Shown here piece by piece: positions 1 to 64,000 of a DNA stretch of 64,000 nucleotides; within the stretch, counting starts at the first letter, position 1, and each line of letters starts with the position of its first letter. The translations under genes were made by a program, and so were the position numbers. Under the pieces are notes generated by a model. The model was not told the DNA's origin. It ran no database searches and saw only the letters and a list, made by a program, of their open reading frames with translations. Source of the stretch: Sulfurifustis variabilis (GTDB lineage: Bacteria > Pseudomonadota > Gammaproteobacteria > Acidiferrobacterales > Sulfurifustaceae); the NCBI RefSeq assembly GCF_002355415.1, contig NZ_AP014936.1, positions 1,922,001 to 1,986,000 on the forward strand, written 5' to 3'.

Positions 1-112
1 GGCACGCCTCGGCCAGTCGCGAGAGCGACCCGACCGGCGCCTCGGCCGTGAGGCGTTCGCCCTTGTCGGCGAGCTGAATCGGGTCGACCGTCGCTGGCCA
101 GCCACCCAACAT
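1..112 (-). CDS. yceD: YceD/DUF177 family protein, N-terminal part (cut by window edge)
   Basis: Only the first 37 codons lie in the window, read leftward from ATG at 112-110. The peptide contains the DPIQLADKGE stretch and a following LSRLAEA segment typical of the amino end of YceD (DUF177), a protein tied to 23S rRNA/ribosome production and normally followed by rpmF and plsX. The context supports this: maf/yceF and rluC, the usual companions of yceD, lie just to the right. A near-consensus promoter sits immediately upstream and implies a very short leader. The call rests on a short segment. Confidence 0.65.
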   Translation of the reverse strand, partial: MLGGWPATVDPIQLADKGERLTAEAPVGSLSRLAEAC

Positions 113-121
113 AGGGCGCGC

Positions 122-150
122 ATGATATATTCGCCGGTAACCTGTGTCAA
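122..150 (-). promoter_or_regulatory. Sigma70-type promoter for yceD
   Basis: On the minus strand TTGACA (150-145) is followed after exactly 17 bases by TATCAT (127-122), eleven of twelve consensus bases. The predicted start of transcription, near 115, lies about three bases before the yceD ATG, so the transcript would be leaderless or nearly so. Basis is sequence match only. Confidence 0.6.
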
Positions 151-189
151 AATAAGGCTTTTTATGGCCGCAGCGGGTTCGGCGCTTTG

Positions 190-218
190 TTGACACCCCC
201 TGCCGCTTTACGTAAAAG
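190..218 (+). promoter_or_regulatory. Sigma70-type promoter for pycA-pycB
   Basis: TTGACA at 190-195, a 17-base spacer and TAAAAG at 213-218. The -35 is perfect and the -10 matches at four of six positions. It points toward pycA (start 264) and is divergent from the yceD promoter, the two -35 boxes being about 40 bases apart. Confidence 0.5.
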
Positions 219-263
219 ACGGGGCCGGGCGTTGGGCCAGCGCTTCCCCGGTTCGGAGCTTCC

Positions 264-1682
264 TTGATCAAGAAAATACTGGTCGCTAACCGCGGCGAGG
301 TCGCGGTGCGTATCGTGCGCGCGTGCGCCGAGATGGGCATCAAGTCGGTCGCTATCTACACCGACGCCGATCGCCATGCCCTGCACGTCAAGAAGGCCGA
401 CGAGTCCTATAACGTCGGCCCCGACCCCGTGGGTGGCTATCTCAACGCCCACCGGATCGTGAACGTCGCGGTCGCTGCCGGCTGCAACGCCCTGCATCCC
501 GGCTACGGTTTTCTGTCGGAGAACCCCCAGCTCGCCGAGGTCTGCTGGCGCCGCGACATCGTCTTCATCGGACCGAGTCCCAAGGCCATTCGCGAAATGG
601 GCGACAAGACCCTGGCGCGCGAGGCGATGATCAAGGCCGGCGTGCCGGTCGTACCGGGCAGCGAAGGTAACCTCAAGAACGTCGCCGAAGCCGTCAAGCT
701 CGCGAAAAAGGTGGGCTACCCCGTCATGCTCAAGGCAACGTCCGGCGGCGGCGGGCGCGGCATACGCCGCTGCAACAGCGAGGAGGAGCTGCGCCGCGCG
801 TACGAGCGCGTCGTTTCGGAGGCGACCAAGGCGTTCGGCAGCGCGCACGTCTTCCTCGAAAAGGCGATCGTCAACCCCCGGCACATCGAGGTGCAGGTCC
901 TCGGCGACAAGCACGGCAACGTGATCCATCTCTTCGAGCGAGACTGCTCCATCCAGCGGCGGCACCAGAAGCTGGTCGAGGTCGCCCCTTCGCCGCAGCT
1001 CACGGAGGACCAGCGCCAGACGGTCTGTGCGCTCGCCGTGCGCGCGGCGAAGACCGTGAACTACGAGAACGCGGGCACGGTCGAGTTTCTGTTCGACCAG
1101 GAAGGCAATTTCTACTTCATGGAGATGAACACCCGCCTGCAGGTCGAGCACACGATCACCGAGCAGATCACGGGTGTCGACATCGTGCAGGAACAGATCC
1201 GCATCGCCGAGGGCCAGCCTCTCTCCTATCGCCAAGAAGACATCCAGCGCCGCGGCTACGCCATCCAGTTCCGCATCAACGCGGAGGATCCCAAGAACGA
1301 TTTTCTGCCGTCCTATGGACGCATCACGCGGTACTACGCGCCCGGCGGCCCGGGCGTGCGCACCGACGCGGCGATCTATACGGGCTACGACTTCCCGCCG
1401 CACTACGACTCCATGTGCGCGAAGCTCACCGTCTGGGCGCTCACCTGGGAGAAGGTGCTCGCGCGCGGCCGGCGCGCCCTGCTCGACACGGGTCTGCACG
1501 GCGTGAAGACGACGAAGCCCTACCACCTCGAAATCCTGAAGACGCCGGAGTTCCGCGAGGGGCGCTTCGACACCGGTTTCATCGAGCAGCATCCCGAGCT
1601 GGTAAACTACTCCATCCGACGGCCGCCGGCGGATCTTGCCGCGGCCCTCGCCGCCGCGATCGCGGCGCACCACGGCCTCTGA
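264..1682 (+). CDS. pycA: Pyruvate carboxylase subunit A (biotin carboxylase)
   Basis: A 472-residue biotin carboxylase: it uses ATP and bicarbonate to carboxylate the biotin carried by the partner subunit. The N-terminal biotin-carboxylase fold begins KKILVANRGE. The ATP-grasp glycine loop GGGGRGIR is at 161-168, with ERDCSIQRRHQKLVE at 225-239 and the MNTRLQVEHTITE active-site segment further on. The start is TTG with GGAG five bases upstream, and no better start exists. The gene ends 9 bases before an OadA/PycB-type subunit, which makes it the pyruvate carboxylase A subunit and not AccC of acetyl-CoA carboxylase. Two-subunit pyruvate carboxylases of this kind replenish oxaloacetate. Confidence 0.88.
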   Translation: MIKKILVANRGEVAVRIVRACAEMGIKSVAIYTDADRHALHVKKADESYNVGPDPVGGYLNAHRIVNVAVAAGCNALHPGYGFLSENPQLAEVCWRRDIVFIGPSPKAIREMGDKTLAREAMIKAGVPVVPGSEGNLKNVAEAVKLAKKVGYPVMLKATSGGGGRGIRRCNSEEELRRAYERVVSEATKAFGSAHVFLEKAIVNPRHIEVQVLGDKHGNVIHLFERDCSIQRRHQKLVEVAPSPQLTEDQRQTVCALAVRAAKTVNYENAGTVEFLFDQEGNFYFMEMNTRLQVEHTITEQITGVDIVQEQIRIAEGQPLSYRQEDIQRRGYAIQFRINAEDPKNDFLPSYGRITRYYAPGGPGVRTDAAIYTGYDFPPHYDSMCAKLTVWALTWEKVLARGRRALLDTGLHGVKTTKPYHLEILKTPEFREGRFDTGFIEQHPELVNYSIRRPPADLAAALAAAIAAHHGL

Positions 1683-1691
1683 CAATTCACC

Positions 1692-3536
1692 ATGGCAAGC
1701 GCATCGAAGAAGGTTCACGTCACCGAGCTCGTCCTGCGCGACGGGCACCAGTCACTGCTCGCGACGCGCATGCGGACCGAGGACATGCTCCCCGTCTGCG
1801 ACAGGATCGACCGGGCGGGCTTCTGGTCGGCGGAGGCCTGGGGCGGTGCGACCTTCGATGCCTGCATACGGTTCCTCAAGGAGGACCCGTGGGAGCGGCT
1901 GCGCAAGCTCAGGAAAGCCCTTCCCAACACGCCTATCCAGATGCTGCTGCGCGGGCAGAACCTGCTCGGCTACCGGCATTACTCCGACGACGTGGTCGAG
2001 GCTTTCGTCAAGAAGGCCGCGGAGAACGGCGTCGAGGTGTTCCGGATCTTCGACGCGATGAACGATTTGCGGAACCTCCGCACCTCCGTCGCCGCCGTCA
2101 TCAAATCCGGCAAGCACGCGCAGGGCGCGATCTGCTACACGACGAGCCCGGTACACACCACCGAACATTTCATCGAGCAGGCACGCGAGCTCGCCGACAT
2201 GGGCTGTCACTCGATCGCGATCAAGGATATGGCGGGACTCCTCACGCCGCCGCGCGCCGCGGAGCTGTTCGAAGCGCTCGCGAAGGCCGTGAAGCTGCCG
2301 CTGCACTTCCATTCGCACACCACGGTGGGCGTCGCCAACATCAGCATGTACAAGGCGGTCGAGCACGGCGCGCGCCACGTCGACACGACCATCAGCTCGC
2401 TGTCCTGGGGCACGAGCCATTCGCCGACCGAGAGCATGGTCGCGGCGTTCCAGGGCACGCCCTACGACACCGGTCTCGACCTGCCCCTCCTGCAGGAGAT
2501 CGGCGCCTACTTCCGGGAGGTACGCAAGAAGTACCACCAGTTCGAGAGCGAGTACGCGGAGATCGACACCCGGGTGATCGTGAATCAGGTGCCGGGAGGA
2601 ATGATCTCCAACCTCTCGAACCAACTGAAGGAACAGGGCGCGCTGAGCCGCATGAACGAGGTGCTGGCGGAAATCCCGCGCGTGCGCGAAGACCTCGGTT
2701 TCCCGCCGCTCGTGACGCCGACCTCCCAGATCGTGGGCACGCAAGCCGTCCTCAACGTCCTCACCGGTCAACGCTACAAGAGCATCACCAACGAGGTGAA
2801 GATGTACCTCCAGGGCCGCTACGGCCGGGCGCCGGGCCCGGTGAACGAGACCGTACGCAAGCTCGCGATCGGGGACGAGGAGGTCATCACCTGCCGGCCG
2901 GCCGATCGCCTGAAGCCGGAAATGCACCGCCTGCGGGACGAGGTCGGGGAACTCGCGAAGAGCGAGGAGGATGCCCTCACCTACGCGATGTTCCCCGAGA
3001 TCGGACGGAAGCTCCTCGAGGAGCGGGCCGCGGGCACGCTCAAGCCGGAAGAGCTGAAGCCCCGCGGTGTCGAAGCGGCGCCGGGTACCGCGCCTGCCCT
3101 CGCCCCCACCGAGTTCAACATCACGCTGCACGGCGAGACCTATCACATCCACGTTAAGGGCGCGGGCCACAAGACCGAAGACCGCCGTCCCTTCTACGTC
3201 GTGCTGGACGGCGTCACCGAAGAAATCCTGGTCGAGACGCTGACCGAGACGGTGCCGACGGAGGCGGCGATGGTCGATACGCGGCGCGTCTCGCGCGGTT
3301 CCAGGCGCCCGAAGGCCTCGAAGGAAGGAGACGTGACCAGTTCCATGCCCGGCACCGTGGTCGACATCATGGTGAAGGCGGGCGACAGCGTGAAGGCGGG
3401 AGATCCCGTGCTGGTTATCGAGGCGATGAAGATGGAGAACGAGGTCCCGGCGCCGGTCGCGGGCCGCGTGAAGAGCGTGAACGTGACCAAGGGAGACAGC
3501 GTCAATCCCGACGAAGCGCTCGTCGAGATCGAGTAA
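1692..3536 (+). CDS. pycB: Pyruvate carboxylase subunit B / oxaloacetate decarboxylase alpha-type carboxyltransferase with biotin domain
   Basis: 614 residues in three parts. An N-terminal TIM-barrel carboxyltransferase starts with the LRDGHQSL metal-site motif (16-23). A conserved PYC_OADA domain occupies roughly 300-480. A C-terminal biotinyl/lipoyl domain carries EAMKMENE, with biotin-accepting Lys580. It transfers the carboxyl group from biotin to pyruvate, giving oxaloacetate. It lies 9 bases after the biotin carboxylase subunit and is almost certainly co-transcribed with it. No beta or gamma membrane subunits of a Na+-pumping oxaloacetate decarboxylase are nearby, which favours the anaplerotic carboxylase role. 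Confidence 0.87.
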   Translation: MASASKKVHVTELVLRDGHQSLLATRMRTEDMLPVCDRIDRAGFWSAEAWGGATFDACIRFLKEDPWERLRKLRKALPNTPIQMLLRGQNLLGYRHYSDDVVEAFVKKAAENGVEVFRIFDAMNDLRNLRTSVAAVIKSGKHAQGAICYTTSPVHTTEHFIEQARELADMGCHSIAIKDMAGLLTPPRAAELFEALAKAVKLPLHFHSHTTVGVANISMYKAVEHGARHVDTTISSLSWGTSHSPTESMVAAFQGTPYDTGLDLPLLQEIGAYFREVRKKYHQFESEYAEIDTRVIVNQVPGGMISNLSNQLKEQGALSRMNEVLAEIPRVREDLGFPPLVTPTSQIVGTQAVLNVLTGQRYKSITNEVKMYLQGRYGRAPGPVNETVRKLAIGDEEVITCRPADRLKPEMHRLRDEVGELAKSEEDALTYAMFPEIGRKLLEERAAGTLKPEELKPRGVEAAPGTAPALAPTEFNITLHGETYHIHVKGAGHKTEDRRPFYVVLDGVTEEILVETLTETVPTEAAMVDTRRVSRGSRRPKASKEGDVTSSMPGTVVDIMVKAGDSVKAGDPVLVIEAMKMENEVPAPVAGRVKSVNVTKGDSVNPDEALVEIE

Positions 3537-3620
3537 GAAAACGTGAATCGTAGATGAGGGTGTCGAAAGCGCCCTGCGCTGCTCGTTCGTTCCTCATCCG
3601 CGGTTCAAGATCAACAGCCC

Positions 3621-4196
3621 ATGAAACTCGTTCTGGCCTCCTCCTCGCCTTTTCGCCGCGAGCTGCTCGCGCGTCTGCAGCTTCCCTTCGAGGCGCTGGC
3701 GCCGGAACTCGACGAGACCCCTCAGGCAGGCGAGTCGCCCGAGGCGCTTGTCCGTCGGCTCGCCATCGCCAAGGCGCAAGCGATCGCGTTCCGCTGTCCC
3801 GATGCCCTCGTCATCGGCTCCGATCAAGTGGCGGTATACGACGGAAGCATCGTCGGTAAGCCGCACGGCCACGAGAATGCCGTGCGCCAGCTACGCAGCG
3901 CATCCGGGAAGAAGGTCGTGCTTTACACCGGGCTGGCGCTGGTCAACGCGAAAACGGGGCGCGTGCAGTGCGAAGTCATCACCTTCGGCGTGCAGTTCCG
4001 CGAGCTGACGGACGCGCAGATCGAGTCCTACCTGCGCAAGGAACAACCCTACGGGTGCGCGGGAAGCGTGCGATCGGAAGGTCTGGGCATCGCGCTACTC
4101 GAGCGTTTCGAGGGCGACGATCCGAACACCCTCATCGGCCTGCCGCTGATCCGTCTGGTGCGCATGCTCGAAAACGAAGGCGTGCGGGTGATCTGA
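3621..4196 (+). CDS. maf: Maf/YceF-type nucleotide pyrophosphatase
   Basis: 191 residues of the Maf (HAM1-like) fold, which hydrolyses non-canonical nucleoside triphosphates to monophosphates. The N-terminal motif [12 protein letters not shown] (5-16) and IGSDQV (65-70) are visible. GSDQV in place of the ADTVV form marks the YceF subgroup, reported to prefer 7-methyl-GTP. Length is normal. In enterics yceF sits between rluC and yceD. Here pycA-pycB lies between maf and yceD, and maf runs opposite to yceD. It converges on sppA. Confidence 0.85.
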
Positions 4197-4231
4197 GCAA
4201 GACGTCGGGACGGGAGCCGGGTCGAACATCC

Positions 4232-4249
4232 AGACGCGTGCGCGCGTCT
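4232..4249. terminator. Hairpin between convergent maf and sppA
   Basis: A perfect seven-base-pair stem AGACGCG / CGCGTCT with loop TGCG sits between the convergent stop codons of maf and sppA. There is no clear T-run on either strand, so a bidirectional terminator is only a possibility. Confidence 0.35.
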
Positions 4250-4280
4250 CGTCCGGCGTCCACGCCACGCCGCGATAGCC

Positions 4281-5249
4281 CTACCTCAATCCCGGACGGC
4301 CGAGCACTTCGGTGCCGAGCACGCGCGCCATGGCGGTGCCGATACGGCGCGCGAAGCGGTCGAAGAGCGCCTCCTGGTAGGAAAAGTCCACGATGTCCTC
4401 CGCCCCGACGACCTCGCGGGCGACGAACCCGGCGCTGCCGAACTCGTCCACCAACCCGAGCTTGAGCGCCTCCTCCCCCGTCCAGAAGAGTCCGGAATAG
4501 ATGGTTCTCGTTTCCTTGAGCGCCTGCCCGCGCCCGGAGCGCACGCGCTCGATGAACTGCTGGTGCACGCGTTCGAGCAGCTGCTGCGCGTGCTTGCGGT
4601 CGAACGGCTTGAGCGGCGAGAACGGATCGAGCATCGCCTTGTGCTCGCCGGCGGTGAGCAGCCTTCGTTCGATCCCGAGCTTCTTCATTCCCTCGACGAA
4701 ACCGAAACTGTTCATCAGCACGCCGATGGAGCCGACGATGCTCGCCCGGTCGGCGTAGATCTTGTCCGCGGCGGCGAGCGCGTAGTAGCAGCCCGAAGCG
4801 CACATGTCCGTCACGACGCCGTATACGGGAATCTTGGGATACTTCGCCCGCAGCCGCTTGATCTCGTCGTAGATGTAGCCGGCCTGCACCGGGCTGCCGC
4901 CCGGGCTGTTCGCGCGCAAAATGACGCCGGCCGTGCCTTTGTCCTCGAATGCGCTTCGCAGGCCCGTGATGACGTTGTCCGCGCTCGCCAGGCTGTCGGC
5001 GGAAATCTCCCCGTCGAGCTCGACGAGCGCCGTGTACCGGGCCGCGAGGGCTCGGCCGCCGACGTTGTCGCCGATCAGCAGAAAGAGCATGAAAAGGAGA
5101 TAGGCCGCAAAGAACAGCTTGAAGAAGATGCCCCAGCGGCGCGCGCGCCGCTGCTCCGTCAAGGTCGCGAAGGCGAGCCGCTCGAGCACGTCGCGCTCCC
5201 AGCCGGGTTCGCGGACCGCGCCGCCCGCCTCGTTCATGTTCTCAGTCAC
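4281..5249 (-). CDS. sppA: Signal peptide peptidase SppA, short (36K) type
   Basis: 322-residue S49 peptidase anchored by one membrane helix (about 41-60) with the active domain outside; it degrades released signal peptides. The Ser-Lys dyad is expected at Ser152 (in ASGCYYALAA) and Lys204 (in GEHKAML). NSPGG at 114-118 is the oxyanion-region motif. The ORF opens with GTG at 5249, overlapping the Rieske gene stop by 8 bases. An in-frame ATG at 5237 is the alternative start. It ends the minus-strand run rluC-HAD-Rieske-sppA, which overlaps at every junction and so looks like an operon. Confidence 0.88.
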   Translation of the reverse strand: MTENMNEAGGAVREPGWERDVLERLAFATLTEQRRARRWGIFFKLFFAAYLLFMLFLLIGDNVGGRALAARYTALVELDGEISADSLASADNVITGLRSAFEDKGTAGVILRANSPGGSPVQAGYIYDEIKRLRAKYPKIPVYGVVTDMCASGCYYALAAADKIYADRASIVGSIGVLMNSFGFVEGMKKLGIERRLLTAGEHKAMLDPFSPLKPFDRKHAQQLLERVHQQFIERVRSGRGQALKETRTIYSGLFWTGEEALKLGLVDEFGSAGFVAREVVGAEDIVDFSYQEALFDRFARRIGTAMARVLGTEVLGRPGLR

Positions 5250-5622
5250 CGCTCACCCTCACTGCGGCATCCGCCGCCAGATACACGTAACTATTGTTTT
5301 CGAACGTCGCCAGCTTGACCAGCCCTCCGGTGCACGAACCGGCGACGCACCGGCCCGTGTCGGGCTCGTACAGCGCCCCGTGGGTCGCGCAGACGAGGTA
5401 GCGGGCCTCCGCGTCGTAGAAGCGCCCCGGTTCCCAGTCGAGCTCGAGCGCGCGATGCGCACACCGGTTGATATAGGCGTACACCGCGCCCCGATAACGG
5501 ACGACGAAGGCCGACTGCGAGCCGCCTGCCCACTGCACCGTAAAACGCACTCCGGCCCCGCCGTCGGCCAGCGCGTCGGCCGCACAGATCAGGTGCGGCG
5601 CGGAGGACGCAGCCACGCGCAC
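5242..5622 (-). CDS. Small Rieske [2Fe-2S] domain protein
   Basis: 126 residues forming a single Rieske domain. The two ligand pairs are C54-A-H56 and C78-A-T-H81. The cluster-loop cysteines that stabilise respiratory Rieske proteins are absent, so it is of the ferredoxin type. There is no membrane anchor or signal peptide, so it should be cytoplasmic. The substrate or electron partner cannot be told from sequence. GTG start; it overlaps the end of the HAD phosphatase gene by 34 bases and the start of sppA by 8, an arrangement also familiar in pseudomonads. Confidence 0.8.
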   Translation of the reverse strand: MRVAASSAPHLICAADALADGGAGVRFTVQWAGGSQSAFVVRYRGAVYAYINRCAHRALELDWEPGRFYDAEARYLVCATHGALYEPDTGRCVAGSCTGGLVKLATFENNSYVYLAADAAVRVSGD

Positions 5623-6254
5623 ACCTCCGAGAACGTGTCGAGGCAGGCGAGCGGGTCGTGGTTGAGCAGCCGCGCCCGGTCGTGCGCGCCATAGCTCACC
5701 GCGATGCTGGAGAGCGACGCCGCCTTCGCCATCTCCAGATCATAGGTCGTATCACCGACCATCACCGCGCGCTCCGGCATGACGCCCGTGTGCGCCAGGA
5801 TGTCGTACAGCATTCTGGGATGGGGCTTGGATCCGGCCTCGTCGGCGCAGCGTGTGGAGCAGAAGTACACCGACGTCCGGGTGTCGCGCAGCACGCGATC
5901 CAATCCCCGCCTGGCCTTTCCGGTGGCGATCGCCATGCGAAATCCGGCCGCGGCCAGCCCCTCCAGGCCCTCGCGCACCCCCGGAAAGAGCGGCATCTCG
6001 GTCTCGTCGAGGAACAGGAAGTGTTCGCGATACCGTTCCGCGACCCGCTGGCGGGTGTCCGCATCGGTTTCCGGCAGCAGCTCCGCCAGAGCCTCGTTCA
6101 GACCGAGGCCGATGATGTGGCGAACGCGGTCCTCGGTCGGGACCGGCAGGCCCAGGTCCGCGGCGGCCGCCTGAAAGCAGCGCACGATCTTGCGGGCGGA
6201 ATCCATGAGGGTTCCGTCCCAATCGAAGACGATCAGGTCAAACGGCCGGTTCAT
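5589..6254 (-). CDS. HAD-superfamily (Gph-like) phosphatase
   Basis: 221-residue HAD hydrolase. Motif I is FDWDGTLMDS, with nucleophile Asp11 and acid Asp13. Motif II is the Ser/Thr of IATGK, motif III the Lys of SKPHP, and motif IV GDTTYDLEMA. An alpha-helical cap (about 15-85) places it with phosphoglycolate-phosphatase-like enzymes. The substrate is not determined by these motifs. The gene start overlaps the rluC end by 17 bases, which supports co-transcription with rluC. Confidence 0.82.
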   Translation of the reverse strand: MNRPFDLIVFDWDGTLMDSARKIVRCFQAAAADLGLPVPTEDRVRHIIGLGLNEALAELLPETDADTRQRVAERYREHFLFLDETEMPLFPGVREGLEGLAAAGFRMAIATGKARRGLDRVLRDTRTSVYFCSTRCADEAGSKPHPRMLYDILAHTGVMPERAVMVGDTTYDLEMAKAASLSSIAVSYGAHDRARLLNHDPLACLDTFSEVCAWLRPPRRT

Positions 6255-7185
6255 TACGGAGTCCGTTCAGGAGTCGCGAAAGCTCGGGGGGGAGCGCCGC
6301 CTCTACGGCAATTCTACCCCTACCGGAAGGATGCGCGAACCGCAGCGAGGCCGCGTGCAGAAAGAGCCGCCGCAGGCCCAGTTGGCGCATCTCGCGGTTG
6401 AAATCACGATCCCCGTACTTGTCGTCCCCGGCAATCGGGTGGCCGATATGGGCGGCATGGACGCGGGCCTGGTGCGTCCGGCCGGTATAGAGGCGTATCT
6501 CGACCAGGGTGGCCGGACCAAAATGCCCCCGCGGGCTGAACCGGCTCGCCGCCTCCTTCCCCTCGGCGCGCACTTCCACTCGCCGCTCGCCTCCGCGCTC
6601 CGGCCCGCGCTCCAGCGCCGCCCTGACTTCGCGCGGACCGCCGCGCCAACGACCGCGGACCAGCGCGAGGTAGCGCTTTTCGACCCCTCCGGCGCGGAAC
6701 ATACGGTGCAGAGCAAGGAGCACGGAACGGTCTTTGGCCAGGATAAGGCAGCCGGACGTGTCCCGGTCCAGGCGGTGGGCAAGCTCGATCAGGGTGTGGT
6801 GCGGACGGAGCAACCTGACCGCTTCGATCAGTCCCACCGGGACGTTACTGCCACCATGGACGGCGAGCCCGGCCGGTTTATCGAGCACCAGCAGTTCGTC
6901 GTCCTCGTACAGTATCCGGTCATTCAGCCACTCGAACCCGGCTGCCGATACCGGTGAGGGTGCGGCGGCCGTCCGGACGGGAGGCACCCGGATCCGGTCG
7001 CCGGCCTCCAGCCTGTATTCGGGCTTCGCCCGGCCTCCGTTGACGCGTACCTCTCCTCGACGCAGCAGGCGATAAACGTGGCTGCGGGGCACACCCTTGA
7101 GGTGCCCCAGCAGAAAGTTGTCCAGACGCTGGCCAGCACGGGACTCGTCGATCTGGAGAAAACGGACGCCCTTTTGTTCGTCCAC
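6238..7185 (-). CDS. rluC: 23S rRNA pseudouridine(955/2504/2580) synthase RluC
   Basis: 315 residues from GTG at 7185, chosen because its amino end then matches RluC length (GQRLDNFLLGHLKGVPRSHVY follows about 17 residues in). An upstream in-frame extension exists but is not RluC-like. The S4 RNA-binding domain is at about 15-75 and the pseudouridine synthase domain follows, with HRLDRDTSG containing catalytic Asp140. It modifies three uridines around the peptidyl-transferase centre. It is divergent from rne across a 405-base gap, the same arrangement as in E. coli. Confidence 0.88.
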   Translation of the reverse strand: MDEQKGVRFLQIDESRAGQRLDNFLLGHLKGVPRSHVYRLLRRGEVRVNGGRAKPEYRLEAGDRIRVPPVRTAAAPSPVSAAGFEWLNDRILYEDDELLVLDKPAGLAVHGGSNVPVGLIEAVRLLRPHHTLIELAHRLDRDTSGCLILAKDRSVLLALHRMFRAGGVEKRYLALVRGRWRGGPREVRAALERGPERGGERRVEVRAEGKEAASRFSPRGHFGPATLVEIRLYTGRTHQARVHAAHIGHPIAGDDKYGDRDFNREMRQLGLRRLFLHAASLRFAHPSGRGRIAVEAALPPELSRLLNGLRNEPAV

Positions 7186-7419
7186 TAAGCTTTTTTCATG
7201 CAAGACGCCCGTTGCAATTGCCGCTCGCGGGGTTCGTTGATAAGATGCCGCGTCGTATATTCGATACGGTGTCAAGGGCTTGCGAGATTTTCCGGCCCGT
7301 GTCCCGTGTTGTTGTGTTTTCCGTATCGGCCTTACTTGGAGCCGTTACCGCCCGGCGAGCGCCGCCGCAGCGCACCCTTCCCGCTCTTGCTCAGGCCGCC
7401 GGGGATAAGAAAGGGTTTC

Positions 7420-7446
7420 GCATCCCTCACCCCTTAGTAGGGATGC
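7420..7446 (+). promoter_or_regulatory. Hairpin in rne leader
   Basis: GCATCCCT (7420-7427) pairs perfectly with AGGGATGC (7439-7446) around an 11-base loop. It sits mid-leader, as do the sensor hairpins of enterobacterial rne leaders. I cannot show homology to the known rne5 element. Confidence 0.45.
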
Positions 7447-7567
7447 ACAGCGATTAGACGCAACGGGTTTTCCGCACCTGGCAGGGTTGAGCGCCCGTCC
7501 TCGGGACGCCGAGCCGCTTTCCCCGCGTGGTGCCTTAACCGCACAGACGCCGCCATGCGCGCGCGAA

Positions 7568-7583
7568 CCCCGATGCGTCGGGG
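7568..7583 (+). promoter_or_regulatory. Hairpin masking the rne ribosome-binding site
   Basis: CCCCGA, loop TGCG, TCGGGG, ending seven bases before the rne ATG at 7591. The GGGGA that would serve as Shine-Dalgarno (7580-7584) lies in the 3' arm, so the closed hairpin would hide it. Confidence 0.5.
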
Positions 7584-7590
7584 ATTGTAA

Positions 7591-9840
7591 ATGAAAAGAA
7601 TACTTTTCAACGCAACTCATCCGGAGGAGTTGCGCCTCGCCATCGTCGACGGCCAGAAGCTCCTCGACCTCGACATCGAGTCCTCCACCTACCAACAGAA
7701 GAAGGGCAATATCTACAAGGCCCGCGTCACGCGGGTCGAGCCAAGCCTGGAAGCGGCGTTCGTCGACTACGGGACGGAGCGCCAGGGCTTCCTGCCCCTC
7801 AAGGAAATTTCCCGCGTTTACTTCACCGGGCACGACGAACGCACGCCGCTCGGCCAAGTCCGCATAAAGGACGTTATCAAGGAAGGCCAGGAACTCGTTG
7901 TTCAGGTGGATAAAGAAGAGCGCGGCACCAAGGGCGCGGCACTGACCACCTTCATCTCCCTGGCGGGCCGCTACCTCGTCCTCATGCCCAACAACCCCAA
8001 GGGCGGCGGCATTTCCCGCCGGATCGAGGGGGAGGAACGGGCCGAGCTGCGCGAAGCCATGGCGCACCTTACGGTACCGGAAGACTACTCGCTCATCGCC
8101 CGCACCGCGGGGATCGGGCGCTCGCCCGAGGAGCTCCAGTGGGATCTCGACTACCTGGTGCACCTCTGGGACGCGATCAGCAAGGCGGCGGCCGAGCGGC
8201 CGGCCTCGTTCCTGATCTATCAGGAATCCAACCTGGTCGTGCGCGCCGTGCGGGACTACCTTCGGCAGGACATCGGGGAGGTGCTGGTCGACAACCCCGA
8301 GATCTACGAGCGCATGAAGAAGTTCATGCAGCAGGTGGCCCCCCAGTGGCTGGACCGCCTGAAGCTCTACAAGGACGAGACACCCCTATTTTCGCGTTTC
8401 CAGATCGAGCACCAGATCGAGTCCGCGTTTTCCCGTGAAGTACGCCTGGAGTCCGGCGGAGCCATTGTGTTCGACAAGACCGAGGCGGTCGTCACCATCG
8501 ACGTGAACTCGGCGCGGGCGACGAAGGGTGCGGACATCGAGGAGACCGCGCTGAACACGAACCTCGAGGCGGCCGAGGAGGTCGCCCGCCAGCTCCGGCT
8601 GCGCGATCTGGGCGGCCTGATCGTCATCGACTTCATCGACATGACGCCGGTGCGGAACCAGCGGATGGTGGAGCAGCGCCTCATGGACTCCCTCAAGGTC
8701 GACCGCGCACGGGTGCAGGTCGGTCGCATCTCTCGCTTCGGGCTGCTCGAGATGTCCCGCCAGCGCCTGCGCCCGGCCCTCGGGGAAACCTCCTCGCTCG
8801 TGTGCCCCCGGTGCGTCGGGACCGGCCACATCCGGTCCGTGCAGTCTTCCGCCCTCTCCGTGCTTCGCATGATTCAGGAGGAGGCGATGAAGGAAAACAC
8901 GGCCGCCGTGCACGTGCACCTGCCGGTCGAGACCGCCACCTGGCTGCTCAATGAGAAGCGCCACGAGCTCACCGGCATCGAGTCCCGCATCGGCACGCCG
9001 GTCATGGTGATCCCGGACGAGACCATGGAGACGCCCCATTACCACATACGTCGTCTGCGCATGGACGAGTACGAGGCCGAGGCGGACATCCCCAGCTACG
9101 ACATCGAGATCGTCGAGGAGGAAGAGGAAGAGGCGCCGCCACGCGTCGCGCCTGCCGCGGAAAAGCCGGTGATCGGACCGCTGACGCACGGAGCGGCGCC
9201 ACCGGCGCCGATGGCGCCGGCCAGGAAACCGGCCGGACTTATCAAGCGCCTTATCAGCGGGCTCTTCGGCGGGGAGCCGGCCATCCCCGAACCGGCCCCC
9301 CGTCAGGCACCGCCAGCTCCCGCACGCGACCGGGGTCCGCGCGACCACCGTCGCCCGCCGCGCGTACCGAAGCCCGCGCCAACGGAAGCGGCGAAGCCGC
9401 CCCGCCCGCATCGCCCAAGCGCGCCGGCGGCCCAGGAGGCGGGTACCGGCGCGCAGGAGCGACGTGAGAGCAGTCGTCGCCGCGGCCGTCGCGGCCGTCG
9501 CGGACGCTCCGGCACCCGTCCGGAGACGGCGCCGCGCGCGGAATCCGGTGCCGATCAAGGGCGCGAGGCATCATCGCGGCAGGGGGTGCCCCCGCGCCGC
9601 GAACATCCCCACAGCGGCAACGGCCAGGCATCGCGGACACCCGAAACACCCTCTCATCCGGCCGAGAACGAAGGGGCATCGCCCGTGCCGACCCCGATCT
9701 CGACTCCGGCTGCACCGTCGCCGGCGGCTGCGCCTTCGGCTTCGCAGGTTCCCCGGCGGGAAGAGTCGGCGGTATCGCTGGTGCAGGTCGAGACACGGCG
9801 CGACGAAGGAAACGACCACGCCGAGGGCAAGACCGAGTAA
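7591..9840 (+). CDS. rne: Ribonuclease E
   Basis: 749 residues. The N-terminal catalytic half holds an S1 RNA-binding domain (about 36-120), 5'-sensor region, and DNase I-like domain with metal ligands Asp304 (TIDVNSA) and Asp347 (VIDFIDM). The Zn-link C405-P-R-C408 joins the subunits. Past residue 510 the protein becomes acidic, then proline- and arginine-rich (including a repeated RRGRRGR segment around 630), the disordered RNA/partner-binding tail of RNase E type enzymes. It is shorter than the 1061-residue E. coli enzyme, mostly in the tail. It performs single-strand RNA cleavage in mRNA decay and rRNA/tRNA processing. Convergent with the phosphatase gene, only 3 bases apart. Confidence 0.92.
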   Translation: MKRILFNATHPEELRLAIVDGQKLLDLDIESSTYQQKKGNIYKARVTRVEPSLEAAFVDYGTERQGFLPLKEISRVYFTGHDERTPLGQVRIKDVIKEGQELVVQVDKEERGTKGAALTTFISLAGRYLVLMPNNPKGGGISRRIEGEERAELREAMAHLTVPEDYSLIARTAGIGRSPEELQWDLDYLVHLWDAISKAAAERPASFLIYQESNLVVRAVRDYLRQDIGEVLVDNPEIYERMKKFMQQVAPQWLDRLKLYKDETPLFSRFQIEHQIESAFSREVRLESGGAIVFDKTEAVVTIDVNSARATKGADIEETALNTNLEAAEEVARQLRLRDLGGLIVIDFIDMTPVRNQRMVEQRLMDSLKVDRARVQVGRISRFGLLEMSRQRLRPALGETSSLVCPRCVGTGHIRSVQSSALSVLRMIQEEAMKENTAAVHVHLPVETATWLLNEKRHELTGIESRIGTPVMVIPDETMETPHYHIRRLRMDEYEAEADIPSYDIEIVEEEEEEAPPRVAPAAEKPVIGPLTHGAAPPAPMAPARKPAGLIKRLISGLFGGEPAIPEPAPRQAPPAPARDRGPRDHRRPPRVPKPAPTEAAKPPRPHRPSAPAAQEAGTGAQERRESSRRRGRRGRRGRSGTRPETAPRAESGADQGREASSRQGVPPRREHPHSGNGQASRTPETPSHPAENEGASPVPTPISTPAAPSPAAAPSASQVPRREESAVSLVQVETRRDEGNDHAEGKTE

Positions 9841-9843
9841 GGG

Positions 9844-10320
9844 TCAGCGGGCGAGGCGAGCTCGCACCTCGGCCAGGAGACCTTCGGCCGCGTCCTCGAT
9901 GAGATCGAGCACGCGGTCGAAGCCGCTTGCCGACCCGAAGTACGGATCGGGAACCGCCCGCTCGTCCGAGCGCGTGGCAAATTCCAGGAACAGGCGGATC
10001 TTGTGCTCGTGCCCGGGCGGACAGATGGCCCGCAGATGCGCGTAATTTTCGTGGTCCATGGCGAGCACCAGATCGTAGCGTTCCAGATCCTCCACTCCCG
10101 CCTGCCTGCCGCGGAGCCCGCTGATGTCGGCGCCGCGCCGAACCGCCGCGGCCTGTGCGCGCTCGTCCGGCGGCTCGCCGACGTGGTAGGCATGCGTTCC
10201 CGCCGAATCGATCTCGACATGCTCGAGAAGCTCCGCCTCCGCAACCCGCCGACGGAACACACCCTCCGCCATCGGCGAGCGGCAGATGTTGCCGAGACAC
10301 ACGAACAGCACTTTCACCAT
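9844..10320 (-). CDS. Low-molecular-weight protein tyrosine phosphatase
   Basis: 158 residues starting MVKVLFVCLGNICRSP; the P-loop C-L-G-N-I-C-R-S lies at about 8-15 and the general acid is in VPDPYF (about 118-123). The ORF could extend upstream but the ATG at 10320 is right after the P-loop spacing of the family. It follows kdsB by 2 bases, as in the Pseudomonas kdsB-ptpA order. Family members act on tyrosine-phosphorylated proteins such as polysaccharide co-polymerases; the target here is unknown. Confidence 0.87.
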   Translation of the reverse strand: MVKVLFVCLGNICRSPMAEGVFRRRVAEAELLEHVEIDSAGTHAYHVGEPPDERAQAAAVRRGADISGLRGRQAGVEDLERYDLVLAMDHENYAHLRAICPPGHEHKIRLFLEFATRSDERAVPDPYFGSASGFDRVLDLIEDAAEGLLAEVRARLAR

Positions 10321-10322
10321 GC

Positions 10323-11060
10323 CTATCCCCGCTGGTTCCCGTAGGCTCTGCGAACACGCTCGAGGTCCTCGGGTGTGTCGACACCCGCCTCGGGCAGCTC
10401 GGCCGTTTCCACGACGCTGATCGTCTCGCCGTGCCACAGCACCCGCAGCTGCTCGAGCTGCTCGATGCTTTCAAGCGGGCACGGCGACCAGCCGCAGTAG
10501 CGCGCGACGAACCCAGCTCGATAGGCGTAGAGCCCGATGTGCCGGAACGCCTCGGCGGGGCCTTCCCCGTCGCGCGGAAACGGAATCGGCGCGCGGCTGA
10601 AATAGAGCGCGCGCCCCCTGGCGTCGCGCACGACCTTCACGACGTTCGGATTGTTGAATTCATCGACATGGCGCAGCCGGTGACAGGCCGTCGCCACCGC
10701 CGCCTCCGGGTCGCTCTCGAGCGCCTGCGCCACCTGGCGCAGGAGCGCCGGCGGCATCAGCGGTTCGTCGCCCTGCAGGTTCACCACGATCTCCCCGGAC
10801 CCGATGCCCAGGTGCGCGAGCACCTCGCCGATGCGCTCGGTGCCGGAGCGATGCGACGCGGACGTCATGACCACGCGTGCGCCGAAACCCTCGGCCGCCG
10901 CCCGGATTCGTTCGTCGTCGGTCGCGATCGTGACGCTCGCCGCGCCGCTCGCGCGGGCGCGCTCGTAAACGCGCTCGATCAGCGGCTTCCCCGCCACATC
11001 AAGCAGCGGTTTGCCGGGAAGCCGGGAGGAGGCGTAGCGCGCGGGAATGACGATGTGCAT
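10323..11060 (-). CDS. kdsB: 3-deoxy-manno-octulosonate cytidylyltransferase (CMP-Kdo synthetase)
   Basis: 245 residues from ATG at 11060, where the family start MHIVIPARYASSRLPGKPL begins; the fifteen codons before it are not part of the family. It activates Kdo with CTP for the LPS inner core. Nucleotide-binding motifs are the N-terminal RYASSRLPGKPL and VNLQGDEPLM. It lies in the lpxK-ycaR-kdsB-lmwPTP run. Confidence 0.92.
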   Translation of the reverse strand: MHIVIPARYASSRLPGKPLLDVAGKPLIERVYERARASGAASVTIATDDERIRAAAEGFGARVVMTSASHRSGTERIGEVLAHLGIGSGEIVVNLQGDEPLMPPALLRQVAQALESDPEAAVATACHRLRHVDEFNNPNVVKVVRDARGRALYFSRAPIPFPRDGEGPAEAFRHIGLYAYRAGFVARYCGWSPCPLESIEQLEQLRVLWHGETISVVETAELPEAGVDTPEDLERVRRAYGNQRG

Positions 11061-11145
11061 GGCCGGTTTCAGGTCACAGGCGCGGGGCGCCAGGCTGGCG
11101 AGCACGCGTTGCGCGCCTTTTGCACTCGGAGCTCATCGCGTCGGA

Positions 11146-11340
11146 CTAGGATCCGCCTTTCCGTTCGAGCTCCTCGTCCGGCACCCGCCGTGCCTCGTCT
11201 TCGAGCATCACGGGAATGTCGTCGCGTATCGGATACGCCAGCCGATCGGCCTTGCAGAGGAGCTCGGCCCGCGCCTTGTCGTAGACGAGCGGGCCCTTGC
11301 AGACGGGGCAAACGAGTATGTCCAGCAGTTTCTTATCCAC
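11146..11340 (-). CDS. Trm112/YcaR-family small zinc-ribbon-like protein
   Basis: 64 residues: [18 protein letters not shown] with a CxxC pair, then a conserved [12 protein letters not shown] segment, which is diagnostic for the UPF0434/YcaR family. Between lpxK and kdsB in many gammaproteobacteria; its start overlaps the lpxK end by 8 bases. Function in LPS synthesis is suggested by position only. Confidence 0.88.
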
Positions 11341-12319
11341 GTCGAAGCTCCGTCAATCGGTTGTCGAGCCACTCGGCAAATCGCGGGTCGGGCGCGGCGG
11401 AGACCGCGAGATACCAGGCGTTGTCGAGCGGAAAGCGACTGCATTTTACCGCATCCTTTTCGGTCATCACGACCGGGCGGGCGTCCCCGAAGCGGAGATC
11501 GCCGGGGACGAAGGGATGATGATCCGGAAACGGGTGCTCGATGACCCGGATGCCGAGCGCCCGCAGGTGCGCGAAGAAACGCCCGGGGTTGCCGATTCCG
11601 GCCACGGCGTGCACCGTTTCGTCCCGGAATGCCGCGGGCGCGCGGTGCTCCTCCCCTCCCACCCGGTGAAACGCCGTCGGCTGCAACGTCATGCCCCACT
11701 CGCCCGCTTTCGGTTCGCCCTGCACCACACGTGCATCCACGCACTCGAGCCGCGCGAGCGGCTCGCGAAGCGGCCCCGCCGGCAGGCAGCGGCCGTTCCC
11801 GAAGCGGCGATCTCCGTCGATCACGGCGATCTCGAGGTCGCGTGCCAGGCGGTAATGCTGAAGACCGTCGTCGGCGACGACGATGTCGCAACCGAGCGTC
11901 TGCAGCCTCGCCGCGCCCCGCGGCCGATCCGGATCGGCGATTACCGGGCAAGCGCTTCGCCGGGCGAGCAGCACGGGTTCGTCGCCCACCAGACGGGCGT
12001 CGGTTTCGGGCAGCACGCGCTGGGGCCAGCACCGGGCCCGGCCCCCGTAGCCGCGGGTGACGATACCGGGGCGCCAGCCCTGCCGTTGAAGGCGCTGAGC
12101 GATCCAGAGCACGAGCGGCGTCTTGCCGGTTCCGCCGACGGTGACGTTGCCGACCACGATTACGGGGATCGGCAGGCGCGTGGTCCGGAACCAGCCCAGC
12201 CGATAAAGCCGTCGCCGAACCCGGACGGTCGCGGAAAAGAGGAGCGAGAGCGGGAGGAGCAGGCGGCTCGCCCAGCCGTCCGCCGACCATGTCCGCTCCC
12301 AGCGCCGGGCGGGCGTCAT
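11333..12319 (-). CDS. lpxK: Tetraacyldisaccharide 4'-kinase
   Basis: 328 residues. A membrane-binding amphipathic N-terminus (about 15-45) is followed by the Walker A-like [10 protein letters not shown] (61-70) and later [11 protein letters not shown] and DGDRRFGNG, hallmark LpxK segments. It phosphorylates the lipid A precursor on the inner-membrane face. ATG start; separated from msbA by 73 bases. Confidence 0.92.
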
Positions 12320-12392
12320 CGGTGGCCCGATTCCGGGCCGTTCGGCCGCGGACAGGATGCGGCTCGGCCCTCGTGGATCCCCCGGGTCATGC

Positions 12393-14153
12393 TCACGCCT
12401 CGGCGAATTGCCTCCGGTAGAGATTCGCGTAAACCCCTTCGCGCGCGAGCAGCTCCGCGTGCGTGCCGCTTTCGACGATCCGCCCCTTCGCGAGCACCAG
12501 GATGCGATCGGCGCGCTCCACGGTCGACAGCCGGTGCGCGATCACGAGCGTCGTGCGATTCTCCCGCAACTTGGCCATGGCCTCCTGCACGTACCGCTCC
12601 GACTCGGTGTCGAGCGCGGAGGTCGCCTCGTCGAGGATCAGGATGGGGGCATCCTTATATAAGGCGCGCGCGATGGCCACGCGCTGGCGCTGGCCGCCGG
12701 ACAGTCGCGCGCCCCGCTCCCCGACCCGGGTATCCAGGCCCTCGGGCAACTGAGCGGCGAACTCGAGCACGTGCGCGGCCCGGACCGCGCGATCCAGCCG
12801 CGCCTCGTCGACCGGCTCGTCGGGGCCGTACGCGATGTTGCGGCGGATGGAGTCGTCGAAAAGCAGCGTCTCCTGACCGACGAGGGCGATGTGCGAGCGA
12901 AGGTCGGCAAGGCCGATCTCGTCGATGTTCACCTCGTCGACCCGGATCTCTCCGCTCGTCACGCGATAAAAGCGCGGCAGCAGCGCGGCGATCGTCGTCT
13001 TCCCGCTTCCGGAGAGGCCGACCAGCGCGAGGGTTTGCCCCGGCTCGACCGTGAACGAGATGTCGTGCAGCGCCGGCACCGCCGCGGTCGGGTACCGGAA
13101 ATGGACGTGCCGGTACTCGATGCGACCCCGCACGCGCTCCAGCCGCACCGCGCCCGTGTCGGTTTCGGGCGGCTCGTCCAGCAGCGTAAAGGCGCTCTGC
13201 GCGGCCGCAAGCCCCGTCTGGATGACCTCGTTGATCTTCGTCAGCTGCTTGGCCGGATTCATGATGAGCGTGGCGGCGGTGACGTAGGACACGAAGACGC
13301 CGGCCGTGATGTCGCTCGACATCATCGCGAACTGGATGACGACGGCGAGCGCGACGACGGCGGTAAGCTGGAGCAGGCCGATGCCGATCGACGAGACCGC
13401 CACCTTGCGCATGGCATGCCGTCGATTCTGTTCGTTGGCCCTCCCGAAGGCGTTGATCTCCGCCTTTTCCCCGGCGAAGGCCTTGACCACGCGATGCCCC
13501 TCGGCGGCCTCGCGCATCACCTGGGAGATGTCGGCGACGCTCGCCTGAATCTGGTGGCTGGTCTTGCGAAAACGGCGGCTCATCGCCCGCATCAGCAGGG
13601 CCGTGACCGGCGCGAGCACCAGGAACAGCACCGTGAGGCGCCAGTCGAGATAGAACATGTAGCCGAGCAGCGCGATCACCGTGAGCCCGTCGCGAACGAC
13701 CACCAGCACGGCGTCGGTCACGGAGCGCGAGATTTGCTCGATGTTGAAGATCAGCCGCGAGATCAGCCCGCCGGTCGGCGTGACGTCGTAGAACTGCGCC
13801 GGAAGTCGCACGAGATGGGCAAAGAGCGCCTGGCGCAGGTCGTACGTGACCCGCCGCCCGACCCAGTGGATCGAGTACTCGGCCAGGAAGTTCGCGAAGA
13901 TCCGGACGAAGAAGATCGCGATGATCAGCGGCGGCACCAGCCGGATCATCTCGGGGTCCTTGTCCACGAGGCCCTGGTCGACGAGCGGGCGCATGAGGGC
14001 GGCGAAGGCCGCGCCCGTCCCGGACATCACGATCATTCCCGCCAGCGCGGCGAGGAAGACGAGCTTGTACGGCCACGCGTAGCCGAGCAGCCGGCGGTAC
14101 AGCCTGAGCGAACCGGACAGATCCGACGCGCGAGCCTCGGGGCGGCCGGTCAC
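12393..14153 (-). CDS. msbA: Lipid A export ABC transporter MsbA
   Basis: 586 residues: six membrane helices in the first 320 residues, then an ABC ATPase with Walker A GLSGSGKTT (379-387), signature LSGGQRQRVAIARAL and Walker B ILILDEATSALD. It flips core-lipid A across the inner membrane. Starts with GTG overlapping the exbD stop as GTGA, so translation is coupled. It sits immediately before lpxK, the classical msbA-lpxK pair. Confidence 0.92.
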   Translation of the reverse strand: MTGRPEARASDLSGSLRLYRRLLGYAWPYKLVFLAALAGMIVMSGTGAAFAALMRPLVDQGLVDKDPEMIRLVPPLIIAIFFVRIFANFLAEYSIHWVGRRVTYDLRQALFAHLVRLPAQFYDVTPTGGLISRLIFNIEQISRSVTDAVLVVVRDGLTVIALLGYMFYLDWRLTVLFLVLAPVTALLMRAMSRRFRKTSHQIQASVADISQVMREAAEGHRVVKAFAGEKAEINAFGRANEQNRRHAMRKVAVSSIGIGLLQLTAVVALAVVIQFAMMSSDITAGVFVSYVTAATLIMNPAKQLTKINEVIQTGLAAAQSAFTLLDEPPETDTGAVRLERVRGRIEYRHVHFRYPTAAVPALHDISFTVEPGQTLALVGLSGSGKTTIAALLPRFYRVTSGEIRVDEVNIDEIGLADLRSHIALVGQETLLFDDSIRRNIAYGPDEPVDEARLDRAVRAAHVLEFAAQLPEGLDTRVGERGARLSGGQRQRVAIARALYKDAPILILDEATSALDTESERYVQEAMAKLRENRTTLVIAHRLSTVERADRILVLAKGRIVESGTHAELLAREGVYANLYRRQFAEA

Positions 14154-14578
14154 GGTGTCGGCGGCTCGGAAGCGGGCTGCTGCGTCGCGAAGGTGAGCTG
14201 CGAGAGCCCCAGCCGGCGCGCGACGTCCATGACGCGCACGACGGCCTCGTGGGGAGTCTTCGCATCGGCCTGGATCACCAGGAGCGGCTCCTTCTCCCGC
14301 TCGACCGCCCGGGCCAGGGCCGTGCGCAGCGTCTCGGCGCTCGTGTTGAGGAGCTGCTGGTCGTTGATGAAGTACTGCCCGCGGGCGTCGATCGCGATAC
14401 GCACGGTCGGCTTTTCCGCCGGCGCCTCGGCCGCAGCTTCCGGCAGGCGCACGCGCAACTGCGACTCCTTCGTGAAGCTCGTCGTGACGATCAGGAAGAT
14501 CAACGTCATGAGCAGGACGTCGATCAGCGGGATCAGGTTCAGCTCCGGCTCGTCGTCCGACGTGCTGCGAAAGTTCAT
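14150..14578 (-). CDS. exbD: Biopolymer transport protein ExbD/TolR family
   Basis: 142 residues with one N-terminal helix (LNLIPLIDVLLMTLIFLIVTT) containing the functionally essential Asp of the D-V-L-L motif, then a periplasmic domain. It forms, with ExbB 1 base away, a proton-driven energy transducer. No tonB or outer-membrane receptor follows, so the partner is unclear. The cluster exbB-exbD-lpxK is also known in pseudomonads, where it lies next to comA. Confidence 0.87.
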   Translation of the reverse strand: MNFRSTSDDEPELNLIPLIDVLLMTLIFLIVTTSFTKESQLRVRLPEAAAEAPAEKPTVRIAIDARGQYFINDQQLLNTSAETLRTALARAVEREKEPLLVIQADAKTPHEAVVRVMDVARRLGLSQLTFATQQPASEPPTP

Positions 14579-14579
14579 G

Positions 14580-15194
14580 TCAGTCCTTCTCGCGCTCGCC
14601 GTGGAGGATTTCGACGAGCTTCAGGGCCTCCTGCTCCATGTCGAGCAGGAGCTCGTTCACCTTGCCCCTGAAGTAGCGGTAGAACATCACGGCCGGAATC
14701 GCGACGGCGAGGCCCGCCGCCGTGGTGATGAGCGCCTGCGCGATGCCGGCCGCCACGATGGACGGATCGCCGACCCCGTGCGTGCCGATCCCCGAGAACA
14801 TCTGGATCATGCCGAGCACCGTGCCAAGCAGACCGAGAAAAGGCGAGATCGCGGCGATGGTCCCGAGCGTGCGCAGATAGCGTTCGAGGTCGGGCGACAC
14901 GTGCCGGCCGGTGTCCTCGAGCGCCTCCTTGATGATCTCGCGATCGTGCCGGCGGTTGACGAGCCCGGCCGCCAGGATTCGCCCGAGCGGCGAGCTGTCG
15001 CGGACGAGCGTGATGTGGGCGTCGTCGAGCTCGTTGCGCGCGAGCCACTGCTGCACCTGGCCGACCAGGTTCGGCGGACAGACGTGCTTGCGTTGAAGGG
15101 ACCAGAACCGTTCGCCGATGATCGCAAGGGCAGCGACGGAACTCAGGACGATGGGCCACATGACCCAGCCGCCCGCCTGAATCAGTTCAAACAT
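14580..15194 (-). CDS. exbB: MotA/TolQ/ExbB proton channel family protein
   Basis: 204 residues, three predicted membrane helices (about 8-28, 105-130, 150-175) with the conserved GLLGTVLGMI and ITTAAGLAVAIPAV segments of ExbB/TolQ. Forms the inner-membrane channel with ExbD. First gene of the exbB-exbD-msbA-lpxK run. Confidence 0.88.
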   Translation of the reverse strand: MFELIQAGGWVMWPIVLSSVAALAIIGERFWSLQRKHVCPPNLVGQVQQWLARNELDDAHITLVRDSSPLGRILAAGLVNRRHDREIIKEALEDTGRHVSPDLERYLRTLGTIAAISPFLGLLGTVLGMIQMFSGIGTHGVGDPSIVAAGIAQALITTAAGLAVAIPAVMFYRYFRGKVNELLLDMEQEALKLVEILHGEREKD

Positions 15195-15247
15195 CGAGGA
15201 TCGGGGAGTGAAAAAGTGCGGCTAATTTAACAGACGCGGCAAAAACC

Positions 15248-17542
15248 TCAAGGCGGACCCGGCCGGGCGTGCCAGTAACGCCGCTCCCGTTCCCGATAAC
15301 CGGTGGCCGTGATCCCCTTTCGATCGAACCTGAGCTCCAGCGCGCCGCCGGACGGCGTGTCGTAGAGCCGCGCGCCCATCGCTTCGTAGCGCGCGACGAC
15401 GTCGGGATGCGGATGGCGGTAGCGGTTGCGATAACCGACCGGAAACAGCACGTGGCGCGGCCGGACCTTTTCCAGGAACCCCGGCGTGGACGACGTGCGG
15501 CTGCCGTGGTGCGGCGCGACGAGCACGTCCGCCGCCAGCGGGACGCCGGCTTCGAGCAGCCACTCCTCCGCGCGCCTCTCGATGTCGCCGGAAAGCAGGA
15601 CAGTGCCGTTTGCGCTCGATACGCGCAACACGCACGAACCGTCGTTGTGGCGACCGGCGAGCGGCTCCGGCGGGCCGAGCACGGCAAAGTCGACGCCGTC
15701 CCATCGCCATGCCTGCCCGGCCCGACACGGCGTGCCGGGGACCTCGGGGGACCCGCTCAGGGTGCGGCTGACCGGAAACGCGGCGAGCACCGCCGGCGCG
15801 CCGCCGGCATGGTCGTTATCGCCGTGACTGACGACGAGCACGTCGATCGAACGTATTCCCGCCTGTTGCAGGTACGGAACGACCACGGCACTGCCCGCAT
15901 CGAAGCGCGATGAAAATCGCGCGCCCGTGTCGAAAACCAGCGAATGCGCATGCGTGCGGACGACCGCGGCGAGCCCCTGACCGACGTCGAGCAGCGTGAA
16001 CCACATCTCCCCCGCCGCCGGCGCGGGCGGGCGGACGAGGAACAGCGGGAGCAGCCACACGACGCCGACGGCGCGCGCCGGCCACCCCCGCGGGGCGAGC
16101 AGAAGGATCGTGCCCACGACGGCGCACGCGAGCGCCCAGTCCGCCGGGCGGTGCTGCGTCCACTGCGCGTAAGGCAGATCGGCGAGCCCGCCGAGCACGC
16201 TCCAGAGCAGGTCGAGAAGCCAGGTCGCGGGTACGAGCGCGAGGGGCGCGATGCCGTCCTGCCCGAGACCGATCAACGCGGCGCCGAGCAACGTCAGCGG
16301 CACGACCAGCAGATCGAACGCCGGGACGGCGAGCAGGTTGGCGAGCGGAGAGACGAGCGACGCCTGCTGAAACAGCCCGAGGAGCAGCGGCAGCATCCCG
16401 AGACCGACGGCCCATTGCACGTGGCCCCACTTTCGCCAGAGCGACCGGCCGTCCTGGTCGCCCCGGACGGCATAAACGATCGCTGCGACGGCAACGAACG
16501 AAAGCCAGAACCCGGGGGCCATGACCGCGAGCGGGTCGTGCACGAGGACCAGAAGAAGCGCGGTGGCGAGCAGCGTCGAGGGCGCCCACCGGCGCCGCAG
16601 CACGATCGCCCCGAGCGCGACCGCCAGCATGACGAGCGCGCGCTGCGTCGGGATCACGAAACCGGCCAGCGCCGCGTAGGCCGCGGCTGCCAGGAAACCC
16701 GCGACTGCACCGAAAATCGGCGCGGGTACGCGCAGCACCGTATAGCCCGGCCAGGCCCATGCGAACCGCGCAAGAAAGAAAACGAGACCCGCGACCAGGC
16801 TGATGTGCAGGCCGGAGATCGCGACCAGATGCACGGTCCCGGTCCGGCGAAGCAGGTTCCATTGCGCATCCGTGATGCCGCGGGTATCGCCGTTGGCGAG
16901 CGCGACGATGAGACCCGCATGGGCCCGCTCACCGAGCACGGCGCGCAACCGCTCACCCAGTCCCTGGCGCACCCGCCCGACGGCGTAACGCAGTCCGTGC
17001 GAAGGGTCGAGCCGCTCCGCGGCGGGATGGTCCCGCACGTAACCGCGCGCCCGGATGCGCTTCCGGAAGAGATGCGCTTCGTAGTCGAAACCACCCGGGT
17101 TCCGGAAGCCATGCGGGCGTTTCAGCCGGACGGTCATGCGCCAGCGTTCGCCGACCCGCGGCGCGAAGCCCGGATCGGCATTGCTGAGCAGGATGCGTCG
17201 GGGCACCTTCACCGCCGAGTCGCCCAGGGCGGCTTCCGCGACGTCGAACTCGAAGCGCAGACCGTATTCGCCGGGGGTCGGTATGTCCGCGATGAACCCC
17301 TCGACAATCAGGTCCCGGCCCTCGAGCCCCTCGGGCAGCGTTTGCTCTAAAATAAGCCCGGCGCGGAAGGTGAGCCACGAGGCACCGGCGACCAGGAACA
17401 AGATGACAAGAACCGCGCGAGGGTGGCGCCAGGCGAGTGCAACGGGCAGGAACAACACCGCCAGCCAGGCCGGCGACGGGAGCGCCGGGAACTGCTGCAC
17501 CACCAGGATCCCACCCAGGAAGGCAATCGCCGCGGCGCGCAA
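15248..17542 (-). CDS. comEC: DNA internalization/competence protein ComEC/Rec2
   Basis: 764-residue polytopic protein: N-terminal DUF4131 region with helices, central competence domain (SGLHISLVAG around 240), and C-terminal metallo-beta-lactamase domain with HGDNDHAGG near 573-581 and APHHGSRTSS near 677. It forms the inner-membrane channel that takes up single-stranded DNA in natural transformation; the C-terminal domain is thought to be the nuclease. Complete and intact, so transformation may be possible, although no other competence gene is in the window. Confidence 0.88.
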   Translation of the reverse strand: MRAAAIAFLGGILVVQQFPALPSPAWLAVLFLPVALAWRHPRAVLVILFLVAGASWLTFRAGLILEQTLPEGLEGRDLIVEGFIADIPTPGEYGLRFEFDVAEAALGDSAVKVPRRILLSNADPGFAPRVGERWRMTVRLKRPHGFRNPGGFDYEAHLFRKRIRARGYVRDHPAAERLDPSHGLRYAVGRVRQGLGERLRAVLGERAHAGLIVALANGDTRGITDAQWNLLRRTGTVHLVAISGLHISLVAGLVFFLARFAWAWPGYTVLRVPAPIFGAVAGFLAAAAYAALAGFVIPTQRALVMLAVALGAIVLRRRWAPSTLLATALLLVLVHDPLAVMAPGFWLSFVAVAAIVYAVRGDQDGRSLWRKWGHVQWAVGLGMLPLLLGLFQQASLVSPLANLLAVPAFDLLVVPLTLLGAALIGLGQDGIAPLALVPATWLLDLLWSVLGGLADLPYAQWTQHRPADWALACAVVGTILLLAPRGWPARAVGVVWLLPLFLVRPPAPAAGEMWFTLLDVGQGLAAVVRTHAHSLVFDTGARFSSRFDAGSAVVVPYLQQAGIRSIDVLVVSHGDNDHAGGAPAVLAAFPVSRTLSGSPEVPGTPCRAGQAWRWDGVDFAVLGPPEPLAGRHNDGSCVLRVSSANGTVLLSGDIERRAEEWLLEAGVPLAADVLVAPHHGSRTSSTPGFLEKVRPRHVLFPVGYRNRYRHPHPDVVARYEAMGARLYDTPSGGALELRFDRKGITATGYRERERRYWHARPGPP

Positions 17543-17591
17543 CGGTCGTCCGATAGTCCTTTAAACAGCGAGACTATACACTACCGCCGCC

Positions 17592-18116
17592 ATGGCGCGC
17601 CGCCTGATCAAGCGCTGGTTCCCCGACCCCCACAAGGTGCGCAACCACAAGCACCTGCGGTTCTTCGGCACGCTCCTGCACGACCCGAACCTCTGGCATT
17701 TGAACCGGCACTCGGTGTCCGACGCGTTCGCCATCGGACTCTTCATGGCGTTCGTGCCGATGCCGTTTCAGATGATCCCGGCCGCCGCGCTCGCGATTTA
17801 TCTGCGCGCCAACCTGCCGATCTCGGTCGCCCTGGTCTGGATCACCAATCCGGTGACGATGCCCCCCATCTCCTATTTCTGCTATCTGGTGGGAACCTGG
17901 ATACTCAACACCCCGCCCCAGCCGTTCGCCTTCGAGCCGACCTGGGATTGGATCGCCTGGGAATTGAAGCGGATATGGCAGCCGTTCCTGCTCGGCAGCT
18001 TCGTGGTGGCCAGCCTCACCTCGCTCGCCGGGTACTGGAGCATGCGCGGGCTCTGGCGCTGGCACGTGATCCGGGACTGGGAGCGCCGGAAGAACCGTCC
18101 TCCGCGGGTCCGCTAG
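17592..18116 (+). CDS. DUF2062 membrane protein
   Basis: 174 residues with the DUF2062 core: [15 protein letters not shown], then [14 protein letters not shown], and two or three hydrophobic helices (about 45-68, 70-105, 130-150). Inner-membrane protein of unknown function. It is the only plus-strand gene in the block and sits between comEC and lolD as in pseudomonads. Its TAG stop shares the palindrome CTAG with the lolD stop on the other strand. Confidence 0.82.
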
Positions 18117-18796
18117 GCGGGCTTCAGCACGCCGTCTTCGAGCCGCAGCACGCGGTCCATTCGCTCAGCCAGCGTTGGATCGTGGGTCACGATGATGAAG
18201 CTCGTCTGGAACTCCCGGTTCAATTCGAGCATGAGCTCGTAGACGGTCTGGGCGGTCTCGCGATCCAGGTTACCCGTCGGCTCGTCCGCCAGCACGCAGA
18301 GCGGACGCGTGACCATGGCCCGTGCCACCGCCACCCGCTGACGCTCGCCGCCCGACAGTTCACCCGGCCGATGCTGCAAGCGGTCCTCGAGACCCACCCG
18401 ACTCAGCATCTCGGTCGCCTGCTTCACGGCCGAGCCGCTCGGACCGCGGCGCATCAGGAGCGGCATCGCCACGTTCTCCAGCGCCGTGAATTCGGGCAGC
18501 AGGTGGTGGAACTGGTAGACGAAGCCGAGATTACGGTTACGGAATGTCCCGCGCGCCGCTTCGGAGAGCTTGCCGATGTCCTTGCCGTCGATCTCCACCT
18601 GGCCCGCGGTCGGTCGGTCCAGTCCGCCGAGGACGTGAAGCAGCGTGCTCTTGCCCGATCCGGAAGCGCCTACGATCCCGACCTGCTCGCCGCGCCTGAC
18701 ACGGAGATAGACTCCGCGCAGGACGGAGACGCTGAAGGCGCCCTCGTCGAACACCTTCGCGAGCCCCGTCGCCCGCAACACGTACTCGTTCGTCAT
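18113..18796 (-). CDS. lolD: Lipoprotein-releasing ABC transporter ATPase LolD
   Basis: 227-residue ABC ATPase: Walker [10 protein letters not shown] (43-51), signature [15 protein letters not shown] and Walker [13 protein letters not shown]. It powers release of outer-membrane lipoproteins from the inner membrane to LolA. ATG overlaps the lolC/E stop (ATGA), so the two are coupled. Confidence 0.92.
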
Positions 18797-20040
18797 TCGT
18801 AGCGCAGCGCCTCGGCGGGCTGGACGCGCGAGGCGCGCCAGGCAGGATAGATGGTGGAGAGCAGCGCGAGCGCCAGCGACGCGCCGGAGATCAGTGCGAC
18901 GTCGCTCCAGTGCAGATCCGAGGGGAGCTCGCTGATGAGATAAACGTCCGCGGAAAGAAACGATACCCGGAACAGGCTTTCCAGGAACTGGACGATCGAC
19001 TCCACGTTGTACGCAAGCAGTATTCCCGCGACGGTTCCAACTACCGTGCCGAGGACGCCGACGACCGCGCCCTGCACCATGAACACGCCCATGACGCTGC
19101 GCGGGCTGAGACCCAGCGTGCGCAGGATGGCGATGTCCGCCTCCTTCTCGGTAACGATGACCACGAGCGTCGAGATCACGTTGAACATCGCGACCGTAAC
19201 GATGAGCAGGAGGATGACGAACATGACGGTTTTCTCGATCTGCAGCGCCCGGAAGAAGTTGCCGTGCTCGCGCGTCCAGTCGCGCGCGCGATATTCGGGT
19301 CCGAGCCGGAGCGACAGCTGTTGCGCGACCGCCGGCGCCGTGTCCAGGGCGTCGAGCTTCAGGCGCACGCCGGTGACCGCCGTGCCCAACCGGTAAAGTT
19401 TCGCCGCGTCGTCGAGGTGCACGAGCACCAGGCCGCTGTCGTACTCGTACATGTCGATGCGGAAGATGCCGACGACGTTGAAGCGCTTGAACCGCGGAAG
19501 CAGGCCGGCCGGCGTGGCCTGCGCCTGCGGCACCACGAGCGAGACCTGGGAACCGACGCCGAGATCGAGCTTCCAGGCAAGCGCGCTCCCGACCACCACG
19601 TTGAACTCGCCCGGCTTGAGCGCATCGAGGCTTCCCTCGATCATCTTGTCGGCGATTTCGGACACGCTGCGCTCTTCCACCGGCATCACGCCCCGCACGA
19701 ACACGCCGCTCACGTCGCGGCCGCGTGCTGCCATGGCCTGTCCGAGCACGTAGGGCGCCTCGCCGATCACGCTCGGGTGGTCCTTCACTCGGCGCGCGAC
19801 TTCCCGCCAGTCCGTCAGCCTCCCCTCCGGCCCGGTCACGGTGACGTGCGACACGACGCCGAGGATGCGCCCGCGCAACTCCTTGCCGAAGCCGTTCATG
19901 ACCGAGAGCACCGTAATGAGAGCGGCGATTCCGAGCGTGATGCCGAGGATCGAGATGAGCGAGATGAACGAGATGAAATGATCCCGTCGGCGGGCGCGCA
20001 CGTAGCGCAGGCCGACGAACAGCTCGAGCGGGCGAATCAT
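18793..20040 (-). CDS. lolC: Lipoprotein-releasing transporter permease LolC/LolE
   Basis: 415 residues with the MacB/FtsX layout: one N-terminal helix (about 25-48, [19 protein letters not shown] before it), a large periplasmic domain, and three C-terminal helices with the FtsX family end. The N-terminal signature is that of LolC/E. Only one permease gene is present, so the transporter may use a homodimer (LolF-like) rather than LolCE. A second copy outside the window cannot be excluded. Confidence 0.9.
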
Positions 20041-20265
20041 GGCGCGGCTATTGGCCCGGTTGGATTGCCCCGGAAGAGCGGAGGCACCCGCCGACAGGCG
20101 TACTCATGGCTTCGAGTCACGTTGATCGCGCCGGGTCAGGAACGAAAATCATAGACCTTCCGGTTGCTGCGGCGGCAAGGCGGTGTCGCTCGCGGAGTCG
20201 AGAGCATAACAACTCACTGTGAATCTTCAAATGGGACGGATGCCGCGCGGTGACTCGCACACGCC
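20041..20265. other. Intergenic region upstream of lolC/E
   Basis: 225 bases between the lolC/E start and the end of the CapA-like gene. I see no coding potential, no strong hairpin and no clear promoter; it must hold the lolC/E promoter on the minus strand. Confidence 0.5.
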
Positions 20266-21384
20266 CTAGGGCGCGTAGGACGCCTTGCGCGAATCGCGCG
20301 ACCAGACGGCGACGCCGTTCCGGTTCTCGAGCGCGGTGCCGAGCGGTGCGGAGAGCGCCTTCAGCAACTCCACCACCTCGTCGGCATCGGCGCCGGCGAG
20401 CGGGCGTGGCTGAAAGACGACCTCGGCGTTCTTCACGTTGATCGGGTGCAGCGCCACGGCGTGCACGCGCTTGTCGCGCACCGTCAGGACGGCGACGACG
20501 CTGCGCGTCGCCGTCGAGCTGTACGATCCGAACACGAAGTTGCCGAGGCTATAAAGGATGATTCCGTCGCGGTAATGCTCGACCGCCTGCAACACGTGCG
20601 GATGATGGCCGATCACGGCGGCGGCGCCGGCGTCGATCGCGGCATGCCCGAGCGCACGCTGGTAATCGCGCAGCTCGGTGGTCCCTTCCCGCCCCCAGTG
20701 GAAGGAAACCAGCACGATGTCGGCGTTCTCGCGGGCCGCGGCGACGTCCGCGCGCACCTCCTTCTCGTGTCCGAACGCGGTGCCGGGTCGCGCGTTCGAT
20801 GCCCAGAACTCCTCCGGAAACGTCAGCGAGTACGCGAGGAGCGCGATACGCGCACTGCCGGCATTGACGAGCGCGGGCCGTCGTGCCCTCGCGAGGTCTT
20901 CCCCGGCGCCGGCGTAGCGGATACCGGCCGCATCCAGCGCACGCACGGTATCGCGCAGGCCGTCGAGGCCGTAGTCCATCAGGTGGTTGTTGGCGAGCGA
21001 GACGAGCCGGAATCCCGCCCGCGCAAGCGCCGGCGCCACGAGATCGGGCGGCGACCGAAAGACATATTGCTTGCCTTCGAAGGGCTGCCCACGATCGGTC
21101 AGCGGGCCCTCCAGGTTGCCGAACGCGAGCATCGCCTGTCCCAGCAGCTCCTTCGTCTGGGCGAAGGGGTAGTCGTACCCGAAGATCGCGAGCTCCGGCG
21201 CCGCCGTCCCGCCGAGCATGATGTCTCCGACCGCCGCGACGCGCAGCTCGCCCTCGGCGTCCTCGGCGACGGTTGAAACCGCGAATGCCCCCGATCCTGC
21301 TGCAAGCAGACAGGCGGCGAGAGCGGCCCGCACGAAGTTCCGGCAGTCCCTGATCCTGCCGACCGCCGTGGATCGAGTCGCCAT
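20266..21384 (-). CDS. CapA family (PGA_cap metallophosphatase-like) protein, exported
   Basis: 372 residues from ATG at 21384. An N-terminal signal peptide (about residues 15-37, ending AFA) precedes the PGA_cap domain: VGDIMLGG, FGNLEGPLTD, LANNHLMDYG, FHWGRE, GHHPHVLQ and YSLGNFVF are the metal-site motifs of the calcineurin-like CapA family. CapA proteins act in poly-gamma-glutamate export, but no capBC genes are here, so a different substrate is likely. The start ATG overlaps the dciA stop by one base. Confidence 0.83.
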   Translation of the reverse strand: MATRSTAVGRIRDCRNFVRAALAACLLAAGSGAFAVSTVAEDAEGELRVAAVGDIMLGGTAAPELAIFGYDYPFAQTKELLGQAMLAFGNLEGPLTDRGQPFEGKQYVFRSPPDLVAPALARAGFRLVSLANNHLMDYGLDGLRDTVRALDAAGIRYAGAGEDLARARRPALVNAGSARIALLAYSLTFPEEFWASNARPGTAFGHEKEVRADVAAARENADIVLVSFHWGREGTTELRDYQRALGHAAIDAGAAAVIGHHPHVLQAVEHYRDGIILYSLGNFVFGSYSSTATRSVVAVLTVRDKRVHAVALHPINVKNAEVVFQPRPLAGADADEVVELLKALSAPLGTALENRNGVAVWSRDSRKASYAP

Positions 21385-21866
21385 TACCCTGACTTGCCCG
21401 GGCCGCGCGAGAGCTCGGCGAGGCGCAGTATGGACGCGCGAAGCGCCGGATGCTCGATCCCCTCGGCGACACTCCGGAGCAGTCGTCCTGTCGCGCTGGA
21501 GAAGGGCTGAGGGCGGGGCGTCGAAACTTCCCGACCGGGTCGGCATCCCCCTGCCGTGGGGGTCCGGGCCGGAGTCACCTTGATGCTGAGGCCGACCAGG
21601 TTTTGCAGGAGGGGGTCACGGACCAGCCGGGATACGAGCGTGAACTGCTGCTGGCGCAGACGGCTGGCCCAGACCGGGGTATCGGCGTGCACCACCAGTT
21701 TGCCCATCGTGAACCGGACGGGTCGCGCATGGGAGGCCAGCGGTTCCGGGACGTGGGTATGCCAGAGGGCCTGCAGACGGGTCGTCTCGTCCATGTACTC
21801 GGCCACCGCCCGGGATAGCCCGCCCGTCAGAAAAGCGCCGATTCGCCGCGGTCCGACCCCGCCCAT
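21384..21866 (-). CDS. dciA: DciA-like helicase-loading protein (DUF721)
   Basis: 160 residues; the N-terminal 95 match the DUF721/DciA fold (LQALWHTHVPEPLASHARPVRF, then LVVHADTPVWASRLRQQ). DciA loads the replicative helicase DnaB in most bacteria, which lack DnaC; dnaB is in this window at 32 kb. After residue 98 there is a proline/glycine-rich linker and a short helical tail. It is divergent from the M23 peptidase gene, the usual neighbour in the lpxC-dciA-M23-secA region, although secA and lpxC are not here. Confidence 0.75.
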   Translation of the reverse strand: MGGVGPRRIGAFLTGGLSRAVAEYMDETTRLQALWHTHVPEPLASHARPVRFTMGKLVVHADTPVWASRLRQQQFTLVSRLVRDPLLQNLVGLSIKVTPARTPTAGGCRPGREVSTPRPQPFSSATGRLLRSVAEGIEHPALRASILRLAELSRGPGKSG

Positions 21867-21963
21867 CGCCCTCTTCCCTCCCGGTCCTGGTCTATGCTCA
21901 GAAAAAGCCTTTGTAAACCGGACCGCTTAGGTCCCGCTTCGTAGTCTAGACTTCAAAAGGCCT

Positions 21964-22911
21964 ATGCAGATTATCCTGCTTGCCGAAGGGATCCGAAAGG
22001 GACGGAACGCCTCCCTCTCCCACCGCCACCTCCTGGTGATCCTTCTCATCGGGGGGCTGTTCCTGCCGCTTTTCTTCGGCGTGCTCACCTTCAGGATCCA
22101 CGCGCTCCTCGAGCGCCATTCGGGCGAACAGAGCCTGGTGTCGGCCTACGGCGAAGAGCTCGCGCGCCAGGCGACCGCGCTCGAGGCGGCCAAGCTCGAG
22201 GCCTCCACCCACCTGAACGCGCTGGCCCTGAAGCTCGGGCAGCTCCAGGCTCAGGTGCTGCGCCTCAATGCCCTCGGGGGCCGGCTCACCAACATGGCCG
22301 GGCTCGACCGTCGGGAATTCAATTTCGAGACCGAGGTCGCCCAAGGCGGCCCGGAGCAGACCGGCATGCCCGGCGGGCTCGACGTGCTCGCGAGCCTCGA
22401 TCGGCTCTCCCTCGAGATCACCGCCTCCAAGGCCAAGCTCCAGGCCCTCGAGACGCTGCTGCTCGACCGGCGGCTCACCGATGCCGTGACCCCGGCCGGC
22501 TGGCCCGCCGACGGGGGGTTCGTGTCCTCGCACTTCGGCACCCGCGCCGATCCGTTCACCGGGCGGCTCGCCTACCACGAGGGGGTGGACATCGCCGCCA
22601 AGCTCGGTTCCCCCATCCGCGCCATGGCCGACGGGGTCGTGTCCTACGCCGGGGAGAAGTCGAACTACGGGCGGGTCGTCGAGGTCACCCACGCAAGCGG
22701 GCTCGTCACGCGCTACGCCCACCTGCTCTCGCTCCTCGTCAAAGTGGGCGACAAGGTCGGTCGCGGCGACGCCCTCGCCCTCGTCGGCTCCTCCGGGCGC
22801 TCCACCGGCCCGCACGTGCACGTCGAGGTGCTGAAGGACGGGCGGGCGGTGAATCCGGCGGGGTATTTGCGTCCCAGCGAGCGTTCGAAGCTCGCGCACA
22901 CCGCGCCCTGA
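21964..22911 (+). CDS. M23 family (LytM-type) metallopeptidase, membrane-anchored
   Basis: 315 residues: cytoplasmic start, one helix (about 25-45), a periplasmic coiled-coil-like stretch (60-160) and a C-terminal LytM domain (about 190-300) with H-E-G-V-D and H-V-H-V-E zinc ligands, so it is probably an active peptidoglycan endopeptidase. Divergent from dciA. Confidence 0.87.
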   Translation: MQIILLAEGIRKGRNASLSHRHLLVILLIGGLFLPLFFGVLTFRIHALLERHSGEQSLVSAYGEELARQATALEAAKLEASTHLNALALKLGQLQAQVLRLNALGGRLTNMAGLDRREFNFETEVAQGGPEQTGMPGGLDVLASLDRLSLEITASKAKLQALETLLLDRRLTDAVTPAGWPADGGFVSSHFGTRADPFTGRLAYHEGVDIAAKLGSPIRAMADGVVSYAGEKSNYGRVVEVTHASGLVTRYAHLLSLLVKVGDKVGRGDALALVGSSGRSTGPHVHVEVLKDGRAVNPAGYLRPSERSKLAHTAP

Positions 22912-22944
22912 CCGCGCCGCCGCACTCGCGTTAACATCGGCGCC

Positions 22945-23682
22945 ATGGATGGCGCCCGCGACATCTCCTCCCGTCTTGCCGCGCTTCGCGATCGCATCGC
23001 GGAGCTCGCGCGCGCGGCAGGGCGCGATCCACGGGACGTGCGCCTGATCGCAGTGTCGAAAACCCATCCGGCCGAGAGCGTGCGCGACGCCCTCGATGCC
23101 GGGCAGCGCGATTTCGGCGAAAGCACCGTGCAGGAAGCGCTGCCGAAGATCGACGCCCTGTCGGGGACCGGCGCGCAGTGGCATTTCATCGGCCATCTCC
23201 AGTCGAACAAGGCCAAGTTCATCCTGCCCCGCTTTGCCTGGGTCCACTCCCTCGATAGCGCGAAGATCGCGGTGCGCCTTTCCCACGTCGCGCACGAATG
23301 GAGCACGCCGCTGAACGCGCTGATCGAGGTCAACGTGACGCGCGACCCGGCCAAGCACGGCGTCCTTCCGGAAGCGCTGCCCGGCTTGCTCGAGCAGCTG
23401 CGGCGGGAGGATCTGCCGGGCATCGTCTTGCGCGGCCTCATGACGATCGGCCCCCATCAAGCGAGCGAGCCCGAGATACGGTGCTGCTTCGCGGGACTGC
23501 GCCAGCTGCGGGACGAGAATCGCGCCCGCTTCGGGCTGCCGCTCTTCACCGAGCTCTCGATGGGCATGAGCGGCGACTACGCGTACGCGATCGCGGAGGG
23601 CGCGACCATGGTGCGTCTCGGCACGGCGATCTTCGGGGAGCGAAGCTACGCGCGCGCTGCGAAAGCCGGCGCGCCCGGGTGA
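22945..23682 (+). CDS. yggS: YggS-family pyridoxal phosphate homeostasis protein
   Basis: 245 residues, normal length. PLP-binding Lys39 in LIAVSKTHP; FGESTVQEALPKI, WHFIGHLQSNKAK and MGMSGDYAYAIAEGATMVRLGTAIFG are family segments. It binds PLP and affects amino-acid and B6 balance; no catalytic activity is known. Residue 62 region reads FGESTVQE where most relatives have FGENRVQE. It lies apart from the pilT/proC genes it often accompanies. Confidence 0.88.
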   Translation: MDGARDISSRLAALRDRIAELARAAGRDPRDVRLIAVSKTHPAESVRDALDAGQRDFGESTVQEALPKIDALSGTGAQWHFIGHLQSNKAKFILPRFAWVHSLDSAKIAVRLSHVAHEWSTPLNALIEVNVTRDPAKHGVLPEALPGLLEQLRREDLPGIVLRGLMTIGPHQASEPEIRCCFAGLRQLRDENRARFGLPLFTELSMGMSGDYAYAIAEGATMVRLGTAIFGERSYARAAKAGAPG

Positions 23683-23698
23683 CGGGCTTCGCCGGCGG

Positions 23699-24547
23699 CT
23701 ACAGCCTCGCCGAGATGTAGGCGGCGACGATGATCAAGGCCCCGCCCGACCAATCCGCCGCCGTCATCACCTCGTCGGTGAGGAGTTGCTGCGAGATGGC
23801 GCCGCTCACGAGCTCGAAGAGCAGGATCACGGCCGAGCGATGGATCGGCATGTGCGTCACCCCGTACTGCACGAGCACGGTCATGAGCAGGATGCCGAAG
23901 ACGCCGAGGGCGACGGCGCCGAGCGTCACCGTCGCTTCCACGCCCGGCGACGGAACGCGAAAGAGCGCAATCAGCGCGTAGGCGATCACCGCGACGCCGA
24001 CCCACACGGCGAGCGACTTCGCCGCGATCGACGCCTCCTGTCCCTTTCGCACGAAGACGTTCGAGAGCGCGAACGCGAAGCCGGCGCTCAACGCGAGCCA
24101 GTCGGAGTTGTGCTGCGGCCAAGGCACGCCGGAGACGGGATCCCACAGCAGCAGCAGCGCTCCCGCCATCGCAACGCCGAGAGTCGCGAGCGAGCGGTTC
24201 GAGACCCGTTCGCCCAGAATGATCCATCCGAGTATCACGGCCCAGACCGGCGAAAGATAGAAGAGCAGCAGGACGCGCATCACGTTGCCGTCGAGGATCG
24301 CCAGCACGAACGCGATGTTCGTCCATCCCCCGGCCAGCGCGAGCGGCAGCAGCGTGCGCCGGTGCGCCACGAGTTCGCGCGCGGCGGGCAACGTCACCGG
24401 CAGGCTCGCCGCCAGGGCGGCGGCATAAAGGATCAGCGTGAGCCAGATGCCCGAGAGCCCATGGCCCTCGAGAAGGCGCATCGGGTACCAGATGACGCCC
24501 CAGAGCCCGGCCCCGAGCAGCAGGCTCGCGACCGGGAGCAGGTGCAT
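23699..24547 (-). CDS. DMT-superfamily (EamA) transporter
   Basis: 282 residues from ATG at 24547, with ten hydrophobic helices and two EamA halves (about 8-140 and 150-280), the second marked by a small-residue-rich GAISQQLLTDEV segment before the last helix. Inner-membrane carrier or exporter of small metabolites; substrate unknown. Convergent with yggS and divergent from dapC. Confidence 0.82.
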   Translation of the reverse strand: MHLLPVASLLLGAGLWGVIWYPMRLLEGHGLSGIWLTLILYAAALAASLPVTLPAARELVAHRRTLLPLALAGGWTNIAFVLAILDGNVMRVLLLFYLSPVWAVILGWIILGERVSNRSLATLGVAMAGALLLLWDPVSGVPWPQHNSDWLALSAGFAFALSNVFVRKGQEASIAAKSLAVWVGVAVIAYALIALFRVPSPGVEATVTLGAVALGVFGILLMTVLVQYGVTHMPIHRSAVILLFELVSGAISQQLLTDEVMTAADWSGGALIIVAAYISARL

Positions 24548-24554
24548 CCGTCGG

Positions 24555-24584
24555 TTGGAGGCCAAATCCCCTTTTCCGTATAAT
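24555..24584 (+). promoter_or_regulatory. Promoter for dapC-dapD-dapE
   Basis: TTGGAG (24555-24560), 18-base spacer, perfect -10 TATAAT (24579-24584). The predicted start near 24591 gives a leader of about 20 bases for the dapC ATG at 24613. It overlaps the 5' end of the divergent DMT transporter gene region. Confidence 0.5.
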
Positions 24585-24612
24585 CGCCCGCGTCGTTCTC
24601 CCATAACTCCCC

Positions 24613-25809
24613 ATGAACCCCAAGCTCGCGAGCCTGCAGGCCTACCCGTTTCAGCGGCTCGCCGGGCTCATCCAGGGCGTCACGCCAGCCCCGAAATCGC
24701 CGATCGTCATGTCGATCGGCGAGCCCAAGCACCCGGCGCCGCGGTTCGTGCTCGAGGCGCTCGCCGCACACCTCGGCGGCCTCTCCGCGTATCCCACCAC
24801 CAGGGGAATGCCCGAGCTGCGCGCGAGTATCGCGGCGTGGGCCAATCGGCGGTTCAAGCTGGATCGCCTGCCCCTCGATCCCGAACGCCACGTGCTGCCG
24901 GCGAGCGGGACGCGCGAGGCCTTGTTCTCGGCCGCGCAGGCGATCGTCGACGCCGACGCCAAGCGGCCGGCCGTCATCATGCCCAATCCCTTCTATCAAA
25001 TCTATGAAGGAGCGGCGCTTCTTGCCGGAGCGGAACCGTACTTTCTCGACACGCCGCCCCCCGATTACCGGATGGACTTTCAGTCGGTTCCCGAAGAGGT
25101 CCTGCGCCGCACACAGCTCGTCTACACCTGCTCGCCGGGCAACCCCACAGGGGCGGTCATGGGGCGCGAGGAATACGTCCGCCTGCTCGAGCTCGCCGAG
25201 CGCCACGACTTCGTTGTCGCGGCCGACGAGTGCTACTCGGAGCTCTACTTCGACGAAGACCGCCCGCCGGTGGGCCTGCTCCAGGTGGCGAACGAGCTGG
25301 GCATCCGGGACTACCGTCGCTGCCTCGTGTTCCACAGTCTGTCGAAGCGCTCGAACGTGCCCGGCATGCGCTCAGGCTTCATCGCGGGCGACGGCGTACT
25401 CATGCAACGGTTCTTCGAGTACCGTACGTACCACGGCTGCACGCTGCCGGGTCCGGTCCAGCGCGCAAGCATGGCGGCCTGGCAGGACGAGGCGCACGTG
25501 CGCGAGAACCGCGCCGCCTACCGCGCGAAGTTCGACTCCGTCCTCGAGGTGCTGGCGCCGGTGCTCCGGGTCGAGCGGCCGCAGGCCGGCTTCTACCTCT
25601 GGCCGGAAACGCCCATCGACGACGAGCGCTTCACGCGGGAGCTCTACCGGCGCGAGAATGTGCTGGTGCTTCCCGGCCGCTACCTGTCCCGCGAGGCGCG
25701 CGGATCCGACCCCGGCAAGAACCGGGTCCGCGTGGCGCTCGTCGCGAGCTTCGACGAGTGCCGCGAGGCGGCCGAGCGCATACGCGATTTCGTGCAGACC
25801 CTTTCCTGA
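24613..25809 (+). CDS. dapC: N-succinyldiaminopimelate aminotransferase
   Basis: 398-residue class I/II aminotransferase. PLP Lys245 in [14 protein letters not shown] motif in SPGNPTG (174-180); the aspartate of VAADECYSE and GMRSGF. Converts N-succinyl-2-amino-6-oxopimelate to N-succinyl-LL-DAP using glutamate. Followed by dapD and dapE, so the assignment among aminotransferases is firm. Confidence 0.9.
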
Positions 25810-25841
25810 CGACGGCGGGGCGGCCCCGCGAACGGAGAATC

Positions 25842-27861
<2,020 letters not shown>

Positions 27862-28057
27862 GCTTCATAGCCTTATCGATTATCCTGACGGTTGTTTCTG
27901 AAGCGACCGCCCGGGCATTGGGGCCTGTTTTCGGACGCTATACTTCGCTAGGAGGCCGGAAACACCTGATGCGATTCACACCTGCCGGAACCATCCCGAG
28001 CGCTTTTCCGTCGGCTCGCGCCAACCGCCCTTCCTCGTCCGGCAGCCCCGGGGCAGC
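27862..28057 (+). promoter_or_regulatory. Region between dapE and the PP2C phosphatase, possible promoter
   Basis: 196 bases. TATACT at 27939-27944 could be a -10 (preceded by a weak TTGGGG at 27918-27923, spacer 15). A strong AGGAGG at 27950-27955 stands in front of a short open frame (27969-28061). No terminator-like hairpin is clear after dapE. Confidence 0.4.
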
Positions 28058-28061
28058 ATGA
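27969..28061 (+). CDS. Possible 30-residue upstream ORF coupled to the PP2C gene
   Basis: ATG at 27969 to TGA at 28061, 30 codons. Its stop overlaps the PP2C ATG as ATGA. A perfect AGGAGG lies 13 bases before its start, whereas the PP2C start itself has only a weak GGGGC-like site. The peptide is Pro/Ser/Ala-rich with no recognisable domain. If real, it would be a leader whose translation delivers ribosomes to the phosphatase gene. Evidence is only position and the overlap. Confidence 0.3.
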   Translation: MRFTPAGTIPSAFPSARANRPSSSGSPGAA

Positions 28062-28828
28062 CCCACGTCATCATGACAGGGCTGTCGGATCGCGGCCGGA
28101 TGCGAGAGGGCAACGAGGACGCGATCGCCACGCGCCCCGAACTCGGTTTCGCGGTGCTCGCCGACGGCATGGGCGGCCACCGGGCGGGCGAAGTGGCGAG
28201 CCGCATGGCCGTGGATATCGTGGCGCGCCATCTGGCCGAAAACCTCCCGCCGGGAAACGGCGACGCGGTCGCGGAACCCGTCGTGAGCGAGGCCATACGC
28301 CTCGCCAACAACGCCATCTACGACGCCGCCCAGGAGCGTCCCGAGTGCCAGGGCATGGGGTCGACGATCGTCGTCGTGCTCTTCTCGGCCCAGAAGCTCT
28401 ATGTCGGCCACGTCGGCGACTCGCGGCTTTACCGGTTGCACGACGGCCGCCTCGAACAGCTCACGCAGGATCACTCGGTCATCCAGGAGCTGGTCAACCG
28501 GGGCCTCTTCACACCGGAAGAGGCGCGCCAGTCCGTCGCGAAGAACCTGGTTACCCGCGCACTGGGCGTCGAGCCGGGCGTGGTCCCGGACATCAGTGAA
28601 CGCCGGCTCAGCGCCGGCGACGTCTACCTGCTTTGCTCCGACGGCCTCAACGACGTGCTCGCGGATGACGAGATTGCCGGCATCCTGGACCAGCATCGCG
28701 ACGATCTCGACGCGGCCGCGCGCCGGATGGTCGAGCGCGCGAACGAGCACGGCGGCCCGGACAACATCTCCGTCATCCTCGCACGGGTAGACGACCCGAG
28801 CGGCGAGACCGAGCTGCACGAAATCTAA
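28058..28828 (+). CDS. PP2C-family Ser/Thr protein phosphatase (Stp1-like)
   Basis: 256 residues with all PPM motifs: GLSDRGRMREGNEDA (8-22), ADGMGGHRAGE (35-45) with metal-binding Asp36 and Gly37, QGMGSTIVVVLF, VGHVGDSRLY, CSDGL and GPDNIS. Cytoplasmic. Followed by an FHA-domain gene, a pairing usual in Ser/Thr phosphosignalling and type VI secretion loci; no kinase gene or secretion genes are in the window. Confidence 0.9.
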   Translation: MTHVIMTGLSDRGRMREGNEDAIATRPELGFAVLADGMGGHRAGEVASRMAVDIVARHLAENLPPGNGDAVAEPVVSEAIRLANNAIYDAAQERPECQGMGSTIVVVLFSAQKLYVGHVGDSRLYRLHDGRLEQLTQDHSVIQELVNRGLFTPEEARQSVAKNLVTRALGVEPGVVPDISERRLSAGDVYLLCSDGLNDVLADDEIAGILDQHRDDLDAAARRMVERANEHGGPDNISVILARVDDPSGETELHEI

Positions 28829-28829
28829 C

Positions 28830-28835
28830 TATAAT
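28830..28835 (+). promoter_or_regulatory. -10 hexamer before the FHA gene
   Basis: Perfect TATAAT straddling the gap after the PP2C stop, with only weak -35 candidates (GACCGA at 28807). Expected transcription start near 28842 would place GGGGGAT as the ribosome site before ATG at 28858, so this may be an internal promoter. Confidence 0.35.
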
Positions 28836-28857
28836 CCCGGTGGGGGATCACCTTCGG

Positions 28858-29517
28858 ATGGCCAAGCTCATCATCAAGTACAACGACGACGTGGTCGACC
28901 ACGTCGAGCTCCGGCAGGGCGACATGAAGGTCGGCCGCAAGCCGGGTTGCGACATCTTCCTCGACAACCTCGCGGTGAGCGGCGAGCACGCGAACATCTT
29001 TACCATCGGGGAGGATTCGTTCATTCAGGACATGAACAGCACCAACGGGACGTTCATCAACAACAAGCGCGTGACCAAGCATCACCTGCGCAACGGCGAC
29101 ACCATCACTATCGGGAAGCACGCGCTCGTGTACCTCAACGAGTACGCTCGCGCCGCCGAAGCGGCACCGGAGGGCGGCGATTATGCGAAGACCGTGGTGA
29201 TCACCCCACCCCCGGGTCCATCGACCGCGGCGACGGCCAGGTCGGCCGCAACCGAACGTCAGGCAGCCCTGTTCGTACTGAACGGCGTCAACAGCGGCAA
29301 GCGGATCGAACTGACCAAGACCGTCACCAATCTGGGCAAGACGGGTCGTCACGCCGGCACGATCACCCAGACCGAGGGGGGTTACAAGCTGGCCGGGGCC
29401 GGCGATGCCGAGAAGCCGAAACTCAACGGCCGCACGATAGGCGACACGGGCGCGAAGCTGCGCAACGGCGATATCATCGAGGTCGCCGGTACACGCCTGC
29501 AGTTCTACCTGAAGTAG
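28858..29517 (+). CDS. FHA-domain protein, with a second degenerate FHA-like domain
   Basis: 219 residues from ATG at 28858 (a GTG at 28840 is the longer option). First domain about 1-95 with the phosphothreonine-binding residues: G26-R27, S41-G-E-H44, and N60-S-T-N-G-T65. Linker at 100-135 is Ala/Pro/Thr-rich. The second domain (about 140-219) has the same strand pattern (LFVLNGVNSGKRIEL, then LRNGDIIEVAGTRLQF) but LGKTG in place of the GR, and lacks the SxxH motif, so it probably cannot bind phosphothreonine. Downstream of the PP2C gene, presumably recognising targets of the missing kinase. Confidence 0.85.
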   Translation: MAKLIIKYNDDVVDHVELRQGDMKVGRKPGCDIFLDNLAVSGEHANIFTIGEDSFIQDMNSTNGTFINNKRVTKHHLRNGDTITIGKHALVYLNEYARAAEAAPEGGDYAKTVVITPPPGPSTAATARSAATERQAALFVLNGVNSGKRIELTKTVTNLGKTGRHAGTITQTEGGYKLAGAGDAEKPKLNGRTIGDTGAKLRNGDIIEVAGTRLQFYLK

Positions 29518-29535
29518 AGCGTCCGCCCGCCGGCG

Positions 29536-30906
29536 CTACCGCAGGAGCTCCAGCGCCTGCTCGAGCCGGCGCACCCCGATGAGCTCGATGTCCGAATCGG
29601 GCTTCTTGGGCAGATTCGCAGCCGGGAGCAGGACCCGTTTGAAGCCGAGCTTGGCCGCCTCGCGCACGCGCTCCTGACCGCGTGCCACCGGACGGACCTC
29701 GCCCGCCAGACCGACCTCCCCGAACACGACCAGATCCCCCCCGACCGGCCGGTTGCGCAGACTCGAACAGGTCGCGAGGACGATGGCGAGATCCGCGGCC
29801 GTTTCGTGCACGCGCACGCCTCCGACCACGTTGACGAAGACGTCCTGATCGTACGTGGCGATGCCGCCGTGGCGGTGCAGCACCGCGAGCAGCATGGCGA
29901 GCCGGTTGCCGTCCAGCCCGACGCACACGCGCCGCGGGTTCGCGAGATGACTCTCGTCGACGAGCGCCTGCACCTCGACGAGCAGGGGCCGGGTACCCTC
30001 CTGGGTGGCGAGCACCACGCTCCCGGCGACGGCGTCGGCCTGGCGGCTCAGGAACATGGCCGACGGGTTGCCGACCTCGCGGAGACCGCCGTCGGTCATG
30101 ACGAAGACGCCGATCTCGTTGACCGCGCCGAAGCGGTTCTTGATCGCCCGCACGATCCGGAACGGGCTCCCGGTGTCGCCTTCGAAGTAGAGCACGGCGT
30201 CCACCATGTGCTCCAGCACGCGCGGTCCCGCGAGCGTCCCTTCCTTCGTGACGTGCCCCACGAGGAAGAGCGCGGTCCCGGTGCTCTTCGCGTGACGCAC
30301 GAGCTGCGCGGCGGATTCGCGCACCTGGGCGACGCTCCCCGGCGCGGACTGAAGCGCCTCGGTGTAGGCCGTCTGAATGGAGTCGAGCACGATCACCTGC
30401 GGGTGCTCGGCCCGGGCGCAGGCGAGGACGGCCTCGATCCGGTTCTCCGTCAGGAGTTGCACCTGCTCGGCCGGGGTCTGCGCTCCCGCGCCGATCACGC
30501 CCAGGCGTCGGGCGCGGAGCGCAATCTGGTCCGCCGATTCCTCGCCGCTGACGTACAGCACGCGGGCGCCACGTCCTATCCGTGCGAGCGCCTGGATCAG
30601 GAGGGTGGACTTTCCGATGCCCGGATCCCCGCCGAGCAGCACGACGGAGCCGGCAACGAGGCCCCCGCCGAGCACCCGATCGAGCTCGCCGATGCCCGTC
30701 TGCAGGCGCGCGATGCGTTCCGGCTCGATCTCGGACAGGGAATGCGGCGAGGGCGATGCGCCGGCCACGAGCCGGACGCCGCGTGCCGGTGCGACGACCG
30801 TTTCGGTGAGCGTATTCCAGGCCGTGCAGGACGGGCACTGACCGACCCACTTCGGACTCTGTGCCCCGCACTCATTGCAGACGTAAACCGACTTTTCGCG
30901 AGCCAT
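29536..30906 (-). CDS. radA: DNA repair protein RadA (Sms)
   Basis: 456 residues. Four-Cys zinc finger (C10, C13, C24, C27), RecA-like ATPase with Walker A GGDPGIGKST (92-101), the RadA-specific KNRFG motif, and a C-terminal Lon-protease-like domain with EVGLAGEVR. Promotes branch migration in recombination. The open frame extends beyond ATG 30906 into the alr region, but the zinc finger begins right after this ATG. Confidence 0.93.
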   Translation of the reverse strand: MAREKSVYVCNECGAQSPKWVGQCPSCTAWNTLTETVVAPARGVRLVAGASPSPHSLSEIEPERIARLQTGIGELDRVLGGGLVAGSVVLLGGDPGIGKSTLLIQALARIGRGARVLYVSGEESADQIALRARRLGVIGAGAQTPAEQVQLLTENRIEAVLACARAEHPQVIVLDSIQTAYTEALQSAPGSVAQVRESAAQLVRHAKSTGTALFLVGHVTKEGTLAGPRVLEHMVDAVLYFEGDTGSPFRIVRAIKNRFGAVNEIGVFVMTDGGLREVGNPSAMFLSRQADAVAGSVVLATQEGTRPLLVEVQALVDESHLANPRRVCVGLDGNRLAMLLAVLHRHGGIATYDQDVFVNVVGGVRVHETAADLAIVLATCSSLRNRPVGGDLVVFGEVGLAGEVRPVARGQERVREAAKLGFKRVLLPAANLPKKPDSDIELIGVRRLEQALELLR

Positions 30907-30917
30907 GGGGCCGACGG

Positions 30918-32051
30918 TCAGCGCCGCTGTGCCGCGGGATCGGCCGCGTGGGCTGCGGCAGGCGCGCCCTCGTCGACGAGCTCGATCCGCGGGATGCGCT
31001 TGGCGACGTGGCACAACAGCTCGTAGCCGATCGTACCGGCGCCCCCTGCCACTTCCTCGACCGGCAGTCCCGGGCCCCACAGCACGACCGGGTCCCCGAT
31101 CCGGGCCTGCGGCTGGGTGCGTAAATCGAGCGTGATCATGTCCATCGACACGCGCCCGATCAGCGGGACGCGCCTGCCGTTGAGCAGCACGGGGGTCGCA
31201 GGCGGCGCGTGACGCGGATAGCCGTCCCCGTACCCGATTGCCGCCACGCCCACGGGCATCGTCTCCGGGCAACGCCAGTCCCCGCCGTACCCCACCGCCT
31301 CTCCTTTCCGGCGCACGCTGATCGAGATCAGCTCGGTCGCAAGCGTCATCACCGGCCGGAGATCGAGCTCATCGGCGCGGAAACCCATGAGCGGGGAAGC
31401 GCCGTAGAGCATGATGCCCGGGCGCACCCAGTCGAGGTGGCCGGCGGGCCATGCCAGTATGCCGGCCGAGTTGGCGATGCTCTTTTCGAGGCCGAGCCCG
31501 TCGACGAGCTTGAGGAAGCGGTCGATCTGGTCCTGCGTGGTGCCGTCGAACTTGTTGTCCGCGTTGGCGAGATGCGACATCAGCCGCACTTCCGAAACCG
31601 CGGGACAGGTCTTCAGCCGGACGAGCGTTTCGGGCACCTCGTCTGGCGAAAAACCCAGACGGTGCATACCCGTGTCCACTTTCAGCCACACGGGGAGCGG
31701 CGGGAGCCCGGTCGTCGCCTCGAGGATCTGGAGCTGGTGTTCGTGGTGGATCGCCGGCTGGAGCCGGTAGTGCGCGAGGAGCGGCAGCTCATCGGCGCCG
31801 AAGAAGCCCTCGAACAGGCAGATCGGGTGCTCGATGCCCGCCTCGCGCAGCACGATGCCCTCCTCCGCACAGGAGACGCCGAAGGCGTCGACGGCCTCGG
31901 AGAGGGTATGCGCCACCCATTTCAGCCCGTGGCCGTAGGCATTCGCCTTGACCACGGCCATGATCCGGGCGCCGGGCGCGCTTTGGCGCGCCCGCTCGAG
32001 GTTGTGCTTGAGCGCCCGGGCGTCGAGGAAGGCGCGCGCCGGTCGGGTCAT
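30918..32051 (-). CDS. alr: Alanine racemase
   Basis: 377 residues, PLP fold-type III. PLP Lys35 in AVVKANAYGHG, catalytic Tyr in the later GYGDGYPR / IGRVSMDM region. Produces D-Ala for peptidoglycan. Starts with ATG overlapping the dnaB stop as ATGA. The frame is open far upstream but only as a shadow of dnaB. Confidence 0.93.
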   Translation of the reverse strand: MTRPARAFLDARALKHNLERARQSAPGARIMAVVKANAYGHGLKWVAHTLSEAVDAFGVSCAEEGIVLREAGIEHPICLFEGFFGADELPLLAHYRLQPAIHHEHQLQILEATTGLPPLPVWLKVDTGMHRLGFSPDEVPETLVRLKTCPAVSEVRLMSHLANADNKFDGTTQDQIDRFLKLVDGLGLEKSIANSAGILAWPAGHLDWVRPGIMLYGASPLMGFRADELDLRPVMTLATELISISVRRKGEAVGYGGDWRCPETMPVGVAAIGYGDGYPRHAPPATPVLLNGRRVPLIGRVSMDMITLDLRTQPQARIGDPVVLWGPGLPVEEVAGGAGTIGYELLCHVAKRIPRIELVDEGAPAAAHAADPAAQRR

Positions 32052-33406
32052 GCGTAGTCCCGTTCGAATCCGCCGCTGATGTAGTTCTCGAACTTGGTGT
32101 ACTCGCCGAGGAAGGTGAGGGTCACCTTGCCGATCGGGCCGTTGCGCTGCTTGGCGATGATGACCTCGGCAGTGCCCTTGGCCGGGCTGTCCTCGTTGTA
32201 GACCTCGTCGCGGTAGATGAACAGGATCACGTCGGCGTCCTGCTCGATCGCGCCCGACTCGCGCAGATCCGACATGACCGGGCGCTTGTCCGTGCGGTTC
32301 TCGAGACTGCGATTGAGCTGCGACATGGCGATGAGCGGAACGTCGAGCTCCTTCGCCAGGCCCTTGAGCGCCCGGGTGATCTGCGAGATCTCGGTCGCGC
32401 GGTTCTCGGTCGTCTCGGTCGACTGCATGAGCTGGAGGTAGTCCACGATGATGAGCCCGAGACCGTGCTCGCGCTTGATGCGCCGCGCCCGGGCGCGGAG
32501 CTCCATGGGCGTGATGCCGGGGGTGTCGTCGATGAAGATCGGCGCCTCTGAGAGCAGGCTCACCGCAGAAGTGAGTCGCGGCCAGTCCTCGTCGTCGAGC
32601 TTGCCCGTGCGCACCCGATGCGAGTTGATGCGCCCGAGCGAGGCCATCATGCGCATGGCGAGCTGGGTCCCGGGCATTTCGAGGCTGAAAACGGCGACCG
32701 GCACGCGGTGTCCGACGGCGGCGTTCTCGGCGATGTTCATCGCCAGCGTCGTCTTGCCCATGGAGGGCCGGCCCGCGATGATGATCAGGTCCGAGTTCTG
32801 CAGGCCCGAGGTCTTCTCGTCGAGATCGGTGAAGCCGGTCGCGACCCCGGTGACGCTCCCTTGCGTGCGATAAAGCTGGTCGATGCGGTCGACCGTCGCG
32901 CTCAGAATCGACGCGATGGGCTGGTAGCCGGTTCGCGCTCGCCCGCCCATCTCGCTGATGTCGAAGATCCGCTTCTCCGCGAGGTCGAGGAGCTCGCCGG
33001 CGGTGCGCCCGTCCGGGCTGTAAGCAAGCTCGCTGATCTCGGTCGCCGCGTTCACCAGGCTGCGAAGCACCGAGCGCTCGCGCACGATAGCGGCATAGGC
33101 CACGATATTCGCGGCGCTCGGCGTGTTGTTCGCGAGGGCACCGAGGTAGGCAAGCCCGCCGGCGGCTTCGAGCTCGCCCTGGCTCTCCAGGCGCTCGGAA
33201 ACGGTGATCACGTCGGCCGGATTGCTCTCGCCGCACAGGGCCGAGATGGCGTTGAAGATCACCCGATGCTCGCGCCGGTAGAAGTCATCGGCCGAAATCT
33301 TGTCGGCGATGGCGTCCCAGCGCTGGTTGTCGAGGAGCAGACCGCCGAGCACGGACTGCTCGGCGTCGATGGACTGCGGCGGGACCTTGAGCGCGTCAAC
33401 CGCCAT
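32048..33406 (-). CDS. dnaB: Replicative DNA helicase DnaB
   Basis: 452 residues. N-terminal hairpin domain (1-100: DAEQSVLGGLLLDN), linker, and RecA-like C-terminal ATPase with Walker A GRPSMGKTTL (near 205), DYLQLM Walker B, and the arginine-finger segment. No intein. Lies between rplI and alr as in E. coli. DciA (21.4 kb) is its likely loader. Confidence 0.95.
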   Translation of the reverse strand: MAVDALKVPPQSIDAEQSVLGGLLLDNQRWDAIADKISADDFYRREHRVIFNAISALCGESNPADVITVSERLESQGELEAAGGLAYLGALANNTPSAANIVAYAAIVRERSVLRSLVNAATEISELAYSPDGRTAGELLDLAEKRIFDISEMGGRARTGYQPIASILSATVDRIDQLYRTQGSVTGVATGFTDLDEKTSGLQNSDLIIIAGRPSMGKTTLAMNIAENAAVGHRVPVAVFSLEMPGTQLAMRMMASLGRINSHRVRTGKLDDEDWPRLTSAVSLLSEAPIFIDDTPGITPMELRARARRIKREHGLGLIIVDYLQLMQSTETTENRATEISQITRALKGLAKELDVPLIAMSQLNRSLENRTDKRPVMSDLRESGAIEQDADVILFIYRDEVYNEDSPAKGTAEVIIAKQRNGPIGKVTLTFLGEYTKFENYISGGFERDYA

Positions 33407-33495
33407 GAGGGATCCCCTTCGGCAAACGCACCTCCTCCTGGACGGCTATTCGTTGTCCGCCGGCCTGCGTGGGCCGGCGGATCATTATAGTACCG

Positions 33496-33945
33496 TTACG
33501 ATTCTCCGATCACCGAGACGATGATTTTCGTCTCGATTTCCGGGTGCAGTGCGAGCATCACCTCGTGATCGCCGATCGTCTTGAGCGGCCCTTGCGGGAG
33601 CTCAATCTCCGAGCGTTCGACCTCGAAGCCCGCCTGCTCCAGCCCCTCGCCGATGTCGCGATTCGTGACGGAACCATACATCGTTCCGTCTTCGGCGACC
33701 TTACGGACGATCTGGAGCGTGTAGCCGTTCAGCTTCTCGGCCCGGGTGCGCGCCTTCTCCAGCGCGTCGGCCTGGGCGCGTTCGAGCTCGGCACGGCGCG
33801 CTTCGAACTTCGCCTTGTTCTCGGCGGTGGCGGGGACCGCCTTGCCGTAGGGGATGAGATAGTTGCGCGCGAATCCGGGGCGGACCTTCACCTGGTCGCC
33901 CAGGCCGCCGAGATTGCGCATTTTTTCCAGCAGAATGACTTCCAT
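33496..33945 (-). CDS. rplI: 50S ribosomal protein L9
   Basis: 149 residues: N-terminal MEVILLEKMRNLGGLGDQV with the conserved RNA-binding domain, a long central helix and a C-terminal domain. Last of rpsF-rpsR-rplI, 10 bases after rpsR. Confidence 0.97.
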   Translation of the reverse strand: MEVILLEKMRNLGGLGDQVKVRPGFARNYLIPYGKAVPATAENKAKFEARRAELERAQADALEKARTRAEKLNGYTLQIVRKVAEDGTMYGSVTNRDIGEGLEQAGFEVERSEIELPQGPLKTIGDHEVMLALHPEIETKIIVSVIGES

Positions 33946-33955
33946 GCGCCCTCCC

Positions 33956-34180
33956 TCAGTGGCTGTCCGAGTACGGCATCAGCGCGAGGTAGCGCGCGTA
34001 CTTGATGGCGCGCGCGAGCTGACGCTGGTAGCGGGCCTTGGTCCCGGTGTTGCGCGCCGGAATGATCCGGCCGGTCTCGGTGACGAAGGTCTTGAGGATC
34101 GCCAGGTCCTTGTAGTCGACCTCGGCGATGCCCTCGGCGGTGAACCGGCAGTACTTCTTGCGGCGGAAATAGCGTGACAT
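33956..34180 (-). CDS. rpsR: 30S ribosomal protein S18
   Basis: 74 residues with the S18 core ([32 protein letters not shown]). 3 bases after rpsF. The enteric priB gene is absent between them. Confidence 0.97.
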
Positions 34181-34183
34181 GAA

Positions 34184-34588
34184 TTACTCCTTCACCGTCT
34201 CGGCAACGCGTTCGGTGCTCTCTTCGGAAGCCGGAGCGCCCTCGGGGCGCTCGCTCTTGGCGCCCTCCTCCTTCTCCTTGGCGAGCGGGGAAGGGGCGGT
34301 CACGGCGTTCTTGCGCTTGATCACGAGCGAGCGCAGCACCGCGTCGTTGAACTTGAACGACGACTCGAGCTCGCGCACGGTTTCCAGCGCGCACTCGATG
34401 TTCATGAGCACGTAGTGCGCCTTGTGGATCTTGTTGATGGGGTAGGCGAGCTGGCGCCGTCCCCAGTCCTCGAGCCGGTGGATGCGGCCCTGGTTGGACT
34501 CGATGATGGAACGGTACCGGTCGATCATCGCCGGCACCTGTTCGCTCTGGTCGGGATGGACCAGAAACACGACTTCGTAGTGACGCAT
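34184..34588 (-). CDS. rpsF: 30S ribosomal protein S6
   Basis: 134 residues: [21 protein letters not shown] and the S6 beta-sheet to about residue 95, then a charged, low-complexity, Glu/Lys/Ala/Ser-rich tail of about 35 residues. S6 tails are glutamylated in E. coli; here the tail is long and acidic in itself. Heads the S6-S18-L9 operon. Confidence 0.96.
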
Positions 34589-34709
34589 TGGACTCCCCTC
34601 GGGTTAAGCCTCCCGTCGACCCGAAGGGCGCGGTGAGGCAAGGAGCAGCCGCGGACGGGCCGCGGCCAAGAGCGCGGCATTTTAAGCGCCGCACGGGCGA
34701 CAGGCAAGG

Positions 34710-35468
34710 TCACGCCGCCGGGTCGCGGGGGTCACGGCGCTGTCGCACGGCCTCGTACAGGCATACACCGGCGGCGACCGAGACGTTCAGGCTCTCCACG
34801 GCCCCGGCCATCGGGATCCGGATCAGTCGATCGCAATGTTCCCGCGTGAGCCGTCGCAAGCCCTGCCCTTCTCCCCCGAGAACCAGGGCCACCCGCCCCG
34901 TCAGGTCAACCTCGTAGAGCTCGTCCGGCGCGTCCTGGGTGGCGCCGATGAGCCAAAAACCGGCCTCTCGCAGATCGCGCATGGCGCGCGCGAGGTTCAC
35001 GACCTGGAACAACTTCACGCTCTCGGCAGCCCCGCTGGCCGCGCGCCGCGCCACCGCGCTGACCGGAGCGGCACGGTCGCGGGGCAGGACGACCCCGGCG
35101 CAGCCCGCCGCATCCGCGACGCGCAGGCAGGCGCCGAGGTTGTGCGGATCCTGGACGCCGTCCAGGACGAGCATCAGCGCCGGTCCTCGAAGACCTGCGA
35201 CATACGCCGCGAGCCCCGCCTCCCCCGCTGCGGGCGCGAGCCGCACCCGAGCGACCGCACCCTGGTGGCGCAGCCCGCGCGCCATCTCGTCGAGCTTCGC
35301 GCGGGGCACCCGGTGAAACTTCACTCCCGCGTCCCGGGCAGCGTCGAGCACCCCCTGGACCCGCTTGTCGATACGCTCCTCGTTGACCCACACCCCGGAT
35401 ATCCGTTCGGGCCGCTGCCTGAGCGCGGTCAGCACGGCGTGCAGCCCGACGATGAAGTCCTCGGACAC
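34710..35468 (-). CDS. rlmB: 23S rRNA (guanosine-2'-O)-methyltransferase RlmB
   Basis: 252 residues, SpoU/TrmH family: N-terminal substrate-binding domain (FIVGLHAVLTAL) and C-terminal knot with LVLDGVQDPHNLGACLRVADAAG, LVLGGEGQGLRRLT and IPMAGAVESLNVSVAAG. Methylates G2251. Two bases after rnr, translationally coupled in practice. Confidence 0.92.
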   Translation of the reverse strand: MSEDFIVGLHAVLTALRQRPERISGVWVNEERIDKRVQGVLDAARDAGVKFHRVPRAKLDEMARGLRHQGAVARVRLAPAAGEAGLAAYVAGLRGPALMLVLDGVQDPHNLGACLRVADAAGCAGVVLPRDRAAPVSAVARRAASGAAESVKLFQVVNLARAMRDLREAGFWLIGATQDAPDELYEVDLTGRVALVLGGEGQGLRRLTREHCDRLIRIPMAGAVESLNVSVAAGVCLYEAVRQRRDPRDPAA

Positions 35469-35470
35469 GT

Positions 35471-37726
35471 TCAGCGCCGCCGACGCCGCGGCCGCGACGT
35501 CTTGCCGCTTCGGGAACGTCCGCGGCGCAGGTTCGCCCGCGCGCCCGTCGCCGGCCCGGAGACGGCCGGCTCGAAGTCGATCCGCGCTTCGTCGAGGTCG
35601 ACCCGTACGACCTTGACCCGTATCGGATCGCCGAGCCGGTATACCTTGTGCGTGCGCTCTCCGATGAGACGGTGCTTCGCCGCGTCGAAGTGGTAGTAAT
35701 CGTTCCCGAGCGCCGTGATATGTATCAGGCCATCGACGTAGACCTCGCTCAGCTCAACGAAGACGCCGAAGTTCGTCACGCCGCTGATGATGCCCTCGAA
35801 CTCCTCGCCGATGCGGTCCATCATGAACTCCGCCTTGAGCCAGCGGATCACGTCGCGGGTCGCCTCGTCGGCGCGCCGCTCGGTCAGCGAGCAGTGCTCC
35901 CCCTGTTTGCGCGCGAGCTCGAGCGAGACGGGGTGCGGACGGCGGTGCAGGATGTCCTTGATCGCCCGGTGCACGAGCAGGTCCGGGTAGCGCCGGATCG
36001 GCGAGGTGAAGTGCGTGTAGTGCGGGTAGCCGAGCGCGAAGTGTCCGATGTTGTCGGGGCTGTAGATCGCCTGGCTCAGGCTCCGGAGCATCACCGTCTG
36101 CACCAGCCGCGCGTCCGGCCGCTTCGACAGGCCGGCGAGGAGCTTGGCGTAGTGCTGCGGCTCGGGCGAGTCGCCGCCGCCGAGCGAAAGCCCGAGCTCG
36201 AACAGGAATTCGCGAAGCTCGGCGAGCTTGTCGGAGGTCGGGCCCTCGTGTATGCGATAAGGCGCCGCGATCCTGTGCTTCTTGAGGAGCTCCGCCGCGC
36301 AGACGTTCGCCGCGAGCATGCACTCCTCGATCAGACGATGCGCGTCGTTGCGCTCCAGCGGCACGATGCGCTCGATCTTGCGCTTCGAATCGTAGAGGAT
36401 CTTCGTCTCCGGCAGCTCGAAATCCACGGCGCCACGCTTGAAACGGGCGGCATGCAGCGCCTTGTAGAGCGCGTAGAGGTGCTCGAGGTGCGGAACGAGC
36501 GGCGCGTGCTCGCGCAGCAGCGCGGCGTCGCGCTTGACGAGCATGTCCGCAACCTTCGTGTAGGTCAGCCGCGCCGCCGAGCGCATGACCCCCTGGAAAA
36601 AGCGGTAGTCGCGAATCACACCGCGGTTCGTGATGAACATCTCACAGGCCATGCACAGCCGATCGACCCGCGGATTCAGGGAGCAGAGGACATTGGACAG
36701 CACCTCCGGCAGCATCGGGATGACGCGATTGGGGAAGTACACCGAGTTGCCGCGCTCGTAGGCCTCGCGATCGAGCGCGCTGCCCGGGTGCACGTAATGC
36801 GCGACATCGGCGATGGCGACGATCAGGCGCCAACCCTTGCCGTCCGGCTCGCAATAGACCGCGTCGTCGAAGTCCCGCGCATCCTCACCGTCGATCGTCA
36901 CCAGCGGCACGGCGCGGAGGTCCTCGCGACCGGCGTATGCCTCGCTCGGCACCTCCGCGGCGAAGCGACCCGCGGCGTCCAGCACCTCAGGCGGCCATTC
37001 GTGCGGGATTTCGTGCGCACGAATGGCGATTTCGATCTCCATGCCCGGTGCCATGTGCTCGCCGATGACCTCCACCACGCGCCCGACCGGCCCGGTGCGC
37101 CGGGTGGGCGGCTGCACGATCTGGGCGACGACGATCTGCGCGTCGCGCGCCCCGCCCTCCTCGCCGCGCGGAATCGCGATTTCGTGTGCGATGCGCTTGT
37201 CGGCGGAGACGACGAAACCGAGACCCTCGGCCGCGACATAGCGGCCGACGACTGTCTTGTGCAGCCGTTCGATCACCTCAACGACCGCACCTTCGCGCCG
37301 GCCACGCCGGTCCACTCCCGTCACGCGCGCGAGTACCCGGTCGCCGTGCATCACCGCACGCATCTCGCGCGGCGGCAGGAACAGGTCCTCGCCGCCCTCC
37401 TCGGGTATCAGGAAACCGAATCCGTCCGGATGTCCGGTGACGCGCCCGCGCACCATGTCCATCTTCTGCGGCAGCCCGTACAGGCCGCGCCGGTTTTTCA
37501 GGAGCTGTCCGTCACGCTCCATCGCGCGCAGCCGCCGGCCGAAGGCGTCGCGATCGCGGTCACCCTCGACCGCGAGCGCCTCCGCGATGGCCTCGAAGGT
37601 AAGTGGCTCGCCCCGCTCACTCAGGAGCGCGAGCACCGCCTCGCGGCTCGGCACCGGAAACTCGTAGCGGCCGGCTTCGCGCTCGGCCATGGGATCGCTT
37701 GAAGGTGACTTGTCGCGCGTTGACAT
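35471..37726 (-). CDS. rnr: Ribonuclease R
   Basis: 751 residues: an N-terminal winged-helix region, two cold-shock domains, the RNB catalytic domain with TIDGEDARDFDDAVY (metal Asp cluster, about 270-285), an S1 domain near 640-720 and a short Arg-rich tail. 3'-5' exonuclease for structured RNA. Same gene order as enterics (rnr-rlmB). ATG start. Confidence 0.93.
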   Translation of the reverse strand: MSTRDKSPSSDPMAEREAGRYEFPVPSREAVLALLSERGEPLTFEAIAEALAVEGDRDRDAFGRRLRAMERDGQLLKNRRGLYGLPQKMDMVRGRVTGHPDGFGFLIPEEGGEDLFLPPREMRAVMHGDRVLARVTGVDRRGRREGAVVEVIERLHKTVVGRYVAAEGLGFVVSADKRIAHEIAIPRGEEGGARDAQIVVAQIVQPPTRRTGPVGRVVEVIGEHMAPGMEIEIAIRAHEIPHEWPPEVLDAAGRFAAEVPSEAYAGREDLRAVPLVTIDGEDARDFDDAVYCEPDGKGWRLIVAIADVAHYVHPGSALDREAYERGNSVYFPNRVIPMLPEVLSNVLCSLNPRVDRLCMACEMFITNRGVIRDYRFFQGVMRSAARLTYTKVADMLVKRDAALLREHAPLVPHLEHLYALYKALHAARFKRGAVDFELPETKILYDSKRKIERIVPLERNDAHRLIEECMLAANVCAAELLKKHRIAAPYRIHEGPTSDKLAELREFLFELGLSLGGGDSPEPQHYAKLLAGLSKRPDARLVQTVMLRSLSQAIYSPDNIGHFALGYPHYTHFTSPIRRYPDLLVHRAIKDILHRRPHPVSLELARKQGEHCSLTERRADEATRDVIRWLKAEFMMDRIGEEFEGIISGVTNFGVFVELSEVYVDGLIHITALGNDYYHFDAAKHRLIGERTHKVYRLGDPIRVKVVRVDLDEARIDFEPAVSGPATGARANLRRGRSRSGKTSRPRRRRR

Positions 37727-37769
37727 GAATGAGAGGTCTCAGTAGAGTGCGCCGTCCTGCCGGGTGCCG

Positions 37770-37775
37770 TATAAT
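37770..37775 (+). promoter_or_regulatory. -10 element of tRNA-Leu
   Basis: Perfect TATAAT with the tRNA 13 bases after its end (37789). The -35 at the right distance is weak (GTGCGC region); there is no TGn extension. Promoter call depends on this hexamer and position. Confidence 0.55.
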
Positions 37776-37788
37776 TTCGCGGTTCCGT

Positions 37789-37873
37789 GCCGAGGTGGCG
37801 GAATTGGTAGACGCGCTAGATTCAGGTTCTAGTGGGGAAACCCGTGGAGGTTCAAGTCCTCTCCTCGGTACCA
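37789..37873 (+). tRNA. tRNA-Leu (CAG)
   Basis: 85 nt, class II tRNA. The acceptor GCCGAGG pairs with CCTCGGT (one G-U at the outer pair), CCA encoded at 37871-37873. Anticodon loop TTCAGGT gives CAG, on a CTAGA/TCTAG stem. The long variable arm TGGGGAAACCCG and T-loop GTTCAAGTC are present. It is on the plus strand inside a 19-kb minus-strand block. Confidence 0.93.
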
Positions 37874-37934
37874 ACACATAAGTACCACGCAAGTAGCAGC
37901 CGGCGACAGTCCCTGTCTGTGTCCGTTCACCGGC

Positions 37935-39239
<1,305 letters not shown>

Positions 39240-39296
39240 TCAGCATTCAGCTTCGTGCGGTCCCGGCGGCTCCGCCGACCCGCACGACGGACGGCT

Positions 39297-40475
39297 TCAG
39301 GATAATTTCGTAACGGTCCAGCGCCCGTTCCGACGTACGAGCTCGCGATCGCAACCGAGGTCGGCCGGCGTGGCGCCGTCGCCCGGAAGCTTCCGTACGA
39401 CGCGCTCGCCGGCCGCGCGCAGACTCGCTATCTCCTCCGCGAGCTGTGCGTCTTCGTCGACCGGCGCCGCAATGCCGCCGCGCGGTTCCACGCGCACGTC
39501 ACCCGCGCGCGCAAGCTCGCGCAGATCGGCGCCGAATCCCGTGGCGGCCCGGTCCCGACCGAAGGCCCGGCCGATGCCGTCGTAACGGCCCCCCTTGGCG
39601 ATCGCCCGGCCCCGCCCAGGCACAAAGGCCGAGAACATGGCCCCCGTGTAGTAATGGTACCCGCCGAGCTCGGCGAGATCGAAACAGAGCTCGGCGTCGG
39701 GCGACTCCGCGGCCACACGGCGCGCGATCGCCTCGAGTTCCGAGATCGCCTCCAGCGCAAGCGGGTACCGTGTGTACTCCTTTCTCGCCCGCTCCAGCAC
39801 CTCCGGGCCGCCATTGAGCTCCAGCATTCCGAGAATCGCCCCCGACAGCGATGCGGGGACGGACCACGACCGGAGCGAGCTTTCCACCTCGCTGCGCGCC
39901 TTGCGCTGCAGCGCATCGAGCAGTTCGTCCCGGTGATCCCCGTCCAGGCCCGCCGCCTCGGCGAGGCCGCGAAAGACCCCCACGTGCGCGAGGTCCACGT
40001 GCGGGCGGCGTATGCCGGCGAGCGCGAGCGTCGCCAGCATGAGGCCCATCACTTCGGCGTCGCTCTCCGGCCCATGATGCCCGAAGAGCTCCGCGCCGAG
40101 CTGCAGCGGTTCCCGAGACCCGGCGAGATTCTCCGGGCGCGTGCGCAGCACCGGGGCGAGATAGCACAACCGAACCGCCCCTTCGCGCTTGAGGTAATGC
40201 GCGTCGATGCGCGCCGCCTGCGGCGTCATATCGGCGCGGATGCCCATCAGTCGTCCCGTGAGCTGGTCCGTGAGCTTGAACGTCTGCAGGTCCATCTCGC
40301 GCCCGACGCCGGTGAGGAGCGCCTCCAGGTACTCGATGAGCGGCGGCATGACGAGCTCGTAGCCCCAGCGGTCGAACAGGTCGAGCACGGCGCGGCGCAG
40401 CGCTTCCAGCCGGCGCGCTTCGGCCGGGAGGGTCTCCTCGATACCTTCCGGCAGGAGCCAGCGGTCCCTGGCCAT
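39297..40475 (-). CDS. hisZ: ATP phosphoribosyltransferase regulatory subunit HisZ
   Basis: 392 residues from ATG at 40475. HisRS-like catalytic core (LPEGIEETLPAEARRLEALRR, MRIDxTPQAARIDA-like FR motif) but without the C-terminal anticodon-binding domain and active motif residues of a true histidyl-tRNA synthetase. It activates the short HisG. DUF2065 lies 3 bases upstream and purA 70 bases downstream, the pseudomonad order. Confidence 0.9.
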   Translation of the reverse strand: MARDRWLLPEGIEETLPAEARRLEALRRAVLDLFDRWGYELVMPPLIEYLEALLTGVGREMDLQTFKLTDQLTGRLMGIRADMTPQAARIDAHYLKREGAVRLCYLAPVLRTRPENLAGSREPLQLGAELFGHHGPESDAEVMGLMLATLALAGIRRPHVDLAHVGVFRGLAEAAGLDGDHRDELLDALQRKARSEVESSLRSWSVPASLSGAILGMLELNGGPEVLERARKEYTRYPLALEAISELEAIARRVAAESPDAELCFDLAELGGYHYYTGAMFSAFVPGRGRAIAKGGRYDGIGRAFGRDRAATGFGADLRELARAGDVRVEPRGGIAAPVDEDAQLAEEIASLRAAGERVVRKLPGDGATPADLGCDRELVRRNGRWTVTKLS

Positions 40476-40477
40476 CG

Positions 40478-40666
40478 TCAGCCTCTTACCCAGTACAACG
40501 CCAGTAACCCGATCAGCATGCTGGAGAATCCGGCGATGCGCAGTTGCACGTCGCTGAGGTCGCCCAGCAGGGCGAGCGCACGCCGCAGCCCGGACGGATT
40601 GAGAAACGGGAGGATACCTTCGAGCACGAGCATGAGCGCCAGGGCCGCGGCGAGGTCCCGCCACAT
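40478..40666 (-). CDS. DUF2065 (YjeT-like) small membrane protein
   Basis: 62 residues with two hydrophobic helices (about 4-22 and 40-60), a DUF2065 pattern: LEGILPFLNPSGLRRALALL. Follows hflC by 10 bases as yjeT does in E. coli. Function unknown. Confidence 0.85.
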   Translation of the reverse strand: MWRDLAAALALMLVLEGILPFLNPSGLRRALALLGDLSDVQLRIAGFSSMLIGLLALYWVRG

Positions 40667-40675
40667 CGCTGCGCG

Positions 40676-41545
40676 CTAGCGCGCCGGCTTCTTCATGTAC
40701 TTGAAGAAGTCCGAGCTTGGGTCGACGATCATGATGTCGTCTTTGTTCTTGAAGCTTTCCTTGTACGCGTTGAGGCTCCGGTAGTACGCGAAAAACTCCG
40801 GGTACCGGCCGAAGGACTCGGCATACACCGTGGTCGCACGTCCGTCGCCTTCGCCGCGGATGCGCTCGGCCTGCCGGTACGCGTCGGCCAAAAGGACCTC
40901 GCGCTGGCGCTCCGCGTTCGCGCGGATCTTCTCGGCCGCCTCCTCGCCCTGCGCACGGAGCTCGTTCGCGATGCGCGAGCGCTCCGCCTTCATGCGCTGG
41001 AAAACCGACTGGCTCACCTCGTCCGGCAGGTCGACCCGCTGCAGCCGCACGTCAAGGACGTGGATGCCGAAGCGGCGCGCCTCGCGATCCGCGTACTCGG
41101 TCAGGACCTGCATGATTTTGCCGCGCTCGGTGGAGATCACACTCTGGACATCGCGTTTGCCGAATTCGTCACGCAAGCCGCTGTTGACCACCTGCTCGAG
41201 ACGACGGCGCGCTTCGGTCTCCTGGCCACCGACCGTCAGGTAGTACTGACGCGCATCCAGCACCCGCCACTTCACGAACGAGTCGACGATGACATACTTC
41301 TTCTCGCGTGTGAGGAACGGCTGTGGATCGGCGTCCATCGTGAGGATGCGTGAATCGAAATAACGCGCATCGTCGATGAACGGAGTCTTGATGTGGAGGC
41401 CCGGCATGTCGTCGTGGCGAAGGATTTGCCCGAACCGTACCACGATCACCTTTTCACGCTCGTCGACCGAGTAGAACGCCGACAGCATCGTGACGATTGC
41501 CAGCAGCGCAACGATGCCAATGGCGATGAGCTTGGTCTGCGTCAT
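40676..41545 (-). CDS. hflC: Protease modulator HflC
   Basis: 289 residues: one N-terminal helix (about 7-27), then an SPFH/stomatin domain facing the periplasm (VDEREKVIVVRFGQI) and a coiled-coil. Partners HflK and regulates FtsH. Starts 4 bases after hflK. Confidence 0.93.
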   Translation of the reverse strand: MTQTKLIAIGIVALLAIVTMLSAFYSVDEREKVIVVRFGQILRHDDMPGLHIKTPFIDDARYFDSRILTMDADPQPFLTREKKYVIVDSFVKWRVLDARQYYLTVGGQETEARRRLEQVVNSGLRDEFGKRDVQSVISTERGKIMQVLTEYADREARRFGIHVLDVRLQRVDLPDEVSQSVFQRMKAERSRIANELRAQGEEAAEKIRANAERQREVLLADAYRQAERIRGEGDGRATTVYAESFGRYPEFFAYYRSLNAYKESFKNKDDIMIVDPSSDFFKYMKKPAR

Positions 41546-41548
41546 GGC

Positions 41549-42736
41549 CTAGCCTCCGCCCCGACGACGTGCATCAGCGCGGCCGCGGGCAGCGGCCGCG
41601 TCGCGGCCCGCCGCTCCCGAATCCGCCTCGCTCGTCGGCGGGGTGGGCATCGCCGCCGTCGCGCCGTCGCCTCGCGGGGCGAGCCGATCGATCGGAAGAT
41701 ACAGCAGGTTTCCGGTCTTCTGATCGACGAACACCTTCGTGCTGTTGCTCAACACCTGTTCCATGGTCTCGATGTAGAGTCGCTCGCGCGTGACCGCCGG
41801 CGCCTTGACGTACTCCGTCGCAATCTGGGTGAAACGGCGCGCGTCGCCTTCGGCGCGCGCGATCACGCTCGCCTTGTAGCCTTCCGCCTCCTGGATCAGA
41901 CGCGCTGCGGCGCCGCGGGCACGCGGAATCACGTCGTTGGCGTAGGCCTCGGCCTCGTTCTTCAGGCGCTGCTCGTCCTCACGCGCCTTGACCGCGTCGT
42001 CGAACGCGGGCTTGACCTCGTCCGGCGGCTGCGCCCTCTGGGTCTCGACCGCCAGGATGTCGATGCCCGATTCGTAGCGATCGAGGATCTGCTGCAGGAG
42101 CTCGCGCGCATTTTGCGCGAGCTGTTCGCGGCCCTCGGTGAGCGCGAAGTCGAGCGTGCTCTTGCCGACGCTTTCGCGCACCGCGGACTCGGTGGCCGCC
42201 GCGATCGTGACCTCGGGGTCGCGGACGTTGAAAAGAAAATCACCCGCGTCCTTGATCTTGTATTGGACGGCGAATTCGACGTCGATGATGTTCTCGTCCT
42301 CGGTGAGCATCAGCGCCTCCTTGGGCACCTTGCTCCTCCCGCCCGTACGCGGGTTGCTGCGGTAGCCGATCTCGATGGTGGAGACCTTCTCGACGTTCAC
42401 CTTCTCCACCCACTCGATCGGATACGGGAAGTGCCAGCGCAGCCCGGCATCGGTGACGCGGTGCTTCTCCCCGAAGCGCAGCACCACCCCGCGCTCGCCC
42501 TGCTGGACGATATAGATACCGGACAGCAGCCACACGCCGACGATCACGAGCAGGATCAGCCCGATGCCGAAGCCACGCGCGCCTCCCCCACCGCCGCGCC
42601 GACCTCCGAACAAACCGCTCAGCCGCTGCTGGATATTGCGGACGATCTGGTCGAGGTCCGGCGCCTGGCCGGGCTTCCTGCGCTGACCCCAAGGGTCTTT
42701 ATCGCCGCCCGAACCGCCGGGCACGTTCCACGCCAC
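41549..42736 (-). CDS. hflK: Protease modulator HflK
   Basis: 395 residues, GTG start. Gly/Arg-rich cytosolic N-terminus (about 1-55), a membrane helix (about 56-74), the SPFH domain (QQGERGVVLRFGEKHRVTDAGL) and a coiled-coil. Forms the HflKC cage around FtsH. Immediate neighbour of hflC. Confidence 0.93.
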   Translation of the reverse strand: MAWNVPGGSGGDKDPWGQRRKPGQAPDLDQIVRNIQQRLSGLFGGRRGGGGGARGFGIGLILLVIVGVWLLSGIYIVQQGERGVVLRFGEKHRVTDAGLRWHFPYPIEWVEKVNVEKVSTIEIGYRSNPRTGGRSKVPKEALMLTEDENIIDVEFAVQYKIKDAGDFLFNVRDPEVTIAAATESAVRESVGKSTLDFALTEGREQLAQNARELLQQILDRYESGIDILAVETQRAQPPDEVKPAFDDAVKAREDEQRLKNEAEAYANDVIPRARGAAARLIQEAEGYKASVIARAEGDARRFTQIATEYVKAPAVTRERLYIETMEQVLSNSTKVFVDQKTGNLLYLPIDRLAPRGDGATAAMPTPPTSEADSGAAGRDAAAARGRADARRRGGG

Positions 42737-42793
42737 GCGTTACACTCCGTACCGGGTTAAATAACCGCTCTTGGAGAAGACAAAGGCGGCATT

Positions 42794-44155
42794 CTAGGAG
42801 AGGCTTCCAGTGGGGGCAAGAATACACCGGGAATCCGCCACCACGAACTCGTCACGAAAATCCGGTTGCTGCACGACCCACGCCAGCTGCTCGGGATCCA
42901 GGGCGAGCTCGACGAGCCACCCGCCGCTCTCGAGAGGGGTCTCGCGGGCGACGTGATAGCGCTCGTAGAGGGCGGCGCGCAGTCGTCCTGCCGACGACGG
43001 CAGCTTGAGGACGCATGGCCGGCGTCGCTGACGAAAGTGCTCGCCCATCGCCTCGACCAGGAGATCCACGCCGTCGCCGGTGCGGGCCGAGACCCAGACC
43101 TTGCTGACCCGGCCGGCGGCGTCCCGCTCGACCCGGGCCGCCTGCCCGGTGAGGTCGATCTTGTTGTACACCAGAATGCGCGGCACCGACTGCGCATCGA
43201 TCTCTCCGAGCACCTGATCCACCTGTTCCATGTGCTGTTGCCTGTCCGGGTCCGCCACGTCGATGACGTGCAACAGCAGGTCGGCCTGGGCGACCTCCTC
43301 GAGCGTGGACTTGAAGGCTTCGACCAGGTCGTGCGGAAGCTGGCTGATGAATCCCACGGTATCGGCGAGGATGACCGCGGTCTTGCCCGGCAGTTCGGTC
43401 CGCCGCATCGTGGGATCGAGCGTGGCGAAGAGCTGGTCGGCGGCGTAGACACCGGCACCGGTGAGGCGATTGAACAGCGACGACTTGCCCGCGTTGGTGT
43501 AGCCGACCATGGACACCGTCGGGATCGGCACCTTGTGCCGCGCGCGCCGGCGACTGCGCCGCTGTACGGTGAGCTGCGCCAGGCGTTCGTTGAGCTTCTT
43601 GATGCGGTCCCGGATCAGGCGGCGGTCCACCTCGAGCTGCGTCTCGCCGGGTCCGCGCAGCCCGATACCGCCCCGTTGACGTTCGAGGTGCGACCACCCG
43701 CGCACCAGCCGGGTGGCGAGGTGCTCGAGCTGGGCGAGCTCCACCTGCAGCTTGCCCTCGTGCGACCGCGCACGCTGCGCGAAGATGTCGAGGATCAGCC
43801 CCGTACGATCGAGCACCCGGCAGGCGACGACCTTTTCGAGGTTGCGCTCCTGCGCGGGCGACAACGTGTGGTTCACCAGCACGAGGTCGGCATGCTCCCG
43901 GGCAACCGCCTCCTGGATCTCCTGCGCCTTGCCGCTGCCGACAAAGCTGGCGGCGTCCGGCCGTTCGCGGCGTCCGTAGACGGTCCCGCACACCTCCGCC
44001 CCCGCCGACTCGGCGAGGAGCCTCAGTTCCTCGGCGTTGCCGGTCTCCTCACCCGGAAAGCGGACGTGCACAAGCAGCGCCCGCTCGCGAGGGCGGGGCG
44101 CCGAGCCTGCGGCGTGGGAGTTAATCGTTCCCGGACCCCTTGTCGGAGGATTCAA
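42794..44155 (-). CDS. hflX: GTPase HflX
   Basis: About 453 residues. The HflX N-terminal domain contains [13 protein letters not shown]; the G domain has G1 GYTNAGKSS (218-226), G3 DTVGF, G4 NKID. Ribosome-splitting/rescue GTPase. The end at 42794 is certain, the start is not: TTG 44155 is offered here, but it overlaps hfq by 35 bases. A GTG at 44071 would cut the family's first 10 residues. An ATT at 44125 (ATTAA overlap with the hfq stop, GGGA before it) would fit the family length best. Confidence 0.85.
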
Positions 44156-44384
44156 CGCTTTCGAAATGGAACTTGACCGGTCGGTTGGGCACGACCGTGG
44201 AGATGGCATGCTTGTAGATCATCTGGCTGACCGAGTTCTTCAGCAGCACCACGAACTGATCGAACGACTCGATCTGGCCCTGGAGCTTGATACCGTTCAC
44301 CAGGAAGATCGAAACCGGGACGTGCTCCTTCCTTAGGGTGTTCAGAAAAGGGTCCTGTAAGGCTTGCCCTTTTTGTTGGCTCAT
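44121..44384 (-). CDS. hfq: RNA chaperone Hfq
   Basis: 87 residues. Sm1 ([19 protein letters not shown]) and Sm2 ([10 protein letters not shown]) motifs present, N-terminal [11 protein letters not shown] for uridine binding. ATG at 44384 has AGGAG upstream; an in-frame extension to 44489 would not be Hfq-like. Short C-terminal tail ([14 protein letters not shown]). Between miaA and hflX as in E. coli. Confidence 0.96.
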
Positions 44385-44482
44385 GACAGTTCTCCTGTTC
44401 TTATCGTCGTACGGCCTGATGGCCTCTAGTTTTTCGGCGGACCGATCCGCAGTCCGGTTTCGATTATATCTGACTTCGTTCA

Positions 44483-45421
44483 TCAGCACGTGAAGCGGCG
44501 GACGTTGTCCAACGCCGCCTCGATGGGCGGGTCATCGCTGCAGTCCAGGAAGCGTACATCCGGGTAGCGACGCAACCACGTCATCTGACGCTTTGCGAGC
44601 TGACGGGTTGCCGCAATCGCTTGCTGTATCATTTGATTATAGTCGACCGACCCAGTCAAGTAATGCCACACCTGACGATAACTCACCGTTCGCATCGACG
44701 GTCGCGTCAGATCGAGATCTCCGCGCCGGTACAAAGCTTCGACCTCTCCGACAAGTCCGCGTTCCAGCATCGCTTCGAATCGGCGCGCCATCCGCGCGTG
44801 CAAAGCCGCGCGCCGATCAGGCCAAAGCCCGATTTTCACGAAGCGATACGGCGCGCGTTCGGGTACCGCACGCCGCAACGCGCTCGGTGCCTGCCCGGTC
44901 ACCGCGTGTATCTCGAGGGCCCGCTGGATCCGGTGCGGATCGCTCGGGCGGACGCGTGCGGCGGTCTCCGGATCGATTTCGGCCAGCCGGGCATGCAGGC
45001 TGGGCCAGCCCTTCCGGGCGGCCTCCTCGCTGATCCGGCGCCGGACGTCCGCGTCGGCCGAAGGCAGCGCCGACAGTCCGTACTCGAGCGCCCTGAAATA
45101 AAACATGGTTCCGCCGACGAGCAGCGGAATTCGGCCCGATGCCGCGATGCGCCCCATTTCACGCAGCGCGTCCTCCCGGAAATCGGCGGCGGAATAACTC
45201 TCGGCCGGGTCGCGGATGTCGATCAGCCGGTGCGGCGCGCGCTTCTGTTCCTCGGCGGTCGGCTTCGCCGTGCCGATGTCCATGCCGCGGTAGATCTGGG
45301 AGGAATCGACGCTCACGATGTCGACCGGAAGCACGTCGTGCAGGGCGAGCGCGATCGCGCTCTTTCCCGAGGCGGTCGGCCCCATCAGGCAGATCGCGAG
45401 CGGTCGGGCAGGTTGGGACAT
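44483..45421 (-). CDS. miaA: tRNA dimethylallyltransferase MiaA
   Basis: 312 residues from ATG at 45421. P-loop [12 protein letters not shown], then [16 protein letters not shown]. Adds the dimethylallyl group to A37 of UNN-reading tRNAs. ATG vs GTG at 45427 are both possible. Just before hfq, as usual; mutL is not upstream. Confidence 0.93.
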
Positions 45422-45433
45422 CAGCACGGGAAG

Positions 45434-45518
45434 ACAATGTTGAATGCTGAATTTTGAATGCTGTATTGTCGTGCGCGCCGCGCGCGCTTCGTTAATTCAA
45501 CATTCAACATTCAGCATT
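45434..45518. repeat. Dispersed palindromic element, copy 1
   Basis: Between miaA and lysS. Left arm ACAATGTTGAATGCTGAATT, right arm near-complement AACATTCAACATTCAGCATT, with a GC-rich centre containing GCGCGC-CGC-GCGCGC. The same architecture recurs at 55313-55398. AT-rich arms in a GC-rich genome and intergenic location indicate a mobile or REP-like element. No ORF inside. Confidence 0.75.
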
Positions 45519-45536
45519 CGAGGCTTCAGCTCACCG

Positions 45537-47054
45537 TCAGCCTTCCGGCCGCATGTGGGGGAAGAGCAGGACGTCCCGGATGGAGGGGGAATCGGTGAAG
45601 AGCATCACCAAACGGTCGATGCCGATACCCTCCCCCGCGGTCGGCGGCATGCCGTGCTCGAGGGCGCGGATGTAATCCGCATCGAAGTGCATGGCCTCCT
45701 CGTCGCCCGCCTCCTTCTCCTGCACCTGACGGCGGAAACGCTCGGCCTGGTCTTCGGCGTCGTTGAGCTCCGAGAATCCGTTCGCGATCTCGCGGCCGCC
45801 GACGAAGAGCTCGAAGCGGTCGGTGATCGTCGGGTCGGCGTCGTTTTTACGCGCGAGCGGCGAGACCTCGGTCGGAAAGCCGGTGATGAACGTCGGCTCG
45901 CGGAGCTTGTCCTCGACGGTCTTCTCGAAGAGCTCGTACTGAATCTTGCCGGTGCCGTAACCCGGCTTCGGGTCTATCTGGAATCGTCGTGCGACCTCGC
46001 GCGCACGATCGATGATCTCCAGGTCCTCCGGGCGAAGATCGGGGTTGAACCTCAGCACGGCCTCCTTGAGCGCCAGGCGCTGAAACCTTGCGCTGAAGTC
46101 GTACGTTTCGCCCTGGTACGTCAACCGCGTCGTCCCGAGCACCTGTTCCGCCAGGCCGCGGAGCATCTCCTCCGTGAGGTTCATGAGGTCGCGGTAGTCC
46201 GCGTAGGCCTGGTAGAACTCCAGCATGGTGAACTCGGGGTTGTGACGCGTGGACAACCCTTCGTTGCGAAAATTACGGTTGATCTCGTAGACCTTCTCGA
46301 AGCCTCCGACCACGAGACGCTTGAGGTAAAGCTCCGGCGCGATGCGGAGGAAGAGCTGCATGTCGAGCGCCTGGTGATGCGTGATGAACGGGCGCGCGGT
46401 CGCGCCCCCGGGGATCGCCTGCATCATGGGCGTTTCGACCTCCAGGAAACCGCGGCCGTCCAGGAAGCGGCGGATGTAGCGCACAATCTCGGAACGCATC
46501 CGGAAGGTCTTGCGGGCCACCTCGCTCATGATGAGGTCCAGGTAGCGCTGCCGGTACTTGGTTTCCGTGTCCGCGAGGCCGTGATATTTCTCGGGCAGCG
46601 GGCGCAGCGCCTTCACGAGCAGCCGGACATCATCGACCTTTACGGAGAGCTCGCCGGTCTTCGTCTTGAAGAGCACGCCGTCGGCACCGAGGATATCGCC
46701 GATGTCCCACTTCTTGAACTCCTCGTAGCGCTCGCCGAGCGTGTCGCGCGTCAGATAAAGCTGCATGCGACCCGACATGTCCTGAAGATGACAGAACGCC
46801 GCCTTGCCCATGATGCGCCGCGTCATCATCCTTCCGGCTATCTTCACCCGCACGTTGCGCGCGTCGAGCTCGGCCGCGTCCTTTTCGCCGTACTCGGCAT
46901 GCAGCTCGCCGGCGACGACGTTACGCCGGAAGTCGTTCGGAAAGGCGATTCCGCGCGCGCGCAGCTCCGCGAGCTTGGCGCGGCGCTGCGCGATCTGGTC
47001 GTTGGATTCGGAGGTGTCGTCCGCCATCGGCTGCCTGTTCTCGTCAGTGGTCAC
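45537..47054 (-). CDS. lysS: Lysyl-tRNA synthetase, class II
   Basis: 505 residues from GTG at 47054 (GTGA overlap with the prfB stop; ATG at 47027 is an alternative). OB-fold anticodon domain then class II motifs: motif 1 [10 protein letters not shown], motif 2 [20 protein letters not shown], motif 3 [12 protein letters not shown]. Follows prfB, as in E. coli. Confidence 0.94.
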
Positions 47055-48155
47055 AGTCCGCTCTTCAGGCTCGCCTCGATGAATTCGTCGAGGTCGCCGT
47101 TCAGGATGGGTTCCGGGTTGCCGGACTCGATCCCGGTGCGCAGGTCCTTGACGCGCGATTGATCGAGGACGTACGAGCGGATCTGGTGCCCCCACTCGAT
47201 GTCGGTCTTGGTGCTCTCGAGTTTCTGCCGTTCCGTATTGCGCTTCTGCATCTCGAGCTCGTACAGGCGCGCCTTCAGCATCTTCATGGCTTCGGCGCGG
47301 TTCCGGTGCTGCGAGCGGTCCGACTGGCACTGGACGACGATTCCGCTCGGCATGTGCGTGATACGCACGGCGGAATCCGTCCGGTTGACGTGCTGCCCGC
47401 CGGCACCGCTCGCCCGGTAGGTGTCGACACGAAGGTCCGCCGGGTTCACGTCGATGTCGATGTCCTCGTCCACTTCCGGATAAGCGAACACCGAGGCGAA
47501 CGAGGTGTGGCGGCGGTTGCCGGCGTCGAAGGGCGACTTCCGCACGAGGCGGTGGACGCCCGATTCCGTGCGCAGCCAGCCGTAGGCGTAGGGACCGGTG
47601 AAGCGCACCGTGGCGCTCTTGATACCCGCCACTTCGCCCTCCGAGATCTCGAGGATCTCGGTCTTGAAGCCATGGCGCTCGCCCCACATGAGATACATGC
47701 GCAGCAGCATGTTCGCCCAGTCCTGAGCCTCGGTTCCCCCGGATCCGGCCTGGATATCGAGGAAGGCGTTGTGGGAATCCATCTCGCCGGAGAACATCCG
47801 GGCGAACTCCAGCTCGCCCAGCTGCTTCTCGAGCCGTTCGAGATCGACGCCTACGGACTGGACGACCTCGGGGTCGTTTTCCTCCCTCGCCAGGTCGAGC
47901 AGTTCCTGCGCCTGACCGAGCTCGGCGCCGAGGCGCTGCAGCGCCCCCAACGATTTCTCCAGCTTCGACCTTTCACGGCCGAGCGCCTGCGCCCGCGCCG
48001 GATCGGCCCACACTTCCGGGCGCTCCAGCTCGGCCCGGACCTCCGCTAAGCGCTCCTGCTTGGCGTCGAAGTCAAAGATACCCCCGAAGGACCTGCGCGC
48101 GATGCTGCAGATCCTTGAGCTGGGTATATAAGGAGGTGAGTTCGAGAGTGGCCAA
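47051..48155 (-). CDS. prfB: Peptide chain release factor 2 (programmed +1 frameshift)
   Basis: Two frames joined: 48155-48075 (27 codons from TTG) and 48073-47051, skipping one base in CTTTGAC. Sum 367 residues, like E. coli RF2 (365). Zero-frame peptide ends [10 protein letters not shown], then +1 [16 protein letters not shown]. The main frame has [17 protein letters not shown] with GGQ and a stop-recognition region. Reads UGA/UAA; the frameshift at an in-frame UGA gives RF2 autoregulation. Only one canonical start codon (TTG 48155) lies upstream because a stop precedes it. Confidence 0.92.
48071..48086 (-). promoter_or_regulatory. RF2 frameshift site
   Basis: CGG GGG TAT CTT TGA C: Shine-Dalgarno-like G-run, slippery CTT, in-frame TGA followed by C. 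E. coli has AGG before GGG; here it is CGG, so the stimulatory sequence is one base weaker. The continuation in the +1 frame matches RF2 exactly. Confidence 0.93.
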
Positions 48156-48212
48156 AACGTATTGCTCGCAGATTCAGGATATTGTACCGGATCGGTGCGC
48201 AGGCGCCTTGAA

Positions 48213-48773
48213 TCAGCCGACCTTCACACCCATGACCTCGCCCACCGCTTTCTTGACCACCTTCACGGCATCGGGGGCCTCGATTTCCATGACGTACTCG
48301 AGCACCCACTTGTTGTCGGCGGCGTTCATGACTTCCGCAACCCGCTCGCCCAGGTAGCGCACGAATGCGTAACCGGGGCCGGCCGGGCCGTACTCGCACT
48401 CGGCATAGTCTCTGAAGCGCGCGTTCAGTGTATCGAAGAAGGGCGTCACGTAGTCGCCGGGGCCCCGAAGCTCGACCTGGCTGTCCTGGATGTTTCGGGA
48501 CAGGTGACGGGCAAGCGCGTTGACGAAGGCCGCGCGATCCGGCTCGCTGATCTGCCCGTAAACGATGCGGTCCGCGATCTGCACCAGAAAGGCAATAAAC
48601 TCGGTCACGAATCCGGTCACCTGTTCCGGCGAGGTGAAGTTGAAGTTCTCCTTGCCCATGCGCCGGAAGGCTTCGTGCGCCGCTTTCCAGACCGCCACAG
48701 CGACGACGCTCGCCCGCTCCTCGACGGTCTTCGGGCCGGACTTGCGAAACCGGGTCTTGATGCGAACGGCCAT
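48213..48773 (-). CDS. Conserved-looking protein of unknown function (186 aa)
   Basis: 186 residues, mostly helical, no signal or membrane helix: [22 protein letters not shown], then an [21 protein letters not shown] stretch. Not recognised. The coding bias is typical of neighbours. It precedes prfB by about 60 bases on the same strand and diverges from the Sel1 gene. Function cannot be inferred. Confidence 0.7.
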
Positions 48774-48897
48774 GGGGCCTGCGTTATACCGGAAAACGTC
48801 CGGTTGCTGAATAGCGAGTCCACATGAAGCCTGCGCGTTTCATCGCCCCGCGACGATCTGTCTGGCAGAATGCGCGCTTTCCAGCGAGACGACGCCG

Positions 48898-49329
48898 ATG
48901 ACAGACGATCTCGACATGAACCGCGTGAGCGGCATGGCGGCCTTCGAGGCCAAGGAGTTTCCGAAGGCATGGCAGTTTCTCCTGCCGCTCGCCGAGACGG
49001 GCGATGCCGAGGCCCAGCATCGCCTCGCGATCATGGCGCAGAACGGGCTCGGGCGGGTCAAGAGCGACACCGAAGCGCTCAAATGGATGCGCGCCTCCGC
49101 GGCGCAGGGCTACGCGCTCGCGCAGCATGGGCTCGGCTTCATGTATCTGCACGGCGAATGCGTCGCGCGCGACCCGGTCGAGGCGGCGAAGTGGTTCCAG
49201 CGCGCGGCCGAACAGGGCCTCGCAGGGTCGCAGATGACGCTCGGGATGATGTACGAGCAGGGGCTCGGGGTCGACAAGAACGACGCGGAAGCGCGGAAGT
49301 GGTACGCGAAGGCGGAGGCCGGGGCCTGA
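48898..49329 (+). CDS. Sel1-repeat protein
   Basis: 143 residues with three Sel1-like repeats (about 30-65, 66-103, 104-139): GDAEAQHRLAIMAQNGLG, GYALAQHGLGFMYLHGE, GLAGSQMTLGMMYEQGLG. No signal peptide. These repeats bind proteins; the partner is unknown. ATG start at 48898; a downstream ATG at 48922 is also possible. Confidence 0.82.
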   Translation: MTDDLDMNRVSGMAAFEAKEFPKAWQFLLPLAETGDAEAQHRLAIMAQNGLGRVKSDTEALKWMRASAAQGYALAQHGLGFMYLHGECVARDPVEAAKWFQRAAEQGLAGSQMTLGMMYEQGLGVDKNDAEARKWYAKAEAGA

Positions 49330-49335
49330 AACGAA

Positions 49336-49357
49336 CGGGCCGCCCGGAGGCGGCCCG
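49336..49357. terminator. Bidirectional terminator hairpin
   Basis: CGGGCCGCC (49336-49344), loop CGGA, GGCGGCCCG (49349-49357): a perfect nine-pair stem between convergent Sel1 and 65-aa genes. T-content after the stem is low on both strands (CTTGGG; GTTCGTTT on the minus side). Confidence 0.65.
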
Positions 49358-49385
49358 CTTGGGATGACTGCTGCTCGACTTCCGG

Positions 49386-49583
49386 TTACTTGCGAACCCA
49401 GGACTGGAAGTTGTCGACCTTCTTGGACAGACCGTCCTGATAGCCCGCATCGTAGGCCTCGGTAATCCGCTGCTCCTCCCGCTTGGGGTTGCGCAGATAG
49501 CCAGACGCCCAGCCGTTGATGTACTCGGCGTCGACTTTGCTCTTCTCCATCTTGTCGATGGTCTCGTAATAAATGTTGGCCAT
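49386..49583 (-). CDS. Small conserved-looking protein of unknown function (65 aa)
   Basis: 65 residues: MANIYYETIDKMEKSKVDAE and an ending YDAGYQDGLSKKVDNFQSWV. Helical, Lys/Glu-rich, cytoplasmic. GAGGAG is 11 bases before the ATG, and it has its own promoter and terminator, so it is very likely a real gene. Not recognised. Confidence 0.72.
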   Translation of the reverse strand: MANIYYETIDKMEKSKVDAEYINGWASGYLRNPKREEQRITEAYDAGYQDGLSKKVDNFQSWVRK

Positions 49584-49629
49584 GGAAGAAGCGCTCCTCG
49601 TACAGTGGGCCGTCTAAAAGGAGCCGCTA

Positions 49630-49657
49630 ATATTACCGGAAGGAAACCGCTTTTCAA
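49630..49657 (-). promoter_or_regulatory. Promoter for the 65-aa gene
   Basis: On the minus strand TTGAAA (49657-49652), 16-base spacer, TAATAT (49635-49630). Nine of twelve consensus bases. Confidence 0.5.
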
Positions 49658-49665
49658 TAGCGGTT
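49645..49665 (-). terminator. Hairpin at the end of the propeller gene
   Basis: AACCGCT / AGCGGTT, seven pairs, loop of seven; overlaps the stop codon of the propeller gene and is followed on the minus strand by TCCTTCC, a weak T-rich run. It also overlaps the -35 of the next promoter. Confidence 0.4.
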
Positions 49666-50881
49666 AACGGCCCCGAGGCGCGTAGACACCTCGTATATAC
49701 CGAATTCGCGTGGGGGATTCGGGACCCGCCTGGTCTACCCACGCGAGATGCAGGTCGCCGTTTTCATCGAACGCGAGCGCGGGGCTCGTTTGCGCGCCGG
49801 CACCCGATGCGGCGGGCACGGTCTCGTCCGCACTCCAGCCGCCCTCCTCCGGCCACGAGATCCAGATGTCCGGGGTCTCGTCCCGGTCGTCGTTCCAGAC
49901 GACCGCCATCCGGCCTCTCGCGTTTGCGCCGATCGCCGCATGCCATTGGCTGATGGCGTTGCCGAACTCGTCCTGCACCTTCTGGTTGGGGCCGAAACGC
50001 TTGCCGTCCCGGCTGAGGGCCGCATAGACGTCATAGCCGGACGTGAAGTCACGCTTGTCCAGCCACGCGGCCGCGATGCCCTGCTCTCCCCGCTCGACGA
50101 GAACGACGCGCGCGACGCCGGGGCCGCGGCCGTAGATCGCAGAGCGGCGCGGGGGCTGCTCGTTCAGCATCCGGGGTGCTGCGAACTGAAGCGATCGCGC
50201 CGGCGCGTGGGTGTGCAGGAGAACCGTGTGGCCGTGGCGGCGATCTTCCCAGGCGACGGCGACCCGGCTGCCGTTCGCGGCAACGCTCGGGTAGATCTGA
50301 TCCGCCTTCGGCGCATCGGGATCCACCTGGACCGCTCTGGCCGCACCGAGCGGCCGCTCCACGTCCTCGAACTCGAGCCGGGCGAGCCGGATCGATGCGG
50401 CTCCTCTCGCGCGCTCGCTCCATACCACGAAGGCGACTCCGTCGCGCGCGGCCACGCTCGCCTGGCTGGCTTCGGCGCCCGACAGACGTTGCACCGGACC
50501 CAGGCGCCGCGCATCGAGCGCGCGTGTCCACACCGCGCCGTCCTGCTCCCAGACGGCGAGAAAGCGGCCGTTTCCGAGGGCGGCGATCGCCGGTTCGTAC
50601 GCCTGCGATCCGGTACTGATCATGCGTGCGGCATCGAACGCCGCGGCGCCGTGCGGCTTGAGCGCCACATAGGCCTGGGGCGCGCCGGTGTGATTGTCTT
50701 CCCAGACGATCGCCACCGAGCCGTGGTCCGATGCCACGTTGCGCCGCCCGGCCGATTCCAGGTGATGAAAGACGCCCGGACCCGCCGGTGGCGCGACGTC
50801 CACGGGTTCGCCGAACGCCCACGGCGCGGCGCCGGCCGCCGCGGGAACAAGCCCCAGCAGGAGGCCCGCGAGACGCCTCAA
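49664..50881 (-). CDS. Secreted beta-propeller (BNR/sialidase-like) protein
   Basis: 405 residues from TTG at 50881. N-terminal signal MRRLAGLLLGLVPAAAGA. Then repeated blades, each ending with a tryptophan-acid segment (IVWEDNHTGA, AVWEQDGA, AWEDRRHG, AWLDKRDF, VWNDDRDETP, LAWVDQAG) and an Asp-box-like SRDGKRFG. No catalytic residues of sialidase are evident. The TTG overlaps the upstream thioredoxin stop as TTGA, with GGAG 6 bases before it, so translation is coupled. Likely periplasmic or secreted; ligand unknown. Frames open further upstream are artefacts. Confidence 0.72.
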   Translation of the reverse strand: MRRLAGLLLGLVPAAAGAAPWAFGEPVDVAPPAGPGVFHHLESAGRRNVASDHGSVAIVWEDNHTGAPQAYVALKPHGAAAFDAARMISTGSQAYEPAIAALGNGRFLAVWEQDGAVWTRALDARRLGPVQRLSGAEASQASVAARDGVAFVVWSERARGAASIRLARLEFEDVERPLGAARAVQVDPDAPKADQIYPSVAANGSRVAVAWEDRRHGHTVLLHTHAPARSLQFAAPRMLNEQPPRRSAIYGRGPGVARVVLVERGEQGIAAAWLDKRDFTSGYDVYAALSRDGKRFGPNQKVQDEFGNAISQWHAAIGANARGRMAVVWNDDRDETPDIWISWPEEGGWSADETVPAASGAGAQTSPALAFDENGDLHLAWVDQAGPESPTRIRYIRGVYAPRGR

Positions 50882-51372
50882 GGCGTCTCCGCCAGGTACT
50901 GCTTGATGTCCTTGGTCCGGTAGATGCCTTCGCGTACGAACCGGTCGTAGGCGACGAAGTCCTTGACCGTTTGCACGCCGGCAATCTTGAAGATGAGCTT
51001 GCCGTCCGGCTCGAGGTAGGCGAAGAGCGGCGTGGCGAACGCCTTGAAGCGGGTGCCGAGCTCCATTTCCGTGATGCGTTCGCCGCTCGGCAAGGTGAGC
51101 CTCCGGCCGCTTTCCGCGTCGACGTAGACCAGGACGTAGTGGTCGGTGAAGGTGCGCTTCAGGGCCTCGTCCGAGAACGCCTGCTTGTTGGTGAGATCGC
51201 ACCAGCCGCATCCCAGCCGCCCGAAATAAAGGAAGATGGGCTTGTCGGCCCTCCGTGCGGCGAGCAGTCCCTCGTCGTAGGAAACGAAGGGATAGCCGTC
51301 CGGCGGATCGGCGACCGACCCGAACGAGGCGGCGAGCAGAACGATGGCCGACAGAACACGTACAACGCGCAT
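50878..51372 (-). CDS. Exported thioredoxin-fold protein with CGWC motif
   Basis: 164 residues from ATG at 51372, AGGAG upstream. Signal peptide about 1-21. Active site C55-G-W-C58 in FGRLGCGWCDL, cis-Pro115 in ATPLF. DsbD-gamma/SoxW-like small thioredoxin: the GYPFVSYDEGLLAARRADKPIFLYF segment is like the C-terminal domain of DsbD or SoxW proteins. Paired with the propeller gene and divergent from the Sfum_1244-like gene. Confidence 0.83.
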   Translation of the reverse strand: MRVVRVLSAIVLLAASFGSVADPPDGYPFVSYDEGLLAARRADKPIFLYFGRLGCGWCDLTNKQAFSDEALKRTFTDHYVLVYVDAESGRRLTLPSGERITEMELGTRFKAFATPLFAYLEPDGKLIFKIAGVQTVKDFVAYDRFVREGIYRTKDIKQYLAETP

Positions 51373-51416
51373 CGGTTTCTCCTGGCCTGTTTCGGTTCCC
51401 CGGACCGGGACGCCCA

Positions 51417-51428
51417 TATACTATTATA
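51417..51428. promoter_or_regulatory. Overlapping divergent -10 elements
   Basis: Plus strand TATACT (51417-51422); minus strand TATAAT (51428-51423), directly abutting. They would serve the Sfum_1244-like gene (start 51455) and the thioredoxin gene (start 51372). The -35s are weak on both strands. Confidence 0.45.
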
Positions 51429-51454
51429 TGCATTCCGACAGGCCGAACCGTTTC

Positions 51455-52495
51455 ATGTTGAACCTCGGGCAGCTCGCGAGCACCGTTCAGCGAAACTGCG
51501 ATATCTCCGATGCCCGCCACGTCGGCGACTTCACGCTCTGCGTGTTTCTCCTGAAGATGCGGGAGTACTACCGTTGGGAGAACGAGATACCCTTCAGCGG
51601 CGCTCTGCCGAACCAGGACGTCGGCGAGTGGCTCCAGGAGCGCGAACGCATGTGGAACGCGCTCGAGTCGAGTCCCTTCGAGCCGCTCCCGCTCGAAAGC
51701 GGCTCGCGCGACCCCTTCGACACGGAGACCGTGAACGCCGAGCTCGTACCGCGGGGCTACGTCTACAGCGGCGGCTACGGCCGCTTCAGCAAGCCGCACT
51801 TCTTTCTGGGCGATCTCGTACGCTCGGAGCGGCGGCAGGGCTTTACCGTCTACCTCTCCTCCTGCGAGTACGCCCGCGATCTCGTCGCACCTCCCGCGAT
51901 GCTGCTCGGCAACGAGATCTACGTTCGGCAGGAATCGGTGCGCCGCTTTCTCTGGGAGCGGATCGAAGAGGCCCGTGGCAACCGGAACAACAACGCGATG
52001 GCCCGCGTCCACGAGTGGTACGGGTTCGACCGCGATCTCGACGGCGCGCTCGAGCGCATGACCGCGAACGAGACGGAGACCATGATCCTGCACGAGCTCG
52101 GGGAGGGCCTGGCCGGACGGCTGCTCGGCGACGGCTGGAACGAGATGCTCGCGGGGCTCACGCGCTCCAAAGCGGAGATCATGGCGCGCGCCGTGCGCGA
52201 CCTCCTCGCCGACTGTCTTTCCACGCTGCCCGCGCTCATCGATCGCGAGAATATCCCGGGCATCCATTTCTACTTCGCGACCTTCAGCGGGATGCGCCGG
52301 TATCTCTTTCCCGAGGCCACCGACGCGTACGCGCGCTTCGCGGCGGATGGCGACCTTCGGCCGCTGCGCCGCGCCGTTCACGACGGACTCGATCGCTGGA
52401 CGGAGACCGCAACGGCGATCGCGCGCCTCTACCGTGACCGGGGCGAGGACGCGGGTTCGGCCGTCGAGCGGATGCTGGAACACACGCCGATCTGA
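51455..52495 (+). CDS. Sfum_1244-like protein
   Basis: 346 residues from ATG at 51455 (in-frame ATG at 51428 lies on the -10 of its own promoter and is unlikely). The start MLNLGQLASTVQRNCDISDA and LLKMREYYRWEN resemble what I recall of the Sfum_1244 family of sulfur-cycling proteobacteria. A HELGE segment (about 210) resembles part of a metalloprotease signature but lacks the final His. No membrane helix. It is 3 bases from the next gene. Function unknown. Confidence 0.62.
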   Translation: MLNLGQLASTVQRNCDISDARHVGDFTLCVFLLKMREYYRWENEIPFSGALPNQDVGEWLQERERMWNALESSPFEPLPLESGSRDPFDTETVNAELVPRGYVYSGGYGRFSKPHFFLGDLVRSERRQGFTVYLSSCEYARDLVAPPAMLLGNEIYVRQESVRRFLWERIEEARGNRNNNAMARVHEWYGFDRDLDGALERMTANETETMILHELGEGLAGRLLGDGWNEMLAGLTRSKAEIMARAVRDLLADCLSTLPALIDRENIPGIHFYFATFSGMRRYLFPEATDAYARFAADGDLRPLRRAVHDGLDRWTETATAIARLYRDRGEDAGSAVERMLEHTPI

Positions 52496-52498
52496 TCC

Positions 52499-53065
52499 AT
52501 GAAACTCAACATCATCGTAGAGGAAACCGCCCGCGTGCTCGACGTGCCGGACGAGGTCGTCCGGGACGGAGAGGATTTCTTCGCCAAGATGGACCGCGAC
52601 ATGGACCGCGGCTGGCAGATGAGCCGCGAGTTCGTCGAGCACCCCGACCGCGTGCAGCGCTGCCAGATCGCCGCCCACCGGCTTCTCGGCGCGCTGAGCG
52701 TCGGCAAGCACGAGGTGGCCCTGCTCATGGCCGGATACATACTGAACCGCGCGCCGGGCGTCACGGGGCTCGACATCGACACGACCGGCGAGATCTCGAG
52801 CACGCAGCTGCTCTACGACGGCGCCGCTGCCGAGAAGCCGGCGCCCGCGTCCGCTCCGGTCGCCGGGCTCAGCAAGGTCCAGGCGCTCGAACAGGCCGGC
52901 AAGGAAGTGTCCAAGGTCTACAAGGTGGGGCAGGTCTACCGGTATGCCGTCCTCGATCGCGCGAGCGGAAACTGGACGGAGTCGGCCCCCATGGACGATG
53001 CCCGCGAGGCTGAGGCGGCGCGCCTGCGCGCGGTCAAGCGGCGTTTCGACGAGCTGAGCGAGTAG
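52499..53065 (+). CDS. Hypothetical protein, partner of Sfum_1244-like gene
   Basis: 188 residues; acidic and helical at the N-terminus (MKLNIIVEETARVLDVPDEVV), an Ala/Pro-rich linker around 112-122, then a Lys/Val-rich helical end. No recognised domain. Starts 3 bases after the Sfum_1244-like gene, so co-expressed. Confidence 0.7.
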   Translation: MKLNIIVEETARVLDVPDEVVRDGEDFFAKMDRDMDRGWQMSREFVEHPDRVQRCQIAAHRLLGALSVGKHEVALLMAGYILNRAPGVTGLDIDTTGEISSTQLLYDGAAAEKPAPASAPVAGLSKVQALEQAGKEVSKVYKVGQVYRYAVLDRASGNWTESAPMDDAREAEAARLRAVKRRFDELSE

Positions 53066-53096
53066 CCCGTCGCCGGGCAACCGGCGGGCGCCGCGA

Positions 53097-54395
53097 TCAG
53101 CCGGCGTGGCGTCGCGACTCGCCGCTTCCTTTCGGCTGCGGCAGCCGGATGGGACGGCGCAGGTCGCCAGCGCGATAGTTGTAGAGCGCCGCCATCAGGT
53201 CCGATTGCGTCACCATCCCGGTCAGCTTGCCGTCGTGGCCTACGATCGGAATGTGGTGGATGTCGTGCTCCGAGAAGAGCGGCACCAGCGTCAGGATGTG
53301 CTCGTCCTCGCGCGCGGTGATCGGCGAGGGCGTCATGATCTCGCCCGCCACCTCGGGCTTCTCGGTGCGCAGGCCGGGCGTTTGGCGGATAAAGCGGACC
53401 AGCCGGTCGAAGACGTGCTCGGGGCGCGCGTCCGCGCGCTTGATGAAATCGACGATGGTGACGATCCCGATCACCCGCCGAGCACGGTCGAGCACCGGCA
53501 GGCCTTTTACCCGGCGCGTGCGCATGAGCTGCCACACCTCCTCGAGATGCGTGCCGTACTCCACCGTGGTCACGTCGCGCGCCATGATGTCCCCGCAGGT
53601 GATCTTTCCCATGCGCCGCTCGAAGGCGTGCAGGCTCGCGCGCGCGTGAATCTGCTGCAGGTCGTCCGGGCTCACGTCGATGTACCCGCCGATCTGGCGC
53701 AGGGCGTATTCGAGATCCTGCGTCTTGAGCCCGGCGCGATTGAGCACCCAGTTGAGCGGGTCCTCGTAGCGGTCGGGCCGCTGCTCCGGAGCCTTGAACG
53801 GATAACGGCGTCCCGGCAGGACATTGTTCACGACGACCGCGAGCGCGAGATAGACGACGATATTGAGGCCCAGCGGCGCGAGCAGGAACTCGTAGCCGAG
53901 GCGATCGATCTCCGGCCCGCCGAAGACGGCCGTGAGCGCGGTCGCCCCGCCCGGGGGGTGCAGGCAGTTCGACACGTGCATCACGAAGATCGACAGCGAG
54001 ACCGCGAGCGCCGCCGCCAGCACGGGATCGGGGACCCATTGGTGCATCGTGACGCCGATGAAGGCCGAAACCAGATGCCCGCCCACGAACGGCCACGGCT
54101 GCGCCAGCGGGCTGTGCGCGGCGGCGAAGAGCAGCACCGCCGACGATCCCATCGACGCGATCAGGAAGACCGTTCCGGTCGGGCCGACGGTGTGGAGCGA
54201 GATCCAGCCGAGGCCGAGCGTCGCGACCAGCGAGCCGAGCGCGCCCGCCCATTTCTCCTTGAGCGGCGCGGGCGGCTGCTTCGGGAACAGCAGCTGCGCC
54301 ACCCGCCTCAAGCGATCGAAGCGCCTGCCGCGTCTTTGCGTTGCGTGTCGGGTCACGGACCGGATCCGGTCGCGCGGCGCGCGCGGGCGCGGCAC
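53097..54395 (-). CDS. HPP-family membrane protein with two CBS domains
   Basis: 432 residues, GTG start at 54395 (other GTG at 54356 possible). Four hydrophobic segments (about 50-66, 78-95, 105-118, 128-145, 172-192) with the HPP signature LHPPGGATAL (145-154), then CBS1 (about 268-320) and CBS2 (351-406). CBS pairs usually bind adenosyl ligands. HPP proteins have been linked to nitrite transport, but no nitrate genes are here. Convergent with the gene at 52499. Confidence 0.82.
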   Translation of the reverse strand: MPRPRAPRDRIRSVTRHATQRRGRRFDRLRRVAQLLFPKQPPAPLKEKWAGALGSLVATLGLGWISLHTVGPTGTVFLIASMGSSAVLLFAAAHSPLAQPWPFVGGHLVSAFIGVTMHQWVPDPVLAAALAVSLSIFVMHVSNCLHPPGGATALTAVFGGPEIDRLGYEFLLAPLGLNIVVYLALAVVVNNVLPGRRYPFKAPEQRPDRYEDPLNWVLNRAGLKTQDLEYALRQIGGYIDVSPDDLQQIHARASLHAFERRMGKITCGDIMARDVTTVEYGTHLEEVWQLMRTRRVKGLPVLDRARRVIGIVTIVDFIKRADARPEHVFDRLVRFIRQTPGLRTEKPEVAGEIMTPSPITAREDEHILTLVPLFSEHDIHHIPIVGHDGKLTGMVTQSDLMAALYNYRAGDLRRPIRLPQPKGSGESRRHAG

Positions 54396-54729
54396 GCCGC
54401 CTCCCGTCCGACCCGTCGCGCGGCGCCGACGATGAAGAACGAAGACGCCGGGGTCGGCCGCCTCCGGCCGGGTGAACCCCCGGTCGCCCTCGACACGAGC
54501 GCCGGCCGGGCCGCCGCGACGCGCGCGGCTGCCATACCGACGAGGCGACCCGCCCGGCTGGCCGTGGCCAGCGCCGGCAGGAGAAGACGAACGATGTCTT
54601 TCGGTTTCATTCTGCTGGCCGCGGGGAGCGGCCTTTTCTTCGGGGCGGCTTTATACCGGTTTACGCGCCCGAGCGGAAGCGGGTTTCGTCGCCTCCGGCC
54701 CGCGCGTAGGATAGCGCGCGGAGCGAGTC
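54396..54729. other. Gap between HPP-CBS and oxygenase genes
   Basis: 334 bases, GC-rich at the left. The only possible coding content I see is a short ORF at 54594-54752. No -10/-35 pair of quality was found. Confidence 0.5.
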
Positions 54730-54752
54730 ATGCACGAAGTCAAACCCCTTAG
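54594..54752 (+). CDS. Possible small membrane protein (52 aa)
   Basis: ATG at 54594 with AGGAG ten bases before it; hydrophobic start MSFGFILLAAGSGLFFGAAL then a basic tail RRLRPARRIARGASHAR. The end overlaps the 2OG-oxygenase start by 23 bases in another frame. One transmembrane helix predicted. Could be fortuitous. Confidence 0.3.
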   Translation: MSFGFILLAAGSGLFFGAALYRFTRPSGSGFRRLRPARRIARGASHARSQTP

Positions 54753-55302
54753 CTTCATCTACGAGATCCCGAGCGCCCTCGCTCGCGACGTGTGCCGCGA
54801 GATGATCCGGCGCTTCGAAGCGAACCGGGACCAGCAGTACGCGGGCCGCCTCGGCGCCGCCCAGCAGGAGGACGCGTCGATCAAGAAGTCCACCGACCTG
54901 CGCATCAGCGGGCGCGAGGACTGGAGGGACATCGACCGCGCCCTGGTCCAGTCGCTCGGCGGGGCGTTTCGGGAAATGGGACGCACGTTCCCGTTCTTCG
55001 CGGTGAACCGCTTCAAGGATCTCGGCTACAACCTGCAGCGCTACGAGGCCGGCGAGTACTACCACTGGCACGTGGACGGCGGTCCCGGCGAGTTCATGAG
55101 CCGCCAGCTGGTCGCGATCTGGTACCTGAACGACGTCGAGGGCCCGGGCGGCGAGACCGAGTTCGCGCTCCAGGACGTGAAATTGAAGCCGGAGGAAGGC
55201 AAGCTCGTGCTGTTTCCGCCGTTCTGGACGCACATCCATCGCGCCGCCACGGTCGAACGCGGCGTGAAGTACATCGCCACGACCTGGATCTGCTTCGCCT
55301 GA
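54730..55302 (+). CDS. 2-oxoglutarate/Fe(II)-dependent oxygenase (prolyl-hydroxylase-like)
   Basis: 190 residues with a double-stranded beta-helix. Iron triad H114-x-D116 (YYHWHVDGGPG) and H170 (THIHRA), 2OG-binding Lys180. Cytosolic, substrate unknown. A second oxygenase of a different subfamily lies at 56348, on the other side of the TSUP carrier. Confidence 0.85.
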   Translation: MHEVKPLSFIYEIPSALARDVCREMIRRFEANRDQQYAGRLGAAQQEDASIKKSTDLRISGREDWRDIDRALVQSLGGAFREMGRTFPFFAVNRFKDLGYNLQRYEAGEYYHWHVDGGPGEFMSRQLVAIWYLNDVEGPGGETEFALQDVKLKPEEGKLVLFPPFWTHIHRAATVERGVKYIATTWICFA

Positions 55303-55312
55303 CCCTGAAACG

Positions 55313-55398
55313 ACAATGTTGAATGTTGAACGCTGAATTGATGTCGCGCGCGAAGCGCGCACCTTGATTCAAAATCAAACATTCAGCATTCAACATTG
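55313..55398. repeat. Dispersed palindromic element, copy 2
   Basis: Starts ACAATGTTGAATGTTGAA and ends AACATTCAGCATTCAACATTG-like, the reverse complement of its start with few mismatches. The centre GCGCGC-GAA-GCGCGC is a hairpin. It shares arms and layout with the copy at 45434-45518. It fills the gap between an oxygenase stop and the TSUP ATG (55406). Confidence 0.75.
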
Positions 55399-55405
55399 CT
55401 CCTTG

Positions 55406-56119
55406 ATGCTCCCCCTCGTCGTCCTGACCGTCGTCGGCGTCCTCACCTACACCTTCGAGATCGTCTTCGGCCTCGCCGGGACCATCCTCATGCTGCTCGT
55501 CATGACCGTCTTCTACGACAGCAAGACGCTCGTCATCTACTCGACGATGCCGCAGATCCTCGTCGGCGTCATCGCGCTCGCGCGGTCGCCGCGCACGGTC
55601 GACTTCGGATTCCTGGGCCGGATGCTCGTGTGCGCGCTGCTCGGGGGCGTCGCCGGGCTCTATCTCTTCTACTCGTTCTCCACCGAGGTGTTCGACCGCC
55701 TGCTGGCGGCGGTGATCACGTTCTTCGGCCTCTATCTGCTCCTGGCGCCCGGGCATCCGCGGCTGTCCGGTCCCGTGGCGCGCTCGCTCGACGGCCTGGC
55801 CGGCGCGTCGCAGGCGCTCTTCGGCATCAGCAGCCCGATCGCGATGACCCGCCTGCTCGCGACGGTTCGCGGCAAGACCGAGGTCCGCAACTACGCCATC
55901 GCCTTCTCGCTCTCGCTCAATCTCTTCCGCGCCGGCGGATACGTGGTCAACCAGACGATGACGCCGGCGATCCTCCACATGATGGGCGTCACCGCCCCTT
56001 TCATCGCGGCCGCGCTCTGGTACGGCAACCAACTTCATTTCCGCGTGAACGAGCGCCTTTTCCGGCGCGTGGTGAGCCTGATGATCCTGTTCGGCGGCCT
56101 GACGCTGTTCTACCGATAA
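55406..56119 (+). CDS. TSUP (TauE/SafE) family membrane protein
   Basis: 237 residues with seven or eight hydrophobic helices: MLPLVVLTVVGVLTYTFEIV at the start and SLMILFGGLTLFY at the end, with a duplicated-half layout and an RLLATVRG loop. The family includes sulfite/sulfoacetate exporters. The substrate is not proven by sequence. Start ATG is 7 bases after repeat copy 2. Confidence 0.75.
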   Translation: MLPLVVLTVVGVLTYTFEIVFGLAGTILMLLVMTVFYDSKTLVIYSTMPQILVGVIALARSPRTVDFGFLGRMLVCALLGGVAGLYLFYSFSTEVFDRLLAAVITFFGLYLLLAPGHPRLSGPVARSLDGLAGASQALFGISSPIAMTRLLATVRGKTEVRNYAIAFSLSLNLFRAGGYVVNQTMTPAILHMMGVTAPFIAAALWYGNQLHFRVNERLFRRVVSLMILFGGLTLFYR

Positions 56120-56127
56120 TATGAAAC

Positions 56128-56220
56128 GTGCGCGCCCAGCGCGCACACGGCTCGCCTCCCTCTCCCCTCGCGGGGCGAGCGGGAGAAGTGCGAGCGGGCA
56201 GCCAGGGATGGCTGCCCTGG
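56128..56220. repeat. Cluster of hairpins after the TSUP gene
   Basis: Three inverted repeats in about 90 bases: GTGCGCGC-CCA-GCGCGCAC (56128-56146), CTCGC-GGG-GCGAG (near 56168-56180), and GGGCAGCC-AGGGAT-GGCTGCCC (56196-56217). The last can also fold as CCAGGG/CCCTGG (56202-56220). The first could end TSUP transcription; the whole resembles dispersed intergenic repeats of other proteobacteria. The surrounding 56120-56347 gap holds no gene. Confidence 0.55.
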
Positions 56221-56347
56221 ACTTTCCTGCGGAGCGGGAGGCGCAGCAGAAAGGGGGAACGAGGGGGACGGGGCCGCAGTTTCAACCACACAGGCCTCGG
56301 TTTATGCTTCCCGGGTAATTCGAAGATCCGGCCACGAAGGCGACCGC

Positions 56348-57025
56348 ATGCTGCTGCACCTGAAGAACGTCCTCACGCCCGATCAGGTCAGGGGCGCGCG
56401 CGAACTGCTGGCCCGCGCCACGTTCGTCGACGGCCGTCTGTCTGCCGGAATGGCCGCCGCGCGCGTGAAGCGCAACGAGGAAATGGACCGCAACGACGCG
56501 CTCCGCGAGCAGCTCAATAATCTCGTGATGGGGAGCCTGGTGCGGCACCCGGACTACCGCGGCGGCGCCTTGCCGCTCAAGGTGGCCACGCCCTTCTACG
56601 CCCGCTATATCCCGGGCATGACCTACGGCGACCATGTCGACGACCCGATCATGGGCAGCGGCGGAGGGCTGTACCGGACCGATATCGCGATCACGATCTT
56701 TCTCAACGAGCCCGAACAGTACGACGGCGGCGAGCTCACGATCCGCACGCTCTTCGGAGACCAGTCCGTGAAGCTTCCGGCCGGTGACGGCGTCCTGTAC
56801 CCGGCCTCCAGCCTGCACCAGGTCGCTCCCGTCACCCGCGGCGAGCGCCTCGTGGCCGTGACCTGGGTGCAGAGCCTCGTGCGCGACCCGGCCCGCCGGG
56901 AGCTGCTCTACGGCCTCAATCAGGCACGGGAAAAACTGCTTCGCACCGCGCCCGACGCGCCCGAAACCGCGCAGGTCAACACGGCCTACGTGAACCTGAT
57001 GCGCATGTGGAGCGAGATCGGTTGA
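56348..57025 (+). CDS. Fe2+-dependent dioxygenase, PKHD-type (PiuC/YbiX-like)
   Basis: 225 residues. DSBH iron ligands H96-x-D98 (YGDHVDDP), H157 (SSLHQVAP) and 2OG Arg167. N-terminal [21 protein letters not shown] and the ending region are those of PiuC, which is linked to iron and siderophore response in other bacteria. No TonB receptor or Fur box was recognised here. Confidence 0.88.
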
Positions 57026-57101
57026 ACCCGTTGCGGAATCGGGGTTTTCGCGCCGGCCGCCCGCGTCGCTAAACTACGGCAGTTCCGAAGAGAGGCATGT
57101 C

Positions 57102-57506
57102 ATGACGCATCCCATCGACAAACCCGACGAGGAATGGCGCGCCCGCCTGACGCCCGAGCAATACCGAGTCACGCGCGAGAAGGGCACCGAGCCGGCGTTC
57201 ACCGGCGCGTACTGGGACTGCCACGAGCCCGGCGTTTACCGTTGCGTCGGCTGCGGGGCGGAGCTCTTCAGCTCCGAGACGAAATTCGACTCGGGTACCG
57301 GCTGGCCGAGCTTCTACGCGCCGCTCAAGAAGGAGAACATCGCGGAGGAGGAGGACCGCAGCCTGTTCATGCGCCGGACCGAGGTGGTGTGCAGTCGCTG
57401 CGGCGCGCATCTGGGGCACGTCTTTCCCGACGGTCCGGCCCCGACGGGCCTGCGCTACTGCATCAATTCCGCGGCGTTGAACCTGGAAAAGAAAAAAGAG
57501 AAATGA
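57102..57506 (+). CDS. msrB: Peptide-methionine (R)-S-oxide reductase
   Basis: 134 residues. Zinc cysteines C48, C51, C97, C100; catalytic C120 in [19 protein letters not shown]. Reduces methionine-R-sulfoxide in proteins. No signal peptide. 55 bases before the VOC gene. Confidence 0.93.
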
Positions 57507-57561
57507 AGCGAGCGCGGGTACCCGTTTCCCGCCGCGGGGAACCGTCGCGGGTCGCCGCCCC

Positions 57562-57975
57562 ATGAACCCGTTTCACCTCGCTTTCCCGGTCAGCGACCTC
57601 GGGCAGGCCCGGGCATTCTACGGCGGCGTGCTCGGCTGCCGCGAGGGGCGGTCGAGCGATACGTGGGTGGACTTCGATCTCTACGGCCACCAGATCGTGG
57701 CACACCTCGCGCCGGACGCGCCGCGCGCGGTCGCGCACAATCCGGTCGATGCGCACGACGTGCCCGTTCCGCATTTCGGCGTGATCCTGAGCATGGCCGA
57801 CTGGAACGCGCTCGCCGCGCGCCTGCAAACCGCCGGCGTCCCGTTCGTGATCGAGCCGTGTATCCGCTTCAAAGGCGAAGTCGGCGAGCAAGCGACGATG
57901 TTCCTGCTCGACCCGAGCGGGAACGCGCTGGAGTTCAAGGCCTTCGCCGATCCCTCCCGCGTCTTCGCGAAATAG
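57562..57975 (+). CDS. VOC-family (glyoxalase/bleomycin-resistance-like) protein
   Basis: 137 residues, two beta-alpha-beta-beta-beta modules: [20 protein letters not shown] and [13 protein letters not shown]. Metal ligands are plausible (His5, Glu130-type). Substrate unknown. The threonine ammonia-lyase gene starts 2 bases after its stop. Confidence 0.82.
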
Positions 57976-57977
57976 CG

Positions 57978-59198
57978 ATGCTCACCCTCGCCGACGTCGA
58001 GGCCGCGCGCCGTCGCATCGCGAGCGGGGTGCCGGTGACCCCGTGCTCCGAGTCCGTGCCCCTCTCCGAGCTCTGCGGGGCGCGCATCCACTGCAAGCTC
58101 GACTCGCTGCAGCGCACGGGCAGCTTCAAGGAACGCGGAGCGCGCAACGCCCTCCTCCTGCTGAACGCCGAGCGCCGTGCGCGCGGCGTGATTGCGGCCT
58201 CGGCCGGCAATCACGCCCTGGGGCTCACCTGGCACGGGAGCCTGCTCGGCATCCCGGTGACGGTGGTCATGCCGGTCAACGCCCCCCTCATCAAGGTCGC
58301 GACCTGCCGCCGGCTCGGCGCGCGCGTCATCCTGCACGGTGAGGATTTCGCGGCCGCGCGCGTACACGCGGACGAGGTGGCCGCCCGCGAGGGGCTCAGC
58401 TACGTGCACGGATTCGACGACCCGGCCGTGATCGCGGGACAGGGGACGGTCGGCCTCGAGATACTGAACCAGGTCCCCGACGTCGAGGCGATCGTCGTCC
58501 CCGTCGGCGGCGCGGGTCTCATCGCCGGGATCGCGCTCGCCGTCAAGTCGCTGCGTCCGGAAGTCGCGGTCCACGGCGTCGAAGCCGAGCACGCGCCGAG
58601 CTTCACGGCCGCTCTCGAGGCCGGCGAGCCCGTGACCGTCGGGGTGCAGCCCACGCTTGCGGACGGCCTGGCCGTCGGTCGCGTGGGCGACCTGGCCTTC
58701 GCCACCGCACGCGAGCGCGTCGATGCGATGACGACGGTGGACGAGGAGGCGCTGGCCCTCGCCGTGTTCCGGCTCATCGAGGTGGAAAAGACCGTGGTCG
58801 AGGGCGCGGGCGCCGCCCCTCTCGCGGCGCTCCTGCGTGGTCGCTTTCCGGGCCTTGCCGGCAAACGCGTCGTCCTCGTGCTCGCCGGCGGCAACATCGA
58901 TCTCACCATACTCGACCGCGTGATCGAGGTCGGGCTCGTCGAGGACGGCCGGCTCTGCCGCTTCACGGCGGTGATCAGCGACCGGCCGGGCGGCCTCGCG
59001 ACGCTCGCCTCGCTGATCGCCTCGACCGGCGCGAGCATCAAGGACATCGCCCACGACCGCACGTTCTCCGGCCCCGACGTCAGCCGGGTACGGGCCATCT
59101 GCATCGTGGAGACCAGCGACCGCGACCACATCCGGCGGCTGTTCGACACGATCTCCGCCGCCGGCATCGAGCTGATTCCCGAAGCCGGTGCGCCCTAG
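57978..59198 (+). CDS. Threonine ammonia-lyase (catabolic type with ACT domain)
   Basis: 406 residues from ATG at 57978. PLP Lys51 in TGSFKERGARN, glycine loop VGGAGLIAG; C-terminal ACT domain about 325-400 (FTAVISDRPGGLATLASL). The single ACT domain and length match the TdcB/IlvA-like short form rather than the two-ACT biosynthetic IlvA. Converts threonine to 2-oxobutyrate. Coupled to the VOC gene. Confidence 0.87.
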   Translation: MLTLADVEAARRRIASGVPVTPCSESVPLSELCGARIHCKLDSLQRTGSFKERGARNALLLLNAERRARGVIAASAGNHALGLTWHGSLLGIPVTVVMPVNAPLIKVATCRRLGARVILHGEDFAAARVHADEVAAREGLSYVHGFDDPAVIAGQGTVGLEILNQVPDVEAIVVPVGGAGLIAGIALAVKSLRPEVAVHGVEAEHAPSFTAALEAGEPVTVGVQPTLADGLAVGRVGDLAFATARERVDAMTTVDEEALALAVFRLIEVEKTVVEGAGAAPLAALLRGRFPGLAGKRVVLVLAGGNIDLTILDRVIEVGLVEDGRLCRFTAVISDRPGGLATLASLIASTGASIKDIAHDRTFSGPDVSRVRAICIVETSDRDHIRRLFDTISAAGIELIPEAGAP

Positions 59199-59209
59199 CC
59201 GCTTTTCGC

Positions 59210-59215
59210 TATAAT
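59210..59215 (+). promoter_or_regulatory. -10 element before yqhA-like gene
   Basis: Perfect TATAAT just after the ammonia-lyase stop; expected start near 59222 gives a leader of about 57 bases to ATG 59279. No good -35. Confidence 0.4.
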
Positions 59216-59278
59216 CCGCCCGCTTTTTCCCGCGCCCTCCGCGGCGCGCTCCCTTACCCAATAAGCTAGACATCGACC

Positions 59279-59836
59279 ATGAAGCGTGCCGAAAAGGTTC
59301 TGGAAGGCCTGGTGTTCAACAGCCGCTGGCTGCTCGCGCCGTTCTACGTCGGGCTGGTCGTGGCGATCTTCATCCTGCTCGTCAAGTTCACGCAGGAGTT
59401 CTGGCACGTCGCGAGCCACATGGTCGACGGCTCGGAGAGCGAGGTGATCCTCGCCATTCTCACGCTCGTGGACATGTCGCTCGTCGCCAACCTGCTGCTC
59501 ATCATCATCTTCAGCGGCTACGAGAACTTCGTCTCCAAGATCGACACCGCCGGCCACGAGGACCGGCCGGAGTGGATGGGCAAGGTCGACTTCTCGGGGC
59601 TCAAGGTGAAGCTCATCGCCTCGATCGTGGCGATCTCGGCGGTGGAGCTGTTGAAGTCGTTCGTGAACATCTCGATCGCGGCCGAGGATGTGACGACCGC
59701 CGCCGACTGGACGCTCTCCGACACGAAGCTCGCGTGGAAGGTCGGCATCCACGTGGTGCTGGTCGTGTCGGGCGTGCTGTTCGCGGTGATGGACCGGATC
59801 GCCGAGGCGACCGCGCACGGCAAGGCCGGCGACTGA
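59279..59836 (+). CDS. YqhA (UPF0114) family membrane protein
   Basis: 185 residues, four hydrophobic helices (about 18-40, 52-80, 108-130, 150-172): FNSRWLLAPFYVGL and NLLLIIIFSGYENFVSK are family signatures. Integral inner-membrane protein, function unknown. Convergent with the flavoprotein gene. Confidence 0.85.
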   Translation: MKRAEKVLEGLVFNSRWLLAPFYVGLVVAIFILLVKFTQEFWHVASHMVDGSESEVILAILTLVDMSLVANLLLIIIFSGYENFVSKIDTAGHEDRPEWMGKVDFSGLKVKLIASIVAISAVELLKSFVNISIAAEDVTTAADWTLSDTKLAWKVGIHVVLVVSGVLFAVMDRIAEATAHGKAGD

Positions 59837-59870
59837 GGCCGCCCGTCCCTTCCATGGCGGGCGCGGAGAC

Positions 59871-61139
59871 CTAGGAAGCGGGTTGCAGTACCGGGGCTTC
59901 CGCGGGGGCCACCCGGCCGTCGGTGCTGTACTGGTAATCGCGGAACACGTGCTCCGCCGACGGGAGCCAGTAGGTTCCGTCCGGGAGCAGTCGGCTCGTC
60001 TCCTTGAGCCGGAACGCGTAGTGCCCGCACGTCCACACGTCGAAGTTGCGCATGTGGGTGCACAGGCAGGTCTTGTCCTTCACCGAGATGTTCTCTCCGT
60101 CCGGGTGCTTCTCGAGCTCACGGTTGTACGCCTCGATGTACGCGCAGTTGCCCGAGCCGTCGAGCAGATAACCGTAGGCCTCGCAGTTCGGGCGGATACC
60201 CGACCCGATCGCCGGACTCTGCTTCAGCATGCGCATGGGGTAGCCGGTCGGCGAGATGAGGTTCACCTCGATGTCCGCCTCCTCCGCCCTGAAGTACTCC
60301 TGCTTCACCCGCTCCGGCAACCCGCATTCCTTCGTGACCGTGAACCGCGTCGCGACCTGCACCGCGCCCGCGCCCGCCTCGAGGTAGCTCACGGCGTCGC
60401 TTCCGGTGAAGATGCCGCCCGCCGGAATCACGGGGATGTTCAGGTTCTCCTTCGCGAGGTACTGCAGGATCTCGGTCGCGATCGACCGCAGGTCGTATTG
60501 GGCCCAGTCCATGCCGAACCCGAGGTGTCCGCCGGCGAGCGGCCCCTCGACGATGATGTAGTCCGGCAGCCGGTTGAGCCGGGCGCTCTTCTTCAAGAAG
60601 AGCAGCAGCGCGCGCAGCGACGAAACGATGATGCCGAACTTCACGTCGCGAAAGCGCGGGTGATCCTCGACCAGCGCGAGCGACCCGAGGTGCAGCCCGG
60701 CGCTTAGCGTGACGCCGTCGATTCCCGCATCCATGGCGGCCGAGAGCCGCACGCGCAGCGTCTCGCGCGGGCTCGCCATCGTGAGCTTCTCCATGCAGTT
60801 GATGAAGATGAGCCCGTCGCCCTTTTTCGCCTCCATGGTGCGCCCGACGTGCAGGCGCGTGGCCTCGGCCAGGGGCGCCAGGTCAAACTGCACCACCGAC
60901 TTGTCGGGGTTGGCGACGTTGAACTTGAACTGCTTGAGCTTCTGCTTGACGAAACGGGTCTTGAAGCGCCGATCGGAAACCGTCGGGACCATCGCGTCGG
61001 AGATGTGGCCGATCCCGCCGAGGCGTGCGGCGACGAGCGCCAGGTCCGCCGTGGAGATGTCGACACCCATGCCGCCGATCACGATCGGCACGAGCTCGTG
61101 CCGGCCCAACCGCAGCCGGAAATCCTCAACCCGCTTCAT
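59871..61139 (-). CDS. Nitronate monooxygenase-like flavoprotein with Cys-rich C-terminus
   Basis: 422 residues from ATG at 61139. FMN TIM-barrel of the NMO/2-nitropropane dioxygenase family: PIVIGGMGVDIST at the start, GGHLGFG near the centre, IPAGGIFTGSDA. After about residue 310 there is an added C-terminal region with cysteines 319, 332, 358, 360 and 371 (CLCTHMRNF, WTCGHYAF), not expected in typical NMO. It might bind an Fe-S cluster. Upstream is the sulfurtransferase gene, 64 bases away. Confidence 0.78.
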   Translation of the reverse strand: MKRVEDFRLRLGRHELVPIVIGGMGVDISTADLALVAARLGGIGHISDAMVPTVSDRRFKTRFVKQKLKQFKFNVANPDKSVVQFDLAPLAEATRLHVGRTMEAKKGDGLIFINCMEKLTMASPRETLRVRLSAAMDAGIDGVTLSAGLHLGSLALVEDHPRFRDVKFGIIVSSLRALLLFLKKSARLNRLPDYIIVEGPLAGGHLGFGMDWAQYDLRSIATEILQYLAKENLNIPVIPAGGIFTGSDAVSYLEAGAGAVQVATRFTVTKECGLPERVKQEYFRAEEADIEVNLISPTGYPMRMLKQSPAIGSGIRPNCEAYGYLLDGSGNCAYIEAYNRELEKHPDGENISVKDKTCLCTHMRNFDVWTCGHYAFRLKETSRLLPDGTYWLPSAEHVFRDYQYSTDGRVAPAEAPVLQPAS

Positions 61140-61203
61140 GAAGGTGCTTGCCTCTGCCCGCAGCGGGCGACAATAGCGGCTGGCAGGCGCCGGGGCAATG
61201 GCC

Positions 61204-62052
61204 TCAGTCGCCCCGTGCGATGGGCCGGCGGGGATCCGTGATCCATTCGCTCCAGCTGCCGACGTAGAGCCGCGCGCCGGCGAGGCCGGCATGCTCCATG
61301 GCGAGCAGGTTGTGGCAGGCCGTCACGCCGGAGCCGCACATGTGCGCGACCCGATCGGCCGGAATGTCGCCGAGCGCTTGATGGTACAGTCCGCGCAGTT
61401 CCTCGGGCGGAAGGAAGCGCCCGCTCGGCTGCAGGTTGTCCTCGAAGGGGAGACTGATGGCGCCGGGGACGTGCCCGGCCACACGATCGAAAGGCTCTAC
61501 CTCGCCGCGGAAACGCTCCTCGGCGCGGGCATCGAGGAGCACCCCGTCGCCGGTCTGTACAAGACGCTCGACGGCTGCGCTGTCGAGCCAGGCGTCCGCC
61601 CGGATCCGCGGAGTGAAGATCCGGGGCGTCACCACCGGCTCCGCCGTCGTCAGCGGCCGCTTCTCCCTCGACCATGCCCGCAGGTCGCCGTCGAGCACCG
61701 CGACCGCGTCGTGCCCCAGCCAGCGCAGCAGCCACCAGAGCCGCGCCGCCATGGCCCCGTAGCTGTCGTCGTAGGCGACGACCTGCGTCGTCTGGTCGAC
61801 CCCCCACCGCCCGAGCTTCTCGGCGAGGAGCCCGGGATCGGGCAGCGGATGCCGGCCGGTGCTCGCCGTGACCGGCCCGGACAGATCCTCGTTGAGGTGC
61901 GCGTAACGCGCGGAGGGGATATGACCCGCGGCGTAAGCCCGCCTGCCGGCCCCGGGGTCCGTCAGGATGAACCGGCAGTCGAAAACAGCCCAGCCCGGGT
62001 CTTCGAGATGATCCGCCAACTCCCCGGTCGTGATGAGTGTCGTGTACGCCAT
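61204..62052 (-). CDS. sseA: Sulfurtransferase (3-mercaptopyruvate type)
   Basis: 282 residues with two rhodanese domains; active Cys239 in CGSGVTAC, the MST-type loop. N-terminal domain inactive (DDSYGAMAARLWW). It transfers sulfur from mercaptopyruvate or thiosulfate. In the neighbourhood of a DsrC-like protein, it may feed the sulfur-relay pathway. ATG start; 82 bases after the DsrC-like gene. Confidence 0.87.
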   Translation of the reverse strand: MAYTTLITTGELADHLEDPGWAVFDCRFILTDPGAGRRAYAAGHIPSARYAHLNEDLSGPVTASTGRHPLPDPGLLAEKLGRWGVDQTTQVVAYDDSYGAMAARLWWLLRWLGHDAVAVLDGDLRAWSREKRPLTTAEPVVTPRIFTPRIRADAWLDSAAVERLVQTGDGVLLDARAEERFRGEVEPFDRVAGHVPGAISLPFEDNLQPSGRFLPPEELRGLYHQALGDIPADRVAHMCGSGVTACHNLLAMEHAGLAGARLYVGSWSEWITDPRRPIARGD

Positions 62053-62134
62053 GCGCGTCCCGAAACGAAAACGGCCGGCGAAATCGCCGGCCGCCGTGTA
62101 CCCGTCAGCCGTCGGCCGACAACCGCGAGGGATC

Positions 62135-62473
62135 CTAGTATCCGCCCTTGCGCCGCGATTCCGGCAGGCCGGCGATCCGTCCGCCCTGCTTGCTCGGATC
62201 CTTCGGGAACAGGTCGTAGACGTCCTTCTGCCCCACGTTCGTGCCCCACTTGTCGGACATCGCCTTCACGATGTGCCGGGTGTTCGGCTGCGACTGGTTG
62301 TTGTTGAAGAACTCGTCGCGCAGGTACTCGATGATGTCCCAGTGCTTCTCCGTGAGCGCGATCCCCTCCATTTGCGCCATGTGCTCGGCCAGCTCCCTGC
62401 TCCAGTCTTCCGCGTTGAGCAGGAAGCCGTTGGCGTCCGTCTCGATCTGATTGCCGTTGAACTCAAAGCTCAT
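62135..62473 (-). CDS. DsrC/TusE-family protein lacking both C-terminal cysteines (RspA type)
   Basis: 112 residues, complete fold (MSFEFNGNQIETDANGFLLN, LTEKHWDIIEYLRDEF, HIVKAMSDKWG). Normal DsrC has two Cys in the C-terminal arm, and TusE one at the penultimate position; here these are Gly98 and Gly111 and the end is SRRKGGY. Such Cys-less relatives have been called RspA and suggested to be regulators. Last of the three-gene cluster 63953-62135; promoter not obvious in the 51-base gap upstream. The fold is certain, the role is inferred. Confidence 0.85.
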   Translation of the reverse strand: MSFEFNGNQIETDANGFLLNAEDWSRELAEHMAQMEGIALTEKHWDIIEYLRDEFFNNNQSQPNTRHIVKAMSDKWGTNVGQKDVYDLFPKDPSKQGGRIAGLPESRRKGGY

Positions 62474-62524
62474 AGGTTAAAACCCCCCAATGTCAGTTTT
62501 CTGGAAATTGTTTTCGCAACGAGC

Positions 62525-63205
62525 CTAGCGCGCAGGCATCAGCTCCTGAATATCCTTGTGCGGAATGAACAACCCGCAGCCGAGGTGCCGCATGCGTCCG
62601 AGCCCTTTCTGCTGCAGCCGTACCGACTCCTCGGCGCTCAGGTCGGCCAGCATCAGGCTGCGCGTCGTCAACGACGCCTCGGGTGTGGCAATCGTCTTCT
62701 CGATGCCGCAAAGCATCTTCTTCGGCCGGATCCCCAGGGCGTGCAGACCGGCCAGCGCCTGCGCCAGAAATGCCTTCTCGTCGACGGTCCCGTCACAAAC
62801 GACGTAGCGCGCGAAGATCGCCGGGTGGGTGCTGAGTGCGCGCAGGGTGGAGCTCTCCACGTGCATCGCGTGCCCGGCGACGTCGAGCGTGCGACCGAGC
62901 AGCCGCTGCGCGTCCTCTATCCGGTGCTTGGGCACGCGCACGACGAGCCGGGTGCGTCGCGAGAGGTAGAGCAGATCGTCGGGCCGGTCCGGACGCATCC
63001 AGCCGTTTCCCGAATCGGCGACATGCACCGGGTGCACGCCCGCTCCCTCCTCCTCCGCGATCCACGGCATCACCTCGCCCACCGCCCGCCAGAGCGCGTA
63101 GGCGTGCTCGACGGGAAGCGTCTTGCAGCGAATGGCGTAGGCGACGTCGACGACGTCGTCGGCCACCTGCCGGGGTTCCTCCTGCCTCGAATCCTGCCAG
63201 TACAC
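62525..63205 (-). CDS. Orphan Cas6/Cmx6-like RAMP protein (type I-MYXAN-like)
   Basis: 226 residues. It resembles Cas6 of type I-MYXAN (Cmx6) as I recall it: N-terminal VVDVAYAIRCKTLPVEHAYAL, GNGWMRP, LSRRTRLVVRVP, LFARYV-like FARYVV, KKMLCGI, TRSLMLADLS, and the C-terminal glycine-rich loop GLGRMRHLGCGLFIPHK (201-217) of RAMPs. Candidate catalytic His34 in the first helix. No CRISPR array or other cas gene is in the window. It lies between a helical protein gene (37 bases) and the DsrC-like gene (51 bases), so it may process a non-CRISPR RNA or have become a binder. Confidence 0.72.
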   Translation of the reverse strand: MYWQDSRQEEPRQVADDVVDVAYAIRCKTLPVEHAYALWRAVGEVMPWIAEEEGAGVHPVHVADSGNGWMRPDRPDDLLYLSRRTRLVVRVPKHRIEDAQRLLGRTLDVAGHAMHVESSTLRALSTHPAIFARYVVCDGTVDEKAFLAQALAGLHALGIRPKKMLCGIEKTIATPEASLTTRSLMLADLSAEESVRLQQKGLGRMRHLGCGLFIPHKDIQELMPAR

Positions 63206-63242
63206 GGTCCGTCCTACCGCATTACGGAAAACGCCGCGCGCC

Positions 63243-63953
63243 TCACTGCACGGGCAGCCGGGCGGTCAACGCATCGCGATCGATCCACCAGTCGCTCTGC
63301 ACGAGCACGTCCACGACGTTGCGCAGCCGCGGCAGAAAGCGTGCGGGATCGTTCAGCTCGAGCCTCTTGAACCATTGATCGAAAGCCGCCTGGTCGTGCA
63401 CGTCTCCCTGCCGGCGCGCCACCGTCGCGAGCATCTGGTTCGTATAGAACAGGAGGTTCTCCCGCTCCTTCCCGTCCGGCGCCCTCAGATCGACGACGTA
63501 GTGCGCTACGATCGCGGCCACGGCCGCGCCCTGGGAGTCCGGCGGCGTCTCGTCGATGACGTGCTGCAGCATGGCCACGGTGAGCTCCGGGTCGACCGGA
63601 AACGTGACGGCGAGCCAGATGCCCTGTCCGAGGGCCGCGAGCGACTGCGGCTGATCGGAGGCGAAGAGCACGTCGCAGCACTGCACCGCCTCTTCCCATT
63701 TCTGCGCGGCCGTATAGATGTCGAACGCCTCGCGCGCCGCGTCCCACGCGTCGCTCGTCTTCTCCAGCCGGAGCAGCGTGCGGCCGAGCTGCAGGAGCAG
63801 GTCGGCGCGCCGCGTCGGCTCGAATCCGGCCGGAAGCTCGATCAGCTCCCGGCGCAGGTCCTCGACCTGCATCTCGAGCAGGTGCGTCGGCTCCTTGCGG
63901 TCGTCCGCGTCGTCGGCGTCCATCACGGACGGGTCTTCTCGCAGATATTTCAT
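63243..63953 (-). CDS. Helical-repeat (TPR-like) protein of unknown function
   Basis: 236 residues. Acidic N-terminus (MDADDADDRKEP), then paired helices: LLLQLGRTLLRLEKTSDAWDAA and AAQKWEEAVQCCDVLFAS are TPR-like. No signal peptide. First gene of the cluster with the Cas6-like and DsrC-like proteins. Not recognised by name. Upstream, at 63987-63989, a TAA on the same strand may end a gene cut by the window edge. Confidence 0.72.
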   Translation of the reverse strand: MKYLREDPSVMDADDADDRKEPTHLLEMQVEDLRRELIELPAGFEPTRRADLLLQLGRTLLRLEKTSDAWDAAREAFDIYTAAQKWEEAVQCCDVLFASDQPQSLAALGQGIWLAVTFPVDPELTVAMLQHVIDETPPDSQGAAVAAIVAHYVVDLRAPDGKERENLLFYTNQMLATVARRQGDVHDQAAFDQWFKRLELNDPARFLPRLRNVVDVLVQSDWWIDRDALTARLPVQ

Positions 63954-64000
63954 GTTCCGTTCACGGCCGCGGGCGGGAACGCCCGGTTACTTGGTGACTG

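Follow-up and report, generated by a model that had tools for sequence, protein, structure and literature searches.

A gene in the last two kilobases of the 64,000-nucleotide stretch of Sulfurifustis variabilis DNA analyzed here (the window) encodes a true Cas6 homologue, as confirmed by both profile comparison and predicted fold. This Cas6 belongs to a known family but has a new setting: it resides in a five-gene operon that abuts the dissimilatory sulfite reductase genes dsrAB and that has been kept or lost nearly one-to-one with dsrA across many families. Cas6 family members cleave repeat RNA without a requirement for metal and, to our knowledge, Cas6 has so far been regarded as an enzyme of CRISPR systems only.

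A Cas6 homologue in a five-gene operon beside dsrA

An earlier note on this DNA described three tightly packed minus-strand open reading frames that code for a TPR-like protein, a Cas6/Cmx6-like protein and a DsrC homologue devoid of the C-terminal cysteine, and all three were recovered at their claimed coordinates with intergenic gaps of 37 and 51 bases. The edge of the window splits the operon, with two further operon genes located beyond it followed by dsrA in the reverse orientation. A 20 kb segment around the locus (L031), which reaches 10 kb past the window end, encompasses the following features (window numbering):

61204-62052, just downstream of the five-gene operon: rhodanese (3-mercaptopyruvate sulfurtransferase-like)
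62135-62473, minus strand: Cys-less DsrC-family gene (RspA-like), 112 aa, C-terminus RKGGY, PF04358
62525-63205, minus strand: dsr-linked Cas6-family gene, 226 aa, GTG start, PF09559 and TIGR02807
63243-63953, minus strand: TPR-like helical gene, 236 aa, 11 helices, pLDDT 90.6
63987-64190 (window ends at 64000; L031 9988-10191), minus strand: small gene of 67 aa, conserved in the loci by alignment
about 64199-65326 (L031 10200-11327), divergent from dsrA: tauD-like gene/dsrQ, PF02668 at 3.6e-21
65578-66870 (L031 11579-12871), plus strand: dsrA, by Pfam and open reading frames

The operon thus consists of the tauD-like gene, the small gene and the genes for the TPR-like protein, Cas6 and the Cys-less DsrC. 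Pfam matches and open reading frames in L031 define a sulfur-oxidation cluster on the opposite side, in which dsrA is followed by dsrB, dsrE, dsrF, dsrH, dsrC, dsrM and dsrK; the presence of DsrEFH is a mark of the oxidative Dsr type. An N-terminal tryptophan conserved in 98% of relatives supports GTG as the start codon of the Cas6 gene, and the true start of the tauD-like gene probably lies later than its open reading frame implies. The rhodanese-like gene that follows the operon has a similar counterpart after one other locus (L120).

The tauD-like gene divergent from dsrA corresponds to the dsrQ of Lenk et al. (2012, cited in PMC7596348), with which it shares the same divergent place beside dsrA and a TauD/TfdA fold. 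The open-access literature searched names dsrQ alone, whereas the small gene, the TPR-like gene, Cas6 and the Cys-less DsrC go unmentioned in it. In a genome from another class (G260, L129 7192-8370), a tauD-like gene and the small gene are divergent from dsrA with neither Cas6 nor the Cys-less DsrC (KGGY type) present, an arrangement suggesting that dsrQ and the small gene constitute an older unit.

The Cas6 protein matches PF09559 with E=4e-65 and 219.8 bits (cut-off 26.7) and TIGR02807 with E=7e-42 and 143.6 bits (cut-off 98.85), and is also matched by the PADLOC Cas6 models. Its AlphaFold (AF2) model, obtained with an alignment of 52 sequences, has a pLDDT of 86.8 and contains the double ferredoxin-like RAMP fold. 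The top Foldseek match is 8fcu_B (E=2e-16, TM 0.78/0.82), followed by Pyrococcus Cas6 and Cse3, and all 42 matches at E<=0.001 are Cas6 or Cas6 chains of CRISPR complexes according to their PDB descriptions. The profile search and structure prediction that had been proposed as checks on the Cas6 assignment therefore both bear it out. The more specific term "Cmx6-like" held in part, for TIGR02807, the NCBIfam equivalog model for CRISPR Cmx6, matches the window protein and 51 of 51 aligned relatives at E<=1e-5, but the dsr-linked proteins form a clade separate from the sampled CRISPR Cmx6. Since this model matches every dsr-linked protein tested, they are probably labeled as CRISPR-associated in databases.

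The glycine-rich loop of the window protein reads GLGRMRHLGCGLF, in keeping with the family pattern GxG...GCGxF. His34, the putative catalytic residue picked out in the earlier note, is present in 127 of 128 distinct proteins of the dsr clade and in all seven CRISPR Cmx6, the one exception (L123 from genome G402) having a tyrosine at this position. Additionally, Arg84, Arg90, Gly201 and Gly211 are invariant in the dsr clade and Lys217 occurs in 127/128; Arg90 and Gly211 are likewise invariant in the CRISPR Cmx6, while Arg84 is invariant in the dsr clade only. Features specific to the dsr clade are W48, an insertion SGNGWxRP (SGNGWMRP in the window protein), E143, K163, R182 and K217. Conservation of these His, Arg, Gly and Lys residues is hard to explain had RNA binding been lost, and from the conserved His34 and glycine-rich loop we infer that the window protein may handle RNA. 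Cleavage cannot be essential everywhere, however, as the L123 lineage keeps the locus without His34.

Retention and loss of the Cas6 operon with dsrA

At least 574 confirmed relatives were recovered by scanning about 85,000 species genomes, and the best 80 of these together with the window's own locus were assembled into a set of 81 loci. The best 80 belong mostly to gammaproteobacterial metagenome bins and sulfur bacteria. Partners of cas6 in the 81 loci are the small gene (73), the tauD-like gene (70), dsrA (60) and the TPR-like gene (48), with many of the partner genes missing because contigs end. Gene clustering of the loci without use of models gave the same picture of the neighborhood.

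Co-occurrence was assessed in 370 gammaproteobacterial genomes drawn evenly across the class, 123 of which have PF09559 and 122 dsrA. Both genes occur in 116 genomes, Cas6 only in 7, dsrA only in 6 and neither in 241 (Fisher p=6e-79, a value that overstates independence as the genomes share ancestry). This near one-to-one retention and loss of Cas6 with dsrA across many families is striking, and roughly one third of the sampled gammaproteobacterial species and genera have a Cas6 of this clade. Wherever cas6 and dsrA lie within 8 kb of each other on one contig they are divergent (84/84 pairs). In all seven genomes with Cas6 only, further genes of this operon are present, in most cases close to where a contig ends, and one of the seven has a partial dsrA; in one genome scored as lacking Cas6 (G555), the run of tauD-like, small and TPR-like genes goes off the contig end. 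Among 397 genomes sampled across the phylum, Cas6 is present in 6 of 6 gammaproteobacterial genomes with dsrA and absent from all 33 dsrA-bearing genomes outside that class. Among 96 relatives, dsrA over the cut-off is found in 41 of the 43 genomes with Cas6, with one of the remaining two containing a partial dsrA and the other being 63% complete, and one family (f4) contributes 11 dsrA genomes without Cas6. Even reduced genomes of 1.0-1.1 Mb retain the genes beside dsrAB (L166-L169). Thus, the link to sulfur metabolism that the earlier note proposed is well supported by this co-occurrence, and much of the Gammaproteobacteria shares the neighborhood. Given that the operon abuts dsrAB, both this link and the non-CRISPR status of the gene are firmer than the window alone could show.

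Several other arrangements were observed. At G000:C1:266102-267289 (L124) there is a second copy of dsrAB that is not accompanied by the Cas6 operon, and some relatives also have one, for example L127. In a divergent lineage (L119-L121 and L123), cas6 and the KGGY-type DsrC gene are divergent from dsrA with the tauD-like gene downstream. At least three loci of this lineage contain a conserved protein of ~200 aa that has no family match, and a TusA-like gene adjoins the L123 locus.

Separation from CRISPR systems and the partner proteins

The whole genome from which the window derives contains no Cas1, Cas3-HD or Cas7/DevR, and no CRISPR array was found in the window, in L031 or in other stretches taken from this genome. 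By these markers the gene is an orphan, as had been claimed from the window, and there is no CRISPR operon in the genome that could be using the protein. An array scan of the dsr-type Cas6 loci yielded only an array in L187 and a short tandem repeat in L089, using a simple procedure that recovers the arrays of E. coli and of L112, L113 and L116 (three of the seven CRISPR-type loci). The L187 array (5459-6675, genome G776) has 19 repeats and is situated ~2.8 kb from a detached dsr-type cas6, beside a transposase, with the Cas1 of this genome on another contig. A CRISPR origin in the window's genome was considered and rejected on the negative results for Cas1, Cas7/DevR and Cas3-HD and for arrays in the fetched loci other than L187 and L089. 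Cas1 is also absent from all of the 1.0-1.1 Mb genomes that have the Cas6.

Comparison with known systems leads to the same separation. The Cas6/Cmx6 of Type I-MYXAN systems (e.g., Synechocystis PCC 6714 pSYLB) belongs to the same family with 24-27% identity and shares with the window protein the His of the LP.DH motif, Arg90, Arg133 and the GxG/GCG loop. Those examined are mostly beside cas3, cas8/cmx8, cas7 and cas5, with cas1 in L112 and L113 and arrays near L112, L113 and L116, while the window protein is instead in a dsr operon, has none of these components (cas3/cas8/cas7/cas5, cas1 and an array) nearby, possesses the SGNGWxRP insertion and falls in a separate clade. In a tree with a limited outgroup, seven cyanobacterial Cmx6 fall on one side of a branch with 100/99 support, and the plasmid-borne relatives are solely cyanobacterial Cas6/Cmx6, most of them in CRISPR-Cas loci. 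The closest solved structure is the Cas6 of a type I-B CRISPR-associated transposon (PDB 8fcj/8fcu; profile 7e-21, fold E=2e-16), which differs in belonging to a crRNA-guided transposition complex and, by profile alignment, in having no His at the aligned LP.DH position.

The gene immediately downstream of cas6 encodes a protein that matches PF04358 (E=4e-34) and TIGR03342 (E=7e-31) as well as solved DsrC/DsvC chains, and contains no cysteine at all, in agreement with its initial description as a DsrC homologue without a C-terminal Cys. DsrC and TusE sulfur relay proteins have a redox-active penultimate cysteine (PMC3397948). This residue is absent from the window protein and from 107 of 107 distinct KGGY-type relatives, and both redox positions are replaced in the window protein, as seen when its C-terminus (GGRIAGLPESRRKGGY) is aligned with that of the canonical DsrC of the same genome (ACKYAGLPKPTGCV). 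The counted core lacks cysteine in 94/107 relatives, all 107 end in RKGGY (103) or GKGGY (4), and the invariance of KGGY at of this end suggests that the C-terminal arm may still dock somewhere. A KGGY-type gene lies immediately downstream on the same strand for 101 of the 128 distinct Cas6 genes, with 8 others at edges and 19 without it, and in two genomes where cas6 is detached from dsr (G542 and G733) the KGGY gene has stayed no more than about 8 kb away. RspA is a Cys-less, regulatory homologue of DsrC, and the window protein, with a DsrC fold predicted by profile and no redox cysteines, fits this type; it may, as the earlier note suggested, be regulatory. Genome G000 carries eleven DsrC-family genes, among them the canonical one, the KGGY type and several with further kinds of C-terminus.

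The protein encoded upstream of Cas6 is all-helical in its AF2 model. Pfam TPR matches to this protein are below threshold (best E 0.066), its nearest solved folds by Foldseek are of the TPR/Rap type, all at E>0.01, and the gene is present in about 60% of sampled operons (48/81).

Possible roles in sulfur oxidation and alternative explanations

We favor, tentatively and at slightly less than an even chance, a role for this protein as a domesticated Cas6 that affects dsr expression, either as an RNA-binding protein or as an endoribonuclease, and that is partnered by the Cys-less DsrC. Cas6 would have been domesticated and retained, outside of CRISPR, as part of the locus for oxidative dissimilatory sulfite reductase (rDsr), and would still bind, and probably cut, a specific structured RNA of the host cell. 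This RNA most likely lies within dsr transcripts, such as in the leader of dsrA, and by acting on it Cas6 would match dsr expression to the sulfur available. The Cys-less DsrC may be a partner or a signal input of Cas6, as its DsrC shape could recognize DsrAB or other Dsr proteins while sulfur carriage would be impossible. A fuller scenario, which we consider possible if rather doubtful, is that a Cas6 ribonuclease was taken on, independently of any CRISPR system, when the gammaproteobacterial rDsr locus had yet to spread. It would read structured dsr RNA and cut or cap it, and the Cys-less DsrC would signal to it how the sulfur-oxidation machinery stands.

The region between dsrA and the tauD-like gene contains a dyad, TATCCC-N4-GGGATA, that occurs with at most one mismatch in 27 of 57 regions versus 0.15 expected from dinucleotide shuffles, with no such excess for spacers of 3 or 5. 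The dyad is located upstream of a conserved AGTCTA, which is the complement of the -10-like TAGACT of dsrA, often adjoins a GGGGTG box, and is present in the window's genome as a degenerate copy with 3 mismatches (L031 11336-11351). Its conservation points to shared transcriptional control of both operons, making it a candidate site for some regulator. On the RNA side, the results speak against the favored reading: an Rfam search around six loci detected no known RNA family, only some loci have a long structured leader ahead of dsrA, and no common dsrA leader structure was found among the window's relatives. The one conserved leader hairpin that emerged, with an invariant ACGTACG loop, is present immediately before the ribosome site of dsrA in L056, L064, L065, L080, L090, L095, L105 and L106. 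This hairpin, which is restricted to one Thiogranum-like subclade and shows compensatory change in 2 of 8 pairs, is a candidate RNA target of Cas6. We also considered and rejected the idea that the spacer ahead of the DsrC-like gene encodes a conserved RNA, as lineages differ in sequence there; the window's own family shares TTGTATCATTCGC at this location, which by eye resembles an extended -10 promoter.

The strongest competing explanation, though a less likely one, is that the Cas6 fold has come to bind proteins and serves Dsr enzymes as a scaffold or assembly factor, such as in rDsrAB maturation or DsrC control, with RNA activity being irrelevant. The neighbors are indeed all proteins, one of them a DsrC mimic, the residues W48, SGNGWxRP, E143, K163 and K217 that are absent from CRISPR Cas6 could form a protein interface, and His34 has been lost in L123. 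What this explanation does not account for is the near-complete retention of His34, Arg90, Arg133, Gln198 and the GxG/GCG loop, all shared with CRISPR Cas6, which exceeds the needs of a scaffold. A role in tRNA metabolism, with Cas6 and the Cys-less DsrC forming the RNA-binding arm of a Tus-like thiolation or of a tRNA-processing step, is suggested by the relatedness of DsrEFH/DsrC to the TusBCD/TusE relay for tRNA 2-thiouridine (PMC3397948), by a DsrC-family partner adjoining an RNA-binding fold and by the TusA-like gene beside L123. We regard this role as quite improbable, as the partner has no cysteine of the kind that sulfur transfer needs and the operon tracks dsrA, yet a TusE-type relay also occurs without dsrA.

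Explanations that remain closer to CRISPR fare worse. Cas6 and the helical protein could be the remnant of a Cascade-like complex, with the latter as a Cas11-like small subunit, that now functions as a ribonucleoprotein in defense or otherwise. The helical protein does weakly match the PADLOC Cas11e model (8e-4), for which 9 of 42 relatives give values below 0.5, and 3/42 relatives have a weak match to Pfam Cse2 (best 0.017). These weak matches received no support from profile comparison, as hhalign of the helical protein against E. coli CasB and two relatives gave a probability of 0.2%, and the helical protein is unlikely to be a Cas11. With Foldseek favoring TPR/Rap folds, the helical gene absent from about 40% of operons and no Cas5/Cas7-like neighbor seen, such a remnant is highly improbable. 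Least probable of all is an ordinary crRNA-processing Cas6 working in trans on arrays elsewhere in the genome. In its favor, both sequence and fold are those of Cas6, Cas1 is present in about half of a set of 80 Cas6-positive genomes and the L187 array is close to a dsr-type cas6. Against it, the window's genome has none of the three Cas markers searched for, Cas1 is absent from 36 of 43 Cas6-positive genomes among the relatives and from 39 of 80 others, the presence of Cas6 follows dsrA rather than Cas1, other dsr-Cas6 loci have nothing array-like nearby except the L089 tandem repeat, and the sampled CRISPR Cmx6 form a separate clade.

In the open-access literature, with subscription papers outside the scope of our search, we found no description of a dsr-linked Cas6 or its operon and nothing on a Cas6-DsrC pair, Cmx6, a stand-alone Cas6 in such a setting or RspA. 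The dsr locus has overlooked adjoining genes that are testable in cultured sulfur bacteria, and the "CRISPR-associated Cas6/Cmx6" labels in sulfur oxidizers are probably misleading. This clade of Cas6 is a widely conserved, standard companion of sulfur-oxidation genes with no visible CRISPR role. If it does act on RNA, then dissimilatory sulfur oxidation, a major step of the sulfur cycle, would be subject to control at the RNA level, and the clade would exemplify a CRISPR ribonuclease that has been domesticated for metabolism.
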